Source: a virus
Reading direction: 5' to 3' (one strand)
Length of the DNA stretch: 64,000 nt
IMG/VR virus record: IMGVR_UViG_3300027747_003534
Location: 97,521-161,520 of that record
In this document: one piece after another, positions 1 through 64,000 of the stretch
How the letters are laid out: each line of letters starts with the position of its first letter
Numbering within the stretch: the first letter of the stretch is position 1
Program-made: the position numbers and the translations under genes
Notes under the pieces: model-generated
Seen by the model: the letters and a program-made list of their open reading frames with translations, nothing else
Database searches by the model: none
What the model was told of the DNA's origin: nothing

Positions 1-22
1 AGTATATTTCCTACTGTGAAAC

Positions 23-1147
23 TTAGATACATATTTTTTTTCCTATGTTTTCATAGCTAAATTGATCCGTATTATTTCTTCCGATTTCTCGTTTTTGTTC
101 TAGAGTCTTTCGGTCTTCTTTATGCATTTTATAAACTGTTTGCATTTTATTTATTAAGTCATACATATCAGGCCTATACCAATATTCATTAGCTGTATAA
201 ATATCAAAATCTTTGGACAATGGTCTGTTGTTCACATATACTGGTGTTCTATGACTCTTGATCAAGAAACCGTTATCATAATTAATAAAGTCATTCATAC
301 CGGTATTATCTGTAACTATTGGGGTTTTACCTAAACACAAAGCTTCAGCAGCTGGGCGACAAAAGGCTTCACCATAAGAAGGAGCAATCAAACAATCGCA
401 AGAATTATGTAATCCGATAACATCTTTATATGACAGCCTATCTGTAATAATAATTTCTTTTTTATATTTTGTTCTAATATTTAATTTCTTTTTTATTGTT
501 TCTATTTCATCTTCTATAATTTTATTACTATCATAGGGAGATATTCCTGGTATAGATGTTTTTAAAATCATAGATACTGGCTGATCTATATCAAAAGCCA
601 AATTAAATGCAATAATTAAATCTTCAATATTTTTACGCTCTGTGTACTCACCAATAAAGTAAAACTTAAAAGTTTTATCAATAATATTACTAAAGGCTAG
701 TTTATGATCAGAATATTTTTTTATAAATTCTGTGTCTAATGGTTGAGATATAACTTTGATAGGCTTATTAACGCCTGACTTCATCAAACATTTCTTTTCT
801 TGGCTACTGGGTACCCAAATTTCATCCATTCTATTCATATTGGATATGCATTCGGAATTAGATAAATTATTAGTTTCTAGTTCTGTTAATCCAATATTTT
901 TTTTGTATCTGCCATCATAAAAAAAACAATGAGGTAATGTTTTTTCTATTACAACATCATAATTATCATAAATTGTATTTTCATATTTTAGTAGATCATT
1001 ATCTAGTTCATCATTAGAACTTTGGGCTAAAAAGACTGGCCTTATAGTTAAATTTTTATACTGTGTAGCAAGTGACTTGATATAATTTTTGGTTGCCGAA
1101 CCCCAGCCATCGTTTTGTCTATATGGTCCTATAAATAGTATATTCAT
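23..1147 (-). CDS. Glycosyltransferase, GT4-like (GT-B fold)
   Basis: A 374-residue protein likely to transfer a sugar from a nucleotide-sugar donor, either to phage DNA or virion glycans or to host surface glycans. The GT-B C-terminal half is visible: FIGEYTERKN starts the donor domain, and PSYGEAFCRPAAEALCLGK carries the E-x7-E motif of retaining GT4 enzymes. There is no signal peptide or membrane segment, so it should be cytoplasmic. Its ATG overlaps the stop of the upstream glycosyltransferase (ATGA), so the two are probably co-translated. The substrate cannot be read from the sequence. Confidence 0.8.
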   Translation of the reverse strand: MNILFIGPYRQNDGWGSATKNYIKSLATQYKNLTIRPVFLAQSSNDELDNDLLKYENTIYDNYDVVIEKTLPHCFFYDGRYKKNIGLTELETNNLSNSECISNMNRMDEIWVPSSQEKKCLMKSGVNKPIKVISQPLDTEFIKKYSDHKLAFSNIIDKTFKFYFIGEYTERKNIEDLIIAFNLAFDIDQPVSMILKTSIPGISPYDSNKIIEDEIETIKKKLNIRTKYKKEIIITDRLSYKDVIGLHNSCDCLIAPSYGEAFCRPAAEALCLGKTPIVTDNTGMNDFINYDNGFLIKSHRTPVYVNNRPLSKDFDIYTANEYWYRPDMYDLINKMQTVYKMHKEDRKTLEQKREIGRNNTDQFSYENIGKKICI

Positions 1148-2814
1148 TGCAGTCTAGCTTTCATGTTTGCGTATTCAATAAAATCTTCATTTTTTAGATT
1201 ACTATCATTTTCTTTAGCTTTTTGAACTATATTGTTATTGGTGATCATATTATTTAGAACATCTAAAGTCTTTTTGATATTATATGAGTCTGTACTCATT
1301 CCATTGATAGAAAATCCATAATCAAGATCCCTCATCATATTTAACATGACCATAGATGAAGCTATCTGATGGTTGGGCATATGCTTTGATACTATATGAG
1401 TTAATAGATCATAATAGTTATTAATATTTTCTGGAATACTATCTATAGTTGTCATTGTTGGTAAATTTTCATCCCATTTTCCTTGCAGTCCTTTTAGTTG
1501 TATATTATCAAAATACTTTTCCCATTTGCTAGCAATCAAATCCCAATTATAATAATTTTCAGTTAATTTTCTGGTTTCAAATCTTTTTTGATTCTTTAGT
1601 ACTTCTGGCATATTTAGATAGTCATAAAGTATTTTCACCAGATGATCATTATCAGGATAAACTCTAATAGCTTTAGTTTCTAATTCCTTAAAAGCTTGTT
1701 TAATTTGAATTGGATAGCCATTAAGCTTATGTACAACGTCGTTCATTGCGCTATAGTTTACAGAAGCTATAGGAACACCACAAGCAGCTGCCTCAACTTG
1801 AGGCATACCAAAACCTTCACATATGGCATATTGTACATACATGTCAAATGTATTCATTATAGCAGCTAATACTTGGGACGTAACTCCAGAACTGACGTTA
1901 GGCATACTCATAGACTTTTGACCACATCTTGGACAAAATGCTACTGGGTGTTGATATAACGATGAACAAAAATGAGAACAGTTCTTGCAATTATAGGTGA
2001 ATAATACTCTGTTACCGACCTTATATTCTTTTAAGAGTTGTGGTAAATCCCACCCAGCATCAGGATAGCTGGTATGAAGATACAAATATGTTTTTTCTCC
2101 TATGGGGTTATTTTCTGCTTCTAATTTATTTAGTAGCTGTTTAAAAGCAGAGAATAATTCCGGCATTAATTTACGTTTTTGATTCCTCATTACCGAACCA
2201 ACAATGAATGCAGAGGAATCTATACCTAATGAATTTCTCAATAAGTTTCTATTGTTAATTATATTAAATGTTTTAAGATCAACTCCAGGAGAAGTAGTAT
2301 CTATATAATTAATCTTATTATTACTCTGTTGCAACAGTGTGTCTCTGCCGAAATCAGAGTATGTAAATATTGCGTCCGCATGAAGAAATGTATCAATCCA
2401 TTCTTCTTGCTGAGGAGCAGAGTCTACTGTTGGCATTAGAATCCAATGATAAAATGGTCTTAATGGCGAAAACTGTTGGTAGGAATTCATCCAATAGTCT
2501 CGAACATCAAACACAACATCAGGACGAAAGTCTAATAATACTCTTTCAAATCTCCACCGCCCAAATTGATTTTCCGCAGAACTATTGTATTCTTTATGTC
2601 TTGGGTCTTTATCGTCTACGGCATTAGCATAATATCTCCATCTTATATTAATATCTTTTGGATCATTTACTTTGCCATATGAAGCAAATTCTGCTATTTC
2701 ATATTTGCCAGTATCGTGTAGTCTTTTAAGAATTTCTTTAGCATATGTACCGAAACCAGAACTAAGAAAACTAGCTTCGGAACACATGAGAATCTTGAGT
2801 TTTTTATTAGACAT
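1144..2814 (-). CDS. Glycosyltransferase with inserted zinc ribbon
   Basis: A 556-residue GT-B type glycosyltransferase. The acceptor-side motif SSGFGTYAKEIL near the N-terminus and the donor-site motif EGFGMPQVEAAACGVP at about 333-348 support this. Between the halves, residues 276-297 carry CxxC...CxxC (CKNC and CPRC) with an additional Cys, which looks like a zinc ribbon; this is unusual for a GT4 enzyme. The last ~100 residues have no recognised domain. It lies just downstream of a G/C-rich hairpin that may end the SSB transcript, and it is coupled by ATGA to the next glycosyltransferase. Confidence 0.78.
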   Translation of the reverse strand: MSNKKLKILMCSEASFLSSGFGTYAKEILKRLHDTGKYEIAEFASYGKVNDPKDINIRWRYYANAVDDKDPRHKEYNSSAENQFGRWRFERVLLDFRPDVVFDVRDYWMNSYQQFSPLRPFYHWILMPTVDSAPQQEEWIDTFLHADAIFTYSDFGRDTLLQQSNNKINYIDTTSPGVDLKTFNIINNRNLLRNSLGIDSSAFIVGSVMRNQKRKLMPELFSAFKQLLNKLEAENNPIGEKTYLYLHTSYPDAGWDLPQLLKEYKVGNRVLFTYNCKNCSHFCSSLYQHPVAFCPRCGQKSMSMPNVSSGVTSQVLAAIMNTFDMYVQYAICEGFGMPQVEAAACGVPIASVNYSAMNDVVHKLNGYPIQIKQAFKELETKAIRVYPDNDHLVKILYDYLNMPEVLKNQKRFETRKLTENYYNWDLIASKWEKYFDNIQLKGLQGKWDENLPTMTTIDSIPENINNYYDLLTHIVSKHMPNHQIASSMVMLNMMRDLDYGFSINGMSTDSYNIKKTLDVLNNMITNNNIVQKAKENDSNLKNEDFIEYANMKARLQ

Positions 2815-2826
2815 AAGAAATAGATA

Positions 2827-2844
2827 GGGGGCTATTAACCCCCC
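2827..2844 (-). terminator. Hairpin after ssb
   Basis: A run of five G and six C separated by about seven A/T-rich bases forms a GC-only stem between ssb and the next gene. In the minus direction it is followed by a pyrimidine-rich but not pure T stretch (TATCTATTTCT). It may be a weak or partial terminator that attenuates transcription into the glycosyltransferases. Confidence 0.45.
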
Positions 2845-2886
2845 TTCTCGTATTGGTTTATAAAAAGTTATTTAGTAATTAGTAAT

Positions 2887-3273
2887 TCAGAAACTAACAA
2901 CTTCCTCTTCTGAAATTTCCTTAGTGCTCTTCTTGTTGTTATTAGAAAGCTTAGTAATCTTAGAAAAATTATTAACTCTTATCTTAAGAGTATTATGTTT
3001 AACTCCATCCTTTTCCCAAGAATCATTCCTAAGAGACCCCTCAACCAAAACCAAATCACCCTTTTTAAAGGACTGGCTAATAATTTCAGCTCCAGTATCC
3101 CAAGCTTCACACGGAACAAATGTGGTAATCTTATCCTTTTCTCCATTAGCCTTAGTATACTCACGAGAAACAGCAACTGTAAAATTAACTACAGAAGTTT
3201 GCTTGCCATTGGTACTAACTACTCTTAGCTCAGGATCTCTGGCCAGATTACCACGTAAGATATTCAAATTCAT
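2887..3273 (-). CDS. ssb: Single-stranded DNA-binding protein
   Basis: Coats single-stranded DNA during replication and recombination. The 128-residue protein has the bacterial SSB OB-fold pattern: MNLNILRGNLARDPELR at the N-terminus, VVNFTVAVSREY, then FVPCEAWD and KGDLVLVEGSLRNDSW. The tail ends in acidic residues plus terminal Phe (EEEVVSF), like the tip that recruits partner proteins. An in-frame TTG lies two codons upstream, but the AGGAG (8 nt spacing) fits the ATG used here. It has its own sigma70-like promoter. Confidence 0.93.
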   Translation of the reverse strand: MNLNILRGNLARDPELRVVSTNGKQTSVVNFTVAVSREYTKANGEKDKITTFVPCEAWDTGAEIISQSFKKGDLVLVEGSLRNDSWEKDGVKHNTLKIRVNNFSKITKLSNNNKKSTKEISEEEVVSF

Positions 3274-3322
3274 AATCAAATCTCCTTTTAAAGAAAATAA
3301 CCAAATCCAACGAACTCATTTT

Positions 3323-3350
3323 ATAATACGAACTGACGGGACAGCGTCAA
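3323..3350 (-). promoter_or_regulatory. Sigma70-like promoter for ssb
   Basis: On the minus strand TTGACG and TATTAT are separated by exactly 16 nt. The leader to the ssb ATG is about 50 nt and holds a good AGGAG. The -35 box overlaps the stop codon of the upstream polymerase gene, and TGACG/CGTCA could also form a short hairpin there. Confidence 0.65.
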
Positions 3351-4978
3351 GTACTAGGCAGATAAACTTTTTCTACAATTAGTGAATCTCCGCCCTTTGC
3401 CCTAGACCCTTTTATAATAATAACATTACCACTGAATAATAAATTTCTGTAAGTTTTATATGCTTCAGGAAAAAATATAACTGAGTCTAGCAGTCCGGTT
3501 CCGTCACTAACTGTAACAAAAGCCATTTCTAATCCTGGATTTTTACCTTTTTTAGTTTTTGTTATTCCAATATTCTCTATTTCTGAACATAAAATAATAT
3601 TGTCTTTTAGAATACTATTTTTAAAATCTTTACATGTCGTGTTGGTCATAGTGATATCATACATATCAACTTTAGAACATGTAATATTACATCCCAATAT
3701 CTCGTCCTCAGTATCTGCTATCCATTCTGGATTGTCTTCTAATGAATATGGTGGCTTATTAATAGAGTTTATAAGACTTAGTATAATAGTTTTTCTATTT
3801 TTATTTATTTTGGCATTATGATAAAGGTCGTGCATACTATCAGACAGTGTTTTGTATTTACTAAAATTGGCTATTATATGATCACATTCTCTTTTTGTCA
3901 ATTCTAATACTATGCCAAAATCAAACAGCATAGCAGTTCTGCTTTTGCCCAAAAAAGATAGCGATCCAGATTGTATCAGAGCTTTGCTAGCATTAGAATT
4001 AATATTTATAAGAATATTAAACAAAAACTCTAACCAGCTCATATTATCTATGTAAAGATTACGATCCTTCAAGAGTTTATTCAGTTTATCAAAAATTGAT
4101 TGTCCAAATCCTTTGATGTCTGTTAATCCAAAATAAATCTTTTGATTCCTTAACACAAAGTGTCTATTTAGATGTCTAATGTCTGGTATACATACATTAA
4201 TATCCATTTCATTAGCATTTTGCACTAACTCTTTAATTTCAGCTTTAGGATCTATTTTATCTTTAGCAAATCTTAGATATGATGCAAAAAATACTTTGGG
4301 GAAATGTGCCTTGGCATACGCTGAGAGATAAGCGTTGACGGCGTATGAAACAGCATGACTTTTATTAAAGGAGTATCTTTGGCTTTTTTCGACCCAACCA
4401 AAAATTTCTTCTGCTTGTTCAATTGATACCGTATTAATTTCCTTACAGCCATTTAGAAATTTAAGTTTGATTTTAGCCATCTCTTCTGGTTTTTTCTTTC
4501 CAATAGCTTTTCTTAACATATCTGCTTCTTGAAGATCGAAACCAGCAATAACTTTTGCTATTTCCATAGCTTGTTCTTGATAGATCATTTCTCCATAAGT
4601 AGTATGAAGTATCGGCTCTAATGATGGATGATAATAATCAATACTTTCTTGAGCATTCTTTTTGTCAATGTAGTGGTTACTTACATTTTTTCCTTCCCTA
4701 TAGGCCTCCAAACATCCCGGTCTTAGGATGCTAATTAACCCAGATAGTTGTTCGATATTTTCTGGTTTAAGTTTTTTAGCCATAGATTTACCAAGCCTGG
4801 ACTCTAACTGGAAACAACCCTTAGTGTTACCAGAAGATATTAATTCCCAGGTTTTTGTACAGTCTAAGGGGAGATGTTCAATTTTTGGATCAAAATTTAT
4901 CAAAGTATTATCTATTGTATTGTCTCCGCCGACAATATCGAAAGCACATCCACAAGAATATTGGAATTTTTTAGACAT
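3347..4978 (-). CDS. dnaE: DNA polymerase III alpha, C-terminal half
   Basis: The second half (543 residues) of a replicative C-family polymerase. It begins just before the fingers with PLDCTKTWELI and GCFQLES, and continues through TYGEMIYQEQAM, ADMLRKAIGKKKPE and YSFNKSHAVSYAVNAY, all DnaE signatures. A C-terminal region from about 450 resembles the OB domain (VTVSDGTGLLDSVIFF). The three catalytic aspartates are in the other half, encoded at 5880-7757, so the two products must assemble. Residues 1-35 (with SCGC) have no counterpart I recognise in ordinary DnaE. No intein sequence is present. It overlaps the exonuclease gene by 8 nt. Confidence 0.88.
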   Translation of the reverse strand: MSKKFQYSCGCAFDIVGGDNTIDNTLINFDPKIEHLPLDCTKTWELISSGNTKGCFQLESRLGKSMAKKLKPENIEQLSGLISILRPGCLEAYREGKNVSNHYIDKKNAQESIDYYHPSLEPILHTTYGEMIYQEQAMEIAKVIAGFDLQEADMLRKAIGKKKPEEMAKIKLKFLNGCKEINTVSIEQAEEIFGWVEKSQRYSFNKSHAVSYAVNAYLSAYAKAHFPKVFFASYLRFAKDKIDPKAEIKELVQNANEMDINVCIPDIRHLNRHFVLRNQKIYFGLTDIKGFGQSIFDKLNKLLKDRNLYIDNMSWLEFLFNILININSNASKALIQSGSLSFLGKSRTAMLFDFGIVLELTKRECDHIIANFSKYKTLSDSMHDLYHNAKINKNRKTIILSLINSINKPPYSLEDNPEWIADTEDEILGCNITCSKVDMYDITMTNTTCKDFKNSILKDNIILCSEIENIGITKTKKGKNPGLEMAFVTVSDGTGLLDSVIFFPEAYKTYRNLLFSGNVIIIKGSRAKGGDSLIVEKVYLPST

Positions 4979-5663
4979 TTGTAAAAGAATCTTTGAACTT
5001 AATTTTGTTACTCAAATTACGATGCAGTCTCAAAAATCTGATCAGAATTTCAGCACAGTCTTGCACGTCCTTAAAAGCATCATGTGCCCCAACCTTAGAT
5101 ATTCCAAAATAGTCTCTTAAGGAATCTAAAGTATAGCTCTTAAGATCGCTATTACTTTCAAACCAATAAAATACCAGATTCATCAGATCTATAACATCTC
5201 GTGGATAAAATATATCAGATCTACCTTCTTTATTTGTAAATCCATATTTTATACTGAGTCTGTCTATAATATTCAGATCAAATCTATTAATGTTGTATCC
5301 AGCTGCTATTGGAGCACTAAATTGACTTTTTTTAGATGACCTACTATGATGCATTTCTAAATAATTTGTAAACATTTTCCAAGACTGTTCCTGCGGAGGA
5401 TATTCTTTCCATTGAGATAAAATATCTTCTTTTGAACAACTCCTGACCTTAGCATGAAAATCTAATATGTCTGTAGTATATACATAATTTTCATCTTTAG
5501 CTAAGGTTTCGGGCTTAAAGAAAACATTAAACTCTGATTTGGGAACAATCTCTAATTTTATAGGATCTATTATTAGAGCTGCTATTTGTACAGGACTACA
5601 GATCCTAGGATCGGAACCATCTGTTTCAAAATCAAAAACACAAATTTTATTATAGTTAATCAT
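4971..5663 (-). CDS. DEDDh 3'-5' exonuclease (DnaQ-like)
   Basis: Probable proofreading exonuclease, 230 residues. Exo I is seen in CVFDFETDGSDP near residue 8 (D and E), Exo II in GYNINRFDLNIIDRL, and Exo III in HDAFKDVQDCAEI, with the His-Asp-x5-Asp spacing of the DEDDh family. It sits between the two halves of the polymerase III alpha subunit and overlaps the downstream half, which supports a role in the same complex. The start lacks a clear Shine-Dalgarno sequence. Confidence 0.85.
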   Translation of the reverse strand: MINYNKICVFDFETDGSDPRICSPVQIAALIIDPIKLEIVPKSEFNVFFKPETLAKDENYVYTTDILDFHAKVRSCSKEDILSQWKEYPPQEQSWKMFTNYLEMHHSRSSKKSQFSAPIAAGYNINRFDLNIIDRLSIKYGFTNKEGRSDIFYPRDVIDLMNLVFYWFESNSDLKSYTLDSLRDYFGISKVGAHDAFKDVQDCAEILIRFLRLHRNLSNKIKFKDSFTNV

Positions 5664-5686
5664 TAGTTTTTATATTATAGGGTATC

Positions 5687-5875
5687 TTAAATTAATTCTA
5701 CTTCTACTAGAGGCGTGACCTGAACCTTTTGGGCAGGATCAGAGAGTAACGCTGCGGTCAATACATGACAACAGCTCTTTCTTTCTTCGGGTATTTTTAT
5801 ATATTCACTGACGGGACCACCATTAATCGAAACCTTAAACTTTTGACCAACTGTAAGATCCATAAATTTTACCAT
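5687..5875 (-). CDS. Small hypothetical protein in polymerase operon
   Basis: A 62-residue protein without a recognised family. It begins VKFMDLTVGQKFKV, and has a Cys-Cys pair in the middle. An ATG five codons upstream exists, but the GGAG 9 nt before the second ATG supports the shorter form. The ribosome binding site lies inside the end of the upstream polymerase gene, so translation is probably coupled. Position suggests a replisome accessory role, which is inference only. Confidence 0.6.
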   Translation of the reverse strand: MVKFMDLTVGQKFKVSINGGPVSEYIKIPEERKSCCHVLTAALLSDPAQKVQVTPLVEVELI

Positions 5876-5879
5876 AATA

Positions 5880-7757
5880 TTATTCTCCATTTTTTAAAAT
5901 GTCTTGAATAGTCATAATTTTATCCAACATAGCAATACCTAGAATATCAAACTTGATAACGCCAAGAGCTTCCAAATCTTGCATTTCCATACCTGCTATC
6001 ATTTGATCATTTTTGCTGTCATAAACCATCGGACAAATAGTGTTCAAAGGTTCTGAACTTATTGCAATTCCTGCCGCGTGTTTGGATTGATTGGATTTAG
6101 TGCCTTCTAATCTTATAGCCTGCTCAAACCTTTTTGCAAGTGGGCCTTGTAGTTCATTGTTTTCATCTATATAGCACCACTCTTTGAGTTTTTCTGGCTG
6201 ATTTTCTAATGCCCACCGTATTATTGAGGCCTCTCCTGTTTCGTCCTTCATTTCCTGAAGATCGTCAGCAATTTTAGATTCATCTGGTATATTTTTGGTT
6301 ATTTTGTTCATTTCATCAAAACTAATATTTCCATAAACTCTAAGTACATCTTTTAGAGCACCTCTGCCTTTCATAGTATTAAATGTAATCATTTGAGATA
6401 CTTTGTCATGACCATAGGTTTGTTTAATATATTCTATAATGTTTTCTCTTTTGTCTATAGGAACGTCAACATCAATATCTGGCATGGATATATGGTCTTT
6501 AGAATTTCTTCCGCTATTATAGAATCTTTCAAATAACAAACCATATTTTATTGGATCAATACTGGTAATACCTATCAAGTATGACACTAAACAACCAGAA
6601 GCAGATCCTCTTCCGGGTCCAGGCAGCCAGCCATTTTTCCTTACATAGTTTACAATGTCTTGTACTATTAAAAAATAACTAGATAATCCTGCTCCCTGTA
6701 ATATATCTAGTTCATATTTCACTCTGTCTACATAAATTTGTTGCTCTTCCTTCGGAATAATATTAGCAATTTTAGCTTTCCAACCTTTGCGACATAATTC
6801 TCTCAGATATTCAACATCATCCATTCCTTTGGGACATGGAAAAGGAGGTAGTCTTGGCTTATGTAGGATATTATATTCTTCGCACATATCTGCTACTAAG
6901 TTAGTATTAACTATTTCTTCTTCTGTGTGTAATTGTGCTATTTCTTCTTGTGATAATATATGAAAATTTTCAGATGTAAAAAAGCATCCTAACGCCACAT
7001 CATCGTCATTAGCTATTTTTCTGCTAATATCAGGAAATGTCATTTTTAAATTATTACATAATAATATTCTTTGATCTATTGCATCTTCTTTACGGGAGTA
7101 ATGAGCATCCGGTGTGCATATAATCTTAGTATTGGTAATTTTGGATAATTTTCTGATTGCTTCAGTTAAAACCTCTTGCATAGGAGTATTCTCTTTATCC
7201 ATAAGTTGCGCTTCCAAGAAGAAATTATCTGATCCAAAAATATCTTTGTAAAGAGATATTTCTTGTGTTCCTATATCTATCCAATTTGGTTTGAGGTTAT
7301 AGTTATCAGTTATTTTATCTGCTAATGTTGATCCAAGATGTCCACAAAAGGCTATAATATTATTATTGCAAAATTGAGCTAGATTGTTTAATGCTAGTCT
7401 TGGCTTGTGATAATAAAAATTTGGACGATTTGATTCTGATACTATTCTTATTAAACTTTCCCAACCTTTATAGTTTTTTGCTAAAATTACCAAATGACTT
7501 AATTTTTTATTTTCCGGCTTTTGTATTGATGGATCTAAATCACAAATATATAGCTCACACCCCAATATAGGCTTTATTCCATGTTTTTTCATTTCGGTAT
7601 AAAACTTAACACATCCTGCTATATTACCATGATCCGTGATAGCACATGACGTTGCTCCGATCTCTAAACATCTCTCAGCAATAGTAGACGGTTGAGATAA
7701 TCCATCCAATAAAGAATATGTAGAATGAACATGAAGAGGTATATAATTGACTGCCAT
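5880..7757 (-). CDS. dnaE: DNA polymerase III alpha, N-terminal half with PHP
   Basis: Contains the PHP domain and the catalytic palm of a C-family replicative polymerase (625 residues). The PHP motifs look intact: HVHSTYSLLDGL (about 9-20), ITDHGN (about 40-45), GCELY, and PDAHYSR (about 216-222), so metal-dependent exonuclease activity is possible. Palm motifs follow: GPGRGSASGCLVSYL (about 380) and PDIDVDVP with Asp427 and Asp429; the third aspartate is Asp604 in IKFDILGI. The protein stops about 20 residues later, exactly before the fingers, which are encoded at 3347-4978. It follows the RecB-like nuclease gene after 5 nt. Confidence 0.9.
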   Translation of the reverse strand: MAVNYIPLHVHSTYSLLDGLSQPSTIAERCLEIGATSCAITDHGNIAGCVKFYTEMKKHGIKPILGCELYICDLDPSIQKPENKKLSHLVILAKNYKGWESLIRIVSESNRPNFYYHKPRLALNNLAQFCNNNIIAFCGHLGSTLADKITDNYNLKPNWIDIGTQEISLYKDIFGSDNFFLEAQLMDKENTPMQEVLTEAIRKLSKITNTKIICTPDAHYSRKEDAIDQRILLCNNLKMTFPDISRKIANDDDVALGCFFTSENFHILSQEEIAQLHTEEEIVNTNLVADMCEEYNILHKPRLPPFPCPKGMDDVEYLRELCRKGWKAKIANIIPKEEQQIYVDRVKYELDILQGAGLSSYFLIVQDIVNYVRKNGWLPGPGRGSASGCLVSYLIGITSIDPIKYGLLFERFYNSGRNSKDHISMPDIDVDVPIDKRENIIEYIKQTYGHDKVSQMITFNTMKGRGALKDVLRVYGNISFDEMNKITKNIPDESKIADDLQEMKDETGEASIIRWALENQPEKLKEWCYIDENNELQGPLAKRFEQAIRLEGTKSNQSKHAAGIAISSEPLNTICPMVYDSKNDQMIAGMEMQDLEALGVIKFDILGIAMLDKIMTIQDILKNGE

Positions 7758-7762
7758 ATATA

Positions 7763-8803
7763 TTAAACGCTGCCGGGTGCCTTGTAGTGTCCTATACTAT
7801 AACCCGGAACTTGGTATTGGTCAACTACCTCGTCTACGCCTTTTATATCCATATCATGTTTGACCTGTTCACATTTGGTCATACATTGATCTTTTGGTGT
7901 TACTTGATTATCTCTGTATTCAATTATTGGTAACACATGAGTATTTGCAAATGTACTTTTGCCAAAATGACAGAATTTAGTACATTTCCAACTTTTATTT
8001 AATTGTGGCTTATATGTATTTTTTATTGTTTCAAATTTTGCCTTAAGCATCATTTCCGTTTGGAATATATCTTTTTTATCAAAACATATACTGAATGCTC
8101 CACCATCATTTATAAAATATATAGAAACCATGACATGTTCTATCTCTGGATATAAATGCTGTATAGCATAATGATATATTCTTAACTGAGCATCATTTTG
8201 TAACTTCGCCTGTGTTTTTTCCTCACCTGTTGCCCAATCTAATCGTCTCCCTGTTTTATAGTCAACTATTTCTAATGTTTTATCATTAACCCTAGTAATT
8301 AAGTCTATTGTTCCTTTTATGGCTAGATTGCCTTCTAATATTCCATCTTTCGTTTCATATTTATATTTAGCCCATGGCTTATTAATTTCAATATCAAAAC
8401 GTTGTTCAGGCTGAACTATATCTTGATTTCTAGGGTCAAACATACCATTATTATACTCTAATGCTTTATATACCCAATTATGACAATCTTTATAGTCCTT
8501 TGGGGTCCAAGAGTGGTGCTTTTCGGCAGATGAATAATGGTTGTATACTTTTTCAATTATTGTATTTAAATTATAGTCCTTTGTATTGATTTTTCCAATA
8601 ATATCGTCTTCTATCGTGGGTAATCCATCTTGGATACCTTTTTTAATAATAGCAAGAATCTCCATTACCTTATGTAAAACTGTGCCTTTAGCAGCTTTTA
8701 GCCCGCTTGGACTTCTTATTCCTAAAACATATTCAAGCATATATTGCATAGGACATAAGCTATGTGTACCATAACTGGAACTGCGTATGTATGTGATAAT
8801 CAT
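7763..8803 (-). CDS. PD-(D/E)XK nuclease, RecB/Cas4-like
   Basis: A 346-residue nuclease of the RecB/Cas4-type restriction-like fold. The start SSSYGTHSLCPMQYMLEYV plus GTVLHKVMEIL matches the N-terminal helix of such proteins, and LEIVDYKTGRRLDW carries the D-x-K active site. Four cysteines (one near residue 17, others in KCTKFCHF and further on) could bind an iron-sulphur cluster as in Cas4/AddB types. It sits between polymerase and dNMP kinase genes, consistent with DNA end processing in replication or recombination. The shared TAA/ATG region with the neighbour indicates coupling. Confidence 0.78.
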   Translation of the reverse strand: MIITYIRSSSYGTHSLCPMQYMLEYVLGIRSPSGLKAAKGTVLHKVMEILAIIKKGIQDGLPTIEDDIIGKINTKDYNLNTIIEKVYNHYSSAEKHHSWTPKDYKDCHNWVYKALEYNNGMFDPRNQDIVQPEQRFDIEINKPWAKYKYETKDGILEGNLAIKGTIDLITRVNDKTLEIVDYKTGRRLDWATGEEKTQAKLQNDAQLRIYHYAIQHLYPEIEHVMVSIYFINDGGAFSICFDKKDIFQTEMMLKAKFETIKNTYKPQLNKSWKCTKFCHFGKSTFANTHVLPIIEYRDNQVTPKDQCMTKCEQVKHDMDIKGVDEVVDQYQVPGYSIGHYKAPGSV

Positions 8804-9414
8804 TAATTTAAAATTTCAGTCTTATTTAGGAATTGTTCTATAAGTTTATTTTTTTCAGACATATCCATATTATCATTATCTATAACAATACTAAATTTTT
8901 CCCAATTATAATTAGTAGGATCCAAAGCAATTTCAGCATCAGCTTGCGAGGCGAAAGGATCTTTTGTTACCCTTATAACATAGCCGCCTAAATTTAGTAT
9001 TTGATCAACTTCATTAGGAAATCTACAGTCTGGAATTATAGCTATGTCAGGATTTTGTTTTTTGATACTGTTGAGTGTTGCTTGGACCCAAACATCATTC
9101 TTTATTTTACGAAAAATATTGGTACCAATTATCTCCATTACTTCCCTAGCAGACATTGGTCCAATAAAATCTCCATCATATCCAGGAATATTTTCCCATA
9201 GTATATCTGTTAAACTATTCTTATCAGTATCAGTTCCATAGCACTGGTCATATGTTAACCCTAGCATATTTATACATATGTCTTGTTTTAATGGGTCAGC
9301 AAAACTATAGATTTTATTGCTGATGTTTCTATGGTTTAATAAAGCTTGTATATGTTCTGCTCCAGTACTTTTGCCAGATTGTTTTCTTCCAGAGAATGCT
9401 ATAATTTTGGTCAT
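8803..9414 (-). CDS. Deoxynucleoside monophosphate kinase
   Basis: Phosphorylates dNMPs to dNDPs for phage DNA synthesis. The 203-residue protein starts with a P-loop, AFSGRKQSGKSTGAEHI (about 6-22), and has IIPDCRFPNEVDQI at about 130-143, a hallmark of T4 gp1-type dNMP kinases. It lies between the RecB-like nuclease and the primase genes; its ATG overlaps the primase stop (ATGA). Confidence 0.85.
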   Translation of the reverse strand: MTKIIAFSGRKQSGKSTGAEHIQALLNHRNISNKIYSFADPLKQDICINMLGLTYDQCYGTDTDKNSLTDILWENIPGYDGDFIGPMSAREVMEIIGTNIFRKIKNDVWVQATLNSIKKQNPDIAIIPDCRFPNEVDQILNLGGYVIRVTKDPFASQADAEIALDPTNYNWEKFSIVIDNDNMDMSEKNKLIEQFLNKTEILN

Positions 9415-10595
9415 TCAATACTTTCTATATAATCATGAATTTGTTCTTTAATCTCTATAGATGTCATTTCGCCAACATCGGGTTTACTGATTTTAGGTAT
9501 AAAAATACGATATGTATTTTTACATTTTGAACTAATCTGTTCAGAAGCTTTGCGACCAGCTTCATCTTGATCAGTTAGTATTATAAGAGTCATAGCTCCC
9601 GAAGAATCCAAAATAATTTTTTGCCTATCGCTTAATGATGATCCAAACATAGCTACGCTGTTATGAATACCATTTTCCTCCAATCTCCATACATTGCCTG
9701 GGCTTTCAACTATAATAGCTGTAGCTGATTTTTGTATAAATGATTTTGCAAACCAAAAATTATATAAGCAATTTTGACTCTTAAAATTTGAACTATGTTT
9801 CCACTTAGAAAATAACCACCTATTATGTTCTGGTGGACATTCCTGTATATTGTCATGATAAGATGAGCATGAGTTACATTTTTCAAATATGCTTCTACCT
9901 GAACAGCCTATCATATGATGATAGTCGTTATCATAAATTGGCACAACAACCCTGTTATACATTTCCTTATTTGGTTTAGAGCATAGTCCTATATCATATT
10001 TATCTAATATTTCTGCAGAGTAATTGCGGTTAGTATAATAGTTGGCTGGTATAGATAAAGACCTTCTTATTTGTTCTCTGAGTGGTTTTGGTCCATCATT
10101 TTGCGATATCGGTTTATTTGTTAAATAATTGACGGCGCTAGAGAAAAACTGTTTATCTTTTGATGATTTAGATATCTTTATACTATCAAGATCTTTTTTA
10201 AGAAAATTTAGAGCAAAATTTAAAGCTTCATCAAATGAACAAGACTTATCTCCATCTTTAGACCAACCATATTTATTATGAGATAATATTCCTCTAATAA
10301 ATCCTATAATAGAAGACTTGAAAATTTGTTCGCAATTGTGTGTTCTGCATTTCCAATTGCCTCTGTATGTATCTCCCTCTGGATAAAGATTAATAGCAGA
10401 TTTATTATCTCCACCATGTATTGGACATGACATAGTAATCATCTTAGAATTATTTCTATATTCTATTTGAAAAACATCAAGTAGATCACAGACATTATCG
10501 CAAAGATTATCACAAACAACTTTTAATTTAGCCTGGTCTTTAGTCGAACTTGATTTCTTGTTCATTTTCGCTTTGCTCATCAACAATGAATCCAT
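9411..10595 (-). CDS. DNA primase, DnaG type
   Basis: Makes RNA primers on the lagging strand. An N-terminal zinc site is formed by SCPIHGGDNKS and WKCRTHNCEQ. The Toprim domain shows IIVESPGNVWRLEENG (Glu) followed by LTDQDEAGRKASEQI (DxD). A GTG four codons upstream extends the frame, but the ATG used here is preceded by GGTGGAAAG at a plausible distance; ATGs at 10580 and 10565 remain possible. The gene overlaps the helicase gene by about 55 nt, which fits a primase-helicase pair working together. Confidence 0.87.
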   Translation of the reverse strand: MDSLLMSKAKMNKKSSSTKDQAKLKVVCDNLCDNVCDLLDVFQIEYRNNSKMITMSCPIHGGDNKSAINLYPEGDTYRGNWKCRTHNCEQIFKSSIIGFIRGILSHNKYGWSKDGDKSCSFDEALNFALNFLKKDLDSIKISKSSKDKQFFSSAVNYLTNKPISQNDGPKPLREQIRRSLSIPANYYTNRNYSAEILDKYDIGLCSKPNKEMYNRVVVPIYDNDYHHMIGCSGRSIFEKCNSCSSYHDNIQECPPEHNRWLFSKWKHSSNFKSQNCLYNFWFAKSFIQKSATAIIVESPGNVWRLEENGIHNSVAMFGSSLSDRQKIILDSSGAMTLIILTDQDEAGRKASEQISSKCKNTYRIFIPKISKPDVGEMTSIEIKEQIHDYIESIE

Positions 10596-12006
10596 CTTTC
10601 TTTCCACCCTTATTATTAATAATTTCTAACCTAGTACGACCTTCAGTAATTTTTGCACACCAGCCCTTCATATGACAATTAATGTAGTCATTATCATCTA
10701 AACCGCCTCCATGTCTACTAATTAAAGGGACTAGTTTTCTATTACCATTTTCTGGACCATCTTCAGCTATCTCTTCTGGAGTTTTTCTTTTAAATATACT
10801 GAAATTACTACATAGCCAAATAATTCTATCAGAACCACTAGCAGCATCAGTGCTCTCTTTAGTAATTCCATCTCTATTTAGCTGTATAAAAGCAACAATA
10901 GGAACCTTATATCTAACGGCAAAATTATGTAAGCTTGTCATCATAAAGCCTAAGACCTGATACTCTTTAAGGTCCTGGGTCATTCCTGCACTATCCATAA
11001 TCTTTAAGTAGTCATAAAATATAACACAGTCCTTAGCTGTGCCATCATCATGTAGACCAACTTCTTTAACTATCCATCTTCTCATAATTGCTAACTGATC
11101 CTCAAAGGGTTTTCCAGCAATACTCTTATGAAACATTTTAAGTTCTTTAAGTTTATGAACAGATTGTAATATTTTATTCTTTTTGTCAGGAGACTCTGAA
11201 AACTTTCCAGTTTCTATAGTATTGATTTCAATTTCGCTCATCATGGCCAAAGTTCTATTAATATGGTCTTCTTTATTCATTTCGGTATCCATATTAAGAG
11301 TAGGAATACCTAAATTAGCAACATTATATCCTATATTGTCAGACATTAAAGTTTTACCAGTCTTTGGTCGTGCTGCTATAATATTGACGGTTCCTTTTCT
11401 TAAACCTCCACCGATAGACTGATCGTATACTGGAAAGCCTGTTGGTATTCCAACCTGATCTATTTTGTTTTCTTCTAGATTTTTAACATATTCATCCAAA
11501 TTATGGCCGAAGGAAGATGGATTATTATCACCATCATTAAGTAATGAAGTAAAATTAAATATGGTATCTTCTGCTATGCTGAGAATAGAACCTATAGGCT
11601 CACTGCCATTTACATCCAAAATCTTATCTTGAGCTAGTTCTAGTTGTTTTCTTAAAAGTCTGGCTATCTCTAATTTTCTTATTTTTGCTGCAAATTTTCT
11701 AACATTTTCAAGAATAACAGGAAAGTCCATAACAGCTTTTAAATGCTGCAATTCTTCTTTTTTTGTAAGAATATGGGCTAGTCCTAACTCTTCAGCAGTA
11801 GAAAAAATTGTAGCAATATCTATAGAGGGTTTTTGTTCTCTTTCACAAATAGTTTTTAAGCATTTAAATATAACCGTATTACTATCTATAGTAAAAGTAG
11901 TATCTTGAATAATATCAGCCACATCAAGATACGCATCTTCACCATAAGTACAGATACCAGCCAATACTGCTCTTTCAGCAGATGGGTCGCACAATACCAT
12001 TGTCAT
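10540..12006 (-). CDS. dnaB: Replicative DNA helicase, DnaB-like
   Basis: Unwinds the fork. The 488-residue protein has the N-terminal DnaB domain (PSAERAVLAGICTYGEDAY) and a RecA-like C-terminal ATPase with Walker A ARPKTGKTLMSDNIG at about 225, Walker B VIFYDYLKIM, and the sensor region VAFIQLNRDG. The start is set by AGGAG 7 nt upstream and by a TGATG overlap with the preceding gene's stop; the frame is open upstream, but no other start fits. It overlaps the primase gene. Confidence 0.9.
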   Translation of the reverse strand: MTMVLCDPSAERAVLAGICTYGEDAYLDVADIIQDTTFTIDSNTVIFKCLKTICEREQKPSIDIATIFSTAEELGLAHILTKKEELQHLKAVMDFPVILENVRKFAAKIRKLEIARLLRKQLELAQDKILDVNGSEPIGSILSIAEDTIFNFTSLLNDGDNNPSSFGHNLDEYVKNLEENKIDQVGIPTGFPVYDQSIGGGLRKGTVNIIAARPKTGKTLMSDNIGYNVANLGIPTLNMDTEMNKEDHINRTLAMMSEIEINTIETGKFSESPDKKNKILQSVHKLKELKMFHKSIAGKPFEDQLAIMRRWIVKEVGLHDDGTAKDCVIFYDYLKIMDSAGMTQDLKEYQVLGFMMTSLHNFAVRYKVPIVAFIQLNRDGITKESTDAASGSDRIIWLCSNFSIFKRKTPEEIAEDGPENGNRKLVPLISRHGGGLDDNDYINCHMKGWCAKITEGRTRLEIINNKGGKKDGFIVDEQSENEQEIKFD

Positions 12007-12395
12007 CAGCCCGCTCCTGCTGAACATTTATTACATTTATACCTATCAACGCCTTCTGTTATTAAAACAGGATTTACTTTTTCTTTTTTGCCACAAACTC
12101 TACATATAGTATTTACCAATTCAAAAGGCCTAGCTCTTGGAACAGGGGGAAGAACAGATAGTTTCTTATCTATAGCTATATCTTCTTTGTGCATTCTGGC
12201 TTCTGTCATGCTATCGAATTTATTTTCTCTTGTTGGCTTACTTTTAGTTTGTGTCTGAGTATTCTTTTTGGCCTTAGGTTTTTTGGTTGACTTAGTCTCT
12301 TTATTCTGTTTGTCCTCTTCAGTTTGGGGGAGCATGGACTGAAGCATAATAATCATTTGTTGAATTTGTTGTGGGTCTAAATTAATATTATCCAT
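12006..12395 (-). CDS. Zinc-ribbon protein, unknown function
   Basis: A 129-residue protein with a Lys/Thr/Gln-rich low-complexity middle (about 20-60) and a C-terminal CxxC...CxxC (CRVCGK and CNKC) likely binding zinc. It is translationally coupled to dnaB through TGATG. The position beside the helicase suggests a loader or adaptor, but no loader family was recognised. Confidence 0.65.
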   Translation of the reverse strand: MDNINLDPQQIQQMIIMLQSMLPQTEEDKQNKETKSTKKPKAKKNTQTQTKSKPTRENKFDSMTEARMHKEDIAIDKKLSVLPPVPRARPFELVNTICRVCGKKEKVNPVLITEGVDRYKCNKCSAGAG

Positions 12396-12879
12396 TTTTT
12401 GTTGCCAGTTTAATTTTTTGAATAGAAATAAGTATATCTGATAGATTTTTGATAGAATTCGCTAAATATGATAATCTGTCTGTTCGCTGTTTGGAATAAA
12501 TTTTTATTTTATTTATAGCTTGAGCCTTTTCATTATTCTTAATAGCTTGGAGAGATTTCTCCACATATCCGTATCCTTTATAATTATTTATTTCATCTGC
12601 TATAACCATTTTAATTGTTTCATCAGCCCAATTATTTCTAGCTATTTCTCTGTTTATGGTGCGTTGTATATAAAAAGAAAACTGAGCTAATCTATAAGAT
12701 ATTTGAGAACAATCTTCTGGTGTTATTCTCTCTAGCTCTGTTCTATCCATAGTAAGATAATTATTTAGCTCTTGCTCTGGCATACCAGCGTTATTATATT
12801 TAGGTATACCAAGACCCTTTTCATATTCATCTAGAATATTATCCCAATCTTGTAATTCTTCTTTAGCCGTTTTGTTCAT
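12388..12879 (-). CDS. Helical protein, possible recombination mediator
   Basis: A 163-residue, mostly helical, charged protein. The order of helices (SYRLAQFSFYIQRTINREI, then a K/E region, then RTDRLSYLANSIKNLSDIL) recalls T4 UvsY-type recombination mediators, and RecA lies two genes upstream. The resemblance is only in architecture; I cannot show homology. GGGAG with 8 nt spacing defines the ATG. Confidence 0.6.
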   Translation of the reverse strand: MNKTAKEELQDWDNILDEYEKGLGIPKYNNAGMPEQELNNYLTMDRTELERITPEDCSQISYRLAQFSFYIQRTINREIARNNWADETIKMVIADEINNYKGYGYVEKSLQAIKNNEKAQAINKIKIYSKQRTDRLSYLANSIKNLSDILISIQKIKLATKNG

Positions 12880-13279
12880 TTATTAATCTCCCAATCCATT
12901 GATTTTCATTTTCATCAAACGGTAATGCTATAAATTTAATCTGATTAATTTCACACCACTCTATTTTTTCGCGATCTCTTTTTTGTGATCTTATAAAACC
13001 TAAAGTATTATGATGATAAAAAGGAACAAACTTATAGTGCTGTTCTCCGTGAACTTCTATGCACGTTTGAATTAATGGCAAGTAAAAATCTAAAAATAAT
13101 GTTTCATTTTTCCTAATTAAAATTGGTATTTCCTCTAATAATTGCAAAGTTGGAAAACACGATATCAGTGCTGAGCGAGCTTTTAGATGCAAATTAGACT
13201 TGTTAGCAATCTTGCCTTTAGCCATATTCCCAGTAAGCTGCCATTGAGATATGTTTCCATCTAGATCTCTCACTATCAT
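12863..13279 (-). CDS. Vsr-like / EDxHD-type nuclease
   Basis: A 138-residue protein with the look of a Vsr-like restriction-fold endonuclease: LFLDFYLPLIQTCIEVHGEQ holds Asp and Glu-x-x-Gly-Glu-Gln-His, followed by RSQKRDREKIEWCEINQI and a final strand IKFIALPF. Related phage enzymes act in repair, recombination or homing. It overlaps recA at its start (ATGA) and the next gene at its end, so it belongs to the recombination operon rather than being a free insertion. Confidence 0.65.
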   Translation of the reverse strand: MIVRDLDGNISQWQLTGNMAKGKIANKSNLHLKARSALISCFPTLQLLEEIPILIRKNETLFLDFYLPLIQTCIEVHGEQHYKFVPFYHHNTLGFIRSQKRDREKIEWCEINQIKFIALPFDENENQWIGRLINEQNG

Positions 13280-14298
13280 CCTTTGATCCCCATCATTTCC
13301 TTAACTTTAATCCACAGGTTTTCGTATATCTCAGGATTGTCAACAAGATATTGACGAACCTTTTCTGTTCCTTGAAATTTTGGTTTTGACTCAACCGTGG
13401 TTATGGTGTACCAAGCCCCTGCTTTATGTATTAGTCCCAAGTCTGAAGCTAGTGTAACCAGTTCTGTTTGTTTGTCAATACCCTGACCATATCTTATATA
13501 GCTTGTGATAGTACCACCCGGTGGTCCGAGAGCCGAGCATTGTACTTGCCATTGAATTTCTTGACCTATTTGTTGACCATCTTCTGCTGATCCAACTTTC
13601 CATGCTTTATGAAATTGTGCTTTTAGCTTAATATCCGTCTGATAAGCAATAGCTTGTCCACTCTTTTCTTTCCACTCACTATGACCCAGCCCTGGGTTAC
13701 CCATAAGATGAGTAATTCCAATTACGATATTTCTATTGACAGGTATAACATTAGCCACTTTTCTGCAAAACTTAGCTAATAATTTAGCACCATCTGCTCG
13801 TTGCATTTTATCCATATCGCTTGTTATTTCAGCTTCTGTACATAATGCAGAATAGGAGTCTATTATTAGTATTGATCCTGGAATTTCATTAATAATTCTT
13901 TCTCCAATTTGAAGGTATTCTTCAGCGTGTAATATTTTACCCTGTTTTGACCCTATGACATTAAATCGTGTCAAATCAAGGCCAGGAATACCCTCCAGAT
14001 CTCGTTTTTTCAGACGCCCTTCGATGTTTAAGTAATATACCTGACGCCCTTCCGAAAAAGAACTATGAGCGTATTCTTTTTTTTGTCCAGTAGCACAAAA
14101 ATCTAGAGAAGTAGTAGTTTTCCCACATTTTGGTTGACCGGTTAAAATTACAAAACTGCCTTCAGGAATACCTCCATTCAAAACAATATCTAGAGAAGGA
14201 CTTATTGGTATGGTAATTAATTTTTTATCTACAATAGAATTACCATTCAGTATAATATCATCTCCGAATTTTTTTTCTACGTCATCCTTTAAGCTCAT
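13276..14298 (-). CDS. recA: RecA-family recombinase
   Basis: Promotes strand exchange in recombination and recombination-dependent replication. The 340-residue protein shows Walker A GQPKCGKTTTSLDF (about 54-67), Walker B ILIIDSYSAL and VIGITHLMGNPG. It is closer in size to RecA/UvsX than to RadA and has no zinc finger or Lon domain. TAATG coupling links it to the upstream gene. Confidence 0.88.
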   Translation of the reverse strand: MSLKDDVEKKFGDDIILNGNSIVDKKLITIPISPSLDIVLNGGIPEGSFVILTGQPKCGKTTTSLDFCATGQKKEYAHSSFSEGRQVYYLNIEGRLKKRDLEGIPGLDLTRFNVIGSKQGKILHAEEYLQIGERIINEIPGSILIIDSYSALCTEAEITSDMDKMQRADGAKLLAKFCRKVANVIPVNRNIVIGITHLMGNPGLGHSEWKEKSGQAIAYQTDIKLKAQFHKAWKVGSAEDGQQIGQEIQWQVQCSALGPPGGTITSYIRYGQGIDKQTELVTLASDLGLIHKAGAWYTITTVESKPKFQGTEKVRQYLVDNPEIYENLWIKVKEMMGIKG

Positions 14299-14714
14299 TA
14301 TTCTAGATCCTTTAGTTTGGAAATAATGTTATTATTATTTTGAGAGGCGCCAAATTTAACTTGAGTATTTCGTTCAATTTGTAGAGTAATTTTTTTATTC
14401 TCTGAAGCTATAAGAGCCTCCTGCTGTTCTATGATAGCTGGTAGGTGGGGTGCTCGCAAAGAATATATTCTTCTTCCCGCGTCTGTGCCTAGAGCCTTTA
14501 CTATTGCTTTAGAGCTATACTTTTTAAGAAGCTTATGTGCTGAACCTATTTGATTACTATAAAATGATGCCCATTTTTTTTCTATCCAAAATCTATAATG
14601 CAAATCTTCTTTTTGCGATAAGGCTTTTCTTTCACAAATAATCTCTGTTATAAACTGAGCTGCCGATACTGGTTTATCATTAGAGTATCGAGATAGATAA
14701 GTATCATTTTTCAT
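14298..14714 (-). CDS. Hypothetical protein in recombination operon
   Basis: A 138-residue basic protein; no family recognised. Aromatic-rich HYRFWIEKKWASFYSNQ is followed by a helical KLLKKYSSKAIVKAL segment and a glutamine/asparagine-rich tail. Its stop overlaps the recA start (TAATG), which implies tight co-translation with recA. Confidence 0.6.
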   Translation of the reverse strand: MKNDTYLSRYSNDKPVSAAQFITEIICERKALSQKEDLHYRFWIEKKWASFYSNQIGSAHKLLKKYSSKAIVKALGTDAGRRIYSLRAPHLPAIIEQQEALIASENKKITLQIERNTQVKFGASQNNNNIISKLKDLE

Positions 14715-15126
14715 TTTGTTTATTTGAGTGAATAATCCTGCAAGATTCTTCCAAAGTGCTATGAAATTTATTTAAAAAATTATCTACATGAGATTTATAA
14801 TCACTATTTATATCTAAAGGTATATGATAAAATTTTTCTATTATATCAACTATAGATAATAATTGTCTTTGTTCGCCGATTTGAGATACTTCGGCTTTAA
14901 CTGTAAAAATTAGCTCATTTGGGAAACCAGTTAAATTCTTTTTCTGAATAATATCGGGATGGTCTTCAGATAAATCAACATATGGATCAGTAATTTCCTC
15001 TAATTTTTTGTTTTTTTCATCTTTTTCATTTTCCAAACTAGCTAATATCTTTGTTTGTATTTTATCTAGAATTTCTTTTTCTTCTTCAGATAATTCATTT
15101 ACAACACTTTGAAAAAAATCTGTCAT
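14704..15126 (-). CDS. Acidic hypothetical protein
   Basis: A 140-residue acidic protein with a glutamate/lysine-rich helical first third (likely coiled coil) and a predicted alpha/beta C-terminal part. No family recognised. It overlaps the next gene by 11 nt and lies in the replication/recombination operon. Confidence 0.6.
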   Translation of the reverse strand: MTDFFQSVVNELSEEEKEILDKIQTKILASLENEKDEKNKKLEEITDPYVDLSEDHPDIIQKKNLTGFPNELIFTVKAEVSQIGEQRQLLSIVDIIEKFYHIPLDINSDYKSHVDNFLNKFHSTLEESCRIIHSNKQNEK

Positions 15127-15128
15127 AA

Positions 15129-15470
15129 TTATTTGCTATATGGTCTATAGATTCCTGTTTGCGTTTTAGTTGTTGATGTTATATTTTTTTTAAGATCGTC
15201 ATTTAGTTGAGATGCTTCCTTGGTCATTACTGCCACATTACGAGTTTTATTAGAAGTTTCGGTGATCATTAAATTTTTAGACCGAGAACCATTTACCGGA
15301 GAGGTTTTTGTTTTCAAGCCCTTTTCAGCAATTTTATTATTTTGTTCTGTTATAGTATTTGTGATTTGTGTTTTACTTAGTTTTGTTTCTGATACTATAT
15401 AATCAATATCATGTCCTTCGCTATTTAACCATAGGATAGCGTATTTCTGCATTTTATTAATTCTTGCCAT
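15129..15470 (-). CDS. Small HTH-like protein
   Basis: A 113-residue basic protein. Residues about 6-35 (MQKYAILWLNSEGHDIDYI, then ETKLSKTQI) resemble a helix-turn-helix, so DNA binding is plausible. The rest is Ser/Thr/Lys-rich and probably disordered. Its start shares TAATG with the preceding gene's stop. Confidence 0.55.
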   Translation of the reverse strand: MARINKMQKYAILWLNSEGHDIDYIVSETKLSKTQITNTITEQNNKIAEKGLKTKTSPVNGSRSKNLMITETSNKTRNVAVMTKEASQLNDDLKKNITSTTKTQTGIYRPYSK

Positions 15471-15862
15471 TATTCATGTTCCCTTTCTGCATTAATTAGC
15501 AGTGAAATATTTTTTGTATTAAGAAATTCTACATACATATTAAAAACCTTTTGTCCTACCTCTTTAAATTTATCATTAGATCTGCATATTCTATTTAAAA
15601 AAGTATGTGTCTTTTCCTGACCATAAATTGATATTGGATTATAAAATTTCCCATTATTTCCAAGTCTTATGGTATATTTAATTGAACCATTTTTTCTTAT
15701 TATTTTTTTTGCTAGGACAGTATTATTTTCTTCTTTGGATCTCGCTTTATTTGCTTCATCAATAAAAGATTCTGTGCCTATCAATGTATATAATTCTGTT
15801 ATTTCTTCAATATTGTCTTTTTTAGTAAATAAACTACTAGGCTTAAAAATAAAATTATCCAT
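15470..15862 (-). CDS. Hypothetical protein
   Basis: A 130-residue protein without recognised domains. The frame is open 10 codons further upstream, but AAGGA with 8 nt spacing precedes this ATG and the longer form would overlap the upstream gene. A KKIIRKNGSIKYTIRLGNNG segment looks like a beta hairpin. Confidence 0.55.
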   Translation of the reverse strand: MDNFIFKPSSLFTKKDNIEEITELYTLIGTESFIDEANKARSKEENNTVLAKKIIRKNGSIKYTIRLGNNGKFYNPISIYGQEKTHTFLNRICRSNDKFKEVGQKVFNMYVEFLNTKNISLLINAEREHE

Positions 15863-15879
15863 TGTATAATTCCTTATGT

Positions 15880-16233
15880 TTATCCATTCCATTTGTATTT
15901 AATTTTTGGTTTTTTTATTCTAGACATACCTTTTGGTAATTGTTTATTAGAGACTTCTTCTTTATAGCTATTATGTTTTTTTTCTAATTCTGTTTTATGA
16001 TCTTCACTCAATCTGTCTCTATTTCTATTTGCTAAATCACCTATTGTTTTAAGTTCACTATCATTTTTTTTGATAGATGTGCTAAGGGTTGATACGTCTT
16101 CAATATATAGCCTATAAGTATTTTTATTCTTCTTGCAATACTCACATGAGGCATTTTCTACATAGTCTTTGATACTACAAAAAATTTCAAATTTAGTTTG
16201 ACATTTATTACAAAAATATGAATAAGTAGGCAT
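15880..16233 (-). CDS. FmdB-like zinc-ribbon protein
   Basis: The first 50 residues follow the FmdB/CxxC zinc-ribbon family: MPTYSYFCNKCQTKFEIF then CEYCKK. Proteins of this type occur in bacteria and many phages, usually of unknown function. The C-terminal half is charged and ends in a basic cluster. It lies 3 nt downstream of the HNH gene. Confidence 0.7.
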   Translation of the reverse strand: MPTYSYFCNKCQTKFEIFCSIKDYVENASCEYCKKNKNTYRLYIEDVSTLSTSIKKNDSELKTIGDLANRNRDRLSEDHKTELEKKHNSYKEEVSNKQLPKGMSRIKKPKIKYKWNG

Positions 16234-16236
16234 GTT

Positions 16237-16818
16237 TTATATATAGGATTCTGGTAAATAAACAGCCCACTCTGTAGGGATGTCGCTTCTTATATTAAGG
16301 AGCTGGTTGGTGATCGGCAAGTATTTTGGACACTTATTGGGCGCCGTAGGCATATTTTTTAAAGGCATGTTAGCCTGTTTTGGAGTTCTATTACCTTTTC
16401 TCCTGTTACATACTACACATGCTGTTACTATATTTGTCCAACAAGTAGGAGATCCCATCTGTTGTGTCCAAACAGATTTGGGAATAACATGATCGTATGT
16501 TAATTCATTGATATGTTTTTTTATGCCACAATATTGACAGCTATAATTATCTCTTATAAAAAGATTTTTCCTACAAAAATTTACTTTTTGATTGTTATTC
16601 CTAAAATATCTAGCGGTTTTAGCAACTGCTGGTATTGGAATTTTTTTATTATTGGTACCACAAATATAATCATCTTTATAAAAGTCTATAATTTCCATGC
16701 CAGTCTTTGGATTTTCAGCATACCTGAAAGACCATACCAAAGCTCTTTTCCAACTAATTATACCTAATGGACTATAATCAGCATTAAGTACAAGACATTT
16801 ACTGTTTTGTTGTTTCAT
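16237..16818 (-). CDS. HNH endonuclease
   Basis: A 193-residue HNH nuclease. The N-terminal VLNADYSPLGIISWKRAL and the core YSCQYCGIKKHINELTYDHV, then NIVTACVVCNRRKGNRTP give the His, Asn and paired zinc cysteines of the McrA-like HNH group, common in phages and bacteria. It overlaps phoH by 20 nt and is embedded in the operon. Confidence 0.85.
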   Translation of the reverse strand: MKQQNSKCLVLNADYSPLGIISWKRALVWSFRYAENPKTGMEIIDFYKDDYICGTNNKKIPIPAVAKTARYFRNNNQKVNFCRKNLFIRDNYSCQYCGIKKHINELTYDHVIPKSVWTQQMGSPTCWTNIVTACVVCNRRKGNRTPKQANMPLKNMPTAPNKCPKYLPITNQLLNIRSDIPTEWAVYLPESYI

Positions 16819-17533
16819 TTTCGTAGGCGTCTAAACGAACAAGAATTTTTGCTATGATTGGATTTCTTACAATATCTGAAAATTGAAGTCTGGCAACTGC
16901 TATGCCTTCTATAGTCTCTAACTGTTCTATCATCTCTAAAAATCCTCCTTGGAGATGTCTTTGTAGATCAGACTGACCAATATCGCCTGTTAGAACCATT
17001 TTGCTATCTTTGCCTAGTCTTGTTATTAACATTTTAAGTTGTTCATAAGAAGCATTTTGACATTCATCAGCAACAATAAAACAGTTGTTAAAATTTCTAC
17101 CTCTCATTAATCCAAGTGGAACAATTTCTATTTTGTTATTTAGTTTAAGAGAAGTATATTGAGCTGTTGAGATAAAATGATTTACTTCATCTAGTATGGG
17201 CAGTAAATATGGATGTATTTTTTCTTCTGCTGTTCCTGGTAAATATCCTATCTTTTCTCCACTCTCAACTATTGGTCTTGTGATAATAATTTTTTTAACT
17301 TTGTCATCTAGTAAATATTCTAAAGCTAAACCAATAGCACAGTGCGTTTTGCCGCTACCAGCTGCTCCTTGACAAAATGTTATATGATTTTCAGCTATGC
17401 TTCTAATGTATTCTTTTTGATTTTCACTTCTTGGCTTTAATCTATTCCTATAAGCCGCTCCTTGTTGCACAATCTCATTAGTAGCATCAACAACCCTAGG
17501 TCTTTTAGATGACCTTTTATTATTTTTTTTCAA
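16799..17533 (-). CDS. phoH: PhoH-like ATPase
   Basis: A 244-residue PhoH family protein: Walker A QGAAGSGKTHCAIGLALEYL (about 56-75), RPIVESGEKIGYLPG, and FIVADECQNASYEQLK (Walker B). Phages often carry it; its role (an ATPase linked to RNA or phosphate stress) is not settled. The start is a TTG: AAGGG sits 7 nt upstream and no Met codon occurs before the conserved region. A GTGTATTAT promoter-like element lies 43 nt upstream. Confidence 0.88.
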   Translation of the reverse strand: MKKNNKRSSKRPRVVDATNEIVQQGAAYRNRLKPRSENQKEYIRSIAENHITFCQGAAGSGKTHCAIGLALEYLLDDKVKKIIITRPIVESGEKIGYLPGTAEEKIHPYLLPILDEVNHFISTAQYTSLKLNNKIEIVPLGLMRGRNFNNCFIVADECQNASYEQLKMLITRLGKDSKMVLTGDIGQSDLQRHLQGGFLEMIEQLETIEGIAVARLQFSDIVRNPIIAKILVRLDAYENETTKQ

Positions 17534-17576
17534 GAGTGAGCCCTTATTAATAGATGTAAAATAACTCTTGTTCCTT

Positions 17577-17586
17577 ATAATACACC
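17577..17586 (-). promoter_or_regulatory. GGTGTATTAT element upstream of phoH
   Basis: The minus strand reads GGTGTATTAT 43 nt before the phoH start. It matches a recurring element found before several other operons (20711, 30752, 33380, 35839, 49539). TATTAT would be the -10 box; no TTGACA-like -35 is present. Confidence 0.5.
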
Positions 17587-17607
17587 ATATAAAAATAAAT
17601 GATAATC

Positions 17608-18033
17608 TTAACTCACTCCGGTAGAACCAAAACCACCATTACCTCTTTCCGTATCTGTTAAGTTGTCATTTTCTGAAAAAGACATATTATAATGTGCTTC
17701 AATAATTAATTGAGCTATTCTGTCTCCTTGATTAACTACAAAATCATTGTGTTTGTCTGTATTAAAAAGAATAACCCCAATCTCTCCTCTATAAGAGCTG
17801 TCTATAACTCCAGCTAAGACATCAATACCATTTTTAAAAGCTAGTCCGGATCGTGGCGCAATTCTACCATAATAATTTTTTGGAATTTCGATACTAATTC
17901 CTGTTTTTATTAAAGCCCTTGATAGTGGAGCTATAACAACAGATTCAATGGAGCATAAGTCCGCACCAGCATCAGTTTCATTAGCTCTAAAGGGTATCTT
18001 GGCTGCTTCATTTAGTTTTTTAATTTTAATCAC
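17608..18033 (-). CDS. dut: dUTPase
   Basis: Hydrolyses dUTP to dUMP and PPi, keeping uracil out of DNA and feeding dTMP synthesis. All five trimeric dUTPase motifs are present in 141 residues: DAGADLCS, RIAPRSGLAFKNGID, GVIDSSYRGEIGVILFN, GDRIAQLIIE and RGNGGFGSTG. It starts with GTG directly after the ribonucleotide reductase stop, with GAGG as ribosome binding site. Confidence 0.95.
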   Translation of the reverse strand: MIKIKKLNEAAKIPFRANETDAGADLCSIESVVIAPLSRALIKTGISIEIPKNYYGRIAPRSGLAFKNGIDVLAGVIDSSYRGEIGVILFNTDKHNDFVVNQGDRIAQLIIEAHYNMSFSENDNLTDTERGNGGFGSTGVS

Positions 18034-19683
18034 TTATGCCTCACATGATGAACAGGTTAAAATGCTTCTTGTTAATTCTTGAGCAGGATTGGATGATCTT
18101 TGATAGTAAAAAGTTTTGATACCATTTTCCCAGCCATAAATCAATAGCTCGCTCACTTCTTTAGCTGGACAATTAGGTGGAATCATTAAGTTAAGAGATA
18201 TGGACTGATCTATATATTTTTGTCTTTGTATATTTTGTATCACTATTTCTTTTTGACTAATCTCACCAAAGGTTTTAAAAATATCTTTTTCTTCTTGAGA
18301 TAAGAAATCCAAATGTTGTACAGATCCTCCTCTTACTAGGATTGTCTTCCATATTTCATCATTATCTTGATCTTTATCTTTGAGGAGTTTTTTCAAATAT
18401 GGATTTTTATAAGTGAAACTACCTTTAGCTAATTTTTTAACAAAGTAGTTTGAGTTTAAAGGCTCTATTGATGGACTTACTTGTCCCAAAATAAAAGAGC
18501 TAGATGTAGTTGGAGCCACAGATAGAGTGGTAACGTTTCTTCGACCATATCCTTTTAATAATTCTGGCTCTCCAAATTTTTCAGCTAATTCAAAAGAAGC
18601 TTTGTCTGCTTTGTCTCTTATTATTTTCCATATTGACGCATTTAAACTTTTAGCTTTCATAGATTCAAAAGATATCATCTTATATTGAAGTAGAGAATGC
18701 CAGCCAAGAGCACCCATACCTAAAGCTCTTTGTGTCCTAGCAAAATTATGTGCAGTTGCCATAAATGGAATATCTTTAGTCTTTTGTATGAATTCTTCAT
18801 TTACTGCATCTAGAAAATAAACTAATGTCTCTACTGCATCAGTTTTTTCTATTTCATCCCAATGTAATAAATTTAAAGAAGATAGCACACAAACAAATGA
18901 ATTATTTTCATCAGAAGCTAATTCGATTTCTGAACATAGATTAGAGCTTTTAATAATGAGATTTTTATCTTTATATACTTGTGGAGCTTCCTTATTTACT
19001 GTGTCTGTAAACATAATATAAGGATAGCCTGTTTCAAATCTTTTTTGTATGATCTTGGCCCATATTTGTCTTTTTTCTTTATCTCCAGCAAGCATCTTTT
19101 TCATCCAATCATCACCAATGGTGACTCCAATACTCATATTTTGAATACTGTGTCCCTCTGAGCGAATCTGTAAAAATTCTTCTATGTCCGAATGTTCCAC
19201 TGGCAGATATGCTGCAAAAGATCCTCTTCTAGCTGATCCCTGACTTACAACTTCTGCTACTTTATCGAATAGTTCCATAAAATGAACAGGCCCACTAGAT
19301 TCTCCACCAACACTTATAGAAGATCCTCTAGCTCTAAGATCACCAAAAAATCCACTTGTTCCTCCTCCAAGCTTACTCATCATTCCTACTTCTGCAACTT
19401 TTTGTAGGATAGATTGCATTGTGTCAGAGATATAGGAATTAAAACATGATACTGGAAGACCACGAGCATTTCCAAAATTAGTCCACACAGGGGTTGCTAA
19501 TGAGAAGAAGCCTCTACTCATATAGTCTTCAAATTTATCTGCAAATCCTTCAATCTTCAATATTCTTTCAGCATTCTCTGCTATGTCTCTGATTCTTTTT
19601 TCTGGAGTGCCACCTTGTTCAATATAGCCTCTCTCTAGAAAAATACGACTATGCGAATTGAGCCAATAGTACTTCTTATGCAT
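18034..19683 (-). CDS. nrdA: Ribonucleotide reductase large subunit
   Basis: Reduces ribonucleotides to deoxyribonucleotides. In 549 residues the class I alpha core is clear: LPVSCFNSY (first redox Cys), SSNLCSEIEL (Asn, thiyl-radical Cys, Glu), VCVLSSLNL (second redox Cys), the finger APTTSSSFILGQVSPSIEP, and TFYYQRS (tyrosine pair for radical transfer). The C-terminal CSSC is the swinging thiol pair. The N-terminal ATP-cone is absent, so dATP inhibition through that domain is not expected. The beta subunit follows upstream in the same operon. Confidence 0.93.
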   Translation of the reverse strand: MHKKYYWLNSHSRIFLERGYIEQGGTPEKRIRDIAENAERILKIEGFADKFEDYMSRGFFSLATPVWTNFGNARGLPVSCFNSYISDTMQSILQKVAEVGMMSKLGGGTSGFFGDLRARGSSISVGGESSGPVHFMELFDKVAEVVSQGSARRGSFAAYLPVEHSDIEEFLQIRSEGHSIQNMSIGVTIGDDWMKKMLAGDKEKRQIWAKIIQKRFETGYPYIMFTDTVNKEAPQVYKDKNLIIKSSNLCSEIELASDENNSFVCVLSSLNLLHWDEIEKTDAVETLVYFLDAVNEEFIQKTKDIPFMATAHNFARTQRALGMGALGWHSLLQYKMISFESMKAKSLNASIWKIIRDKADKASFELAEKFGEPELLKGYGRRNVTTLSVAPTTSSSFILGQVSPSIEPLNSNYFVKKLAKGSFTYKNPYLKKLLKDKDQDNDEIWKTILVRGGSVQHLDFLSQEEKDIFKTFGEISQKEIVIQNIQRQKYIDQSISLNLMIPPNCPAKEVSELLIYGWENGIKTFYYQRSSNPAQELTRSILTCSSCEA

Positions 19684-19702
19684 TATCTAAATTCCGTTCT
19701 AA

Positions 19703-19780
19703 TTAAAAAAGATCCGTAACATCAAAACTTTGGGCCGATTTTGCATATTCTACTGGTCTACTATGAAAAAAGTCAGTCAT
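19703..19780 (-). CDS. Separated C-terminal tail of NrdB (25 codons)
   Basis: A 25-codon frame starting with ATG that overlaps the nrdB TGA (ATGA). It encodes TDFFHSRPVEYAKSAQSF and ends in DVTDLF. This resembles the conserved C-terminal tail of class I beta subunits: a DFF motif, a lone Tyr and an acidic-Leu-Phe end, which dock on the alpha subunit and relay the radical. It continues in the -1 frame exactly where NrdB ends with WFDEQILGII. Either the junction contains an indel, or the tail is made by reinitiation or frameshifting. Confidence 0.6.
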   Translation of the reverse strand: MTDFFHSRPVEYAKSAQSFDVTDLF

Positions 19781-20673
19781 ATTATTCCTAGAATTTGCTC
19801 ATCAAACCATGTTGTTTGAGCAATAACCTCCTGGTCGGTTTCAAAAATGCTATCATACCCTATTTGTTTAAGTGAATCATTCATTCTGTTTTTTATAAAT
19901 TCTTTCAAAAGGTCAGAATTTAACTTTTCGTGGTCATAGCCATTAACTATCCATTCAATGATCTGGCATTCGTATTTTACGGCATCTCTTGCTTCGTGTA
20001 AGACCTTATTTTTTAATTCATTGTCAAACAGCTCAGGGTGCTCTTGTTTAATTGTATTAATGATTTTAACACCAATAATAGCATGAAGATTTTCTTCTCT
20101 AGAAGTATATTCAACCTGTTTATTGGTATCTTTTAATAAATTTTTATACCGGCCAAAAAAACCGATAGTATAAAACTGAGAAAATAGAGCAATATTTTCA
20201 ACAAATAAAGTAAATAGAATCAAAGAATAAATGAACTGTCTTTTGTTGTCATTGTGAAACTTATGAAGATGTTTTCTCAGATAATTGACACGACCTTTAA
20301 TAATGTCCAATTTTAGAATTTCATCAAAACTATCTTGAATGCCTAAGACTTCCAATAATCTTTCATATGCATCACCATGAATAACTTCTGTATTAGCCAT
20401 CACATAGCCCATATCGTTTAATGATGGGTGTGGGAGATTGTCTCCTAGTTTTGCCCAGAATTTTTTGACACTGATTTCTAACTGGCCTATGGTGGATAAC
20501 GCTCTTGTGATAATTTCTTGTTCTTGTATAGAAAGATTAACTCTAAAGTCCTGGATGTCGCTTTGAAAATTAAATTCCTTATCGGTCCAAAATCCAGTAT
20601 GCATTGCTTCTATAAATTCTTGTGTCCATGGATAATTATCTGGTTTTCTTGTAATTTGTTCTTCAAAAATCAT
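19777..20673 (-). CDS. nrdB: Ribonucleotide reductase small subunit, tail-less frame
   Basis: The diiron/tyrosyl-radical subunit, 298 residues. Probable metal ligands are Glu66, Glu96 and His99 (NTEVIHGDAY), Glu159, Glu193/194 and His197 (SREENLHA); Tyr103 is placed as the radical tyrosine. The frame stops after TTWFDEQILGII and lacks the tail that beta subunits need to bind alpha; that tail is in the overlapping 25-codon frame. AAAGGTG precedes the ATG, and a GTGTATATG promoter-like element lies 37 nt upstream. Confidence 0.9.
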   Translation of the reverse strand: MIFEEQITRKPDNYPWTQEFIEAMHTGFWTDKEFNFQSDIQDFRVNLSIQEQEIITRALSTIGQLEISVKKFWAKLGDNLPHPSLNDMGYVMANTEVIHGDAYERLLEVLGIQDSFDEILKLDIIKGRVNYLRKHLHKFHNDNKRQFIYSLILFTLFVENIALFSQFYTIGFFGRYKNLLKDTNKQVEYTSREENLHAIIGVKIINTIKQEHPELFDNELKNKVLHEARDAVKYECQIIEWIVNGYDHEKLNSDLLKEFIKNRMNDSLKQIGYDSIFETDQEVIAQTTWFDEQILGII

Positions 20674-20710
20674 ATGGCACCTTTATTAGTCGGATTATTG
20701 GAATACGTTC

Positions 20711-20720
20711 CATATACACC
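20711..20720 (-). promoter_or_regulatory. GGTGTATATG element upstream of nrdB
   Basis: Minus-strand GGTGTATATG 37 nt before the nrdB ATG, another copy of the recurring RGTGTATATT element. The 160 nt region between nrdB and the next gene holds nothing else clear apart from an imperfect GAGCCTC/GAGTCTC inverted repeat. Confidence 0.45.
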
Positions 20721-20834
20721 ACGACTGTATCGTATACTAGAGCCTCGGGAGTCTCAGGAAAGAGAAATTTTTTTACGCTATCATTTTGCCGAAATTGCCA
20801 GATTCTACTAAAAACACAAGGATATTATGCATAT

Positions 20835-21026
20835 TTATAGATTACGCATGTCTACGTCATAGTAATGCTCATTACTCAGTAGTCCTAGTTTCGTCATCAA
20901 TGAGTTTTCCAATATACGTATGAGCAAAATATCTGTCGTGGCATTATTGAAATTCGACTCTATTATTTTAGAATTTCTTTTAGGATTACAAAAAATATAA
21001 ATGACATTATGATTAGTATAGTTCAT
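20835..21026 (-). CDS. Small hypothetical protein
   Basis: A 63-residue frame overlapping the end of the glycosyltransferase-methyltransferase gene by 14 nt. No ribosome binding site stands out and no family is recognised. It may be a real small gene at the operon end or a chance frame. Confidence 0.35.
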   Translation of the reverse strand: MNYTNHNVIYIFCNPKRNSKIIESNFNNATTDILLIRILENSLMTKLGLLSNEHYYDVDMRNL

Positions 21027-22818
21027 AAAATTGATCCAATGAGATAATATTTAATATTTCTTCTCTATTGTTGTCAAAATATTGCCAATTATTTTTAATG
21101 TCTTCGAACTTTAAACTATCATATATTTTCTGAGATCCTGGATGTACTATGCCTATGCCCCAATCGGTATCAATAACACTAACTTTGAGGTCTGATCTTG
21201 TACATCTTAGTTTGGCTATTGATTTCCAAACGTCACCATTCCATAATCCTGTTACACGAGGTATTGCTTGTAATTCATATGTTGGAGGATTACAATCATG
21301 AAGAACAATAATTCCATTCTTATTAAGATGTTTAAGTGAGTTTATTATATCTTTATCAACCTGTATGGAATTATGTAATCCATCTATAAAAATAATGTCA
21401 TATTTTTGATGTTCATCTATAGACAAAAAGAAATCATCAGAAGACATACAATAATTTACTTCTGGAACAACCATTCCTCCAACTTCAGATCCTGGAGATG
21501 GGTCTACACCATCTTTGTTAGCAATATCAATTTGACGAATACATAGTCCATCATTAACTCCAATTTCTAAATATGTATCATATTGATTTTTTTTAATCAA
21601 ATAATTTATTATATCCCATCTCTGTTTACTAGTTCTATTGAGATAATTATCAATAGTATATTTTTTGTCTCCAATTTTATATTTTTCTATTCTATCAAAA
21701 TTGTTTAGTTTAATCATTAAATTATTTAGTTTATGTAATCCAATTTTATTAATTTGATGAATAATTTTTTGTATATTATTTATATTTTCTATATCTGTTG
21801 AATCAATTTTATGAAAGTCTATTATAACTATATTGGTGAGTGGATATTGTTGTAAAAAATTTATATCAGAATGAAACTTATTTTTAAGTATTATTTTTGT
21901 ATTTTGTTGTTCTTTATTGATATATTCATTAATTAGTTCTTTAGCATATGGGTCTTCAATAAAAATATTTTGTGCAAATGGTTCTAGGAATGAAACGGAT
22001 TCGAGCGAGCAATTTTTAGCAACTATCGAAACATAGTATAAGCAATCTTCTGTGATAGAACCCCACTTCCTTATATAGTTTCTAATGCTATTATTTTCTA
22101 TATTTTTGGTGCTATCTTTATATTCTTCAGAAAATCTAGAAGTTTTAGATATAAAATGATAACACAGAGAATCCAGGCAAGTAAAACAATCAATATTTTC
22201 CAGCATCTTTAATCTTTTAATAAAGTCATCATCTTCCCTAAAAAATGGAAAGAATAAATTATCAAATCCGTTTATTCTTAAAAAGATACTTTTTTTCAAG
22301 GCCATAAAGAAAAAAATACCTTGCTCTGTTTTATCTTTATTGTTTTCTATAGTAGATTTTGCAAAGTGTTCGAATTTTATTCTATTAAAAGTTACTAGAC
22401 TATCTCCACAATCGCAAATAATTTTTCCTGGTCTTTCATGACACCCAAAAAGAGGATGCTCAATAGTAGTATATGATACAACATTATTTGGCGCCAAATG
22501 TTTTGATAAATTTTCTAAAAAATGAGTATACAAAATAATATCATTGTGTAAAAAAACTATATATTCTTTGGTAGCTATTTCAACAGCTTTATTATATGTA
22601 TCAGAAAAAGACTTTGTTTTATCATTTCTATAGAATATTTTAACATTAAGATCTGTGAGCAAAATGTTTTCTAGCCACTCATTTGTTCCGTCTGTTGAGT
22701 CATAACTAACAAAACATATTTCCGTGTCAGGATAAAGTTGTCTCGTTGTTGTGTAGAATAACTTTGTATAATCAAGATTATTTTTTAAACCAACCAGTAA
22801 TGAAATATTATCGATCAT
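21013..22818 (-). CDS. Glycosyltransferase GT2 fused to SAM methyltransferase
   Basis: A two-domain protein of 601 residues. Residues 1-230 are GT2-like: YDSTDGTNEWLENI, IVFLHNDIILY in place of the DxD region, and the FFREDDDFIKRL acceptor-side motif. Residues about 395-600 are a class I methyltransferase: YLEIGVNDGLCIRQID (SAM loop), YDIIFIDGLHNSIQVDKDI and NGIIVLHDCNPP, as in Methyltransf_24. Together they could add and methylate a sugar on one glycan. The middle is a spacer with no recognised motif. Confidence 0.78.
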   Translation of the reverse strand: MIDNISLLVGLKNNLDYTKLFYTTTRQLYPDTEICFVSYDSTDGTNEWLENILLTDLNVKIFYRNDKTKSFSDTYNKAVEIATKEYIVFLHNDIILYTHFLENLSKHLAPNNVVSYTTIEHPLFGCHERPGKIICDCGDSLVTFNRIKFEHFAKSTIENNKDKTEQGIFFFMALKKSIFLRINGFDNLFFPFFREDDDFIKRLKMLENIDCFTCLDSLCYHFISKTSRFSEEYKDSTKNIENNSIRNYIRKWGSITEDCLYYVSIVAKNCSLESVSFLEPFAQNIFIEDPYAKELINEYINKEQQNTKIILKNKFHSDINFLQQYPLTNIVIIDFHKIDSTDIENINNIQKIIHQINKIGLHKLNNLMIKLNNFDRIEKYKIGDKKYTIDNYLNRTSKQRWDIINYLIKKNQYDTYLEIGVNDGLCIRQIDIANKDGVDPSPGSEVGGMVVPEVNYCMSSDDFFLSIDEHQKYDIIFIDGLHNSIQVDKDIINSLKHLNKNGIIVLHDCNPPTYELQAIPRVTGLWNGDVWKSIAKLRCTRSDLKVSVIDTDWGIGIVHPGSQKIYDSLKFEDIKNNWQYFDNNREEILNIISLDQFYELY

Positions 22819-22822
22819 TAAA

Positions 22823-23470
22823 TTAATCTCTGGAGATATTTATTTGGTCATACAAGGCATTTTGCATTCTTTGTTTGTCTATATGTTTTTTATGCATAAT
22901 CGCTATTTTGCTATCAGGTTCTATAATGCCGTAATTTTTAAAACCCTCTAGTCTCTCGTGTACTTTGCTGGTCCATTTAATAGATCCATTATTTTTATAG
23001 ATTCTTGGTTGATAATCTGGCCAATTTATCCAGCCATTTTCATCAATGGTCCATTTCCATTTTTGAATATCTTCTTCGGTAAGTCCATCAACAATATTTA
23101 TTCGGGGCAGATATAATAAATCAATATCTTCTGTTGTTAATAAATTTCTTAGTTCTTTTAGCATCTCAGGTTTCATGGTTTCATCAGCATCAAAATTAAA
23201 AATATATTTTTGATCAGAAGAAACTTTGCTTGTCATGTAGTTTTTAAGGTTGGCAAAATTATTTTGAAAATGAAAATTATAATAATCTGATGAATGCTGT
23301 CTACAGATTGCTTGTATTTGTTCATAATTATTTGATAATTTTTCAAATTCGTCTCTATAAGTATGAATAATAACTATTTCGTCATCAGGTTCCTTAACAG
23401 ATTCTAGTATGCTTAGTAATCTAGATATTTCTTCTAATTCGTTATATACAGTAATGCAGTATGCTATCAT
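22823..23470 (-). CDS. Glycosyltransferase, GT2 family
   Basis: A 215-residue GT-A glycosyltransferase: AYCITVYNELEEISRLL at the N-terminus and YIFNFDADETMKPEMLKEL with the DxD-type metal site (about 90-108). YQPRIYKNNGSIKWTSKVHE resembles the acceptor part of LPS-core-type GT2 enzymes. Its ATG overlaps the deaminase stop (ATGA), so it is co-expressed with nucleotide metabolism. Acceptor unknown. Confidence 0.8.
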   Translation of the reverse strand: MIAYCITVYNELEEISRLLSILESVKEPDDEIVIIHTYRDEFEKLSNNYEQIQAICRQHSSDYYNFHFQNNFANLKNYMTSKVSSDQKYIFNFDADETMKPEMLKELRNLLTTEDIDLLYLPRINIVDGLTEEDIQKWKWTIDENGWINWPDYQPRIYKNNGSIKWTSKVHERLEGFKNYGIIEPDSKIAIMHKKHIDKQRMQNALYDQINISRD

Positions 23471-23946
23471 ATAATACTAAACCTTTGTAGCCATAGGTTA
23501 TCCATTGGAATTTTTTTAACATTAGTTTTTGACATTGAAATTAAAATTTCTCTCATTTTTCCTGTTTCTTCATTTTCGGTGATAGAACCCATTCTATCTG
23601 CTATGATAATTTCATTGACTCCAAAATTTATAATACGCTGAAGACAGTTATTGCAAGGAATGCCCGTTATATAAATCCTACACCCGTCACCTCTTTCAGA
23701 TGGATTTTGGGTAGTATTCAGTATACAATTTTCTTCTGCATGTATCATCCATTTTCTTTTTTCGTCTCTGATATGCAAAGGAATAAAGTCATTGACGGAT
23801 CCTTTGATTGGACCATTGTATCCTGTGCCGATAATCTGATTATACCTATTAACTAGCACTGCTCCGTGCTTAATATCTGGATCTTCTGACCGTATTGATA
23901 CGGTAAAAGCCAGAGTCAAGAAGTATTCGTCCCAAGATGGTCTCAT
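23467..23946 (-). CDS. dCMP deaminase
   Basis: Converts dCMP to dUMP, supplying the thymidylate pathway with dUTPase. The 159-residue protein begins RPSWDEYFLTLAF, the usual start of ComEB-type deaminases, and has the zinc/catalytic motifs HAEENCILN and GIPCNNCLQRI. Because the conserved start is at residue 2, the annotated ATG is secure. A strong TTGACA-N16-TATCAT promoter ends only 5 nt before it, so the mRNA is probably leaderless. Confidence 0.9.
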   Translation of the reverse strand: MRPSWDEYFLTLAFTVSIRSEDPDIKHGAVLVNRYNQIIGTGYNGPIKGSVNDFIPLHIRDEKRKWMIHAEENCILNTTQNPSERGDGCRIYITGIPCNNCLQRIINFGVNEIIIADRMGSITENEETGKMREILISMSKTNVKKIPMDNLWLQRFSII

Positions 23947-23951
23947 GAGCT

Positions 23952-23979
23952 ATGATAGGAAATCGAGTTAGAATGTCAA
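23952..23979 (-). promoter_or_regulatory. Sigma70-like promoter, leaderless dCMP deaminase
   Basis: TTGACA and TATCAT on the minus strand with 16 nt between them. Transcription should begin about 7 nt after the -10 box, at or next to the A of the deaminase ATG, leaving no room for a Shine-Dalgarno sequence. Confidence 0.65.
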
Positions 23980-24007
23980 GATTTGTATTAACACCTGACT
24001 ACAATTA

Positions 24008-27000
24008 TCAAGCAGTCGGTATTCCTGACTGAAGGCTTTCTAATTTTGAATTAAAATAACTGATATCTACAGTGGCTCGACGATCTGCTTCAAATTTATT
24101 GGGAGAAACCCATCGCCAGTAACCGTCATCAAAAAAATAATAATCATTATTAATATTAAAATATCTTGATACAGTTACGGGTCGTGTAGGATAATATGTC
24201 TCTTCCCATTCCCGTTCATTTAGAGTACATTCAGTTGAGTAGTCAATACCAACCAAAGATCCTGTACCTAATACATATCCACAATTATAACCCATATTAT
24301 TATATACATTTCCACCGATAAGACCATAATTTTGACCACCAGATTCCAGTATTACATTTTTTGATACATATCCATTGCCGACATTACGAAGATTATCATT
24401 ACTCATTATAGAATCAATTGAGGCTTGATTGTTGATGTCTAAATAATTACTCAAACTTACATCATCCATACCATTATAAGACGCATTTGTAAAAGTAGCA
24501 TCTCCTTGTATATAACCCTGATTATATGAATTATTGAAATATCCAGATCCAATAACTAATCCATAATTGTAGGATTGGCTTTTAAAAATAGCTTGCTTGC
24601 CTACTACTCCAGCTAAATTTTTTGATCCATCAGAAAACATAGCTCCTCCTTTGATATCTCCAAAGTTCAAACTATTATTATAAAATAATCCGCTATTTGT
24701 TAAATTTCCACTATTAATACTATTATCATATAAATATGTTATTCCATTAATAATTCCAGAAATATTTTTAGAGTTGTATAGATATGAATTATTTATTACT
24801 TTTCCATAGTTTATACTATTTGATAGAAAACTACCAGAACCTCTTATAGTTCCATAGTTAATTCCAGAAACAAAATATCCGTTGCCTCCAATTGTTCCAT
24901 AATTTATGGAATCATTAAATTGACTATTTTTCATCACAAATCCAGAATTTATACAATGATTAAATATCGCGCTTCCTGCTATATTTCCAACATTAATAGC
25001 ATAATCAAATACTGCTTTAATTTTATGATCTTCTCCATTTAGGGTCATTCCATTACTTAATAATATTTGGCCATAATTAATAGAAGCATTGTAAAAATAT
25101 AAAGTATTAGTATTTGGTATAGTATAACATGGCGTAAAATTTGAATAAATATTAGTATCAGGCAAACTATAACTATTAATATTACCATAATTTATAGAAC
25201 TATTTAAAAATTCACCAAATGATATATTTCCAGAATTAATTGCGCCGTTTGAAAAAATAATTTTACCTTTTGGTATATTAGCACAATTAATACTATTTTC
25301 CGAAAAGTAAGCAATTGTAGCATGATTTGGGATTATATTATATGAAAATAACTGTCCAAAGTTTTTAGAATTATCATTAAAAATATAATCACGATAGCCT
25401 CTTAAGTTGCCTCTATTTATAGAATAGTCTTTGAATTCTATTTTATAATTGAAAATACAATATGGAGAAAAATGATCTGTATTACAAAAAAAGTCTGATA
25501 AGAATTGCTCATTAGATCCAACAAAAACAGGATATTGTCCACTATATATTGCTACTGTAAATGTTTTATCATCAAATTTTAAATTGTTATTAATATTTAT
25601 ATTACCTATATTTGAACTATGATCATAAAAAGTTATATGATATGGACTAAATAGTGAGTTGTTCGTAGATAAGTCATAGAAATTTCCATCTATAATTTTT
25701 CCTTTATTAATGCTTTCATTATAAAATAATCCATACTGAACAAAGCCTTTTGTATCATTCGATGAATACCCATAAAAGCGCCCACTTTCAACAAACCCGT
25801 TGTTTTTAGATGAATCATCAAAAAAACCTTTCGACACAAATCCTTTGTCATTAACTGATTCATTGCGTAAAAAAGCTGAAAAAATTCTTCCATTATTAAT
25901 AGTTTTATTATTTAAATAACCTGATCCTATATATCCATTATTTTTAGCATTATCTAATAAATGTGCAATATTAACTCTTCCATTATTAATACTATTTTCT
26001 GTAAACATAGCACCATTATTTATTTCTCCTGTATTTGAAGAATTTCCACTAAAAAGTATTCTTGTTGAAGAGATTCCAGCATTAATTGAATTGTCATAAA
26101 ATGTTAAATAGTTGCCATTTCCAAAATGGCCATTGAGTGAATTATTATAGAATAACCCAGTAGTACATGATGCTTGGTTATTTGAATTATTATAAAACAA
26201 TGCATCAAAGACCATCCCTACTCCGGAATTCTTTGAATTATTGTTAAAGACACCATGTCTTACTGTGCTATAATTTGCAGAATTATCATTAAAAATACCA
26301 GATCTACAGCTACTACTTATTAAATAAGAATCATTATAAAAATTACCAATATTTATTATCGTACTACCATCAGCAAAACTTGAATCATAAAAAACAACAT
26401 CCCAGACTACTGCTGCTATATGGCTATTATTTTTAACTGTAACTAAACCAGGGGAAGATAATTCTCCTCTAATATAACTTTTATCTAATAATATAGACTT
26501 ATAAGCATAAATGTATGAGCTTCCTGAAGAACCTTTAAGAACAACATTTCCACTATTAGAAATAATAGAACTGCTGTCAACATAAACATAAGAATTATTT
26601 AGGGTTATTGTATTCTCAACATTAATAGTTCCTTTATTTTCAGCACCATCCAAAGAACATGATGATCCTAATACTATACCACCTTTATCATTGAATGTTC
26701 CAGAATTAAAAATAGCATTATATGCTACTCCATTATTGTAGCTTCCGGAAGTAAAAAATATAGCTTGTTCATAAACTTTGCCTTCATTGTAACATCCTGA
26801 GCCTTTAAATATTGCATAGCCAACATTTCCTAAATTAATACTATCATTATAAAATGTAGCTTTGCCTACATTTCCATAGTTAGTACCATTTCCATAAAAT
26901 TCAGCCTCCTCAATAGTTCCATAATTATCTCCTCCATTATCAAAAATTGCTTTTTTTACTGTTCCATAATTTATTGCTGCTCCACCATGAAAAATAACAT

Positions 27001-27715
27001 TCCCGTTGATTGTTCCATAATTTTTACAACTATCCCAAAACTCACAATTTCCATTTATTATTGAAGGATTTAAATGATATGATCTATTTCTAAATTTAAC
27101 ATCACTTTTTATTTGACATTTTTGAATATTACTGTATAGATAAATATCCAATTCGCTATCACTTTCTATGATAAAATCTTGAATTTGAGATTTTATTAAT
27201 GTGCCAGCAGATAATTTTAGTTTGCTCCTTAAATCATCACTATAAGGAAAGTCTAGAGAAGGCAATCCTTCTAAAATACTATCTTCAAAATATAAATTAA
27301 GACCATCTGATAAGAATAAGCAATCTTTTACAAGGCTAGATACTCCTGAAATTTTTTCTGCTATATCAAAAGCTATGCTATGTACTTTAGAATCTGTAAG
27401 ACTTAAACTATCAATAGTATACAAACTAAAGGGATTTTTTTCATCTATATAATTTGTTATGTTACATTTATTTAAGGATACATTTTTTGCATTTAAAAAT
27501 CCGACAATAAAATTTCCAGTTCCTGATGAAGTAGATAACGATAGATTTTCACATTTTAAATAAGATATTTTATCAATGCAATTTATTGTTGCAAGATCTA
27601 GTGATAGATTATTGTCAACATATATATCATTGGTATTTTGCGGAATACTATTAGCGGGCTTAAGGTTTCCAGAATCATAAAACCAAGAGGCAGGATCACA
27701 CCAGTCATTAGACAT
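24008..27715 (-). CDS. Giant repeat (beta-solenoid-like) surface protein
   Basis: A 1235-residue protein built mostly of degenerate 15-17-residue repeats from about 200 to 1130. The pattern is G-x-F-x-(N/D)-x-S-x-N-x-G-x-(I/V), for example LFYNNSLNFGDIKGG and MFTENSINNGRVNIA. Regular Asn/Gly/Ser turns and alternating hydrophobics suggest a beta-helix or solenoid. An N-terminal DWCDPASWFYDSGNL and a C-terminal Tyr/Trp-rich FDDGYWRWVSP domain cap it. No signal peptide is seen. A virion fibre, spike or adhesin is likely. AGGAA precedes the ATG; it is 2 nt from the upstream papain-like gene. Confidence 0.75.
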   Translation of the reverse strand: MSNDWCDPASWFYDSGNLKPANSIPQNTNDIYVDNNLSLDLATINCIDKISYLKCENLSLSTSSGTGNFIVGFLNAKNVSLNKCNITNYIDEKNPFSLYTIDSLSLTDSKVHSIAFDIAEKISGVSSLVKDCLFLSDGLNLYFEDSILEGLPSLDFPYSDDLRSKLKLSAGTLIKSQIQDFIIESDSELDIYLYSNIQKCQIKSDVKFRNRSYHLNPSIINGNCEFWDSCKNYGTINGNVIFHGGAAINYGTVKKAIFDNGGDNYGTIEEAEFYGNGTNYGNVGKATFYNDSINLGNVGYAIFKGSGCYNEGKVYEQAIFFTSGSYNNGVAYNAIFNSGTFNDKGGIVLGSSCSLDGAENKGTINVENTITLNNSYVYVDSSSIISNSGNVVLKGSSGSSYIYAYKSILLDKSYIRGELSSPGLVTVKNNSHIAAVVWDVVFYDSSFADGSTIINIGNFYNDSYLISSSCRSGIFNDNSANYSTVRHGVFNNNSKNSGVGMVFDALFYNNSNNQASCTTGLFYNNSLNGHFGNGNYLTFYDNSINAGISSTRILFSGNSSNTGEINNGAMFTENSINNGRVNIAHLLDNAKNNGYIGSGYLNNKTINNGRIFSAFLRNESVNDKGFVSKGFFDDSSKNNGFVESGRFYGYSSNDTKGFVQYGLFYNESINKGKIIDGNFYDLSTNNSLFSPYHITFYDHSSNIGNININNNLKFDDKTFTVAIYSGQYPVFVGSNEQFLSDFFCNTDHFSPYCIFNYKIEFKDYSINRGNLRGYRDYIFNDNSKNFGQLFSYNIIPNHATIAYFSENSINCANIPKGKIIFSNGAINSGNISFGEFLNSSINYGNINSYSLPDTNIYSNFTPCYTIPNTNTLYFYNASINYGQILLSNGMTLNGEDHKIKAVFDYAINVGNIAGSAIFNHCINSGFVMKNSQFNDSINYGTIGGNGYFVSGINYGTIRGSGSFLSNSINYGKVINNSYLYNSKNISGIINGITYLYDNSINSGNLTNSGLFYNNSLNFGDIKGGAMFSDGSKNLAGVVGKQAIFKSQSYNYGLVIGSGYFNNSYNQGYIQGDATFTNASYNGMDDVSLSNYLDINNQASIDSIMSNDNLRNVGNGYVSKNVILESGGQNYGLIGGNVYNNMGYNCGYVLGTGSLVGIDYSTECTLNEREWEETYYPTRPVTVSRYFNINNDYYFFDDGYWRWVSPNKFEADRRATVDISYFNSKLESLQSGIPTA

Positions 27716-27717
27716 AA

Positions 27718-29493
27718 TTAGGTTCCTGTATTAAAATACCTAGCGCCCATATTAAACTTTTTATATGTATTAATCGGATAAAATGGTTTGTAGTCTAAGT
27801 ATTGTCTGGGAAAACCACTAACTGTAGATAGTCCAAATAATAGACCGAATGCTCTCTGGTATTTGCCACACTCAAATGGAACACAACTACCCTCATCTGT
27901 ACATCCTTTATATTGTTCACTAATAGCAGGATCATTGCAAGGGGAGCTATTATCCACAAAGGTACTACTTAATAAAACATTAGGAAAATTTGATGATATT
28001 GCACCAGCTGCAGCCATTAAACTAGCAATATCTGCTCCTGCTAATATTTTTCCTGAATCTAAGCTTAAGCCGCTATAAGGAAGCAAGCCCAAACCCTTAT
28101 ATATTGCATCAATACATTTTTTAGTTTTACACTTAATAAAACTTGGACTATGATTAAATACTGTTATGCTTTTTAGATGATTCTCAGTAATTAAAAAAGA
28201 TCCTTGAGGAATAGGGCCCCAATTTGGTGATCCTCCGCTATTCCAATTTCCCCAGCTATTAGCGACTAAATAAACACATTCTGGAAATTCAATTTTTGTA
28301 TCATCATATCCAATAATCGCTAATGAATGATACCATATTCTATCAGGATATGACAAACCAGTAGAATCCCTAGTATTAGGAAAACCAACATTTGTCATAA
28401 GTAAAACACCATATCCATTATATAATAAATCTTTGACTCTACTAACTCTATTATCTCCATCTCCTCCAATTAAAGAAATCGTTTGACATCTATCTATTCC
28501 TCCAGACGGAGATTTAGGAATATCCTGATCATAATCATAATTATTTATGCCTTTAAAGTAATTTAAAAATATCTCATCTCTACAGCCATAGAAGGTTGAT
28601 CCTGAATAATCAACAAAACTACCATATGCTCCATAATTTTTTCTTTTAATAATTCCAATATGTTTCAATATTTCGTCTCTAAATCCACTAGTAATGTTTC
28701 CGGCAAAATATAAATCATCAGTTGGTACTAAATATTTAAAATCAAATCTACTTGTTCTAGGGGCACCACAACATATTTCTAATTTATCTACACAAGTAGT
28801 AGCTGAACAACAAGGAGAAGTAGGTAGTAATGGATCGCATTCTACACAACTTCTGCATTTTGCTGAGGTTTCATCTGGTTTTTTTATGCATGAAAAAAAT
28901 GCTCCAGCAGCTCCATACTGAGGATTATCTATACAATTAAAACTGATAGTATTCCCGTCGGTTGCAGTATATGAACAACCCGGAATCTGTAAGTTTTGAG
29001 CAGTACTTTCCGAAACCAAATCTGGACCAAGCATGAGTAAACAATCTGGTAACGAAGAACCACAAAAGTGTTGTAAATACTCTGTAGCCATACGACTCTC
29101 CCAGCTACCATAGCTTTTAGTGCTTTCTATTTGGCAAGCTCTCGATATATCGCAAGCGTTCCTTATGGCATGAGCTGTTCCTCCATCAACCGTAGTTTGG
29201 ATTTCTGTAAAAGCTTCAGCATCCATTCTGTTTAAAAATTTGAATGGTAATCCTAATTTCCCTGACCCTGTATTTTTGATTCCACTAGCATTAACAGAAG
29301 GTTCAATATCTACAAAAGGGGCGCCTTCTAGACATGGATATTTTAAATGTCTCAAAAAACGGATAAGTCTGGGCAAATCATAGGGAGTACCATATGCTGT
29401 TTTAGTTGGTATTCCCGAAGTTCCATTTATTATATAACTATCAAAACATATATTATTACTATATGAATAGTATAATTCCTGTGGAGACAACAT
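27718..29493 (-). CDS. Papain-like (C1A) protein lacking catalytic cysteine
   Basis: A 591-residue paralogue of the papain-like protein at 30800-31726. Shared landmarks are the SPQELY start, RNACDISRA, DRIWYHSLAIIGYDD (His) and VANSWGNWNSGGSPNWGPIP (Asn). At the place of the catalytic Cys the sequence reads TVDGGTAHA, with Gly105 instead of Cys, so proteolysis is unlikely. A Cys-rich insertion (about 215-250, with CRSCVECDPL) and a long C-terminal extension are unique to this copy. It lies between a membrane protein gene and the giant repeat protein, suggesting a structural or binding role. Confidence 0.75.
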   Translation of the reverse strand: MLSPQELYYSYSNNICFDSYIINGTSGIPTKTAYGTPYDLPRLIRFLRHLKYPCLEGAPFVDIEPSVNASGIKNTGSGKLGLPFKFLNRMDAEAFTEIQTTVDGGTAHAIRNACDISRACQIESTKSYGSWESRMATEYLQHFCGSSLPDCLLMLGPDLVSESTAQNLQIPGCSYTATDGNTISFNCIDNPQYGAAGAFFSCIKKPDETSAKCRSCVECDPLLPTSPCCSATTCVDKLEICCGAPRTSRFDFKYLVPTDDLYFAGNITSGFRDEILKHIGIIKRKNYGAYGSFVDYSGSTFYGCRDEIFLNYFKGINNYDYDQDIPKSPSGGIDRCQTISLIGGDGDNRVSRVKDLLYNGYGVLLMTNVGFPNTRDSTGLSYPDRIWYHSLAIIGYDDTKIEFPECVYLVANSWGNWNSGGSPNWGPIPQGSFLITENHLKSITVFNHSPSFIKCKTKKCIDAIYKGLGLLPYSGLSLDSGKILAGADIASLMAAAGAISSNFPNVLLSSTFVDNSSPCNDPAISEQYKGCTDEGSCVPFECGKYQRAFGLLFGLSTVSGFPRQYLDYKPFYPINTYKKFNMGARYFNTGT

Positions 29494-29500
29494 ATTTTAT

Positions 29501-29749
29501 TTATTTTTCGGTAAGTTTATTGTATAAAATAATAGTTAATGAAGATCCAGTAATTCCTAAGAAAATTCCACTAGGCTCTAATACAGTATTAAAACCAAGC
29601 ATATAAGATAATGCTCCTCCACAGTATGAGCCAGCTACTCCTAAAATTATCGTTTTCCAAAATCCAAAATTTTCTTCACCCGGAATCAAACTTTTAGCTA
29701 TTGAGCCAACTAACAAACCATAAACACACCACACTAATAAATTAAACAT
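29501..29749 (-). CDS. GlsB/YeaQ/YmgE-like membrane protein
   Basis: An 82-residue protein with three hydrophobic segments. The pattern VYGLLVGSIAKSLIPGEENF, then IILGVAGSYCGGALSYMLG matches the transglycosylase-associated GlsB/YeaQ family of bacterial stress membrane proteins. A strong GGAGG lies 6 nt before the ATG. It sits in a cluster of small membrane proteins next to papain-like genes, so a role in envelope change or lysis is possible. Confidence 0.7.
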   Translation of the reverse strand: MFNLLVWCVYGLLVGSIAKSLIPGEENFGFWKTIILGVAGSYCGGALSYMLGFNTVLEPSGIFLGITGSSLTIILYNKLTEK

Positions 29750-30140
29750 TTGCCGCCTCCACTAAAGTTTTAACGTCATCATCCGTGAGAGTTTCTCCTG
29801 TTTCTAATAAAGCATTCAAAATACTTAATGAATACTTATTATAATCTTCTTTTTTCATTTCTCTACGAAGAATTTTTTTAATTCTCATCTTAGTAAACCA
29901 ACCTTTGCGCTCACTAAAAGTATGAAGTTGTTCGCCATACATTGAATATTTATCTTCTGCTGTAGACTGAGATGTTAATTTATTTTTATTGCATTCTTGT
30001 AATATTCTCACACAAGTTAATATAATACTAATTATCATTAAAATAGTCACGATAGCAAATCCATACATATTATCTTTAGATATAGTAGATTTTTCTAAAA
30101 TTTTAATAGCTATAGCTTTGAGTTTTTCATTATCGGCCAT
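29742..30140 (-). CDS. Single-pass membrane protein, unknown
   Basis: A 132-residue protein with a transmembrane helix at about 25-46 (GFAIVTILMIISIILTCV) and a charged C-terminal domain rich in Lys/Glu. The open frame reaches further upstream, but AAGGAG with 9 nt spacing identifies this ATG. No family recognised. Confidence 0.65.
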   Translation of the reverse strand: MADNEKLKAIAIKILEKSTISKDNMYGFAIVTILMIISIILTCVRILQECNKNKLTSQSTAEDKYSMYGEQLHTFSERKGWFTKMRIKKILRREMKKEDYNKYSLSILNALLETGETLTDDDVKTLVEAANV

Positions 30141-30145
30141 AGTAT

Positions 30146-30496
30146 TTATCTCCTTGATGTTTTGATTGGACATTGGCCATCTGGACAATTTATTGGAGCA
30201 GTTTGGATTTTGGGGATTACTGGAGTGATTGATTTAATCGGCCCTACCGACACAGACCCTTTGTCTGCTTCACAATATGTGCAATCAATTTTTAATATAC
30301 CATCACCACTCATATACCAGCCTTTACCCTTGCAAACGGGACAGTCTTTTCTTTTATACTTTTGGGTAGCTTGCTGTACATGCTTTGCTTTAATAATGCC
30401 ACCAGCAAGAGTTACAGGAGCCGTTGTTGAGCCATAGTAGTGAGACTGAGTAAACAGCAGGCCAACACAAAATAAACCAACAAATAATTTATTCAT
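30146..30496 (-). CDS. Secreted/periplasmic small Cys-rich protein
   Basis: A 116-residue protein with a signal-like N-terminus (NKLFVGLFCVGLLFTQS). CPVCKGKGWYMSGDG followed by CTYC resembles a DnaJ-type CxxCxGxG zinc motif, and the C-terminus carries CPDGQCP. The upstream extension is rejected because GGAG lies 8 nt before this ATG. It overlaps the upstream gene by 8 nt. Confidence 0.62.
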   Translation of the reverse strand: MNKLFVGLFCVGLLFTQSHYYGSTTAPVTLAGGIIKAKHVQQATQKYKRKDCPVCKGKGWYMSGDGILKIDCTYCEADKGSVSVGPIKSITPVIPKIQTAPINCPDGQCPIKTSRR

Positions 30497-30716
30497 TTTT
30501 ATCTCTCCATGGAAAAGGTATAACATTATCAATAGTGTCCACAATTCTTTTTAGCGGTCGTGGTCTATTGGGTTTAACTGGAGAATCTGGAGTATCTACT
30601 TTAGGTTTTGGTCCAAATTTTTCTTTAGCCTTAGTAAATAGTCTAGCTAAGGTTTCAATAACACCAATTATCATATTGATAACTGCTCTTAATTCTAGTC
30701 GTTCTCTTAGATTCAT
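30489..30716 (-). CDS. Small hypothetical protein, proline/lysine-rich
   Basis: A 75-residue protein with an amphipathic helix (about 10-32) followed by a Pro/Lys/Arg-rich segment. First gene after a GGTGTATATA element, so it probably starts the transcript running toward the papain-like and repeat-protein genes. Function unknown. Confidence 0.55.
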   Translation of the reverse strand: MNLRERLELRAVINMIIGVIETLARLFTKAKEKFGPKPKVDTPDSPVKPNRPRPLKRIVDTIDNVIPFPWRDKNE

Positions 30717-30751
30717 AAAATTATTCCATAGAAGGAATTTAGATATATAAA

Positions 30752-30761
30752 TATATACACC
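30752..30761 (-). promoter_or_regulatory. GGTGTATATA element before membrane-protein operon
   Basis: Minus-strand GGTGTATATA 35 nt before the ATG at 30716, matching the recurring RGTGTATATT element. The 83 nt gap contains nothing else apart from an imperfect AGCTTTTAAAATAGCT inverted repeat just downstream of the papain-like gene. Confidence 0.5.
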
Positions 30762-30799
30762 TAATAGAGAGCAGCTTTTAAAATAGCTAATTGCGAATT

Positions 30800-31726
30800 T
30801 TAGAGATAGTCTTCAAATCCGTAGCTTGGTAATTTTTGTAGAGGAAAACCATCAAAACCGCTAAATGTATATGACCCATTCATTGCTAGCATTCCAGCAG
30901 CAACATCAGCATGAATTAAAAATGAGCCGTCTGGAATTGGACCCCATTCTGGATGTCCACCGTCATTCCATTTGCCCCAACTATTTTGGACTAAAAACGC
31001 TGGCTCACTACCAGTGTCATCACATGCTATCCAAGCCATGCAATGTCCCCAGCTACCTGATGTTCTAGCAAATCCCTTTTTATCTCTAGTGTTACTAAAT
31101 CCATAATTAGAGCATACTGCTAAACCATAACCATTAGCAAGAGCGTCTCGTGCTTCTTCTACTGTTCTTATTAATGAAGCAGTTTTAATTTGATGATCGT
31201 TGGCTAAATCTAATACTTTATCTGGAAGTCCTCTACCTCCCCAACCAGCGCCTAGATTGCCATTATATTTGCTGAAGTCGGCAACTCCTGGATAATTCTT
31301 TCTAAGAACAATTCCGCCAATCTTGCTAACAAACTCAGCAGCTCTGGCACAACTCATTCCTTCTCCAGAAAAACCTCTTGCTCCATAAATAGCTTCTGTT
31401 GCTCCTTTTGTTATCCAATCCTCTCTCTCATTACCAATATCAATTTCTACTGCTCGGGTAATATCACAAGCATTTCTTGTTCCATGACTCACGCAATCTC
31501 CGACAGTTTGTCTTTCATTATAAGGATTCTTCTCAAATCGTAACACACTCTTGTATGGTGTTGAAAGTTTACCTTTGCCTGAATTTTTAATTTTTTTACT
31601 AGCATCTCCAAATAGTGGATACTTGGATGTTTCCATTAGGTGATCATAAACGTGCTGCTCAAATCGACAGCCGCTATAACCACCACGATACATATCATAT
31701 AGTTCTTTAGGAGAGAGTCTTGGCAT
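30800..31726 (-). CDS. Papain-like cysteine peptidase (C1A)
   Basis: A 308-residue C1A-type peptidase. Catalytic Cys78 lies in QTVGDCVSHGTRNACD, His228 in SGSWGHCMAWIACDD and Asn248 in QNSWGKWNDGGHPEWGPIP. There is no signal peptide or long inhibitory propeptide. Such enzymes in large phages may be virion-borne, but the substrate is unknown. It is paralogous to the Cys-less 591-residue protein at 27718-29493 and is coupled by TAATG to the upstream gene. Confidence 0.82.
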   Translation of the reverse strand: MPRLSPKELYDMYRGGYSGCRFEQHVYDHLMETSKYPLFGDASKKIKNSGKGKLSTPYKSVLRFEKNPYNERQTVGDCVSHGTRNACDITRAVEIDIGNEREDWITKGATEAIYGARGFSGEGMSCARAAEFVSKIGGIVLRKNYPGVADFSKYNGNLGAGWGGRGLPDKVLDLANDHQIKTASLIRTVEEARDALANGYGLAVCSNYGFSNTRDKKGFARTSGSWGHCMAWIACDDTGSEPAFLVQNSWGKWNDGGHPEWGPIPDGSFLIHADVAAGMLAMNGSYTFSGFDGFPLQKLPSYGFEDYL

Positions 31727-32217
31727 TATTTTGACCCCGTATTACAAGCCCAAGCTAAAGCATTAAAACCTTCTACGGCCTTAGCTCTTAGCTCTTTAGA
31801 TAAAAGAATTTGATCATCACCGATAGAAGCAACTACTACTTCTTTTGTTTCTTTAGCTAGATCAGGATACTTACCCTTAATATCTAGTCTAAGCATCACA
31901 CCAGCCAAACTATTAGCTTGACGAATTTCTTCTGTACTTTTAACTACTTCATTTTCTCCATCAAGCTCAACAAGCTTTGCTAGATCTAGATACAAATCTC
32001 GTAATCTTTTAGCATCTCTCTTTGCTCCAGATTCTTTTAGAACTGTAACAACATCATCTGCTTCTTTTTTAACAGCTGGGTCTGTTGGTTCTGATAATTC
32101 CAAAACATCTACTGTTGCTGGTTTGTTTGGGCCAAGAATATTTGAAAACTCTGGCTTAAGTAAACCGATGACAATTAGTAGAGCAGCTAGTCCTAGTAAT
32201 ATATTTTTTTGACTCAT
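31726..32217 (-). CDS. Membrane-anchored hypothetical protein
   Basis: A 163-residue protein with an N-terminal hydrophobic anchor (ILLGLAALLIVIGLL, about 5-20) and a soluble helical domain. No recognised family. ATGA/TAATG overlaps on both sides place it in the same transcript as the papain-like peptidase. Confidence 0.6.
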   Translation of the reverse strand: MSQKNILLGLAALLIVIGLLKPEFSNILGPNKPATVDVLELSEPTDPAVKKEADDVVTVLKESGAKRDAKRLRDLYLDLAKLVELDGENEVVKSTEEIRQANSLAGVMLRLDIKGKYPDLAKETKEVVVASIGDDQILLSKELRAKAVEGFNALAWACNTGSK

Positions 32218-32606
32218 AGTACTTTATCCTCATTTTGTTTACCACATACATTAGGACTTAAAAACGGAAACATTTGATCGGCAACTTTTACCGCTTCAGA
32301 ACAGCCGCTCTGTACTGCCAAGTCTCTGGTTTGTTTCCACGAAACTACCAACTTGAAAAATGTATCTTCAGAGTCACCCTTTTTGGGAACGACTACTGGA
32401 GAAACTGATGGAACATTTACTACTGGTAAAGAGGTATTAGCAGAACCACCTTTGAATTTTTCAACGAGACCAGCTAATAGTTTTTGTATTGGGCTAAGTT
32501 TATCCTTAAATAAAACCCACAACACAAGACCAACACCGGCATAAAGAGCCAAATCCGTTGTGCTCAGTTTACTACTAAATTCTTGAAAGCTCTCTGTAAA
32601 ATTCAT
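32214..32606 (-). CDS. Membrane protein, unknown
   Basis: A 130-residue protein with one hydrophobic helix at about 18-36 (LALYAGVGLVLWVLF) and a Ser/Val/Pro-rich linker before a helical end. AAGGAATAATAAA precedes its ATG. Part of a run of four small membrane-associated proteins. Confidence 0.6.
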   Translation of the reverse strand: MNFTESFQEFSSKLSTTDLALYAGVGLVLWVLFKDKLSPIQKLLAGLVEKFKGGSANTSLPVVNVPSVSPVVVPKKGDSEDTFFKLVVSWKQTRDLAVQSGCSEAVKVADQMFPFLSPNVCGKQNEDKVL

Positions 32607-32617
32607 TTTATTATTCC

Positions 32618-33043
32618 TTATTTGTCTGAGACGGGAGGCGTATTATCAACAACAGGATCAACCTTAACACTTGGATCAACAAAAACTCCACTATTTCTGA
32701 AAGTGGTAACTAAAGCATCAATTGTCGCACTAACCAATAGCATGAGTATTTGTTTAACATACCTTTGTATAATAGGCTGTAAAATTTGTGGCACAAATGG
32801 AAAATTTATTATCGTAAATACTTGATCGTAAAACTTAGAGATCATAGTCATAGCAAGTGTTTTTTTATCAACCCCTTTAAGGGAGGGATTATTATCTTCT
32901 ATGTTTTGAATAACTTCTGCTGTAGCTAACTGTAGCACATTCCATGCTTGGGGCATTGCTACTGCTTTTGCATTTCTAATTATTTCTTTAGCTTTAACTA
33001 CTAAATTTTCAAGATCATTTACTGACAAGTTTTGGGTTTGCAT
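32618..33043 (-). CDS. Membrane-associated hypothetical protein
   Basis: A 141-residue protein, helical, with a hydrophobic stretch near 95-112 (VKQILMLLVSATIDALV) and a Pro/Val/Asp tail. It overlaps the holin-like gene by about 29 nt. Function unknown. Confidence 0.55.
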   Translation of the reverse strand: MQTQNLSVNDLENLVVKAKEIIRNAKAVAMPQAWNVLQLATAEVIQNIEDNNPSLKGVDKKTLAMTMISKFYDQVFTIINFPFVPQILQPIIQRYVKQILMLLVSATIDALVTTFRNSGVFVDPSVKVDPVVDNTPPVSDK

Positions 33044-33341
33044 TTTTCTTTCTCTTTTTTCTTAAAGGCTGGCTATTCTTTCTATTTGCTTCTTTTCTTT
33101 CTTCTGGAGTTGCTGTGCTCCACCAAGTTTTTTTCAGATCTGTTCTTCCTTTGATATATTTAAATAGTATTGTTAATTGTCCAATAATAAGTATTGTAGC
33201 TTCTAGTCCTTTACTAGTTTCTTGAATCAAATCTTCTTTTTGAGAATTTTCTCCAATAATTCCCATTAGATACAAACCACTAAAAATAAAGCTAACCATT
33301 GTGAACCAAAACTCACTGGTGCGATAGCCGGGTTTTACCAT
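33015..33341 (-). CDS. Holin-like membrane protein
   Basis: A 108-residue protein starting VKPGYRTSEFWFTMVSFIF. A T-x-E-F-W motif before the first membrane helix, a second hydrophobic helix at about 45-62 and a strongly basic tail resemble a group of phage holins. The ATG follows GGAG by 6 nt; a TTG four codons earlier is less likely. It follows a GGTGTATATT element. Lysis function is inference; nearby endolysins are not obvious. Confidence 0.5.
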   Translation of the reverse strand: MVKPGYRTSEFWFTMVSFIFSGLYLMGIIGENSQKEDLIQETSKGLEATILIIGQLTILFKYIKGRTDLKKTWWSTATPEERKEANRKNSQPLRKKRKKNANPKLVSK

Positions 33342-33379
33342 TTTAAGCTCCAATTAAAGATAGTTGTAACTACTAGAGT

Positions 33380-33389
33380 AATATACACC
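33380..33389 (-). promoter_or_regulatory. GGTGTATATT element before holin-like operon
   Basis: Minus-strand GGTGTATATT 38 nt before the ATG at 33341, the best match to the recurring element. TATATT would be the -10 box. Confidence 0.52.
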
Positions 33390-33398
33390 AATTTATAA

Positions 33399-34367
33399 TT
33401 AGGCATTTTGGTCAACAAATCCGAAGCAAACTGTGCAGTAATATTCTGCAGTCCCGTAGTTAAACTTTACACTACTCATTGTTCCATCGATTCGAATAAT
33501 ATTGAACCCTTCTGCACCAATGAATTGAGTGTATTGTGTAGGACTCACTTGGTTTAGATATGTTGTTTGCGACCAAGGTTCGCTGGTTAATGACCAAATG
33601 GGTGTAAACGGTTTTGGATTACCATTTTCGTCAAGTACCTGTACTGGAACCGCTGTGCCGGGATTACCAACGCTGGCAAATGCAACAAGAGCATCTGTGA
33701 CGGGGGAACTAAATGTTGCAGTAAATACCCCGGCCTGAGTGTTTCCAATTTGTGCCGTTCCAATTAGTGGAACCCCGTATTCTTCCGGAAAATTTGTGGC
33801 CGAATACATACCATCGTGCTGGAACATACCACCACCATTTTGGGTAATATTTATTGTTATATTATTTTGACCAATTCCTGATGCTGTAGACTCTGTAATA
33901 GAATTCATTGTCATCCACTGAAATCCTGAACTTCCAAAAGTTGGTGCTTCTGTGGTGGTTGTTGTGGTTGTTGTAGTGGTTGTTGTACTTGCAGACTCAC
34001 ATGACGTACCATCTTGACGAACTTTCTCAGCAGCATATGGGGACGGCCACTCTACTAGCCAAGGCCGGTCGGCATAACTATATGCCCTAACAATCTCTCC
34101 TCCAGTATTAGTATAAATCCATACTCCAGTTTCATATCGAACAGCTTCATCCCCATAGATATAAGTTTCACGTCCATAAGGAGCATATCCAATCGGAGAT
34201 AGAATTCGATCACCAACAAACCATCCGGTCATTTTAACGCTAGAAGTTGAGTCAGGACATATAGGAGTAGGAGGAAATACTAAATTTTCGCCTAAAAATA
34301 TTTTAGAAACATTAGTGTTTCCTAATTTAATAGAAGATAGGTCAGAATTGTTTAAAAATATAGACAT
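33399..34367 (-). CDS. Fibre-like protein with poly-threonine linker
   Basis: A 322-residue structural-type protein. An N-terminal ~35 residues (SIFLNNSDLSSIKLGNTNV) resembles a tail attachment module. A block with GWFVGDRILSPIG follows, then a linker of about twelve consecutive Thr ending in EAPTFGS (about 126-144). The C-terminal ~175 residues look beta-rich and lectin-like. The Thr run is encoded by a GTT/GTG-type repeat visible on the plus strand around 33951-33990. TAATG couples it to the next fibre-like gene. Confidence 0.68.
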   Translation of the reverse strand: MSIFLNNSDLSSIKLGNTNVSKIFLGENLVFPPTPICPDSTSSVKMTGWFVGDRILSPIGYAPYGRETYIYGDEAVRYETGVWIYTNTGGEIVRAYSYADRPWLVEWPSPYAAEKVRQDGTSCESASTTTTTTTTTTTTEAPTFGSSGFQWMTMNSITESTASGIGQNNITINITQNGGGMFQHDGMYSATNFPEEYGVPLIGTAQIGNTQAGVFTATFSSPVTDALVAFASVGNPGTAVPVQVLDENGNPKPFTPIWSLTSEPWSQTTYLNQVSPTQYTQFIGAEGFNIIRIDGTMSSVKFNYGTAEYYCTVCFGFVDQNA

Positions 34368-35584
34368 TATGAGATAACATACAAAGTAGTAGAATTTTTA
34401 GTAACAAGAGCATCATAATTTGCTTGAGATATATTTACTATATTAGTAATACTAGCTGAGTTTGGAACAAGTCCGGTATTGCTTGGTATGCCAGCAGAAG
34501 TTTGGGTTGTGTTATTTGGGAATGTGATGCTACCGCTTGCTGGTAATGTTAGTTCACCATTTCCGTCAAAAGTCCAGCTATATCCAGGAGGCCCTCCAAA
34601 GATTTCAAACGCATGTTCAGCACCGCCGATCTTAATTTGGCTATTGGGAGCAACGTTAGTTTCCGCTGTTCCAATACGAACCCCAGCATCACCCTCTACA
34701 ACAACTTGAGCATATCCTCCTGGTAATATTAATTTGCCGTCTGTATCAAAAGTCCAAAGGTGAGTATTTGAATTAGTGCCAATAATCACATCTCCACCAT
34801 CTTTTTCAATTTTAACATATTGATCATCATCTCCCAAATAAATATCAACTGTTGAAGGATCTCCTGATACAAGATGTACATGACTATGCTCTGAACTAGA
34901 TATTCCATTATTGGTTACTGTAATAAATTGACCAGTAGGCACGTTAGATTCTTCAAAATTGTAATATAGTTCTGGATGAAGGTTTGCGTCTGCAACATCT
35001 GGACCCGGTCTTGTTCCGTCAACACTAGTTAATGTAAGAGTAAATTCGGAGATATTACTATTAGCTGGTATAGTCCAAGTAATATTTTTTGTATCTGGCT
35101 GACCACTAATGCCTGAGAAAGTTATCTTGCCAGTTAATGCTCGACCTAATGATTGTGAAGTAACTCCAGGACCAGAGATTGTATAGTTTACTGTTCCAAA
35201 ATAAACCCAACCATTTATGGTAACTGAAATGGTGATAGGATTACCATACTCAATATAATTACTAGAATTAATACTCCAAGATGCAGCGGTTGGACGAATT
35301 ACTAAACTTTGTCCAGAGGCTGCTGTTGGAGGCATTAAAGATACTGTATTATTTGTTTCACTGAATATGCTACCGCTGGGTAATGTTAAAGAACCATTTC
35401 CAGTAAGTATAACTTCTTTATCGTCTTTAATTAATCTATCAACTCCTATAGCACTACTTAGTTGGCTTAAAGTTATTTTTTTAGTAACTCCGCTAACCGA
35501 TGGACTGTCCATGAATAAAAATATATCATCGTTACTTAGTGATCCACTACCTGTCGGAAATTCGTTTATTCTTTTTATACTCAT
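34367..35584 (-). CDS. Tail fibre/baseplate-type structural protein
   Basis: A 405-residue protein beginning SIKRINEFPTGSGSLSNDD, a common start in phage fibre proteins. The C-terminal half repeats short beta units (HLWTFDTDGKLILPGG, YSWTFDGNGELTLPASG) typical of fibre shafts. An AGGTGG just upstream supports this ATG over a GTG three codons earlier. It is coupled to the next protein (TAATG) and follows a small protein gene. Confidence 0.72.
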   Translation of the reverse strand: MSIKRINEFPTGSGSLSNDDIFLFMDSPSVSGVTKKITLSQLSSAIGVDRLIKDDKEVILTGNGSLTLPSGSIFSETNNTVSLMPPTAASGQSLVIRPTAASWSINSSNYIEYGNPITISVTINGWVYFGTVNYTISGPGVTSQSLGRALTGKITFSGISGQPDTKNITWTIPANSNISEFTLTLTSVDGTRPGPDVADANLHPELYYNFEESNVPTGQFITVTNNGISSSEHSHVHLVSGDPSTVDIYLGDDDQYVKIEKDGGDVIIGTNSNTHLWTFDTDGKLILPGGYAQVVVEGDAGVRIGTAETNVAPNSQIKIGGAEHAFEIFGGPPGYSWTFDGNGELTLPASGSITFPNNTTQTSAGIPSNTGLVPNSASITNIVNISQANYDALVTKNSTTLYVIS

Positions 35585-35585
35585 A

Positions 35586-35807
35586 TTAGCCACCTACTAC
35601 TGTTTGGTCACCAACTAATTCGACAAAAATACCATTATAGAATCTATAACCATATTTTGAAGCTATGTCAGAAATAGCTGGGGTGTTTTTAACATAATTA
35701 TTATTAACAGAATATTTTCCTGTAAATGTTGTAGATGTTACTAGTGTTCCATTTTTAATAGGATTAGCACTAATTGATTTTGAGATATCTGTAAAAGGTC
35801 TTGACAT
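35586..35807 (-). CDS. Small virion-type hypothetical protein
   Basis: A 73-residue protein with a Ser/Thr/Asn-rich, probably beta sequence (KNGTLVTSTTFTGKYSV). GGAG precedes the ATG. It leads the two fibre-like genes in one transcript; a structural or fibre-accessory role is likely but unproven. Confidence 0.55.
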   Translation of the reverse strand: MSRPFTDISKSISANPIKNGTLVTSTTFTGKYSVNNNYVKNTPAISDIASKYGYRFYNGIFVELVGDQTVVGG

Positions 35808-35838
35808 AATTTTTCTCCAAAGAAAGGTTATTATTTTA

Positions 35839-35848
35839 AATATACACT
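35839..35848 (-). promoter_or_regulatory. AGTGTATATT element before fibre operon
   Basis: Minus-strand AGTGTATATT 31 nt before the ATG at 35807, one base from the best form of the recurring element. Confidence 0.5.
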
Positions 35849-35857
35849 ATCAATACA

Positions 35858-36181
35858 CTAGGTTCTATCTATTCTATCTTCTAGTGTTTCTAGAGTTTTG
35901 GTAAGTATTGTCATTTGAATTCTAAGCTCATTCATAACTTCGCTATTTCTTTGTAATGCAGTTGCGAAGGCTATTTGATTTTCTTTATTACTTGCTAATC
36001 TTTCCATTATAAATTGTCTATCTTGTAGATATGGTGAGTGGGTTTGAATTAGATTTTCTATTTCGGATTTAGTTACAACATGACGAACTAATGCTGCCCA
36101 AAAAGTAATTAGCGTAACAATAATACCAATACTAGTAGTTGCAACAATTTGCCAAACATGAGCTAAATTAGAATCTGTCAT
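35858..36181 (-). CDS. Membrane protein with coiled-coil tail
   Basis: A 107-residue protein with one membrane helix (IVATTSIGIIVTLITFWAAL, about 13-32) and a long helical C-terminus likely to coil. GGAG with 8 nt spacing fixes the ATG; the longer frame upstream is rejected. Unknown function; holin, spanin or membrane-anchor roles are possible. Confidence 0.6.
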   Translation of the reverse strand: MTDSNLAHVWQIVATTSIGIIVTLITFWAALVRHVVTKSEIENLIQTHSPYLQDRQFIMERLASNKENQIAFATALQRNSEVMNELRIQMTILTKTLETLEDRIDRT

Positions 36182-36271
36182 AATTAAATCTCCATAATAA
36201 AATGAGCCAACGACACTAAGTATCATTGGCTCATAATAATTTATTATTACCTCGTATTAATTTATACGAAA

Positions 36272-36823
36272 TTAACCAGTAATTGCTTTATAGTTATTAG
36301 TAACAGGAACTGGCTGACCAAGTTTATAAACCAAAACACCAGGAGCTGAACGAGTTACAACAGCAGCATTATCTGTAGCCAATGTGTCTACAGCAACTAC
36401 TGGATAACCAACTTCGAACTTACCTGTAAATCTATTATATTTATTAGTTCTAATTGCTGTGGTAAATCTGCGTGTCCTAAGAACTCTTAAATAATGAATA
36501 CTTTGCATTAAAGATGGAACATTAGCACCACTACGTAGTGCTGTGTTTGAAACACCACTGAGAGTAGCTGTGCTTCTCATAGCTACACCATCCCTATCTC
36601 CATAAGCAAAAATGCCAGCAGAGACAGCTTTATCTGCCCAGCCATTATCAAGAACAGTTGATGCAAAAACAGTAGTGTTATATCGTGAAACACCCACATT
36701 AGTTAGTTTGCCAGAAGCAATAGAGCCGCCTCTAGTCACAACGCCACGATTATTTTGTGATCCACTAGCTTTTACATTTGGTGGAACAGTATATGATGAG
36801 CCATTAACTTTTTGTGTGGCCAT
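36272..36823 (-). CDS. Probable virion structural protein
   Basis: A 183-residue Ser/Thr/Val/Gly-rich protein, ATQKVNGSSYTVPPN at the start, with no signal or membrane segment. Composition and neighbours (fibres downstream, ClpP-like protease upstream) suggest an abundant structural protein such as a decoration or tail protein. GGAG is 6 nt before the ATG, and a TATACT promoter-like box lies 34 nt upstream. Confidence 0.55.
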   Translation of the reverse strand: MATQKVNGSSYTVPPNVKASGSQNNRGVVTRGGSIASGKLTNVGVSRYNTTVFASTVLDNGWADKAVSAGIFAYGDRDGVAMRSTATLSGVSNTALRSGANVPSLMQSIHYLRVLRTRRFTTAIRTNKYNRFTGKFEVGYPVVAVDTLATDNAAVVTRSAPGVLVYKLGQPVPVTNNYKAITG

Positions 36824-36856
36824 TTTAATCTCCATTTGTTAGTAGAAATACTAATA

Positions 36857-36866
36857 TAGTATACCC
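36857..36866 (-). promoter_or_regulatory. GGGTATACTA promoter-like element
   Basis: Minus-strand GGGTATACTA 34 nt before the ATG at 36823. It keeps the position and TATA-type -10 box of the RGTGTATATT elements but has GGG in place of GGTG. No good -35 is present. Confidence 0.4.
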
Positions 36867-36885
36867 TAAATTTAAAAAAACTTGA

Positions 36886-37527
36886 TTATTTTTTGGATAT
36901 TAGCTCTAAAGCATTAATAGAATTGACCATTATTCCAAATATGCTACTTTTTTTTACAATATTAATTTGGTCAATATTCCATAAATTACCATTGCATATA
37001 ATATTAATTGATACTTTTTTATTAATTAATCCAGCAGCAAGCATATTATCATTAATGTTATCTAATAAATAGCCAGTTGAAGGATATATTGTACTAATGC
37101 CCAAATCTAGCAAGATTTGCGAAACTTTATATAATAGTTCATAAGTAAAAACTCTATATTCGAGAATGTATCTTAATTCTGTTCCATTTTTAGAGCATAC
37201 TTCAATATTTGTGCGAATATCATCTCTAAATTTATCATATTTCCTATTGCAAAAATTATGAGGTTGAGCTACTATATTGATTATATTAGCTCCATTTTTT
37301 ATACAAGATTCAATAGCTGAGTTTCTATTTTTACTATCAAGAATACCTAATGGGTAATCAACAACAGTGGACAATAAAATTGATGATGGAAGAATATTTT
37401 TTGCTAATTTAACGGAGGCTGGTAGTACGGATATTGTATCTGGACAATAAGCTACTGCTTGATGTAAATTATTCTTTAGTTCATCATCAGAAAAAGATAC
37501 ATCATATGTTGAATATTCAATTATCAT
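36886..37527 (-). CDS. DeoC-like TIM-barrel protein, catalytic Lys absent
   Basis: A 213-residue protein that follows deoxyribose-phosphate aldolase: PASVKLAKNILPSS, LLSTVVDYPLGILDSKNRN, then NGANIINIV, and YPSTGYLLDN. In active DeoC the corresponding motif is VKTSTGF with the Schiff-base lysine; here the place of that Lys is Tyr/Pro, and the second lysine motif is not recognisable either. It is therefore probably not an aldolase. It is coupled by ATGA to the ClpP-like protease, so a structural or scaffold use is possible. Confidence 0.68.
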   Translation of the reverse strand: MIIEYSTYDVSFSDDELKNNLHQAVAYCPDTISVLPASVKLAKNILPSSILLSTVVDYPLGILDSKNRNSAIESCIKNGANIINIVAQPHNFCNRKYDKFRDDIRTNIEVCSKNGTELRYILEYRVFTYELLYKVSQILLDLGISTIYPSTGYLLDNINDNMLAAGLINKKVSINIICNGNLWNIDQINIVKKSSIFGIMVNSINALELISKK

Positions 37528-38201
37528 TTTTTAAATTTATGAGATTTTAGCGATTCTATATTAGGATATTTCTTACTTCCTAATACACCGTCAGCAAATC
37601 CATATTCAACAGCTTCCTCAGCATTTAATAGCCAATCGCACTTGCTTGCTAGTTGAGATGTGATATGTTTTTTGGCCATCATCTTTTTCCAATTTTTTTG
37701 TTTGGCCATTTCACTCTCCATACATCGATCAGTAAAAATATCTACCATCTTATCGCATTCTTCCTCGTTCCATCTAACACTACTTGCTGCTGCTTTACTA
37801 TGTTCATCATTTAAACTAAATGAACCATAATGAATTAACATTGTAACATTAGGAGTAAGAATTCTTAACGGCGCTGCTTGTAAAAGAACACTACTAGAAG
37901 ACTCAACCTTTGCATATGCTAATATAATAATTTTTGATCTAGAAAATTTTATAGTATCATATATACCAAGACAATCTTGCCATTCTCCTCCCGGTAAATG
38001 CATATGAACTAAAATGGGATCACTAGATAAAGTATTAAGATGCCTAATGTTCTTTTCAAAAACTATTGCTGATCTATAATCTACTCCAGGTTCACCAGAT
38101 TCTGATGAATCAAAATAAGAGTGTAAATATATTTCTCTGTTTTTTAGATCAATATTAAAATTATGAATATCATTTATATCATTATCATTTAGATTAACCA
38201 T
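37524..38201 (-). CDS. ClpP-like serine protease (possible prohead protease)
   Basis: A 225-residue protein of the ClpP/crotonase-like fold: VHMHLPGGEWQDCLGIYD, then a nucleophile region KVESSSSVLLQAA (Ser101 aligns best with the ClpP serine), LIHYGSFS with His124, and LLNAEEAVEYGFADGVLGS at the C-terminus. Phages use such proteases to mature proheads. TAATG and ATGA overlaps tie it to neighbours on both sides. Confidence 0.75.
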   Translation of the reverse strand: MVNLNDNDINDIHNFNIDLKNREIYLHSYFDSSESGEPGVDYRSAIVFEKNIRHLNTLSSDPILVHMHLPGGEWQDCLGIYDTIKFSRSKIIILAYAKVESSSSVLLQAAPLRILTPNVTMLIHYGSFSLNDEHSKAAASSVRWNEEECDKMVDIFTDRCMESEMAKQKNWKKMMAKKHITSQLASKCDWLLNAEEAVEYGFADGVLGSKKYPNIESLKSHKFKK

Positions 38202-38635
38202 TATATTTCTTGATCCAGGTATTCGTAGACTCTTTCATTTATATTTGTCATAACTTTTGCATCTTCAAAAACTTTACCAATAGCCATTCTAAATCTATAT
38301 CTTGTAAAGATGTCTAGCGTTTCTACTCCATCAGAATTTTCTATAATATCTATAACTTTTTTTGTTAGATTAAAATTTGTATGACCAACCCAAAAATTAA
38401 AAATTTTACTTGATGCGGTATTTTCAGTATATGGTATCAATCCCATTGGAGTTATAATGGCTTTTAAAGCACCTTCTTTAATACTAGGCGATTCATTATG
38501 TTGATTTTCTGCATAATCATCTTCTTGATCATCGTTATTATTTATAGAATTTTCCAAAGAGGATATATCATCATGACCAAAAGGATCTAGCCATTTTTGC
38601 CAAACTATTAGGTTAGAGGTTTTTGATATATTCAT
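38201..38635 (-). CDS. Conserved phage-type hypothetical protein
   Basis: A 144-residue protein with an acidic, disordered middle (NNNDDQEDDYAENQHNE) and a well-formed C-terminus, IFNFWVGHTNFNLTKKVIDI then ETLDIFTRYRFRMAIGK. The second half looks like a conserved domain, but I cannot name it. It is in an ATGA-coupled chain with the ClpP-like gene. Confidence 0.6.
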   Translation of the reverse strand: MNISKTSNLIVWQKWLDPFGHDDISSLENSINNNDDQEDDYAENQHNESPSIKEGALKAIITPMGLIPYTENTASSKIFNFWVGHTNFNLTKKVIDIIENSDGVETLDIFTRYRFRMAIGKVFEDAKVMTNINERVYEYLDQEI

Positions 38636-39036
38636 TTATATTGCTTAAAAACATTAGATGGTTTAATTAAGGGTTTAGTATTTTTAGCTTGTGCTTTATT
38701 ATAATACTCCAACCATTTGTCGAGAACCTCTTGGACGAAAAATACATCATATGGATTATTTTTTAAATGAACATCATATAAAGTATCTATAATATCTCTT
38801 TTAAGCAAACCACTATCTGTAGCAAAAATCATTTTAGCATACTGATCTGCTATTAATTTTATAGATTTTTCATCCAATTTTTCTAAATCAGGCCAGTAAC
38901 ATGTAATATTAATAATACCATCAAAACCCAATTCAATATTTAAACTACATAAAAATTTTTTATGATCATCTAAATTTTTGATTTCTTCTTTTTTTTCAGG
39001 CTCTGGAAATAGCCATTTAATTATTTGTTTAAGCAT
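38632..39036 (-). CDS. Hypothetical protein in morphogenesis cluster
   Basis: A 134-residue protein without recognised domains; the start is MLKQIIKWLFPEPEKKEEI and the middle has INITCYWPDLEKLDEKSI. It overlaps genes on both sides and is probably co-translated with the ClpP-like cluster. Confidence 0.58.
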   Translation of the reverse strand: MLKQIIKWLFPEPEKKEEIKNLDDHKKFLCSLNIELGFDGIINITCYWPDLEKLDEKSIKLIADQYAKMIFATDSGLLKRDIIDTLYDVHLKNNPYDVFFVQEVLDKWLEYYNKAQAKNTKPLIKPSNVFKQYK

Positions 39037-39379
39037 AATATAAACATTTTCTAGCTAAATTATTTATTGTAGAAATATTTTTGCTAACATAATATGAGTT
39101 TTTAAGAACAGTTTTTGGTGGGATACTGCAAGTATATGTCAACGTAATTATATTATTATTTTTATCAGCATGAATTAATTTAGTACTAATCCAACCAAAT
39201 CCCAGGTCTATGTATGTTTCAAATATCTTTTGTAGCATGTCATCGATACGCTCCGCATTGTCTTCGCCAATCTCGACAGAAAGAGGAGTTAATATTTCAT
39301 TGTCTAAAGAAACAAGGCATTGTTCATTAGTAGATAAATTAAAGCTTACCACATATAATTGTAATGCTATTTTAAACAT
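39029..39379 (-). CDS. Hypothetical protein
   Basis: A 116-residue protein, alternating hydrophobic strands (VVSFNLSTNEQCLVSL; NNIITLTYTCSIPP), no membrane segment. It overlaps the sigma-like gene by 8 nt and the next gene by 8 nt. Unknown function. Confidence 0.57.
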   Translation of the reverse strand: MFKIALQLYVVSFNLSTNEQCLVSLDNEILTPLSVEIGEDNAERIDDMLQKIFETYIDLGFGWISTKLIHADKNNNIITLTYTCSIPPKTVLKNSYYVSKNISTINNLARKCLYYA

Positions 39380-39956
39380 ATTGCTTTATCTTTGTTAATC
39401 CTTTTTGTATGTTTTGACGAATAGCTTCTCTTGTTACTCCAAATTCGTTCCCTATTTCTGACAATGTTTTGTCTTGAAAATAATATAGCTTAATTTGTTC
39501 TGCTTGTTTATCTGTTATTAATCCACTTGTTAGAATATCTTCTATATTATTTTTAAGATTTTCATGATATTCATTATTTTCTGCTATTAGAGAAGGATCA
39601 TACTCAGGCTTATCACGAATATGATCTGAGAAAGATGTATCAAATTCTGGATTTTTATTTTCTATAGATAAATGATTATTTTGTTTTTTGTATTTGTTTG
39701 TTATGTATGTTTTAATTGCCCATATTCCACATTGGTTTCTGTAGGAGTATCTGGTCTTTTTTTTACCTTCAAATCCTGTTCTATCCTCATCCCATTTCCA
39801 ATCTCCTATCATAATAGCAGAGGCTATGTCCGCTATGGCATCTTCATTAGATAATAGCTCTTGCCTGAGAGATGAGTAAAATCCCGGCGCAAATTTTGAT
39901 ATAATCTTTTTAGCTAAAGTTATATATGTAGACAGACTGTCATATTCTTTTTCCAT
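39372..39956 (-). CDS. Sigma-factor-like transcription regulator
   Basis: A 194-residue protein. The C-terminus (about 148-194) is a sigma region 4 type helix-turn-helix: TDKQAEQIKLYYFQDKTLS, then IGNEFGVTREAIRQNIQKGL. The N-terminal part with YSYRNQCGIWAIKTYITNKY resembles region 2. AAAGGA precedes the ATG. A phage sigma factor would be a natural partner for the GTGTATATT promoter elements; that link is inference. Confidence 0.72.
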   Translation of the reverse strand: MEKEYDSLSTYITLAKKIISKFAPGFYSSLRQELLSNEDAIADIASAIMIGDWKWDEDRTGFEGKKKTRYSYRNQCGIWAIKTYITNKYKKQNNHLSIENKNPEFDTSFSDHIRDKPEYDPSLIAENNEYHENLKNNIEDILTSGLITDKQAEQIKLYYFQDKTLSEIGNEFGVTREAIRQNIQKGLTKIKQYV

Positions 39957-40010
39957 TTGTTGTCCTTTGTAAAAAATCTAGTAATAATGTCCTATTATCC
40001 TATCGCGTAC

Positions 40011-40970
40011 CTAACTACAGGTACAGTCAGCCATCACTTTTCCGCATGTGGCACAAATTTTAGCTTTTGTTAATTTTTTCCACATTTCTGGATCCGGTCG
40101 ATCTTTATCTCCCCTTTTTGCGGGACGATATTTTTTACCTTCTCTTTCTCTCTTTTTCCTTATATTATCCCATAATCCGGGTTTTTCTCCAGATAATGTT
40201 GGTGAAGAGTCTGGTTCAGATTCTTCATTATCAGGGTTATTTGTTGAATTATCTTCATCTACTTCATCTGTTTTAATGCTTGGTAACATCATAGTATTAC
40301 GAAACACAGGAATTATTTTAACTAGTCTTTCGTGATGTTTCTTTTTCTTCTTTGATGCCTCTGTAGTATCGTCATCCGTCTCTGTGAACATGAGAAAATC
40401 ATGTATGTTCTGGACATAGTTGGCGACTACGGCAATTTTACCATGTAGCCAAGGCTCTGTCAAGTTTTCTTTTACATCCTCGTCTCCTGAGTCAATTGCA
40501 TTTAAAATGCCAGAGACATGAACTTCTATTGATTTCAAATATGAGATAGACATCTCGTATAGCTCATCAATCTTCATTTCATTTTCATCAACAGAAGAAT
40601 CATCAGTATTATCATTTTGAGGAGATAGAATCATATCAAATACATCTGCATTACTTTTCTTATCTTTAATACCAAGTTTTTCTTTACTAGCTTCTGGTAA
40701 AGCAGCAACAAATTCGGACCCTTTTCTTTTGCACATGCTGTATAGTTTTCGTAAAAAATCATCATAACTCATTTTACCGCTCATGCGACCATAATTACTA
40801 ATGGCATCTTTAACGTCTGCTGGAGATACTATTGGAAAGGATCGTGTTTCTGGAAATAGAAAATCGCTATCTTTAAGATCATTTCTTTGCTGTCCATCAT
40901 ATGTCTTTTGTGCTGTTGAGTTTAATAGAAATGATGTAACATTGTTGAGAATATTATGCATACGATCCAT
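40011..40970 (-). CDS. Hypothetical protein with terminal CxxC motifs
   Basis: A 319-residue acidic protein rich in Asp/Ser/Glu from about 115 to 260, ending with a basic block and CATCGKVMADCTCS, a likely zinc site. No family recognised. GGAG with 7 nt spacing supports the start. Its leader carries a short ATCAC/GTGAT hairpin at 41016-41031. Position near the ClpP-like protease fits a scaffold or head-related role. Confidence 0.58.
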   Translation of the reverse strand: MDRMHNILNNVTSFLLNSTAQKTYDGQQRNDLKDSDFLFPETRSFPIVSPADVKDAISNYGRMSGKMSYDDFLRKLYSMCKRKGSEFVAALPEASKEKLGIKDKKSNADVFDMILSPQNDNTDDSSVDENEMKIDELYEMSISYLKSIEVHVSGILNAIDSGDEDVKENLTEPWLHGKIAVVANYVQNIHDFLMFTETDDDTTEASKKKKKHHERLVKIIPVFRNTMMLPSIKTDEVDEDNSTNNPDNEESEPDSSPTLSGEKPGLWDNIRKKREREGKKYRPAKRGDKDRPDPEMWKKLTKAKICATCGKVMADCTCS

Positions 40971-41088
40971 GACTTATCTCCATTATTTAGAAAGAGGGAC
41001 GTTAGTAATCTAAGCATCACAGGTGCGTGATCCAGCACACTTGAAATCAAATAATTCGCAAAAACCAAGATGGGATCTATTTATCATA

Positions 41089-41649
41089 TTAAGCCTGTAA
41101 AGTTAAGAAGTTATCAATACCCATTTGTTCAATTAGTTTTAGAAATCCTTCATAAAGCTCAATACCATCTTCGCTACCCTGTAACAGCTCAATAAACATA
41201 TTTGCTGTTATTTCATCTCCTACTGCCCTAGCAGCAACAATTGTTGCTCTTTCAGCAGATGAGGCTTCTCTGACTGAATCTAAATTATAGTTAATCATAG
41301 CAACCATATCATGGCGTTTCCAAACTGGAGGATTTAGTATCAACGGTTGGTAATCAACATCAAAAAATTCTAATCTTTTAATATTAATTGCAGCATGTGT
41401 TTGTTCTTGAATTGCGTCTTCTTTAATAATTGCTGCTAATTTCTTATAGCCCCATCTTTGAAGGTGTTCTGCTTGTGCTGTTAAAACAGTGGTTTGTTGC
41501 CAGTGTATATTCAGAGATTTTTTAATTAACTCTATAACAGCATCTGACGAGTAGCCTTCTACATGTTGTGCTTCAGCGTGTTGGTCTGTAGCTATTTTTT
41601 GATTTGAATTATCTTGATCTTTTAGTAGTTCATTAATTGGTTTAATCAT
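41089..41649 (-). CDS. Bacterioferritin-like protein
   Basis: A 186-residue ferritin-fold protein. Helix pattern: ELIKKSLNIHWQQTTVLTAQ, RWGYKKLAAIIKEDAIQEQT with the E-x-x-H pair, a crossover, and LLQGSEDGIELYEGFLKLIE, ending GIDNFLTLQ as in bacterioferritins. Several ferroxidase ligands differ from the family pattern (helix A Glu missing, last His replaced by Gly), so iron oxidation is doubtful. It could store iron or bind DNA or the virion. Confidence 0.7.
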   Translation of the reverse strand: MIKPINELLKDQDNSNQKIATDQHAEAQHVEGYSSDAVIELIKKSLNIHWQQTTVLTAQAEHLQRWGYKKLAAIIKEDAIQEQTHAAINIKRLEFFDVDYQPLILNPPVWKRHDMVAMINYNLDSVREASSAERATIVAARAVGDEITANMFIELLQGSEDGIELYEGFLKLIEQMGIDNFLTLQA

Positions 41650-41680
41650 AATTATTAGTCCATTTTTTGTAGTTTATATA

Positions 41681-42226
41681 TCACCAACTCTTACATGCCC
41701 AATATCGAGCCTTATATTTGGGCCCAGGATTATCACATCTCATTCTTGCTCTAAAACTTTTTCGTCTTGCTGGAATATCTTTTTTTATTGTCATATTTGG
41801 GTCACCAAAATTTACCTTAACAATATTGCCTTTTTCATTTTTGACATAAACGCTAAATTTTTTAGGACCATCAGGTGTTCTAAAGGGTTTATTAAGAGTA
41901 ATTTTACGTCCTTGATACTCAGAAGCTAATGTATATAGGTCCCAAATTTCTGATGGTTCATTCTCATCGATATCGACATAATCCTCTTCATCAGGAATTA
42001 TAAGATTAGATGGAGTAACTTCTTCTCCATCTTTATCTAATTCTTCGTCATGATTATATTCTAAAATTTGGCCAACTTGTTCTATTAATGAAGATTTAGT
42101 TTGTCCTAAACAGATAGCTACTCTTTGTTTATTATCTGGATAGTCTTTTTTCATTATATCATCGCCCATACAACGGGCTATGAATTTTTGATGATCTTCA
42201 TCTTTGTGAGGTTTGGGTATTGGCAT
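41681..42226 (-). CDS. Conserved phage protein, unknown (structural cluster)
   Basis: A 181-residue protein with two recognisable blocks. The N-terminus PIPKPHKDEDHQKFIARCMG with YPDNKQRVAICLG is a short domain common in phage head genes, and the C-terminus has VKVNFGDPNMTIKKDIPARR and RMRCDNPGPKYKARYWACKS. Both are recurrent in tailed-phage proteins of unknown function. AGGAG is 7 nt before the ATG. Confidence 0.65.
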   Translation of the reverse strand: MPIPKPHKDEDHQKFIARCMGDDIMKKDYPDNKQRVAICLGQTKSSLIEQVGQILEYNHDEELDKDGEEVTPSNLIIPDEEDYVDIDENEPSEIWDLYTLASEYQGRKITLNKPFRTPDGPKKFSVYVKNEKGNIVKVNFGDPNMTIKKDIPARRKSFRARMRCDNPGPKYKARYWACKSW

Positions 42227-42236
42227 AGTTATTCTC

Positions 42237-43301
42237 CTATTCTTCTATACACCTGATTAAAGTATTAGCCGAATTTTCCCAACTAAATTGTTTTGCTGTT
42301 TCTAATCCAGCTGAATTTTCTTTTATTCCATATTGAGCCATCTGTCTCATTTCCCATATTATTTGATCTTTTTGAGCATCTGTTATTTTGGCCCAATTAC
42401 CTGTACCATTAAACCACTTATTATCTATAGCTGGTTCTGTTTCGTATATTTCTATTAATTTACAATTATCTACATTACAATACTCTGTGTGTGCAGAATA
42501 GTTTGTCGCTATTACTGGTTTATTCATTGCCATAGTTTCTAGTAATTCTAAATTCCATCCCTCAGCTCTGGAGATATAAATACCACAATCGCTATAACTA
42601 ATTAGATTGGCTAAATCAGCTTGAGAATTTAATTTAGGAAATAATTTTATTTTTGATTTTAATTTCGATGACTGTGCTAAATTTGCCCATTGTTTTGATT
42701 CTTCTTCTGTCAAAAAGTTATTATCAGTAGCCATCCAAAGTTCAACATTATCATTAAGTTCAAAAGCCTTATTAAAACACTCAATTATAATATCGTGTGA
42801 TTTTCTGATTTCCCATTTACCTACTGTCATAAAAATATAATTAGATATCTTATCTTTGTTCTGAGGAATTCTTGGATAAAATATTGAGGAATCTACTCCT
42901 AATGGAACAATATGAATCGGCTTATTGATATTATTTTGTTCTATGATAGATTTTGCCCATTTACTACTAACAATTATATTATCAGGAAATTTTAAATGAT
43001 GTTTTTCCAATTCATTGAAAGTATCAATTTCAAAAAAGGGATATGCAAAATATCTACCATTCCCTGCCCTGCTTAGTAGATCAAATTGATGCCAAATTTT
43101 AACTATAGGACATTGGTAATCAACAGAAGATTGTTTTATCATAGAATTACGAATTAATTCTGAATCTTTTATATTATCAGGAAAAACGTTTCCAATTACT
43201 GATAGACAAACATCATTATTTGTAGACAACGCCTTTAAAAGATGTAGACCAGCATAACCATACCCTGTACCGCCAATTGGCGTTTGCAAATGAATGTTCA
43301 T
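42237..43301 (-). CDS. Glycosyltransferase, GT4-like
   Basis: A 354-residue GT-B glycosyltransferase: GGTGYGYAGLHLLKAL near the start, VGKWEIRKSHDIIIECF at the donor domain, and SRAEGWNLELLETMAMNKPV with the E-x7-E motif. Fifth glycosyltransferase-type gene in the window. It precedes GMP reductase in the operon order; GMP reductase could affect purine nucleotide pools, but a direct link is not shown. Confidence 0.8.
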   Translation of the reverse strand: MNIHLQTPIGGTGYGYAGLHLLKALSTNNDVCLSVIGNVFPDNIKDSELIRNSMIKQSSVDYQCPIVKIWHQFDLLSRAGNGRYFAYPFFEIDTFNELEKHHLKFPDNIIVSSKWAKSIIEQNNINKPIHIVPLGVDSSIFYPRIPQNKDKISNYIFMTVGKWEIRKSHDIIIECFNKAFELNDNVELWMATDNNFLTEEESKQWANLAQSSKLKSKIKLFPKLNSQADLANLISYSDCGIYISRAEGWNLELLETMAMNKPVIATNYSAHTEYCNVDNCKLIEIYETEPAIDNKWFNGTGNWAKITDAQKDQIIWEMRQMAQYGIKENSAGLETAKQFSWENSANTLIRCIEE

Positions 43302-43303
43302 TA

Positions 43304-44446
43304 TTATATTCCTAATATTGGATTGTTATTATTATGTATTTTATTAACTCTGCAAAATTGACCGCATTTAGACATGTATTTTATATTAGAAGCACCTATA
43401 TAGCAACAACAAGATCTTATTCCTCCTAATAGCTCTTGAATAATTGTGTCTATTGTTCCCTTGTATTTTACTATAATTTTTGTGCCTTCGCTAGCTCTAT
43501 AATCTTTTTTACCATCCTCAAAAATATCTTGGGAATGATGAGAACTCATACCATAATATGTAAAATTTATTTTTCTTTTTTCTGTGTCATATCCCGGATC
43601 TATTGTTTGCCAAAATGGTTTGGCAAATTTTGTTCCCATTCCAGCAAGATACTCATATGACCACTCTCCGCTGCATGTGTCTGTTCCAGCAAAATATCCA
43701 CCTAGCATAACAAAATCTGCTCCTCCACAAAAGGCTTTACAAACATCTCCGGATGTTTTATGTCCACCATCAGAGCATATTAATCCAAGCTTTTTCTTTC
43801 CATTTTGCAATCCGTGAGAAACATAAGAGTTTTCTATGCAACAACTAAGTTGAGGATATCCACACCCGGTAACAAATCTAGATAAACATGCGCTACCTCC
43901 ACCAACTCCACATTTAACAATATCAACACCACCATAAATTAACAACTCCTGAGTAGAAGAAGTATTAGTTACATTACCAGCTAATATTATTGATTCTGGA
44001 AAATTATCTCTAATTTTTTTACAGTAATTTACAAAAACATCCATATGACCGTTAGGAACATCAATGCATATATTTGGTTGTATGTTAAGTTTTGTTTTTA
44101 GTTCTAGTAGGTGATTAATATCACTCTTTTTATAACCGACAGAAACAAAAGTATAATCAATATTATTAGGATTTTCTATAAAATAATTATAGAGTTCTTC
44201 TACAGAATGGTACTTATGAAGACATGATATTATCTTATGTTTAGATAAAGCTTTTGCCATTTCAAAACTACAAAAACTCATATTTGCACACATTATAGGA
44301 ACACCAGTCCATGTTCTAGGAGAATGGTAGAAATTAAACGTTCTCTCTAGCTGTATCTGTGATCTACTAGTTAGAGTAGATCTTTGAGGGACTATTAATA
44401 CATCATCAAAATCTATTTTGGTTTCATTCAGTAGTTTTTGCATCAT
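43304..44446 (-). CDS. guaC: GMP reductase (IMPDH/GMPR family)
   Basis: Converts GMP to IMP with NADPH. The 380-residue protein shows IDFDDVLIVPQRSTL, GVPIMCANMSF, CGVGGGSACLSRFVTGCGYP with the active-site Cys loop, CSDGGHKTSGDVCKAFCGG and ADFVMLGGYFAG. The GMPR-type cysteine loop and lack of a CBS domain favour GMP reductase over IMP dehydrogenase. A phage could use it to convert host GMP into other purines. It overlaps the SET-domain gene by 23 nt. Confidence 0.82.
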   Translation of the reverse strand: MMQKLLNETKIDFDDVLIVPQRSTLTSRSQIQLERTFNFYHSPRTWTGVPIMCANMSFCSFEMAKALSKHKIISCLHKYHSVEELYNYFIENPNNIDYTFVSVGYKKSDINHLLELKTKLNIQPNICIDVPNGHMDVFVNYCKKIRDNFPESIILAGNVTNTSSTQELLIYGGVDIVKCGVGGGSACLSRFVTGCGYPQLSCCIENSYVSHGLQNGKKKLGLICSDGGHKTSGDVCKAFCGGADFVMLGGYFAGTDTCSGEWSYEYLAGMGTKFAKPFWQTIDPGYDTEKRKINFTYYGMSSHHSQDIFEDGKKDYRASEGTKIIVKYKGTIDTIIQELLGGIRSCCCYIGASNIKYMSKCGQFCRVNKIHNNNNPILGI

Positions 44447-44873
44447 TCAACTCTGTTTTCTCTCTATCGTAAAAATATTTTGTTCCATAATCTACAAAAA
44501 TTTCATCATCGGACTTTATTGGCCTATTAGCAATAACATCAGCATATCCATTATCCCAATCAAATTTCCATGTTGTATTAGCATTATCCTGATGGTTATA
44601 TATCATTCCATATCCTAATACCATGTGAAATACGAATCCATGAGTCTGACATTCTTTACAAGAACATGGAGGTTGACTATAAAGATAGTTATATATTTGT
44701 GGATCAGAATGATATCTTGATCTAAAGCCCAAAGGAACCAACGGACAACGTTCGATTAACTCGTCTGCTTCAATATCTGAGATAGCAAAAACTCCTCTGC
44801 CATGAACTTCAGATTTTTTTATTAAAATTTTTGTTGCAGTAATGTAGTTGTATGAATTATCATTTTTTGTCAT
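44424..44873 (-). CDS. SET-domain protein (copy 1)
   Basis: A 149-residue protein with SET-domain lysine-methyltransferase motifs: VHGRGVFAISDIEADELI, MIYNHQDNANTTWKFD (the NHxxxxN SAM/pseudoknot motif) and SDDEIFVDYGTKYFY. A CSCKEC block is an extra not seen in the second copy. SET proteins are rare in phages; the target is unknown. It is a tandem paralogue of the next gene, with a 14 nt overlap. Confidence 0.8.
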   Translation of the reverse strand: MTKNDNSYNYITATKILIKKSEVHGRGVFAISDIEADELIERCPLVPLGFRSRYHSDPQIYNYLYSQPPCSCKECQTHGFVFHMVLGYGMIYNHQDNANTTWKFDWDNGYADVIANRPIKSDDEIFVDYGTKYFYDREKTELNDAKTTE

Positions 44874-45312
44874 GTTTTACCTGCTCGATTCCTGTATATG
44901 CGTCTTTATTGTTAAAGTAGCAATTGCCATAATTGATAAAAATTTCATCCCCTATTTTTAGGTCTTTAATAGCTATAATATCTCCTAATAGTTGAGGATA
45001 ATTAAATTTCCATAAAGCATTGGGGTCGTCCTGATGATTGTACAGCATACCATATCCGGCGGCAATATGCATAATAAAACCATGTTTTTGTGCTTCTTCA
45101 TCGTTCTGGTATCTTGCATACATATAGCCAAAAATAGTAGGATCCAATTGATATTTTGATCGATACTCCATTTGAATCAAAGGACATCTCTCAACAATTT
45201 CTCCTTTTTTGATATTAGAAACAGCAAAAACCCCTCTTCCTTGAACTGAAGAATCTCCAACAATGATTTTTGTGGGAGCAAGGTATGATGGTTGTTGTAA
45301 ATTAAGATTCAT
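44860..45312 (-). CDS. SET-domain protein (copy 2)
   Basis: A 150-residue paralogue of copy 1: VQGRGVFAVSNIKKGEIVER, MLYNHQDDPNALWKFN and IGDEIFINYGNCYF. Both copies share the order and spacing of motifs but have diverged considerably. AAGGA precedes the ATG. Possible roles are methylation of a host or virion protein. Confidence 0.8.
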   Translation of the reverse strand: MNLNLQQPSYLAPTKIIVGDSSVQGRGVFAVSNIKKGEIVERCPLIQMEYRSKYQLDPTIFGYMYARYQNDEEAQKHGFIMHIAAGYGMLYNHQDDPNALWKFNYPQLLGDIIAIKDLKIGDEIFINYGNCYFNNKDAYTGIEQVKHDKK

Positions 45313-45316
45313 TTTA

Positions 45317-45511
45317 TTAATTCCTTAAAAAGTCATCTGTATCATAACAAGTAAGATTTTTAGAAAATCCTGTTTCGCTAACACATATTTTTGCCAACGT
45401 CAAAAATCCTTTTCCTTTATATTTTTCAATTGCAAATAATATTGCTTCTCTATGAGACTTTCTGTCTACTATTTCTTTTATTTGACCTGATATTACATAG
45501 TATTTTGGCAT
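45317..45511 (-). CDS. Small hypothetical protein
   Basis: A 64-residue protein, YYVISGQIKEIVDRKSHREA at the start. No family recognised and no clear ribosome binding site, but it fills the gap between two well-supported genes with short spacing. Confidence 0.5.
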   Translation of the reverse strand: MPKYYVISGQIKEIVDRKSHREAILFAIEKYKGKGFLTLAKICVSETGFSKNLTCYDTDDFLRN

Positions 45512-45514
45512 ATA

Positions 45515-46045
45515 TTATATATCAAAGAATCGCCATCTGTTGTAATGTTCTATATTTTCGTCATTATTAATATGTATAACGTAGTTTTTAAGTTCTTCCC
45601 AATTTGAAAAAAACCATTCGTGGGGAAGTGTTCCAAATAGCCAATCTGGAGCATGTGCTTTTCCTTGTTCGATATGAATTAGAATAGGTTTTTTTGACCT
45701 ATTGCACAAAAATAGCTCTTCCCATGTTCCACAAGCATAATGATCTAAATCAAGGTTAACTATTAAAAAATCACTTATGTCAACAAGTCTCAAATCAACG
45801 GAACGAATAGTTTTCATCATTGATGATAACTCATCATATCTTTTTTGATTTTTAAACTTTGTTTTTATTACATGAGAATCATGATCTTCCATTCCTGTGG
45901 AAGTTGGTTTTGTTATAGGGTTAAAAATTATAATGCCCATTTTTTCAAGAAATGGAGTTATATTATCTCTCCATGTGGCACCCCTATCATGAACTCTATC
46001 CATAGCTCCTGCTAAGTAAACTCTTTGATTTTTCAGTCTGTTCAT
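45515..46045 (-). CDS. Nucleoside 2-deoxyribosyltransferase-like protein
   Basis: A 176-residue protein of the nucleoside 2-deoxyribosyltransferase/DUF4406 type: RVYLAGAMDRVHDRG near the start, SVDLRLVDISDFLIVNLD, and ACGTWEELFLCNRSKKPI. The family cleaves or exchanges N-glycosidic bonds of nucleosides, and relatives hydrolyse NAD-like or nucleotide substrates. Starting at this Met avoids overlap with a small membrane-protein frame and places the first strand at the usual place; an upstream Met at 46075 is possible. Confidence 0.7.
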   Translation of the reverse strand: MNRLKNQRVYLAGAMDRVHDRGATWRDNITPFLEKMGIIIFNPITKPTSTGMEDHDSHVIKTKFKNQKRYDELSSMMKTIRSVDLRLVDISDFLIVNLDLDHYACGTWEELFLCNRSKKPILIHIEQGKAHAPDWLFGTLPHEWFFSNWEELKNYVIHINNDENIEHYNRWRFFDI

Positions 46046-46050
46046 ACTAT

Positions 46051-46170
46051 TCAATTTGGAAAGAGAAAATCCCATAAATTTTTTGAATGACTAATATTAT
46101 TACTAGATTGCAATTTAATTAGTCCATCAAGAAATCCCATAATACCAAAAATAACTATTAAAGCATACAT
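46051..46170 (-). CDS. 39-residue membrane micro-protein
   Basis: A short frame with a good AGGA ribosome binding site 8 nt before its ATG. It encodes one hydrophobic helix (YALIVIFGIMGFLDGLI) and a polar tail. It fits exactly between the macro-domain gene and the deoxyribosyltransferase-like gene. Function unknown. Confidence 0.45.
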   Translation of the reverse strand: MYALIVIFGIMGFLDGLIKLQSSNNISHSKNLWDFLFPN

Positions 46171-46175
46171 AATTA

Positions 46176-46721
46176 TTATCCTAAATATACAAAAACGGAC
46201 ATATCATACCATATATCAGCTATAAGATCACTAATAAAATTCCAATTTCCTCCGGCCAATCCACTACCAAATTTAGGACAATGAATCTCTATAGGATTAG
46301 TGTCGGATGCTGATTGTAAATTTTTGGAATACGACCTGACCTGATTCATGCAGTAAACTAATGCTGCATAATTTAAAGGTCTTTTATTTTTTTCATTAAT
46401 TAATTTATTTTGAGCAATCATATTAGCAAATATAATACTGTGTCCATATTTTTTATCTGATTTTACATTAATAAATTGAACATGACCTAGTTTTGCTTGA
46501 GAGCCAAGTAAATGAAAATTGGCCTTAACTTCTGGGTACATTTGAGCAACTTGCCCGGCAAATCCTGCTCCAAAAGCATTGACATTATTACAAACATGAG
46601 GAATTATAACGCTTGCTCCATTTTGTTCAGATTTTATCCTGTTAGAAATGATATCAAAAATATTGGCATTTTTAACAAGAGAAAAAGCATTTCTGTCTTT
46701 ATCGAAGATTTTTTGGATCAT
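46176..46721 (-). CDS. Macro-domain protein
   Basis: A 181-residue macro-domain (Appr-1''-p/ADP-ribose-binding) protein: IIPHVCNNVNAFGAGFAGQV gives the Asn and Gly-rich ligand loop, then IIFANMIAQN, and IHCPKFGSGLAGGNWNFISD the second loop. Such domains bind or remove ADP-ribose. In phages they can counter ADP-ribose- or NAD-based defence, which is possible here. Its ATG overlaps the zinc protein gene. Confidence 0.8.
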   Translation of the reverse strand: MIQKIFDKDRNAFSLVKNANIFDIISNRIKSEQNGASVIIPHVCNNVNAFGAGFAGQVAQMYPEVKANFHLLGSQAKLGHVQFINVKSDKKYGHSIIFANMIAQNKLINEKNKRPLNYAALVYCMNQVRSYSKNLQSASDTNPIEIHCPKFGSGLAGGNWNFISDLIADIWYDMSVFVYLG

Positions 46722-46981
46722 TTTTTAGTCCTAACAATTTTAAGCCATTTATTTTGAGGACAATGCTGATCAGCCCAGGCTAGTTTGTTCAAGAATACTT
46801 TTTGTTTATTAACATTGCATCCGCAGACCAGACATTGCTCTTCTGTATTATCGAAGAATTCACACTTTTGGCAAATGTCATATCTTTCAAGAATTTCTTG
46901 TTTAGTACACTTTGGGAAACCCGCCCAAACATGAAAAAATAATGATTTAAAAAATGTCGGAAGTCTTTTCAGAATATTCAT
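46718..46981 (-). CDS. Small zinc-binding protein
   Basis: An 87-residue protein with CQKCEFFDNTEEQCLVCGCN plus an upstream Cys and a downstream Cys, most likely one or two zinc sites. AAGGA with 8 nt spacing precedes the ATG. Function unknown; it lies directly upstream of the macro-domain gene. Confidence 0.65.
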   Translation of the reverse strand: MNILKRLPTFFKSLFFHVWAGFPKCTKQEILERYDICQKCEFFDNTEEQCLVCGCNVNKQKVFLNKLAWADQHCPQNKWLKIVRTKK

Positions 46982-47210
46982 TTTTTATTTCCTTAAGAGC
47001 TATTATATTTCCTTCTTTATCTCTAAAATAAAGATCCACACTATCAACAATATCATTATCATCTAGCCATTGCAAAAATCCAGTATTTATATTAACTGAT
47101 AACCTTTTATATAGATTATTTGTAGATAATTTAAAGTCTCTAGTTAAAATAAATCTTTCATTTTTTAGAATAAACAAATCGCCGGGCTTAAGCTCTTCAA
47201 TGTATTTCAT
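46947..47210 (-). CDS. Hypothetical protein
   Basis: An 87-residue protein starting KYIEELKPGDLFILKNERF, which looks like a small beta-barrel domain. The frame is open upstream, but the Met used here has GGGAAG nearby and limits overlap with the upstream gene to 14 nt. Confidence 0.55.
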   Translation of the reverse strand: MKYIEELKPGDLFILKNERFILTRDFKLSTNNLYKRLSVNINTGFLQWLDDNDIVDSVDLYFRDKEGNIIALKEIKNEYSEKTSDIF

Positions 47211-47385
47211 CTTCCCAGTCTTCCCACAGTTCTTCTTGATGCATTTCTTCTTTATGCTTTTTGAACTGTTTCTTAAGCTTAGAACTGTCTCTATGATCAA
47301 TATCATTAGACTTACGATCTAAATACTTTTTTTGTATATTTTGCCTACGGTTATTTTTTCTATTTTCAAAATCAAAATCAGTCAT
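47197..47385 (-). CDS. Small charged hypothetical protein
   Basis: A 62-residue, highly charged protein: basic to neutral first half (FENRKNNRRQNIQKKYLDRK) and acidic end (EELWEDWEDEIH). AAAGGG with 8 nt spacing supports the ATG; it is the first gene after a promoter-terminator block. Confidence 0.55.
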   Translation of the reverse strand: MTDFDFENRKNNRRQNIQKKYLDRKSNDIDHRDSSKLKKQFKKHKEEMHQEELWEDWEDEIH

Positions 47386-47409
47386 TTAATTTTCCCTTTA
47401 TCGTTATTT

Positions 47410-47437
47410 ATAGTACTCGAAAAAAAAACAAAGTCAA
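47410..47437 (-). promoter_or_regulatory. Sigma70-like promoter before 47385
   Basis: Minus-strand TTGACT and TACTAT with 16 nt between them; an alternative -10, TATAAA, would give 19 nt. The -35 box lies inside the terminator stem of the preceding operon. Confidence 0.5.
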
Positions 47438-47468
47438 GCACCAAAATAAAAAAAAATAAAGCTTGACT
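47422..47468 (-). terminator. Intrinsic terminator after protease operon
   Basis: Perfect 8-bp inverted repeat AGTCAAGC/GCTTGACT with a 21 nt A/T loop, followed in the minus direction by TTGTTTTTTTTT. It sits about 40 nt after the subtilase stop and should end the protease-gene transcript. The same bases serve as the -35 box of the next promoter. Confidence 0.62.
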
Positions 47469-47507
47469 ATGGCTAAGTATTTCATTATAACTGATGCAGC
47501 TGCGGGG

Positions 47508-48434
47508 TTATATAATAGGTTGGATGATTCCATTTCCCTCGTAGTCTCTTTTACCTGTATACTTCGCCTGCTTTAATTTCATAGCTTTTCTACTAAACGC
47601 TGAGATATAATCATCAGGTGTGCGAAGCATATTGTCAATTGCTGAGTTAGGATTTTTTCTAAAGTATGATAATAAGAGAGCGGCACAACCAACAGCGAAT
47701 GGTGTTGCCATACTAGTTCCACTCATAATAGCATATTTATTATCTGGAACTGAGCTGATTATGTTATGTCCTGGAGCTAAAAAATCTAATTCTGGGCCAC
47801 AACAACTAAATTCGCATATTTCTAAATTTTCATTAATTGCACCTATACTTATAGTATCTTCATATCTTGCTGGATACTGTATTCCAGAATTTATTCCGCT
47901 ATTTCCAGATGCACAAAAAATAATTACATTTTTATCTTTAGCATATCTAATGGCTTTTCTCATCTGTTCGCATGGAGATTCCGAACCTAGAGACATTGTG
48001 ATGATGTCTGCACCATGCTCTACAGCCCACAGGATCGCCTCTGTGACATTTTTATTATCTCCTCGACCATCGCCGTCGAGAGCTTTAACTGGCATGATCT
48101 TGCATCTTGGAGCTATTCCAACCATTCCCAAGGTATTATTACATGCAGCAATAGTTCCTGAAACATGAGTACCATGAGAATTATCATCTATAGGATCTTT
48201 ATTTTTGTTCAAAACATTATATCCATCAATAAGATTGTCTTTAATATCTTCATGATATAGATCGCATCCTGTGTCTATAACTGCTACTTTAACTCCCTCT
48301 CCTTGAGAGTTTTTCCAGCTTTTTTCTATATTAAATTGTTTAATTGGCCATGGATAAAACTGTATAGAGTTTCTATCTAAACCAAATAAATCTTGTTTAA
48401 TGTGGGGCAATAACCCGCATTCTCCTCTTCTCAT
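47508..48434 (-). CDS. Subtilisin-like serine protease (S8)
   Basis: A 308-residue protease with the full S8 triad: VAVIDTGCDLYHED (Asp54), NSHGTHVSGTIAACNN (His87), IMSGTSMATPFAVGCAALLL (Ser near 234), and the oxyanion Asn in FCASGNSGINSG. No signal peptide is seen; the leading ~40 residues may be a short pro-region. It is co-translated (ATGA) with a trypsin-like protease that does have a signal peptide. Targets are unknown. Confidence 0.85.
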   Translation of the reverse strand: MRRGECGLLPHIKQDLFGLDRNSIQFYPWPIKQFNIEKSWKNSQGEGVKVAVIDTGCDLYHEDIKDNLIDGYNVLNKNKDPIDDNSHGTHVSGTIAACNNTLGMVGIAPRCKIMPVKALDGDGRGDNKNVTEAILWAVEHGADIITMSLGSESPCEQMRKAIRYAKDKNVIIFCASGNSGINSGIQYPARYEDTISIGAINENLEICEFSCCGPELDFLAPGHNIISSVPDNKYAIMSGTSMATPFAVGCAALLLSYFRKNPNSAIDNMLRTPDDYISAFSRKAMKLKQAKYTGKRDYEGNGIIQPII

Positions 48435-49171
48435 TTTTCCATCTCTTCTTTTATCCAGTTATAGTATAAACTTAATCTTGTATGACAACTTTCATCTCCA
48501 TACGTTGAGTCTGATTTTCCATCGTATCCTATAACAGAAGAATTAATACCGGCTAATTTATTGTCTATAAATAAACCGCCGCCACTGTCTCCACTACATA
48601 TCAAAAATTCTAATTGAGTAAATTTATCTTTTCTTTTTGATGGTGAGCATATCAGTACATTTTTTTCTATTCTATCTATAAAATTAGAACCTGCTCTTCT
48701 GTTATCATCATGTATTTTAGTTCCTGTAATAAAATTTCCAGTAAATCCCCAACCAGATATTGAGCAAATCTTCCCAACTTCATCAGAATTTTGATAAATT
48801 TTTGGATAATATTTTAAATCTATTTTTTCTTCTATATGCCCTAATGCTATATCATCATAGCCAAAAGTATGGGTTTTATAATTTTTGTGAATAATTATTT
48901 TATCTATATTGTATTTTTTTTTATTCATTATTATTGTACAGCTCTGACTTCCCTCAACAACGTGAGCAGCTGTAATTATCCATTCGGCATCTATTACTAC
49001 CGCAGAACCACAAGATAAGCCTTTTCCATCAAAACAACAAATTTTTACAACACTATCAAATTTTGATCCATACTCTATATATTTTTGGTCTGGTGTTTCA
49101 GGATCTATTGTTCCAGCAAAAACCTTACTTAAAAATAGACAAAGAACCATGAGTGCTATTAATTTTTTCAT
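48431..49171 (-). CDS. Secreted trypsin-like serine protease (S1)
   Basis: A 246-residue S1 protease. The N-terminus has a signal peptide (KKLIALMVLCLFLSKVFAG). The triad is seen in WIITAAHVVEG (His70), GYDDIALGHI (Asp107) and LICSGDSGGGLFID (Ser196), with SISGWGFTG in between. A bacterial or phage protease exported to the periplasm or outside. AAGGA precedes the ATG; it is coupled to the subtilase gene. Confidence 0.85.
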   Translation of the reverse strand: MKKLIALMVLCLFLSKVFAGTIDPETPDQKYIEYGSKFDSVVKICCFDGKGLSCGSAVVIDAEWIITAAHVVEGSQSCTIIMNKKKYNIDKIIIHKNYKTHTFGYDDIALGHIEEKIDLKYYPKIYQNSDEVGKICSISGWGFTGNFITGTKIHDDNRRAGSNFIDRIEKNVLICSPSKRKDKFTQLEFLICSGDSGGGLFIDNKLAGINSSVIGYDGKSDSTYGDESCHTRLSLYYNWIKEEMEK

Positions 49172-49189
49172 GGAAATTTCCTTAACAAA

Positions 49190-49495
49190 CTATGGTCTGT
49201 TTTTTACCTTATCTAAATACACCGAGCAATCCTCTATGACCATTTTATTGTAACTCTTAAAATTCATTAAATGACCGAATAATAAATGACAAGGATTAGC
49301 ACAAAGAGTAACTAAATTTGAAGGGGTCAGCTCAAGTTCTGGACTAATATGTACTGGTATTTTATGATGAACTTCCAGTTTTGAGTTTCGTCCACAAGCA
49401 GCACATAAAGGATATTTTTTTAGATGTTCTTTACGAACATTGGTCCACTTAGGAGATCTTGTGGCATATCTTATTTTTTTAAAAAATCCAAACAT
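49190..49495 (-). CDS. HNH endonuclease (small)
   Basis: A 101-residue HNH nuclease: YPLCAACGRNSKLEVHHKIP, then PSNLVTLCANPCHLLFG. The two CxxC/CxxxxC sets bind zinc, and HHK plus Asn-Leu-x-x-Leu-Cys is the HNH core. No additional domain. It is preceded by a GGTGTACAAT element and lies beside the divergent glycosyltransferase operon, a common place for mobile HNH genes. Confidence 0.8.
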   Translation of the reverse strand: MFGFFKKIRYATRSPKWTNVRKEHLKKYPLCAACGRNSKLEVHHKIPVHISPELELTPSNLVTLCANPCHLLFGHLMNFKSYNKMVIEDCSVYLDKVKNRP

Positions 49496-49538
49496 AAATT
49501 TATATTCCCATATAAAATAGTTATTATAGCCAATTTAT

Positions 49539-49548
49539 ATTGTACACC
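49539..49548 (-). promoter_or_regulatory. GGTGTACAAT element (minus arm of divergent region)
   Basis: Minus-strand GGTGTACAAT 43 nt before the HNH gene at 49495; TACAAT would be the -10 box. It lies back to back with a plus-strand element at 49555. Confidence 0.45.
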
Positions 49549-49554
49549 ATAATT

Positions 49555-49564
49555 AGTGTATAGC
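49555..49564 (+). promoter_or_regulatory. AGTGTATAGC element (plus arm of divergent region)
   Basis: Plus-strand AGTGTATAGC 37 nt before the glycosyltransferase ATG at 49602. It matches the recurring element in sequence and distance, now on the other strand. Confidence 0.4.
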
Positions 49565-49601
49565 AATAGTGTTAATATGCTTAAAGGGACTCTAAAACCT
49601 C

Positions 49602-50294
49602 ATGATTTCAATACTTACTTTAACTTACCATAGATATCATATTCTTGAAGAAGCTATCTATTCATTTTTATCTCAACATCAATCATTATATGATTGTGAA
49701 ATGGTAGTAATAAACGACTCCACATCTGTAGAATATTCTATAACAAATAATTTGTCTAAAGTACAGATTATCAATACTAAAAACAGATTCCCATCACTAT
49801 CGTCTAAACTTGAATTTGGTTATAAACAGTGTAAGTATGAAAACATCTACAGGCTAGATGACGATGATTTGTTGTGTCCTTGGGCTATAAAAAATGCTTG
49901 TGATGATATATTAAATAATCCTGGCCATGAGATTTATAGATCCCATGGACACTACTTCTTTACTGATAATAAATTTATTCAAATTAGTAATAACATAAAT
50001 AATGGAAATATTTATACAAAAAAATACCTAGATAGAATTACTTTTCCTAATAAAACATCTAATGAAGATGTAGAAATAACTTTTGAAAATAATGCTAAAA
50101 TTTATACATCAAAACTAAAACCAACAATGATATATAGATGGGGTATGAATACTTATCATATATCTGGACTAGGCACAGGCAATAGTATATTAGACAAAAT
50201 AGATAATATAGTAAATAAAGAAGAAGGAAAAATTATTTTAGATCCAAAATTTAAAAATAATTACTACCAAGAATTGCCGGACTATGTCAAATAA
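49602..50294 (+). CDS. Glycosyltransferase, GT2 family
   Basis: A 230-residue GT-A glycosyltransferase: ISILTLTYHRYHILEEAIYS, MVVINDSTSVEYSI and YRLDDDDLLCPWAIKNA with the metal-binding Asp cluster at about 83-90. It runs opposite to most of the window and is followed by a GT11 gene that overlaps it by 11 nt. The pair may form a small glycan-modification cassette. Confidence 0.78.
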   Translation: MISILTLTYHRYHILEEAIYSFLSQHQSLYDCEMVVINDSTSVEYSITNNLSKVQIINTKNRFPSLSSKLEFGYKQCKYENIYRLDDDDLLCPWAIKNACDDILNNPGHEIYRSHGHYFFTDNKFIQISNNINNGNIYTKKYLDRITFPNKTSNEDVEITFENNAKIYTSKLKPTMIYRWGMNTYHISGLGTGNSILDKIDNIVNKEEGKIILDPKFKNNYYQELPDYVK

Positions 50295-51069
50295 AATAAC
50301 ATGTAATCTTGCTGGGAGATTGGGAAATAATTTATTTCAAATAGCATATTGTACAGCTATCTCCATAGATAATGATTTAAAATTTTTTATTCATAAAGAT
50401 AATCCTGGTGTTTATCATGAATATAAAAATAATATTCTCAAAAATATTTCATATTTAGATATTGATATTTCAGACTATACTCATGTTTTAGTATCTCATA
50501 ATTATAATCCAATTAAAATACCTAAAAATAAAAACTTAATTTTAACTGGATATGGTCAAACAGATAAATATTTCAATCACCATAAATCATTAATATGTTC
50601 TATGTTTGGACCCAATGATGATTTTATAAAAAAAAATAAACATATAATATCCAAGAATACTACAGCCATACATGTTAGACGTGGAGATTATTTATATTAT
50701 CCAAATATTCATCCAGTTATTTCTATAGAGTATATAAATTATTGTACAAAACTTATTGATTCTGATTCTTATATGATAAGTAGTGACGATATTGATTGGT
50801 GCAAATCAAATATAACTTTGCGAAATGCTACTTTTATTGATAAAACAGAACCTCTAGAAACACTATGGATATTATCCATGTGTAATAATTTTATTTTATC
50901 TAATTCTTCTTTCTCTTGGTGGTCAGCTTATTTATCTAAAACACAAGGAAAGGTCTTAATGCCATCTACTTGGTTTGGTCCAGAATTAAATATAACATGC
51001 GCAGACTTGGCTTGCTACGGATGGGATACTATTCCTACTTATTTCGATAATGGTCAAATTAAAGTATGA
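50284..51069 (+). CDS. Alpha-1,2-fucosyltransferase-like GT11
   Basis: A 261-residue GT11 family protein: CNLAGRLGNNLFQIAYCTAI at the N-terminus, TTAIHVRRGDYLYYP (HxRRGDY GDP-fucose motif) and LSNSSFSWWSAYLSKTQGK. The family transfers fucose (or a related 6-deoxyhexose) to galactose. In a phage it may alter virion fibres or the host surface glycan. It ends back to back with the actin-like gene; the two stop codons form TGATCA with no space for a terminator. Confidence 0.82.
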   Translation: MSNKITCNLAGRLGNNLFQIAYCTAISIDNDLKFFIHKDNPGVYHEYKNNILKNISYLDIDISDYTHVLVSHNYNPIKIPKNKNLILTGYGQTDKYFNHHKSLICSMFGPNDDFIKKNKHIISKNTTAIHVRRGDYLYYPNIHPVISIEYINYCTKLIDSDSYMISSDDIDWCKSNITLRNATFIDKTEPLETLWILSMCNNFILSNSSFSWWSAYLSKTQGKVLMPSTWFGPELNITCADLACYGWDTIPTYFDNGQIKV

Positions 51070-52074
51070 TCACAACACCTTTGCTGCAATCAAACATCCT
51101 TTAGCAACTGCATGTAAGGGGTCCGCAGCATGTCTGACTACTTTAATCTTAAGTGGAAAATTATTATCTGCTAATTTTTTAGTAAATTCTTCGATATATC
51201 CATTAGCTTGAGATGTACCACCGGCTATAACTATAGTTAAAGCATCTTTGAATTTAGGTAAAGATTTATGACCAGTTAATGCAGCAGATAATTGTTTAGT
51301 TGTATAATCAATTAATCTTTCATAATAAGCTGACACAGCACCTAAAACTGGATTCTCTGTGGTTTCCCCGATTTTAAAACCACCGCCCTCCTTTTCTGCT
51401 TGAACAACACTGTCGGGTTCTCCTGTTGCCACAGCACTCATACGATCAATCCAGTCGCCACTCTTGGTGGTACTGAATACTACGGTAGGTTCACCATTCA
51501 ACATTACACAGACATTAGTCATTCCTGCTCCACAACTAATAGCTATGCCTGTGTATTCATCGTTTTCTAATTCGGCATAACAAAGAGCTTCTGCTTCATT
51601 AATTGATCTAGCACTATAACCACATTCCGCAAGAATAGTTTTGACAACATCTTCGTGGTATCCTACATCAAAATCTTCATCTTCTTGATCTACCGGTTGT
51701 GCTGGAACGCAGAATACCAATTTTTCACCCGGCTCTGAAGCTTTGCCCACTACTTCTTTAAGAATAAAAGCCAATACTCTTTTGGCATCTTTTTCTTTCG
51801 CTGAAACAACTCCTTTATACATTGGTCTTTTCGCTGTGTCATTTCTTTCTATGGCTTTTTCTATAGCGTCTTTACCTAAAAGAATAAAAGAACCATCGCT
51901 ATCTTTGATAAATACTTTTCCAGTTAATCCTTTCTCTATCATTTTTGTGGCAACTGGTGTCGTTGGTTTTATTACATAGAAAGCATCTCTAAAATCTTTA
52001 TATATTAAATTATTGTTTTCTTCTTTTGATAAAACTATATAGCTTGTTCCAACATCTAATCCGCATCCAGCCAT
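51070..52074 (-). CDS. Actin-like ATPase (MreB/ParM-type)
   Basis: A 334-residue actin-fold ATPase. Visible elements: phosphate-1 GCGLDVGTSYIVLSKE, connect-1 NEAEALCYAELEND, phosphate-2 AISCGAGMTNVCVMLNGEP, adenosine motif IVIAGGTSQANGYIEEF, and connect-2 DPLHAVAKGCLIAA. Such proteins form filaments that move or position DNA or organise the cell. A small membrane protein (52078-52410) lies immediately upstream and could be its anchor. Confidence 0.8.
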   Translation of the reverse strand: MAGCGLDVGTSYIVLSKEENNNLIYKDFRDAFYVIKPTTPVATKMIEKGLTGKVFIKDSDGSFILLGKDAIEKAIERNDTAKRPMYKGVVSAKEKDAKRVLAFILKEVVGKASEPGEKLVFCVPAQPVDQEDEDFDVGYHEDVVKTILAECGYSARSINEAEALCYAELENDEYTGIAISCGAGMTNVCVMLNGEPTVVFSTTKSGDWIDRMSAVATGEPDSVVQAEKEGGGFKIGETTENPVLGAVSAYYERLIDYTTKQLSAALTGHKSLPKFKDALTIVIAGGTSQANGYIEEFTKKLADNNFPLKIKVVRHAADPLHAVAKGCLIAAKVL

Positions 52075-52077
52075 AAA

Positions 52078-52410
52078 TCACCTCTTTAAATTTTTAAGTT
52101 TATTTATTGATCCAGATATGTCATCTCCTGAGTTTTTTATATCGCCCAAAGATTCATATTTTTTTTCTAAATTATCAGTTTTTATATCAGTTACAACTTT
52201 AGTATTATCAATAGATATTTTTTTATTTTTTGTTACACTATGATCAAAAAAATTTTTCGGCTTATCTACTATCAAATTAGATACACCGTTAACGGACTTG
52301 GACAAGCCGTAAAAATAGCCTATTAAAAACAAACACACCCCTATTGCTAGGAGTGTGATTGAGAATAAAATAATAGTTGGTAAATTTATAGCTATTGATA
52401 TTTCATTCAT
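52078..52410 (-). CDS. Membrane protein, actin-like neighbour
   Basis: A 110-residue protein with one N-terminal membrane helix (PTIILFSITLLAIGVCLFLI, about 10-30) and a charged cytoplasmic-type tail. It is 3 nt from the actin-like gene and overlaps ruvB at its start, so it is co-transcribed with both. A filament anchor is a hypothesis. Confidence 0.6.
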   Translation of the reverse strand: MNEISIAINLPTIILFSITLLAIGVCLFLIGYFYGLSKSVNGVSNLIVDKPKNFFDHSVTKNKKISIDNTKVVTDIKTDNLEKKYESLGDIKNSGDDISGSINKLKNLKR

Positions 52411-53326
52411 TTTTATATGAGCCTATCACCCTGCCTTTCTGAGTTCTAACAACATATCCTTTTCTGACTAGATATGGCTCAATACTATTTTCTATAGTTT
52501 CAATAGCAATACCAGTCAAAGAAGATATACTTTTTAGCCCAAGAGCAGAGCCTTTATGTTTAATAAGAACCGTTAAATACATCTTATCATACACATCCAA
52601 ACCGTTCTTATCAATCCCCTGATTATTGAATATATCATCAACAGTCATTTTTTGATCTGTATAATAGGCAATACAATTTTTGTACCACTGTAATCTTCCA
52701 TTAAGAATACGAGGCGTACCTTTGCTTCTTTTTGCTATCTCAAATAGATCAGTATCATTAATCATTAGTCCGAGTTTTTCAGCGTTTAACCTTGCCAGTT
52801 TAGCTAGATCATCATCGCTATAGAAACATAAATGTTCCTTAATTTGAAATCTATCATAAAAAGGTTGGCTTAATGATCCCCCGCTAGTTGTAGCCCCAAC
52901 AATTGTGAATTGAGGAAGTTCAATAGTCTCTGGTTTCTCTTTATCTTCATTATCTTTGTCTTTAACTGTGATATTAAGAACAAAATCTTCCATAACAGGA
53001 TACAAAAATTCTTCTACAATCTTAGGAAGTCTATGGATCTCATCAATAAACAAAACCGATCTTGGCTCTATGCCTACAATGTATGGCAAAATATTTTTAA
53101 TACTGCGAATAACAGCACCATTGATAGTATATAGGTTCACTCCCATTTCTGTAGCTATTGCACTAGCTATAGTAGTCTTACCAAGACCGGGAGGGCCGTC
53201 TATTAAAACATGAGGCATCACACCACCAGAGTTTTTACAACCAGAAACGATGATGCTAAGACGATTAGTAACTTGAGACTGACCAACAATCTCACTAAAG
53301 CATGTGGGTCTAATATTATTAGCCAT
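52403..53326 (-). CDS. ruvB: RuvB-like Holliday-junction helicase
   Basis: A 307-residue AAA+ ATPase: FSEIVGQSQVTNRL, Walker A LIDGPPGLGKTTIASAIATE, VLFIDEIHRLPKIVEEFLYP, VGATTSGGSLSQPFYDRF, and the C-terminal winged helix that ends RKGYVVRTQKGRVI. It would drive branch migration. A TTG four codons upstream is possible, but GGAG with 6 nt spacing supports this ATG. No ruvA or ruvC was found. Confidence 0.85.
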   Translation of the reverse strand: MANNIRPTCFSEIVGQSQVTNRLSIIVSGCKNSGGVMPHVLIDGPPGLGKTTIASAIATEMGVNLYTINGAVIRSIKNILPYIVGIEPRSVLFIDEIHRLPKIVEEFLYPVMEDFVLNITVKDKDNEDKEKPETIELPQFTIVGATTSGGSLSQPFYDRFQIKEHLCFYSDDDLAKLARLNAEKLGLMINDTDLFEIAKRSKGTPRILNGRLQWYKNCIAYYTDQKMTVDDIFNNQGIDKNGLDVYDKMYLTVLIKHKGSALGLKSISSLTGIAIETIENSIEPYLVRKGYVVRTQKGRVIGSYKNE

Positions 53327-53369
53327 AATTTTCTCCAAAATAGTTTTATAATTCCAAAATAAATATCAA

Positions 53370-53792
53370 TTAAGAATCTTTGTTTGTTTTATCATCTTCT
53401 TTTACCCAAAAAATAAAATCGTTTTTGTCAGTATCAAATGCGCTCTCCAATACTCCTTTGCTAACCAGAACATTTAGAATATTGCTAACCATTCTACTAT
53501 TAAGATCTTCTATTATTGATTGAAGTATCTTGTCTGTTAGACAATATCTTATTCTGTTTGTTTTTTTATTTATTTGTTTCTTAGCATGATTTTTAATAAT
53601 AGTAGCAGCTTCATCGTGTGTTAGTGTTTGATCCATCTCTTCTGTTTCTTTTTTTGTCATTTCATAGAGAGATGCGGTCATTGAATCGTCTGCTATCTCA
53701 TTTACCTCTCCGAAAAACTTAAATACTAAAGATCTAGAATGATCAACAAACTCATCAAAATTATTGATAAAAAACCATCTGTCATTGTTCAT
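53370..53792 (-). CDS. Hypothetical protein
   Basis: A 140-residue protein, NNDRWFFINNFDEFVDHSRS at the start and a helical C-terminus (KILQSIIEDLNSRMVSNIL) that resembles a winged-helix domain. The start overlaps the preceding stop (ATGA); the open frame further upstream is not needed. Unknown function. Confidence 0.58.
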   Translation of the reverse strand: MNNDRWFFINNFDEFVDHSRSLVFKFFGEVNEIADDSMTASLYEMTKKETEEMDQTLTHDEAATIIKNHAKKQINKKTNRIRYCLTDKILQSIIEDLNSRMVSNILNVLVSKGVLESAFDTDKNDFIFWVKEDDKTNKDS

Positions 53793-54031
53793 GATATTGG
53801 TGCAGTGCCATCCTCGTATTTTGGTATATGAACCCACTCCAGTTTAGCAGAGAACTTGGGCTTGTAAATGGTGATGATGCTGTGCGTTTTGCTATCTTTT
53901 TCTATTACAGTTTCAGCTATTGCTCTATCCTCATTAAGAACTTTAGCTATGTTGACATTAACCTCTAACATTGTATTAAATCTATTATTATATTGGACCC
54001 TATTAAAGATTATCTCAAAATAAGTATTCAT
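53789..54031 (-). CDS. Small hypothetical protein
   Basis: An 80-residue protein with alternating strands (TYFEIIFNRVQYNN; SIITIYKPKFSAKLEW). AAGGA with 7 nt spacing selects this ATG over one 9 codons upstream. It ends in an ATGA overlap. No family recognised. Confidence 0.55.
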   Translation of the reverse strand: MNTYFEIIFNRVQYNNRFNTMLEVNVNIAKVLNEDRAIAETVIEKDSKTHSIITIYKPKFSAKLEWVHIPKYEDGTAPIS

Positions 54032-54033
54032 AT

Positions 54034-54282
54034 TTATTTCCTTAGTTGCGACTGACAATTGTTATGCTTATCTACAAAAGTTCTTTCAAAACCTAGCTCT
54101 GCTAGTATTGGCATCTTATGAAAGGTAATAGTAAATTTTACATTTCCAGAATCATCAGTCATTTTTGTCCATTCTACTCTTTGTGCTTTACTCATATGAG
54201 TAGCTAAGTCATAAGCAATATATGGAGTTTCTGTCAATGAACCAAAAACCATCGCTAAATATAAAAGTATTGCTGGTAACAT
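54034..54282 (-). CDS. Small secreted or membrane hypothetical protein
   Basis: An 82-residue protein whose N-terminus (PAILLYLAMVFGSL) looks like a signal or anchor segment. The rest is soluble with FTITFHKMPI. No family recognised. Confidence 0.5.
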   Translation of the reverse strand: MLPAILLYLAMVFGSLTETPYIAYDLATHMSKAQRVEWTKMTDDSGNVKFTITFHKMPILAELGFERTFVDKHNNCQSQLRK

Positions 54283-54292
54283 ACTTGTTCTT

Positions 54293-54700
54293 CTAGTTTA
54301 AGATATCAAACATCCCTTTATAATAATTTGGCTGTTGGAGAAAGTGAACCGCATGTGTTCTTAGGTGATTTTTATATTCATTATGTATCTTATCATGAAT
54401 AAAATATTGAGTTTTATATATCGGTTCTTTATAATGATTATTCCCCAAGTACAGGGAGTTTTTGAAGTTCCCTGATTTGGAGAAGTAATCATTCACAGGA
54501 ATCGACTTGAATGGAAAACCATGAACATACCATATATTAGGAGAAGATTCTACCATACCATTTAGAGTATCATATAGCATCTTACCCCAAGCATCCCACG
54601 CATCGGGATCAAACTTAAAGTATTTTTTATAATGACTCTCTAAATTGTCCTGACTACTATCGTATTCATCATAGTTGTCATCTTCATAATCTTCGTTCAT
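54293..54700 (-). CDS. Hypothetical protein, acidic/aromatic
   Basis: A 135-residue protein. The first 20 residues are acidic (EDYEDDNYDEYDSSQDN), the remainder is rich in Tyr, His and Trp. No family recognised. It lies between a DNA-binding-like protein and a secreted small protein. Confidence 0.55.
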   Translation of the reverse strand: MNEDYEDDNYDEYDSSQDNLESHYKKYFKFDPDAWDAWGKMLYDTLNGMVESSPNIWYVHGFPFKSIPVNDYFSKSGNFKNSLYLGNNHYKEPIYKTQYFIHDKIHNEYKNHLRTHAVHFLQQPNYYKGMFDILN

Positions 54701-54705
54701 ATAAC

Positions 54706-54963
54706 TTACCTATAACTGTATCTATTTTGAGAAGCCACATTCTTACGATTTCGTCCTCTGCGACCCTTAAAACCTAATCTTCTTATGATATTACAAATTG
54801 TTTGCCAACTAAGATAATACTTATTGCCACAGAACGTATTCTTTTGAAAGTAATAGTAAAGATCTCTTGCTGATCCCGACTCATTCATTAGTTCAATAAA
54901 TTTCTTCTTAGCTTCTTCATCATATAATAAAAGTTGCAAAAGAGGATTAGTATGTCTACCCAT
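54706..54963 (-). CDS. HTH-like DNA-binding protein
   Basis: An 85-residue basic protein. YYLSWQTICNIIRRLGFKGR near residues 53-72 resembles a helix-turn-helix recognition unit, and the C-terminus is very basic. AAGGAG precedes the ATG. A long hairpin (54991-55027) sits in its leader. Confidence 0.55.
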   Translation of the reverse strand: MGRHTNPLLQLLLYDEEAKKKFIELMNESGSARDLYYYFQKNTFCGNKYYLSWQTICNIIRRLGFKGRRGRNRKNVASQNRYSYR

Positions 54964-54990
54964 TTGTTTTCTCCTTGTTTTTATATGGTT

Positions 54991-55027
54991 GTGTCAAAGG
55001 GTATAGGATATTCCATACCCTTGACAC
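54991..55027 (-). repeat. Long inverted repeat/hairpin
   Basis: GTGTCAA-GGGTAT on one arm and ATACCC-TTGACAC on the other, plus inner GGA/TCC, form about 16 base pairs with a triloop and single-base bulges. It lies 28 nt before the HTH-like gene and 7 nt after the primase-like gene stop. No U-tract follows in either direction, so simple termination is unlikely; an operator, RNA-processing site or mRNA stabiliser is possible. Confidence 0.55.
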
Positions 55028-55034
55028 AGAACCC

Positions 55035-56192
55035 TCAACCGATACAAAACTTATCACTAATTTGAGATGCAAGGTCTTTAGCAGAATTAGACAGAAACCT
55101 GTTGTTGCTAAAGTATAGCGGTGTTGAGACTTGATTAAGGAACTCCACGACCGTTTTTAAAAGCTTGGTCTGCTGACCATCAAGGTTCATATCCTCGTCA
55201 GGCAGAGCATCCTGTGAGTCCGTAGACACATCCTCGTCATCCACCAGTGTATCATCAATAGGATTAACTGGCATTGGATCACCATAAGTCTTTTGACCAT
55301 AGTGACCAGCAGCATATCCATATACAGCTTTAGTAGTTACATCTTCTGTACTATTGGTATATACTTCAGGATTCAAAGTTCTCATCTGGTTCAGAATGTT
55401 TGTAGCAACATTTACTGATACCGGAACCCCAGTAACATCAGACTGCTTATAAGCCTGAGCATAACCCTTATACCATTCGTCACTACACTTCTCAGGGATA
55501 ATCTGTAGGGTAGCCGGTTGACCAGTAAGAGCAGACTTTAGATCAGCAACATTAATAGGTTGACCAGTGCTACCGGGAAGCAGACTTGTAAAGTAAGGAG
55601 CCTTCTTCTCCCACTCTTTACGCCACCAAGTGTAAGGAACACGATAGATCTGATTTGGTTTAATAGCTCGCGGATCACCACCAAAATAGTTCACCAGCTT
55701 TTTCTGCAAGCCGTTCCAGAAAGTCTTATTTGAGCCAACAATGTTTCTTGAAGCATCATCAAAAATCCAGTAGCACTGATAACCATTACGAGTATCAACT
55801 ACCCAACTGGGCTTAACAGGAAACTCGTTGATCTTCTTTAGAAACTTCTTTTTGTGCTGCATAACAACGCTAGGCTTAAAATAAGTACCATCAGCATTTC
55901 TTCCAGCATCCATGTCGCAAAAACAGCAAGTAAATTGCTTGATAGCATAAAGCTTGCGACCACCATTTACATAGAAGTAAGCATCAGAATGATTATTAAT
56001 ATTTGCTTCAATCATCTCATTAAGATTATTAGTATGATTCATACTACTAATCTTCTTACGAGGATTACCATTATAAACAAAGATGTGACTTTGTTTAAAA
56101 GAATTCAAAAAAGTATCTCTAATACCACGATGATGATCAGCCGGATTATTATTTTTATCAAACGGATTAAAAGCCAAAGTATCGCTAAACAT
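55035..56192 (-). CDS. AEP/RepB-type primase-like protein
   Basis: A 385-residue protein with the order of an archaeo-eukaryotic primase fold: FTCCFCDMDAGRNADGTYF (hhDhD motif I, about 83-101), PSWVVDTRNGYQCYWIFDD (motif II region), and KPNQIYRVPYTWWRKEW. The usual His of motif II appears replaced by Gln. The C-terminal third is acidic and disordered, followed by a helical end. It would give the phage a second primase beside the DnaG-type enzyme, or a replication initiator. Base composition is visibly more G/C-rich than neighbours. Confidence 0.62.
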   Translation of the reverse strand: MFSDTLAFNPFDKNNNPADHHRGIRDTFLNSFKQSHIFVYNGNPRKKISSMNHTNNLNEMIEANINNHSDAYFYVNGGRKLYAIKQFTCCFCDMDAGRNADGTYFKPSVVMQHKKKFLKKINEFPVKPSWVVDTRNGYQCYWIFDDASRNIVGSNKTFWNGLQKKLVNYFGGDPRAIKPNQIYRVPYTWWRKEWEKKAPYFTSLLPGSTGQPINVADLKSALTGQPATLQIIPEKCSDEWYKGYAQAYKQSDVTGVPVSVNVATNILNQMRTLNPEVYTNSTEDVTTKAVYGYAAGHYGQKTYGDPMPVNPIDDTLVDDEDVSTDSQDALPDEDMNLDGQQTKLLKTVVEFLNQVSTPLYFSNNRFLSNSAKDLASQISDKFCIG

Positions 56193-56268
56193 TCGTTATT
56201 CCTTTTTCCAACTACCTACAATTTTGATATTGGGACAGTAAACACTACCATCAAAAGCAATATCTTAA

Positions 56269-56349
56269 AAGATGGTAACGGAATCGAACCGTTATTGTAT
56301 GATAGTAAAAACTATATAGGTACTATCTTACAAGTTCCAAACACCACCT
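56269..56349 (-). tRNA. tRNA-like element, anticodon not assignable
   Basis: The 3' part has a perfect T-arm (AACGG TTCGATT CCGTT) and the 3' strand ACCATCT pairs with AGGTGGT at the 5' end over 7 bp (one G-T). The middle does not fold as a normal D-arm and anticodon arm: GATAGTA/TACTATC makes a 7-bp stem with a 13 nt loop. It is therefore a degenerate or highly unusual tRNA, or a tRNA-like processing element, between rIIB and the primase-like gene. No CCA is encoded. Confidence 0.4.
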
Positions 56350-56362
56350 TGACTATCAAGAA

Positions 56363-57232
56363 TCAATACTGGTCATCTTCATCGTCATAATCTTCATCAT
56401 CATCATCTTCATCTTCTTCTTCATCAAACTGATCCCAATAACTCTCGTCATAATCATTCAGATAATCATCGTCATCATCTTCATAATCGTCCTGACTAAA
56501 ATCAGCTTTATAAAGAGGCTTGAGCAATTCGCCCTCGTACTCACCAACTACTTCGTAGCGACAAGTGCGAAGCTTTTCATAGTTACAATCACTAGGGACG
56601 CTGACAACATCCTTGGGATTAATCTTTACGATCACAATACGGTCGCCAGCCTCAAGACTACCATAACCAGCAACATAATTCAATGCCCCAGCATGAAGTC
56701 CATTAGAACAACCACGACCACGATCATCATCTACTTTTGCTCGTTGCATTTGGCAGACCTGACCAACCCTATTGTCAAAAACTCCCTTATACTTATCCTT
56801 AAAGTCTGAACGAACAGCCTTATAAGCAAGGAAGAAACCATCTTCAGTGATAGGCAGATGCTCATGTTCCAAGAAATCATACAGTTCCTTCTGACTCTGC
56901 ATACTTGGATTTTCCATGAGATTATTCAGGAAATTAACAAGGGGCTGGAACGGCAATCCCTTGCTCATAAACTCCAGAATACGCTTACTGATACTACCAT
57001 GAACTTCTTCACCCTCATAAAGAACCTGTCCATTCTTGATCTCCACAAGACCGTCGCTGAAAGAAGCAACAGCTTTTTGAACATCAACAACTTCCAACAG
57101 TTCTTCTGCCGTAGCAGTAGGAAGTCTTTCCAGAATCAACTTATAGTTGATATGATCTGGAAGCACCTGATAACTCTGGTTATTAAGAACCAGTGTCAAA
57201 TTCCCATCCACAAACATAAACGGAACAGCCAT
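56363..57232 (-). CDS. rIIB: rIIB-like protein
   Basis: A 289-residue protein with the T4 RIIB pattern: FVDGNLTLVLNNQSYQVLP, KRILEFMSKGLPFQPLVNFL, NPSMQSQKELYDFLEHEHLP, FFLAYKAVRSDFKDKY and GRGCSNGLHAGALNYVAGYG, plus RIVIVKINPKDVVSVPSDCN. The last ~50 residues are almost all Asp, Glu and Tyr. It acts with rIIA in lysis control or superinfection/prophage-exclusion. It has a strong promoter and AGGAG. Confidence 0.87.
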   Translation of the reverse strand: MAVPFMFVDGNLTLVLNNQSYQVLPDHINYKLILERLPTATAEELLEVVDVQKAVASFSDGLVEIKNGQVLYEGEEVHGSISKRILEFMSKGLPFQPLVNFLNNLMENPSMQSQKELYDFLEHEHLPITEDGFFLAYKAVRSDFKDKYKGVFDNRVGQVCQMQRAKVDDDRGRGCSNGLHAGALNYVAGYGSLEAGDRIVIVKINPKDVVSVPSDCNYEKLRTCRYEVVGEYEGELLKPLYKADFSQDDYEDDDDDYLNDYDESYWDQFDEEEDEDDDDEDYDDEDDQY

Positions 57233-57277
57233 AATCCAAACTCCTAGTTTCTAGTTACGATACCCTGTGATACTGTC

Positions 57278-57305
57278 ATTTTACACTAATCGGCAAGCTT
57301 GTCAA
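57278..57305 (-). promoter_or_regulatory. Sigma70-like promoter for rIIB
   Basis: TTGACA-N16-TAAAAT on the minus strand, with TTGCCGAT inside the spacer. The leader (about 45 nt) shares ATCACAGG with the rIIA leader. Confidence 0.68.
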
Positions 57306-57326
57306 GGGGTCTTGAGAAATTTCTGA

Positions 57327-60008
57327 CTACTTGATCAAACTACTCAACTGAATCTTAAATAGGTCAATGTTATCCTGACTCATCTGTTCGACCCAATCCC
57401 TACTCTGCTTTCCATAGTATGAACGATCTTCAATAATAGGATTCTGACTAGACTTAAGATCTATCAGATTACCAGAGACTTGATGATTGCCCATAATAAG
57501 TTTCAGCATAGGATTCTTGTCTACCTCAGTCTTAATCTTTTCCCTAATCTCAGAGATTTTCCATGTTTTAATATCTTGAGTAGAAGTTCCACGAATAATT
57601 TTCACAAAACCTTCTGCCTTGTCTGTATTCGGCACACAATACAAATGATCAGTAATCATACGTGTCAAAGTATTATAGGCCAAATTAGCATTACGAATCT
57701 CTTTACTGTCAACATCTTCAATCCCAGCCTCTTTCATAAGCTTAGAGATATGAGAAAGATATTCTGTTTGACTGAATCTTGGAATATTAAAAGGACTGAT
57801 ATGAACAGTATGTGCAAAGAACTCTGTTAGCATTGTTTTATTCAAGCAATCAACAAGGGTCTTATTACCAATAAACTTGTCATAATCCAGACCAAAGATA
57901 TTCAGAATATGAAACATAAACTGCTTATCCGTTGTCCCGTGCTGATAATATCTGTATCCACCACCATTCTTCTCTTCTGTTGCATAATCCTTCTTGCAAT
58001 ATTCAACAAGCTTGTTGATAGAACCAAGATTCTTAAAGTGCTTTTGTGTTACAATTTTGAGTTGACGCTTCAAAAAATCATTGAAGTTAACAAGATTATA
58101 ACCATCCTTCTCAAGCTTTTTAATGAAAGCTGTTTTGATAGCATAAATCTTACTATTGCCAACCAAATCCTTGACTATGCTCTTCAGAGTATCTTCTTGG
58201 AGAGTTCTAGTAATGCTACAAATCTCTGGACAACCAGACTCAGACTCAGTTCCATATCTCAGCATGGGAACATAAACAATCTCATCTTGTTCCAGAAAAT
58301 TCTCTAGCTGTTCTTCTGACAGAATTCTCAAATATGTAGCATCATTATAAGGATTTGTAATCTGCTTACTATCCTTGTCATAGCCGTAGATAAAGAATAC
58401 ATCTTGATCGCTGACACTACCATTAGAATTTCTGTTGTAAGACTTTCTTGGGCCAGAACTTTGTGTCAGATGCTTATAGTCTGAAACCTTGAGCAGATTT
58501 TCAGCACCAACATCTTCGATTAGTTGATCAAAACCCTCATTGCTTTTTGTATGATCCTTAGTGTCGATCATCAGATAAGCAAAGCAATCGTTCGCATTAC
58601 AAAACCTTGTAAGAATCTTCTTAGCGCTTTCTTCACTAGCAACATCGCACACAAAGAAACTCATCTTACCCTTCTTCTTCTGGTTATTCCAATAGTAGGA
58701 ACCTTTACCAGTAAGGGTTTCGTGATGGATTCTGTCTGTGAGAGCAACTTGGCGACGAGAACGATAGCCAGCAGTCTTGTAATTAAATACATACAGACTC
58801 TTGCCCGCAGGAATTTTATATTCCAAGTCATTGCCAGAATTGATAGGATGATCCTTACCCTTGGGATCAGTCCAAGTAGCACCAACACCCCAGCCTCCAG
58901 CCAATTCGTTCATAGTATAGTATGAAGTAATTGCCTCTACCTTATTCTGAGCAGATTTAATCTTTTTGGAGAATTCTTCCTTCATCTCCATATAAATTTC
59001 TTGAGTCTTTTTACGCAGAGTCTTGATAACATCCTTGGTATACTGCAAACCTTCACGGGAAACATCCATCTCCAATTCACCGATACCAAAATCAAGTTCC
59101 AAATAAAGACCAGAGTTAATGATCTCGCTCACGAAGCTCTTCCAAGAATCAATGTCTGCTTTTTGGAAAGCTCTATTCCACTTCTGAATATGATCGGGCA
59201 TCTCGTCCTTCTCTTGCCCAACAATCTGTGCGGTCTGAACAGGGTACGCAATATTACCCATGATAGCTACGATACCGCTATCAATTCGATGATAACCATT
59301 AGGGAAATAACTATTATCATTGTTGAGTCGGCAAACCCTCCAACCTTCACCGCTAATGATGATATTGGTGTTGCTATACTTATGATCTTGAAGATTATTT
59401 CCGATACCACCTTCAAGAATGGGTTTCATGCGAAAATAGTGGAAGATTCTCTTAGCCTTGTCGGTAAACTCTTGAAAGTCATGCTGCTTAACAGCGAAAC
59501 TAATCTCAAGACCATTAGGCTCAGACGTATCTGAAGTATTGAAAAGATTCAGAGTAGGAACACCACTCTCATCAATCGCTGCAATATAGGTATACTTCTT
59601 ACCATTATAGTATGATGCAGTAGTGAAACTTTTGGTATAGGCAAACGGACTCTTAGACCCTAGACCAAGGCAACCAACAAAATCATTACTATCATTCTTG
59701 TTGGACGCTCCGTATGTTGTATACAAGTCCTCCATATCGGCCTGACTAAGACCAGTGCCATAATCTCTGACTACAAAAGTAGGATTGGCAGCGGTGGGCA
59801 GAGTAACCTTAAAAGGATTTTTATTCCCGGCAGAGATATGACTATCATAAGCATTAGTAGAAAGTTCACGAATCGCAGCCATAACCTTATCAGAATAAAG
59901 AGAGTCTGAAAGGATTTTAAACATTTTGCTCGTCTGAGCAATATTAAACTGATTCCTGCTTGCAACTCCAACGCTGTGAGTCTCAATCGTCCTATCTGCC
60001 AACTTCAT
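57327..60008 (-). CDS. rIIA: rIIA-like protein (GHKL ATPase)
   Basis: An 893-residue protein with an N-terminal GHKL/Hsp90-type ATPase: ELSTNAYDSHISAG (N-box), VVRDYGTGLSQADM (G1) and GCLGLGSKSPFAYTKSF (G2), as in T4 RIIA. The remaining ~600 residues carry no named motif. With rIIB it affects lysis timing and exclusion by prophages. GGAG precedes the ATG and a TTGACA/TATACT promoter lies just upstream. Both rII genes have C/G-richer codons than flanking genes. Confidence 0.87.
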   Translation of the reverse strand: MKLADRTIETHSVGVASRNQFNIAQTSKMFKILSDSLYSDKVMAAIRELSTNAYDSHISAGNKNPFKVTLPTAANPTFVVRDYGTGLSQADMEDLYTTYGASNKNDSNDFVGCLGLGSKSPFAYTKSFTTASYYNGKKYTYIAAIDESGVPTLNLFNTSDTSEPNGLEISFAVKQHDFQEFTDKAKRIFHYFRMKPILEGGIGNNLQDHKYSNTNIIISGEGWRVCRLNNDNSYFPNGYHRIDSGIVAIMGNIAYPVQTAQIVGQEKDEMPDHIQKWNRAFQKADIDSWKSFVSEIINSGLYLELDFGIGELEMDVSREGLQYTKDVIKTLRKKTQEIYMEMKEEFSKKIKSAQNKVEAITSYYTMNELAGGWGVGATWTDPKGKDHPINSGNDLEYKIPAGKSLYVFNYKTAGYRSRRQVALTDRIHHETLTGKGSYYWNNQKKKGKMSFFVCDVASEESAKKILTRFCNANDCFAYLMIDTKDHTKSNEGFDQLIEDVGAENLLKVSDYKHLTQSSGPRKSYNRNSNGSVSDQDVFFIYGYDKDSKQITNPYNDATYLRILSEEQLENFLEQDEIVYVPMLRYGTESESGCPEICSITRTLQEDTLKSIVKDLVGNSKIYAIKTAFIKKLEKDGYNLVNFNDFLKRQLKIVTQKHFKNLGSINKLVEYCKKDYATEEKNGGGYRYYQHGTTDKQFMFHILNIFGLDYDKFIGNKTLVDCLNKTMLTEFFAHTVHISPFNIPRFSQTEYLSHISKLMKEAGIEDVDSKEIRNANLAYNTLTRMITDHLYCVPNTDKAEGFVKIIRGTSTQDIKTWKISEIREKIKTEVDKNPMLKLIMGNHQVSGNLIDLKSSQNPIIEDRSYYGKQSRDWVEQMSQDNIDLFKIQLSSLIK

Positions 60009-60048
60009 CTTATTTCTCCAAAAGTGTTATCGTTCCTGTGATGGCTCA

Positions 60049-60077
60049 AGTATATCATCGGCAAACCGTCTTGTCAA
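60049..60077 (-). promoter_or_regulatory. Sigma70-like promoter for rIIA
   Basis: TTGACA-N17-TATACT on the minus strand. The spacer contains TTGCCGAT as at rIIB. The -35 box overlaps the stop codon of the upstream gene. Confidence 0.68.
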
Positions 60078-60325
60078 GCTCCAGTTTTCTTTTCTTGTCT
60101 GTCGGCTATTATTTTAAAGCCTATAGCTATGTCTATCAGACCCAAAACTTTTAAAAAGACCACAGGCAACGTGAATGTCATTCCTCCAACAAATATGCAG
60201 AGAAGTCCCATAATCCATACTATTGTCTTTGGCATCCAATCAAACAAAGATAAGATATAACTTAATGGTCCTATAATTAGCACTGATAAAAAAATTATTG
60301 ATACCAGCAGAGCTAAACTAGCCAT
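60074..60325 (-). CDS. Two-helix membrane protein
   Basis: An 83-residue protein with hydrophobic segments at about 5-25 (LLVSIIFLSVLIIGPLSYIL) and 32-65. Unknown function. Its start overlaps the preceding stop (TAATG). Confidence 0.57.
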   Translation of the reverse strand: MASLALLVSIIFLSVLIIGPLSYILSLFDWMPKTIVWIMGLLCIFVGGMTFTLPVVFLKVLGLIDIAIGFKIIADRQEKKTGA

Positions 60326-60639
60326 TAGTACTGATCTTCATCAGTATCTTCTGGATCATAATCTTCTTGCTGATCATAAGGAGTCCAGTCCTCGTTCTCT
60401 TCTTCATCATCTATATCAACATCATTCATATCGTCCATGTCAGAAATTAAAATAGTGAATGTATTTAAAAGGTCTATAGCTTGATCAATCTTATTTTCTA
60501 AAAGTTTGATTTTATTTTCAATATTTTTGATACCTTTTTTTACTTCAACAATATCTTTAGTTAAATGGGTATCCATATTATGAATTTCCTTATTGCTTTT
60601 CATCACCTCTCTGATTACATCATCAATATTTTTAGACAT
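60325..60639 (-). CDS. Acidic coiled-coil protein
   Basis: A 104-residue protein: a long helix with KKGIKNIENKIKLLENKIDQ (heptads) followed by an Asp/Glu-rich end. GAGG 5 nt before the ATG. No family recognised. Confidence 0.57.
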   Translation of the reverse strand: MSKNIDDVIREVMKSNKEIHNMDTHLTKDIVEVKKGIKNIENKIKLLENKIDQAIDLLNTFTILISDMDDMNDVDIDDEEENEDWTPYDQQEDYDPEDTDEDQY

Positions 60640-60649
60640 TTTGGCCTCT

Positions 60650-60979
60650 TTATTTTAGGCGTTTATATTCTTTAATATCACCATTCTCAATAATCTTTTT
60701 ATCTTCGTATGGTTCTGCCACTCTCCGATAATATTCTTGCTTAATATTTTCTAATACACCAGTAATCATAGCAACCTTGGAGTACGAAATGTCTCCAATA
60801 ATACCGCCTAATATTCGAGAAAAACAATAATTAATTTTCCCTAAAAGGCTCATTGTTTGATTATCAGTCAGATTTTTTTCTTGGCAAATTTCTCCTTCTA
60901 AAGAGCATTTAAATACAAAAATTAGAGTATCTATATGATGATCTAATACTTCTCTGTCTTTTTCTTTAATATATGGCAT
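60650..60979 (-). CDS. Hypothetical protein
   Basis: A 109-residue helical protein with several Cys and Leu; no motif. It sits tightly after the methyltransferase-like gene. The ribosome binding site is weak. Confidence 0.5.
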   Translation of the reverse strand: MPYIKEKDREVLDHHIDTLIFVFKCSLEGEICQEKNLTDNQTMSLLGKINYCFSRILGGIIGDISYSKVAMITGVLENIKQEYYRRVAEPYEDKKIIENGDIKEYKRLK

Positions 60980-60982
60980 ATT

Positions 60983-61507
60983 TTATATATTCTTTTTTAG
61001 AATGGTCAAACCATTATTATTTTTAAGTTGTAAATGAATAGTCCAAATACTATTAGTTTCCAAGAACTCATTAAGTGCTTTTATCAGACCTTCTGATTCG
61101 GTTTCACCACGAATACCAAATGTCTCAGTATCGTGAAGTATGATGAACTTAGAAGTTTTTGGGGCGTGTAAATATAGTTCCTGTTTTAGTTGTTCATAGT
61201 TATGAAGAGTATCAATGAATAGTAATTCTGTAGGCTCTATTGATATCGTTCTTGTATCTCCAACAATGAAACTATAGTCTGTTTCTTCGACTAAGGAGTT
61301 AATATGAGAAGTGTCAACATACACAATATCATACGATATCATCTTTTTGGGTTTAGCTGCCAGTAAAGCATAGGTAGAGACGATGCTTCTGACTCCCATT
61401 TCTGTAATATGATCAACCTTCTCTCCGTATTCTTTTAATACTGGAAGATGTTCATTAATATCAGAGATAGTTCTACACTTATTATCATATATTTCATTTA
61501 AAGTCAT
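60983..61507 (-). CDS. SAM-dependent methyltransferase-like protein
   Basis: A 174-residue Rossmann-like protein: VDHITEMGVRSIVSTYALLA (SAM loop region), TELLFIDTLHNYEQLKQELY and KFIILHDTETFGIRGETESE. It resembles the Methyltransf_24/CmcI group, and the same motif order is seen in the C-terminal half of the fused protein at 21013-22818. The glycine-rich loop is modified (EMGVRS), so activity is uncertain. AAGG precedes the ATG. Confidence 0.68.
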   Translation of the reverse strand: MTLNEIYDNKCRTISDINEHLPVLKEYGEKVDHITEMGVRSIVSTYALLAAKPKKMISYDIVYVDTSHINSLVEETDYSFIVGDTRTISIEPTELLFIDTLHNYEQLKQELYLHAPKTSKFIILHDTETFGIRGETESEGLIKALNEFLETNSIWTIHLQLKNNNGLTILKKNI

Positions 61508-61519
61508 TAATTATTAACC

Positions 61520-62038
61520 TTATATACATTTACATTGGTATTTTAAACAATATGAACACTTTGGGCCGGGATCTGGATTTCCCCAAGCATTACTATAGCC
61601 AGAGAAACTTTCTTCGCCAGTATCAATACATACTAATTTTTTATATTTCCCCCTTTTGACAAATCCTATATTATGCCAATGACAATCCCAAAATTTTAAT
61701 TTGGTTTTAACTTCTATCTTTTCCACCAAATCTTGCAACAATATCATAGTGTGTTTTGTATGATTAGCCGGTAATGCTTTTTCTGTAATATATCCCCAGC
61801 CGCTTTTTTGGGCAGGAAATAATGTTTCATATTTCAGTTTACAGAGTTTAGAAAAAACTTTTGGTGCAAGACTATACCTGCTTAATTTGATTTGAATATT
61901 TCTAGCATATTCTGCTCTACTTTTCGAGATAAATTCCTTAAAAGCCTTATTGGAATGATCATTTATGCTATACAAAGCACAATAGCCACCTTGATTAAAG
62001 TCTGAATATAGATCAATTTTATATTTAGTATTAACCAT
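61520..62038 (-). CDS. Protein-kinase-like fold protein
   Basis: A 172-residue protein with kinase-fold features: WGYITEKALPANH hinge region, FWDCHWHNIGFVKRGKYKKL (Asp...Asn catalytic loop pattern) and LVCIDTGEESF (metal-binding Asp). No typical Gly-rich loop or VAIK lysine was located with certainty. The C-terminus has a CSYCLKYQCKC cluster like a zinc site. It may be a small phage kinase or a pseudokinase. Confidence 0.55.
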   Translation of the reverse strand: MVNTKYKIDLYSDFNQGGYCALYSINDHSNKAFKEFISKSRAEYARNIQIKLSRYSLAPKVFSKLCKLKYETLFPAQKSGWGYITEKALPANHTKHTMILLQDLVEKIEVKTKLKFWDCHWHNIGFVKRGKYKKLVCIDTGEESFSGYSNAWGNPDPGPKCSYCLKYQCKCI

Positions 62039-62039
62039 A

Positions 62040-62357
62040 TTAGTAAGAGATAATGTCTGGAACTTCGCCAGTAAGGTTGTAGAGAAATTCTTTGGCCTTA
62101 TCTAGAGTATAAAATTCACCAAGAAAAATAGACTTGTATTCAGTATCGTGAGAGTATCTTTCTCCATAGATCTGGTAATAAGGATCATCCAAACCTTCTT
62201 CTTCTGAATCTAGAAAGTGTTCAGCACTTTTAATTTCATCTATATAAGACCCGCCCTCATAGTCGCTGAACTCTCGCACAGTAACCAACAAGAAATATTC
62301 TATGGGTGATTTAGGATTATTATTCTTAACTCTACCATTACACAAACTATTGCTCAT
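62040..62357 (-). CDS. Hypothetical protein
   Basis: A 105-residue acidic protein with Tyr/Asp-rich segments (YFLLVTVREFSDYEGGSYID). AGGA 6 nt before this ATG; a TTG five codons upstream also opens the frame but is less likely. Function unknown. Confidence 0.55.
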   Translation of the reverse strand: MSNSLCNGRVKNNNPKSPIEYFLLVTVREFSDYEGGSYIDEIKSAEHFLDSEEEGLDDPYYQIYGERYSHDTEYKSIFLGEFYTLDKAKEFLYNLTGEVPDIISY

Positions 62358-62368
62358 GATTTTTCCTA

Positions 62369-62599
62369 TCAAGACTCAAGGGAATTTTTTAATTCTTGCA
62401 TCTGTTGAGATATTTTTAGATACTCATTAGTTTGCTGAACAGCAAATTCATTAGCTTTATAAACTTCTGCTGCCCACTCTTTATTCTTTTCCTTTAGCTT
62501 TTTAAGTTCATCTTTAGCATTTTGAACAAAGAAAAGATCAGCACCAGCACTCCATGCAAAATCAATAATACTTTCAAGAGGATCAGAATTTTTATTCAT
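62369..62599 (-). CDS. Small coiled-coil protein
   Basis: A 76-residue helical protein; NAKDELKKLKEKNKEWAAEV suggests a coiled coil. AGGA precedes the ATG. No family recognised. Confidence 0.52.
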   Translation of the reverse strand: MNKNSDPLESIIDFAWSAGADLFFVQNAKDELKKLKEKNKEWAAEVYKANEFAVQQTNEYLKISQQMQELKNSLES

Positions 62600-62601
62600 A
62601 T

Positions 62602-62832
62602 TTATATCCTACGATTTTTAAGTTGTTCTATTTCTCTTTCCAACTTAGCTACTCTTTCGTATATATCATAGTTAGCTAATCGTGGCAAATCTTTTGCTGG
62701 AGTTTTGCCATCACCAATTCTAGTATCCCATAATTTAGCGACACAATCATACTCATATAGAAATAACTCACCAAGCTTAGGAATAACATCACAATCTTTC
62801 TTGGCTTTTGGTAGACTAAACGATCCATTCAT
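62602..62832 (-). CDS. Small protein with fibre N-terminal-like motif
   Basis: A 76-residue protein. PKLGELFLYEYDCVAKLWDT followed by RIGDGKTPAKDLPRL resembles the short GELxYD...IGDGxTxxxDLP repeat found at the start of many phage tail and hyaluronate-lyase proteins. The last 20 residues form a coiled coil. Its ATG overlaps the previous stop (ATGA). Confidence 0.6.
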   Translation of the reverse strand: MNGSFSLPKAKKDCDVIPKLGELFLYEYDCVAKLWDTRIGDGKTPAKDLPRLANYDIYERVAKLEREIEQLKNRRI

Positions 62833-63023
62833 TCTAGTACAGTAATTTCTGCTCCTTTTAATTCAGGCTTATAGTAGCCTGTTAAACTATCCTTCTGATA
62901 AGTTTCTTCAACGATAAACTTAATAGTAAAACCTTTTTGAGTTTCAACTAACTCATCATTAACATATCTTTCAATAGCTTTTTCAATATCGTCAATAGTT
63001 AGATTGTATAAATTATACCCCAT
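62829..63023 (-). CDS. Small hypothetical protein
   Basis: A 64-residue protein, GYNLYNLTIDDIEKAIERYV at the start, likely alpha/beta. An ATG four codons upstream also exists; this one has GGATGG at a better distance. Unknown. Confidence 0.5.
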   Translation of the reverse strand: MGYNLYNLTIDDIEKAIERYVNDELVETQKGFTIKFIVEETYQKDSLTGYYKPELKGAEITVLE

Positions 63024-63025
63024 AA

Positions 63026-63247
63026 TTATGCCCATCCATATTCATCAAAGTGTTCTTTGCAGTTTTTCTTACCATCATAATATCCAGTATCATAACCCTG
63101 TTCATGACCCATAGCATAAGCTGCCATCAACCACTTGATTATATCGTCAGTTTCTCCTTTTGCAACACAATTTCTTATGTCACTTATAGCTCTTTCGTGT
63201 CTAACACTATATCCTTCAATTTCATTTATCCAGTGGTCGAATGTCAT
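63026..63247 (-). CDS. Small hypothetical protein
   Basis: A 73-residue protein, first gene of the minus operon that starts at the 63.3 kb promoter. Contains YAMGHEQGYDTGYYDGKKNC, a Gly/Tyr repeat-like segment. AGGA lies upstream of the ATG. Confidence 0.55.
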   Translation of the reverse strand: MTFDHWINEIEGYSVRHERAISDIRNCVAKGETDDIIKWLMAAYAMGHEQGYDTGYYDGKKNCKEHFDEYGWA

Positions 63248-63284
63248 AAGATTTTATATCCTGCAAACGCTTTGATGTAATACT

Positions 63285-63313
63285 ATTATAGCCTATGCCT
63301 ATTAAGGAGTCAA
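63285..63313 (-). promoter_or_regulatory. Sigma70-like promoter at 63.3 kb
   Basis: TTGACT-N17-TATAAT on the minus strand, about 40 nt before the ATG at 63247. The HNH ribosome binding site lies in the spacer on the opposite strand. A canonical -10 box makes this one of the strongest promoters in the window. Confidence 0.7.
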
Positions 63314-63315
63314 CT

Positions 63316-63771
63316 ATGGAAAGACATAAATATTCAGTCGATGATTTAAAAAATGCTGTTAAAAATTCTCGTTCAATTAGACAAGTATTAGATAAACTTG
63401 GTATTGTTCCAGCGGGAGGTAATTATCAAACAGTTAAAAGAAGAATATCTAAATATAGTATTGATACTTCTCATTTTGGTGGTCAGTCTTGGAATAAAGG
63501 GAAAATTACTGGCCCTAAAAAACCTGTCCATTTTTATCTCACTAAGAATTCTGTTGTTCAGAGTTTTAGACTAAAGAAAAGATTATTATCTGAGAATGTT
63601 TTTGAACACAAGTGTTCTAAATGCAAACAAACCAAATGGTTAAATTACTCTATACCTTTAGAACTCCATCATATTGACGGAGATCATTATAATAACGAGT
63701 TAATTAATCTAATTTTACTTTGTCCAAACTGTCATGCTTTAACTGATAATTATCGTGGGAAAAATAAGTAG
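63316..63771 (+). CDS. HNH homing-type endonuclease
   Basis: A 151-residue protein on the plus strand. The N-terminal half (YSVDDLKNAVKNSRSIRQVL, GGNYQTVKRRISKYSIDTSH) is a DNA-binding module, and the C-terminal half has HKCSKCKQTKWLNYSIPLEL, HHIDGDHYNNELINLILLC and PNCH, a complete HNH/zinc core. AAGGAG with 6 nt spacing sets the ATG; an in-frame ATG seven codons upstream is rejected. Its stop meets the 3' end of the intron-bearing tRNA, which suggests a homing pair. Confidence 0.82.
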   Translation: MERHKYSVDDLKNAVKNSRSIRQVLDKLGIVPAGGNYQTVKRRISKYSIDTSHFGGQSWNKGKITGPKKPVHFYLTKNSVVQSFRLKKRLLSENVFEHKCSKCKQTKWLNYSIPLELHHIDGDHYNNELINLILLCPNCHALTDNYRGKNK

Positions 63772-63807
63772 GAGCAGAGGGGATCGAACCCTCACTGTAT
63801 GGATTTT
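63769..63807 (-). tRNA. tRNA 3' exon (interrupted tRNA)
   Basis: The minus strand reads AAAATCCAT, then ACAGT, then the T-arm GAGGG TTCGATC CCCTC, then TGCTCCT and discriminator A; CCA is not encoded. By analogy with cyanobacterial tRNA-Leu(UAA), the exon begins at position 35, so the anticodon ends in AA. The 5-nt variable loop is short (class I), which does not fit Leu; the 5' exon and first anticodon base are beyond the window. Confidence 0.75.
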
Positions 63808-64000
63808 CGTACTACTATAACTTTCGTTACCATTTCTGTTTGTAGTCTGGACTTTACCTTAACCATAGTTACACAACATTAGGTTCCTGCCGTCAAGTCT
63901 CTACACCTTCATAATATTTCTATTAAGCTTGGCTCGGTATTAGCAGTTAAGCCTTCACCGACTTTGACAAGTTCTACTTTAAAGATTTCTCTTTAAGCAC
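63808..64000 (-). ncRNA. Group I intron (partial at window end)
   Basis: The minus strand carries group I core elements in the order seen in cyanobacterial tRNA-Leu introns: CTTAAAGAGAAATCTTTAAAG (P2-like), ATACCGAGCCAAGC, AAGGTGTAGAGACTTGACGG, AAGGTAAAGTCCAGACTA and AACGAAAGTT, ending in G at 63808 before exon AAAATCC. It has no internal ORF. The 5' splice site probably lies about 10 nt outside the window. Confidence 0.8.

Follow-up and report, generated by a model that had tools for sequence, protein, structure and literature searches.

At the end of a phage record, a group I intron interrupts a tRNA gene, and a gene for an HNH endonuclease runs up against the same tRNA from the other side. 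Are the intron and the endonuclease partners in homing, and where did the intron come from? The window discussed here is a stretch of 64,000 nucleotides, positions 97,521 to 161,520 of the IMG/VR record IMGVR_UViG_3300027747_003534. An initial annotation had described a minimal, cyanobacterial-like intron in a phage tRNA—an arrangement it called unusual—and had raised a cyanobacterial link or horizontal intron transfer.

Collaborative homing is known from cyanophage S-PM2, in which the free-standing endonuclease F-CphI acts together with an intron in psbA (PMC6083498; reviewed in PMC3984707). According to that 2014 review, all bacteriophage group I introns then known were located in protein-coding genes, despite the many tRNA genes that phages carry (PMC3984707). 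In the literature that we searched, which lay largely outside subscription journals, we found no later report of a phage tRNA gene with such an intron; we do not claim priority.

The intron and its fold

The intron occupies 63808..64000 on the minus strand, with its terminal G (the 3' end) at 63808; 193 of approximately 208 nt are present. The conserved blocks quoted in the initial annotation are found on this strand, and an intron in a tRNA gene was read correctly, with limits that are now corrected to 63808 for the end of the intron and 63769 for the end of the tRNA. The right end of the window is the end of the linear 161,520-base record, and approximately 15 nt of the intron's 5' end and the 36-nt 5' exon are missing. 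A second viral contig (L014), identical to the window over all shared bases (231/231 nt), runs past the break: it contains the 5' exon GGGAGCATAGCCCAATTAGGCAGAGGCAATGGACTT, a 208-nt intron, and the same 3' exon. The suggested search for a 5' exon was thus successful in L014 but not in this record: ARAGORN detected no tRNA at its two ends. A circular contig, running on from its end into its start, was considered and rejected, since the sequence begins within protein-coding repeats that contain no tRNA half.

A search of 1 kb with RF00028 (Intron_gpI) matched 63827-64000 on the minus strand as a 5'-truncated hit (37.8 bits, E 7.1e-8), a score below the curated cut-off of 50 bits and hence missed by a default whole-window scan. 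For the full-length intron of L014 the score is 47.0 bits (E 7.4e-11), also below that cut-off. The covariance-model check that had been proposed therefore scores the region in both copies. RF00028 is a general group I model; the intron resembles the introns of bacterial tRNAs and may belong to the IC3 subgroup. No internal ORF was found, in agreement with the earlier description of a minimal intron.

The group I fold is strongly supported by covariation among 34 phage and bacterial introns. In a model comprising P2, P3-P9, and the P3/P7 pseudoknot, 97.1% of cells are paired and 33 of 47 pairs show two-sided change, values reached by none of 500 shuffles; when the partners are slid as a control, pairing falls to 29-43%. 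The P3 helix, which encloses P4-P6, spans 63886..63971 (63971-63966 with 63886-63891), and is paired in 100% of cells with two-sided change in five of six pairs. P4 is formed by 63961-63956 with 63934-63939. P7 (GACTT with AAGTC) forms the pseudoknot with P3 and has P8 between its strands, over an approximate span of 63850..63902; it is paired in 100% of the 34 sequences, and its last pair is A-U, U-A, or C-G. The P9/P9a hairpins (63811..63846) display compensatory change in 9 of 10 pairs. All of these helices are on the minus strand.

Elsewhere in the window, DNA polymerase III alpha is encoded in two ORFs (3347-7757) separated by two small ORFs (4971-5663 and 5687-5890). A second intron in this split DnaE region (4971-5890) was considered and rejected, as no RNA family or intron model matches there. 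An RIIA-like protein is encoded at 57327-60008 (PHROG 612, E 1e-112). A search with the last 25 kb revealed no near-identical relative among named phages.

Identity of the split tRNA

The 3' exon, AAAATCCATACAGTGAGGGTTCGATCCCCTCTGCTCCTA, lies at 63769..63807 on the minus strand, and ARAGORN and a cloverleaf fold identify it as part of a class I tRNA-Leu(UAA) with a short variable loop. When it is joined to the 5' exon of L014, the spliced product folds into a cloverleaf and is called tRNA-Leu(taa) by ARAGORN. Natural intron-minus alleles of the same locus, retrieved solely by a neighbouring protein and thus independently of the intron, carry the uninterrupted tRNA GGACTTAAAATCC (L282, L283, L298, L300, L301, L305, and L306), and the allele in L300 scores 59.1 bits as an RF00005 tRNA. 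The exons of L284, which has a 202-nt intron, are identical to those of the intronless L300, where they are joined as GGACTTAAAATCC. Since GGACTT is followed directly by AAAATCC in the intron-minus alleles, the gene is tRNA-Leu(UAA), broken between U34 and A35; the exon junction of this type proposed in the initial annotation is confirmed. The 5' splice site is read from L014, as the window itself ends before it: the exon's ACUU pairs with the guide GAGU, with a U.G pair at the splice site, and the terminal G is present.

Bacterial tRNA-Leu is normally a class II tRNA with a long variable arm. The variable loop of the window tRNA is 5 nt, not the long arm of class II; L280, L288, and L303, at this locus, combine the same intron with a class II body. 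Class I-sized tRNA-Leu (<=78 nt) is common in these phages, accounting for 14/30 UAA, 12/36 UAG, and 7/17 CAA genes across L001-L148 and L267-L380 (an example is L282:3900-4000).

In its intron mode, ARAGORN calls the L014 gene a tRNA-Phe(GAA) with an intron that ends one base earlier, and a class I body is normal for Phe. This reading would assign to the exon the G that closes the intron; G is the last base of group I introns, and the intron-minus alleles read CTTAAAATCC, which is UAA, making tRNA-Phe scarcely credible. Both the Phe(GAA) and a Tyr(AUA) call by ARAGORN were rejected as products of misplaced splice sites, the group I rule and the intronless alleles giving Leu(UAA).

The adjoining HNH gene

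A free-standing HNH endonuclease of 158 aa is encoded on the plus strand at 63295..63771 (alternative start 63316; PHROG 10822, E 1.3e-46), as a single copy in the record. The two genes are convergent, and the HNH stop codon shares 3 nt with the 3' end of the tRNA. The earlier picture of the locus was right about the intron and overlooked both this gene and the intron-minus alleles. Pfam HNH gives a sub-threshold match only, and a fold search returned weak matches to HNH enzymes (best E 0.02), none of them good enough to single out a close structure; catalytic and zinc residues are intact in comparison with 17-20 relatives, and the C, H, and N residues are invariant.

Relatives of this enzyme keep close company with the intron. 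In loci chosen by the intron motif alone, they are almost always no more than approximately 700 nt distant from the intron, whether encoded within it, on the 5' side of the tRNA, or on its 3' side (either orientation). The converse scan, by protein alone, shows the same: almost all of the best 23 HNH relatives (E <= 2e-20) are either in a tRNA-Leu gene or no more than a few hundred nt from one. Six are inside the intron (L310, L314, L318, L321, L325, and L327), four are beside an intron-bearing tRNA-Leu (L309, L319, L324, and L331), and others are beside an intronless one (L311-L313, L315-L317, L320, L322, L323, L328, and L330); the exceptions adjoin tRNA-Ile (L326) and tRNA-Thr (L329). Named phages with the pattern include Muenster, SP22, Francesca, SE_PL, Cronus, S-CRM01, GodonK, Arash, and cr126_1, among others; exceptions are LCK69, V45v66, Enterococcus 113 (tRNA-Asn), and Dulem 42 (no adjoining tRNA). 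This clustering at tRNA-Leu points to a joint spread of intron and enzyme, which would have one target in common. Because some relatives adjoin other tRNAs or none, and several are nearest to tRNA-Leu(UAG/CAA), the target is perhaps broader or elsewhere in the tRNA.

The HNH-encoding tRNA-Leu introns of the six viral contigs named above measure approximately 680-780 nt. Two Bacilli metagenome bins also have an HNH gene inside a tRNA-Leu(UAA) intron (L251:380-820 and L199:615-1049); these may be phage contigs or a real bacterial transfer.

Signs of movement at one locus

A conserved neighbour gene (MTFDHW...; 63026..63247, minus strand) serves as a synteny anchor, and 34 syntenic viral loci were retrieved with it. 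This one locus has both intron-plus and intron-minus alleles, and extra ORFs of three kinds occupy the same position, namely HNHs of two families and an ORF without a family match. The window's HNH is 95-97% identical to its counterparts in L274, L293, and L297; the following genes are in places only approximately 68-76% alike. Loss is also visible: a deletion scar beside an intron-bearing tRNA-Leu (L288:3940-4000) retains approximately 25 nt of each end of an HNH insert, and another phage (L096) has a decayed HNH. The linkage of intron and HNH is loose, as many intron-plus alleles have no HNH (L280, L284, and L292), and HNH family B adjoins both intron-minus (L275 and L299) and intron-plus (L276) alleles.

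Family B is located 3' of the tRNA-Leu (3534-4004 in L275, L276, and L299), with a 4-nt overlap with the start of the next gene. The third kind of ORF, at L279:3271-4071, takes the HNH's place on the 3' side of a class II tRNA-Leu that contains an intron.

Anticodon stems of intronless carriers

An HNH enzyme that cuts the anticodon arm implies that its carriers need protection, a prediction that we examined in intronless tRNA-Leu(UAA) genes. The canonical arm, [GA]GACTTAAAATC[CT], is found in 1/16 genes within 210 nt of an HNH gene and in 16/19 genes farther away (Fisher 4e-6), for a motif that was defined after the first cases had been seen and for tRNAs of which many are related by descent. 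Collapse at 85% identity leaves 1/15 near vs 13/16 far (4e-5), and a looser motif gives 3/16 near vs 16/19 far (1.5e-4). The first set, on which the motif was fixed, shows 1/9 near vs 15/17 far; in the set fetched later (named and huge phages), taken alone, none of the seven near genes is canonical. Intron-bearing genes keep the canonical junction, in line with what splicing would demand; a count of canonical exons in intron-plus loci was set aside, since the pattern search presupposes such exons.

The altered arms could reflect escape from host tRNA nucleases. Evasion of this kind has been proposed to act through anticodon-loop changes; in contrast, the HNH-adjacent tRNAs retain the loop CTTAAA and have changed, compensated stem pairs.

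Relatives of the intron and the cyanobacterial question

One scan with a P7 motif returned at least 120 viral stretches, mostly tRNA-Leu(UAA), and at least 118 prokaryotic stretches, so the description of such introns as unusual in phage tRNA genes needs qualifying. Among the matches listed, with exon-chosen loci left out and splice sites corrected, approximately 87 viral places parse as split tRNAs, approximately 61 of them as Leu(UAA), and the others include Arg, Lys, Thr, and Met. Introns of the same type are also found in protein genes: in Pelagibacter phage HTVC120P the capsid gene is interrupted by one (L002:1464-1655) and annotated as two CDS, gp29 and gp30, and the protein genes of many other viral loci carry them.

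A cyanobacterial tRNA-Leu(UAA) intron would be an attractive source, given the same tRNA, the same site, and similar conserved blocks. Those blocks, however, also occur in tRNA introns from a range of groups, including Pseudomonadota, Acidobacteriota, and Bacteroidota. A tree of 165 introns, sampled by motif and with moderate deep support (SH-aLRT only), places the window's intron in a 63-row group, of which 60 rows are phage, and sets the cyanobacterial introns apart in a separate, distant, long-branched clade. Nor does the record carry a photosystem gene: nothing in it matches Photo_RC (PF00124). The tree rejects a close cyanobacterial tie and is compatible with a remote common origin; the link drawn in the initial annotation does not stand, and we regard derivation from a cyanobacterial intron as very improbable.

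A proposed homing pair and its alternatives

The intron and the HNH gene are probably a collaborative homing pair, with the intron insertion site in tRNA-Leu as the predicted target of the enzyme. The ORF-less ribozyme, of which we have the fold and the boundaries, would excise itself from tRNA-Leu(UAA) and restore the tRNA. In tRNA-Leu genes, the HNH enzyme would recognize the anticodon arm as long as it is unbroken, and this is where the intron inserts. In a mixed infection the enzyme would cut intronless alleles, and repair templated by the carrier would then transfer the intron along with the HNH gene next to it. By splitting the target, the intron would protect its carrier and leave the tRNA usable, and HNH carriers without an intron may be protected instead by their compensated anticodon-stem changes. 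Cleavage, protection, and co-transfer are steps that we infer from comparisons of sequence.

An unlikely alternative is that the intron is a passive tRNA intron inherited vertically from a bacterial host, and the HNH an unrelated free-standing homing gene of tRNA regions. Bacterial tRNA-Leu genes do have the same insertion site and a similar core, and many intron-plus alleles lack an adjoining HNH. Free-standing endonucleases are also known in phage tRNA regions, such as the homing endonuclease SegB of phages T4 and T6 (PMC13096335); SegB belongs to a tRNA-Tyr region without an intron, whereas the window's HNH adjoins a tRNA-Leu with one. Passive inheritance fits poorly with alleles of one syntenic locus that differ in the intron but share their exons exactly. 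Nor does it fit well with the distribution of the HNH family, which gathers at tRNA-Leu and in several phages and two Bacilli bins is encoded within the intron itself, or with the anticodon-stem contrast. That contrast also bears on a reading in which the HNH homes to its own insertion point beside tRNA-Leu and neither helps the intron nor is helped by it. Such homing would explain why the HNH abuts tRNA-Leu ends in both orientations, intronless genes included; it leaves the altered anticodon stems of intronless carriers unaccounted for, and one fixed junction target is unlikely because the HNH insertion points vary (5' side, 3' side, and inside the intron). We consider this reading improbable, and prefer the collaborative pair.

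Comparison with known systems

Group I introns in anticodon loops are known from bacterial tRNA-Leu(UAA), tRNA-Arg(CCU), and tRNA-Ile/Met(CAU). The window's intron resembles those of bacterial tRNA-Leu(UAA) in its site between U34 and A35, its ORF-less core of approximately 200 nt, its conserved blocks, and its helices; it is unlike bacterial tRNA introns in its phage genome, its largely phage-only tree group, its class I tRNA-Leu body, and its polymorphism at one locus.

As with F-CphI and psbA, an ORF-less group I intron adjoins a free-standing endonuclease gene; the enzyme is proposed to act where the intron inserts, and the carrier's own copy would be shielded from cleavage by the intron. 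Unlike that system, the putative target here is a tRNA gene and not a protein gene, with cutting predicted from sequence, and relatives of the HNH are found in three arrangements (by intronless genes, by intron-bearing genes, and inside the intron). The enzymes also differ in kind; this one is a zinc-type HNH, and F-CphI is of Endo VII type. The HNH half is similar in sequence to the T5 H-N-H endonuclease TflIV (hegA) and similar phage HNH genes, and the copy in Muenster is annotated by similarity to TflIV. The annotations that we saw for TflIV-type genes, unlike the window's HNH, show no intron association.

Significance

Group I introns are common in the phage tRNA-Leu(UAA) genes examined here. 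Three arrangements are found side by side in phages—HNH beside an intronless, stem-altered tRNA, beside an intron-bearing tRNA, and within the intron. They may be coexisting stages of a widespread homing system on tRNA genes, in which one HNH family would act on the phage tRNA-Leu anticodon arm and ORF-less introns would serve as both immunity element and partner; we judge the chances of this broader reading to be even. The locus offers natural pairs of intron-plus and intron-minus alleles together with an endonuclease in three arrangements, and the proposed route from a free-standing endonuclease and an ORF-less intron to a mobile intron is therefore directly testable; a few short DNAs and one protein would be enough.
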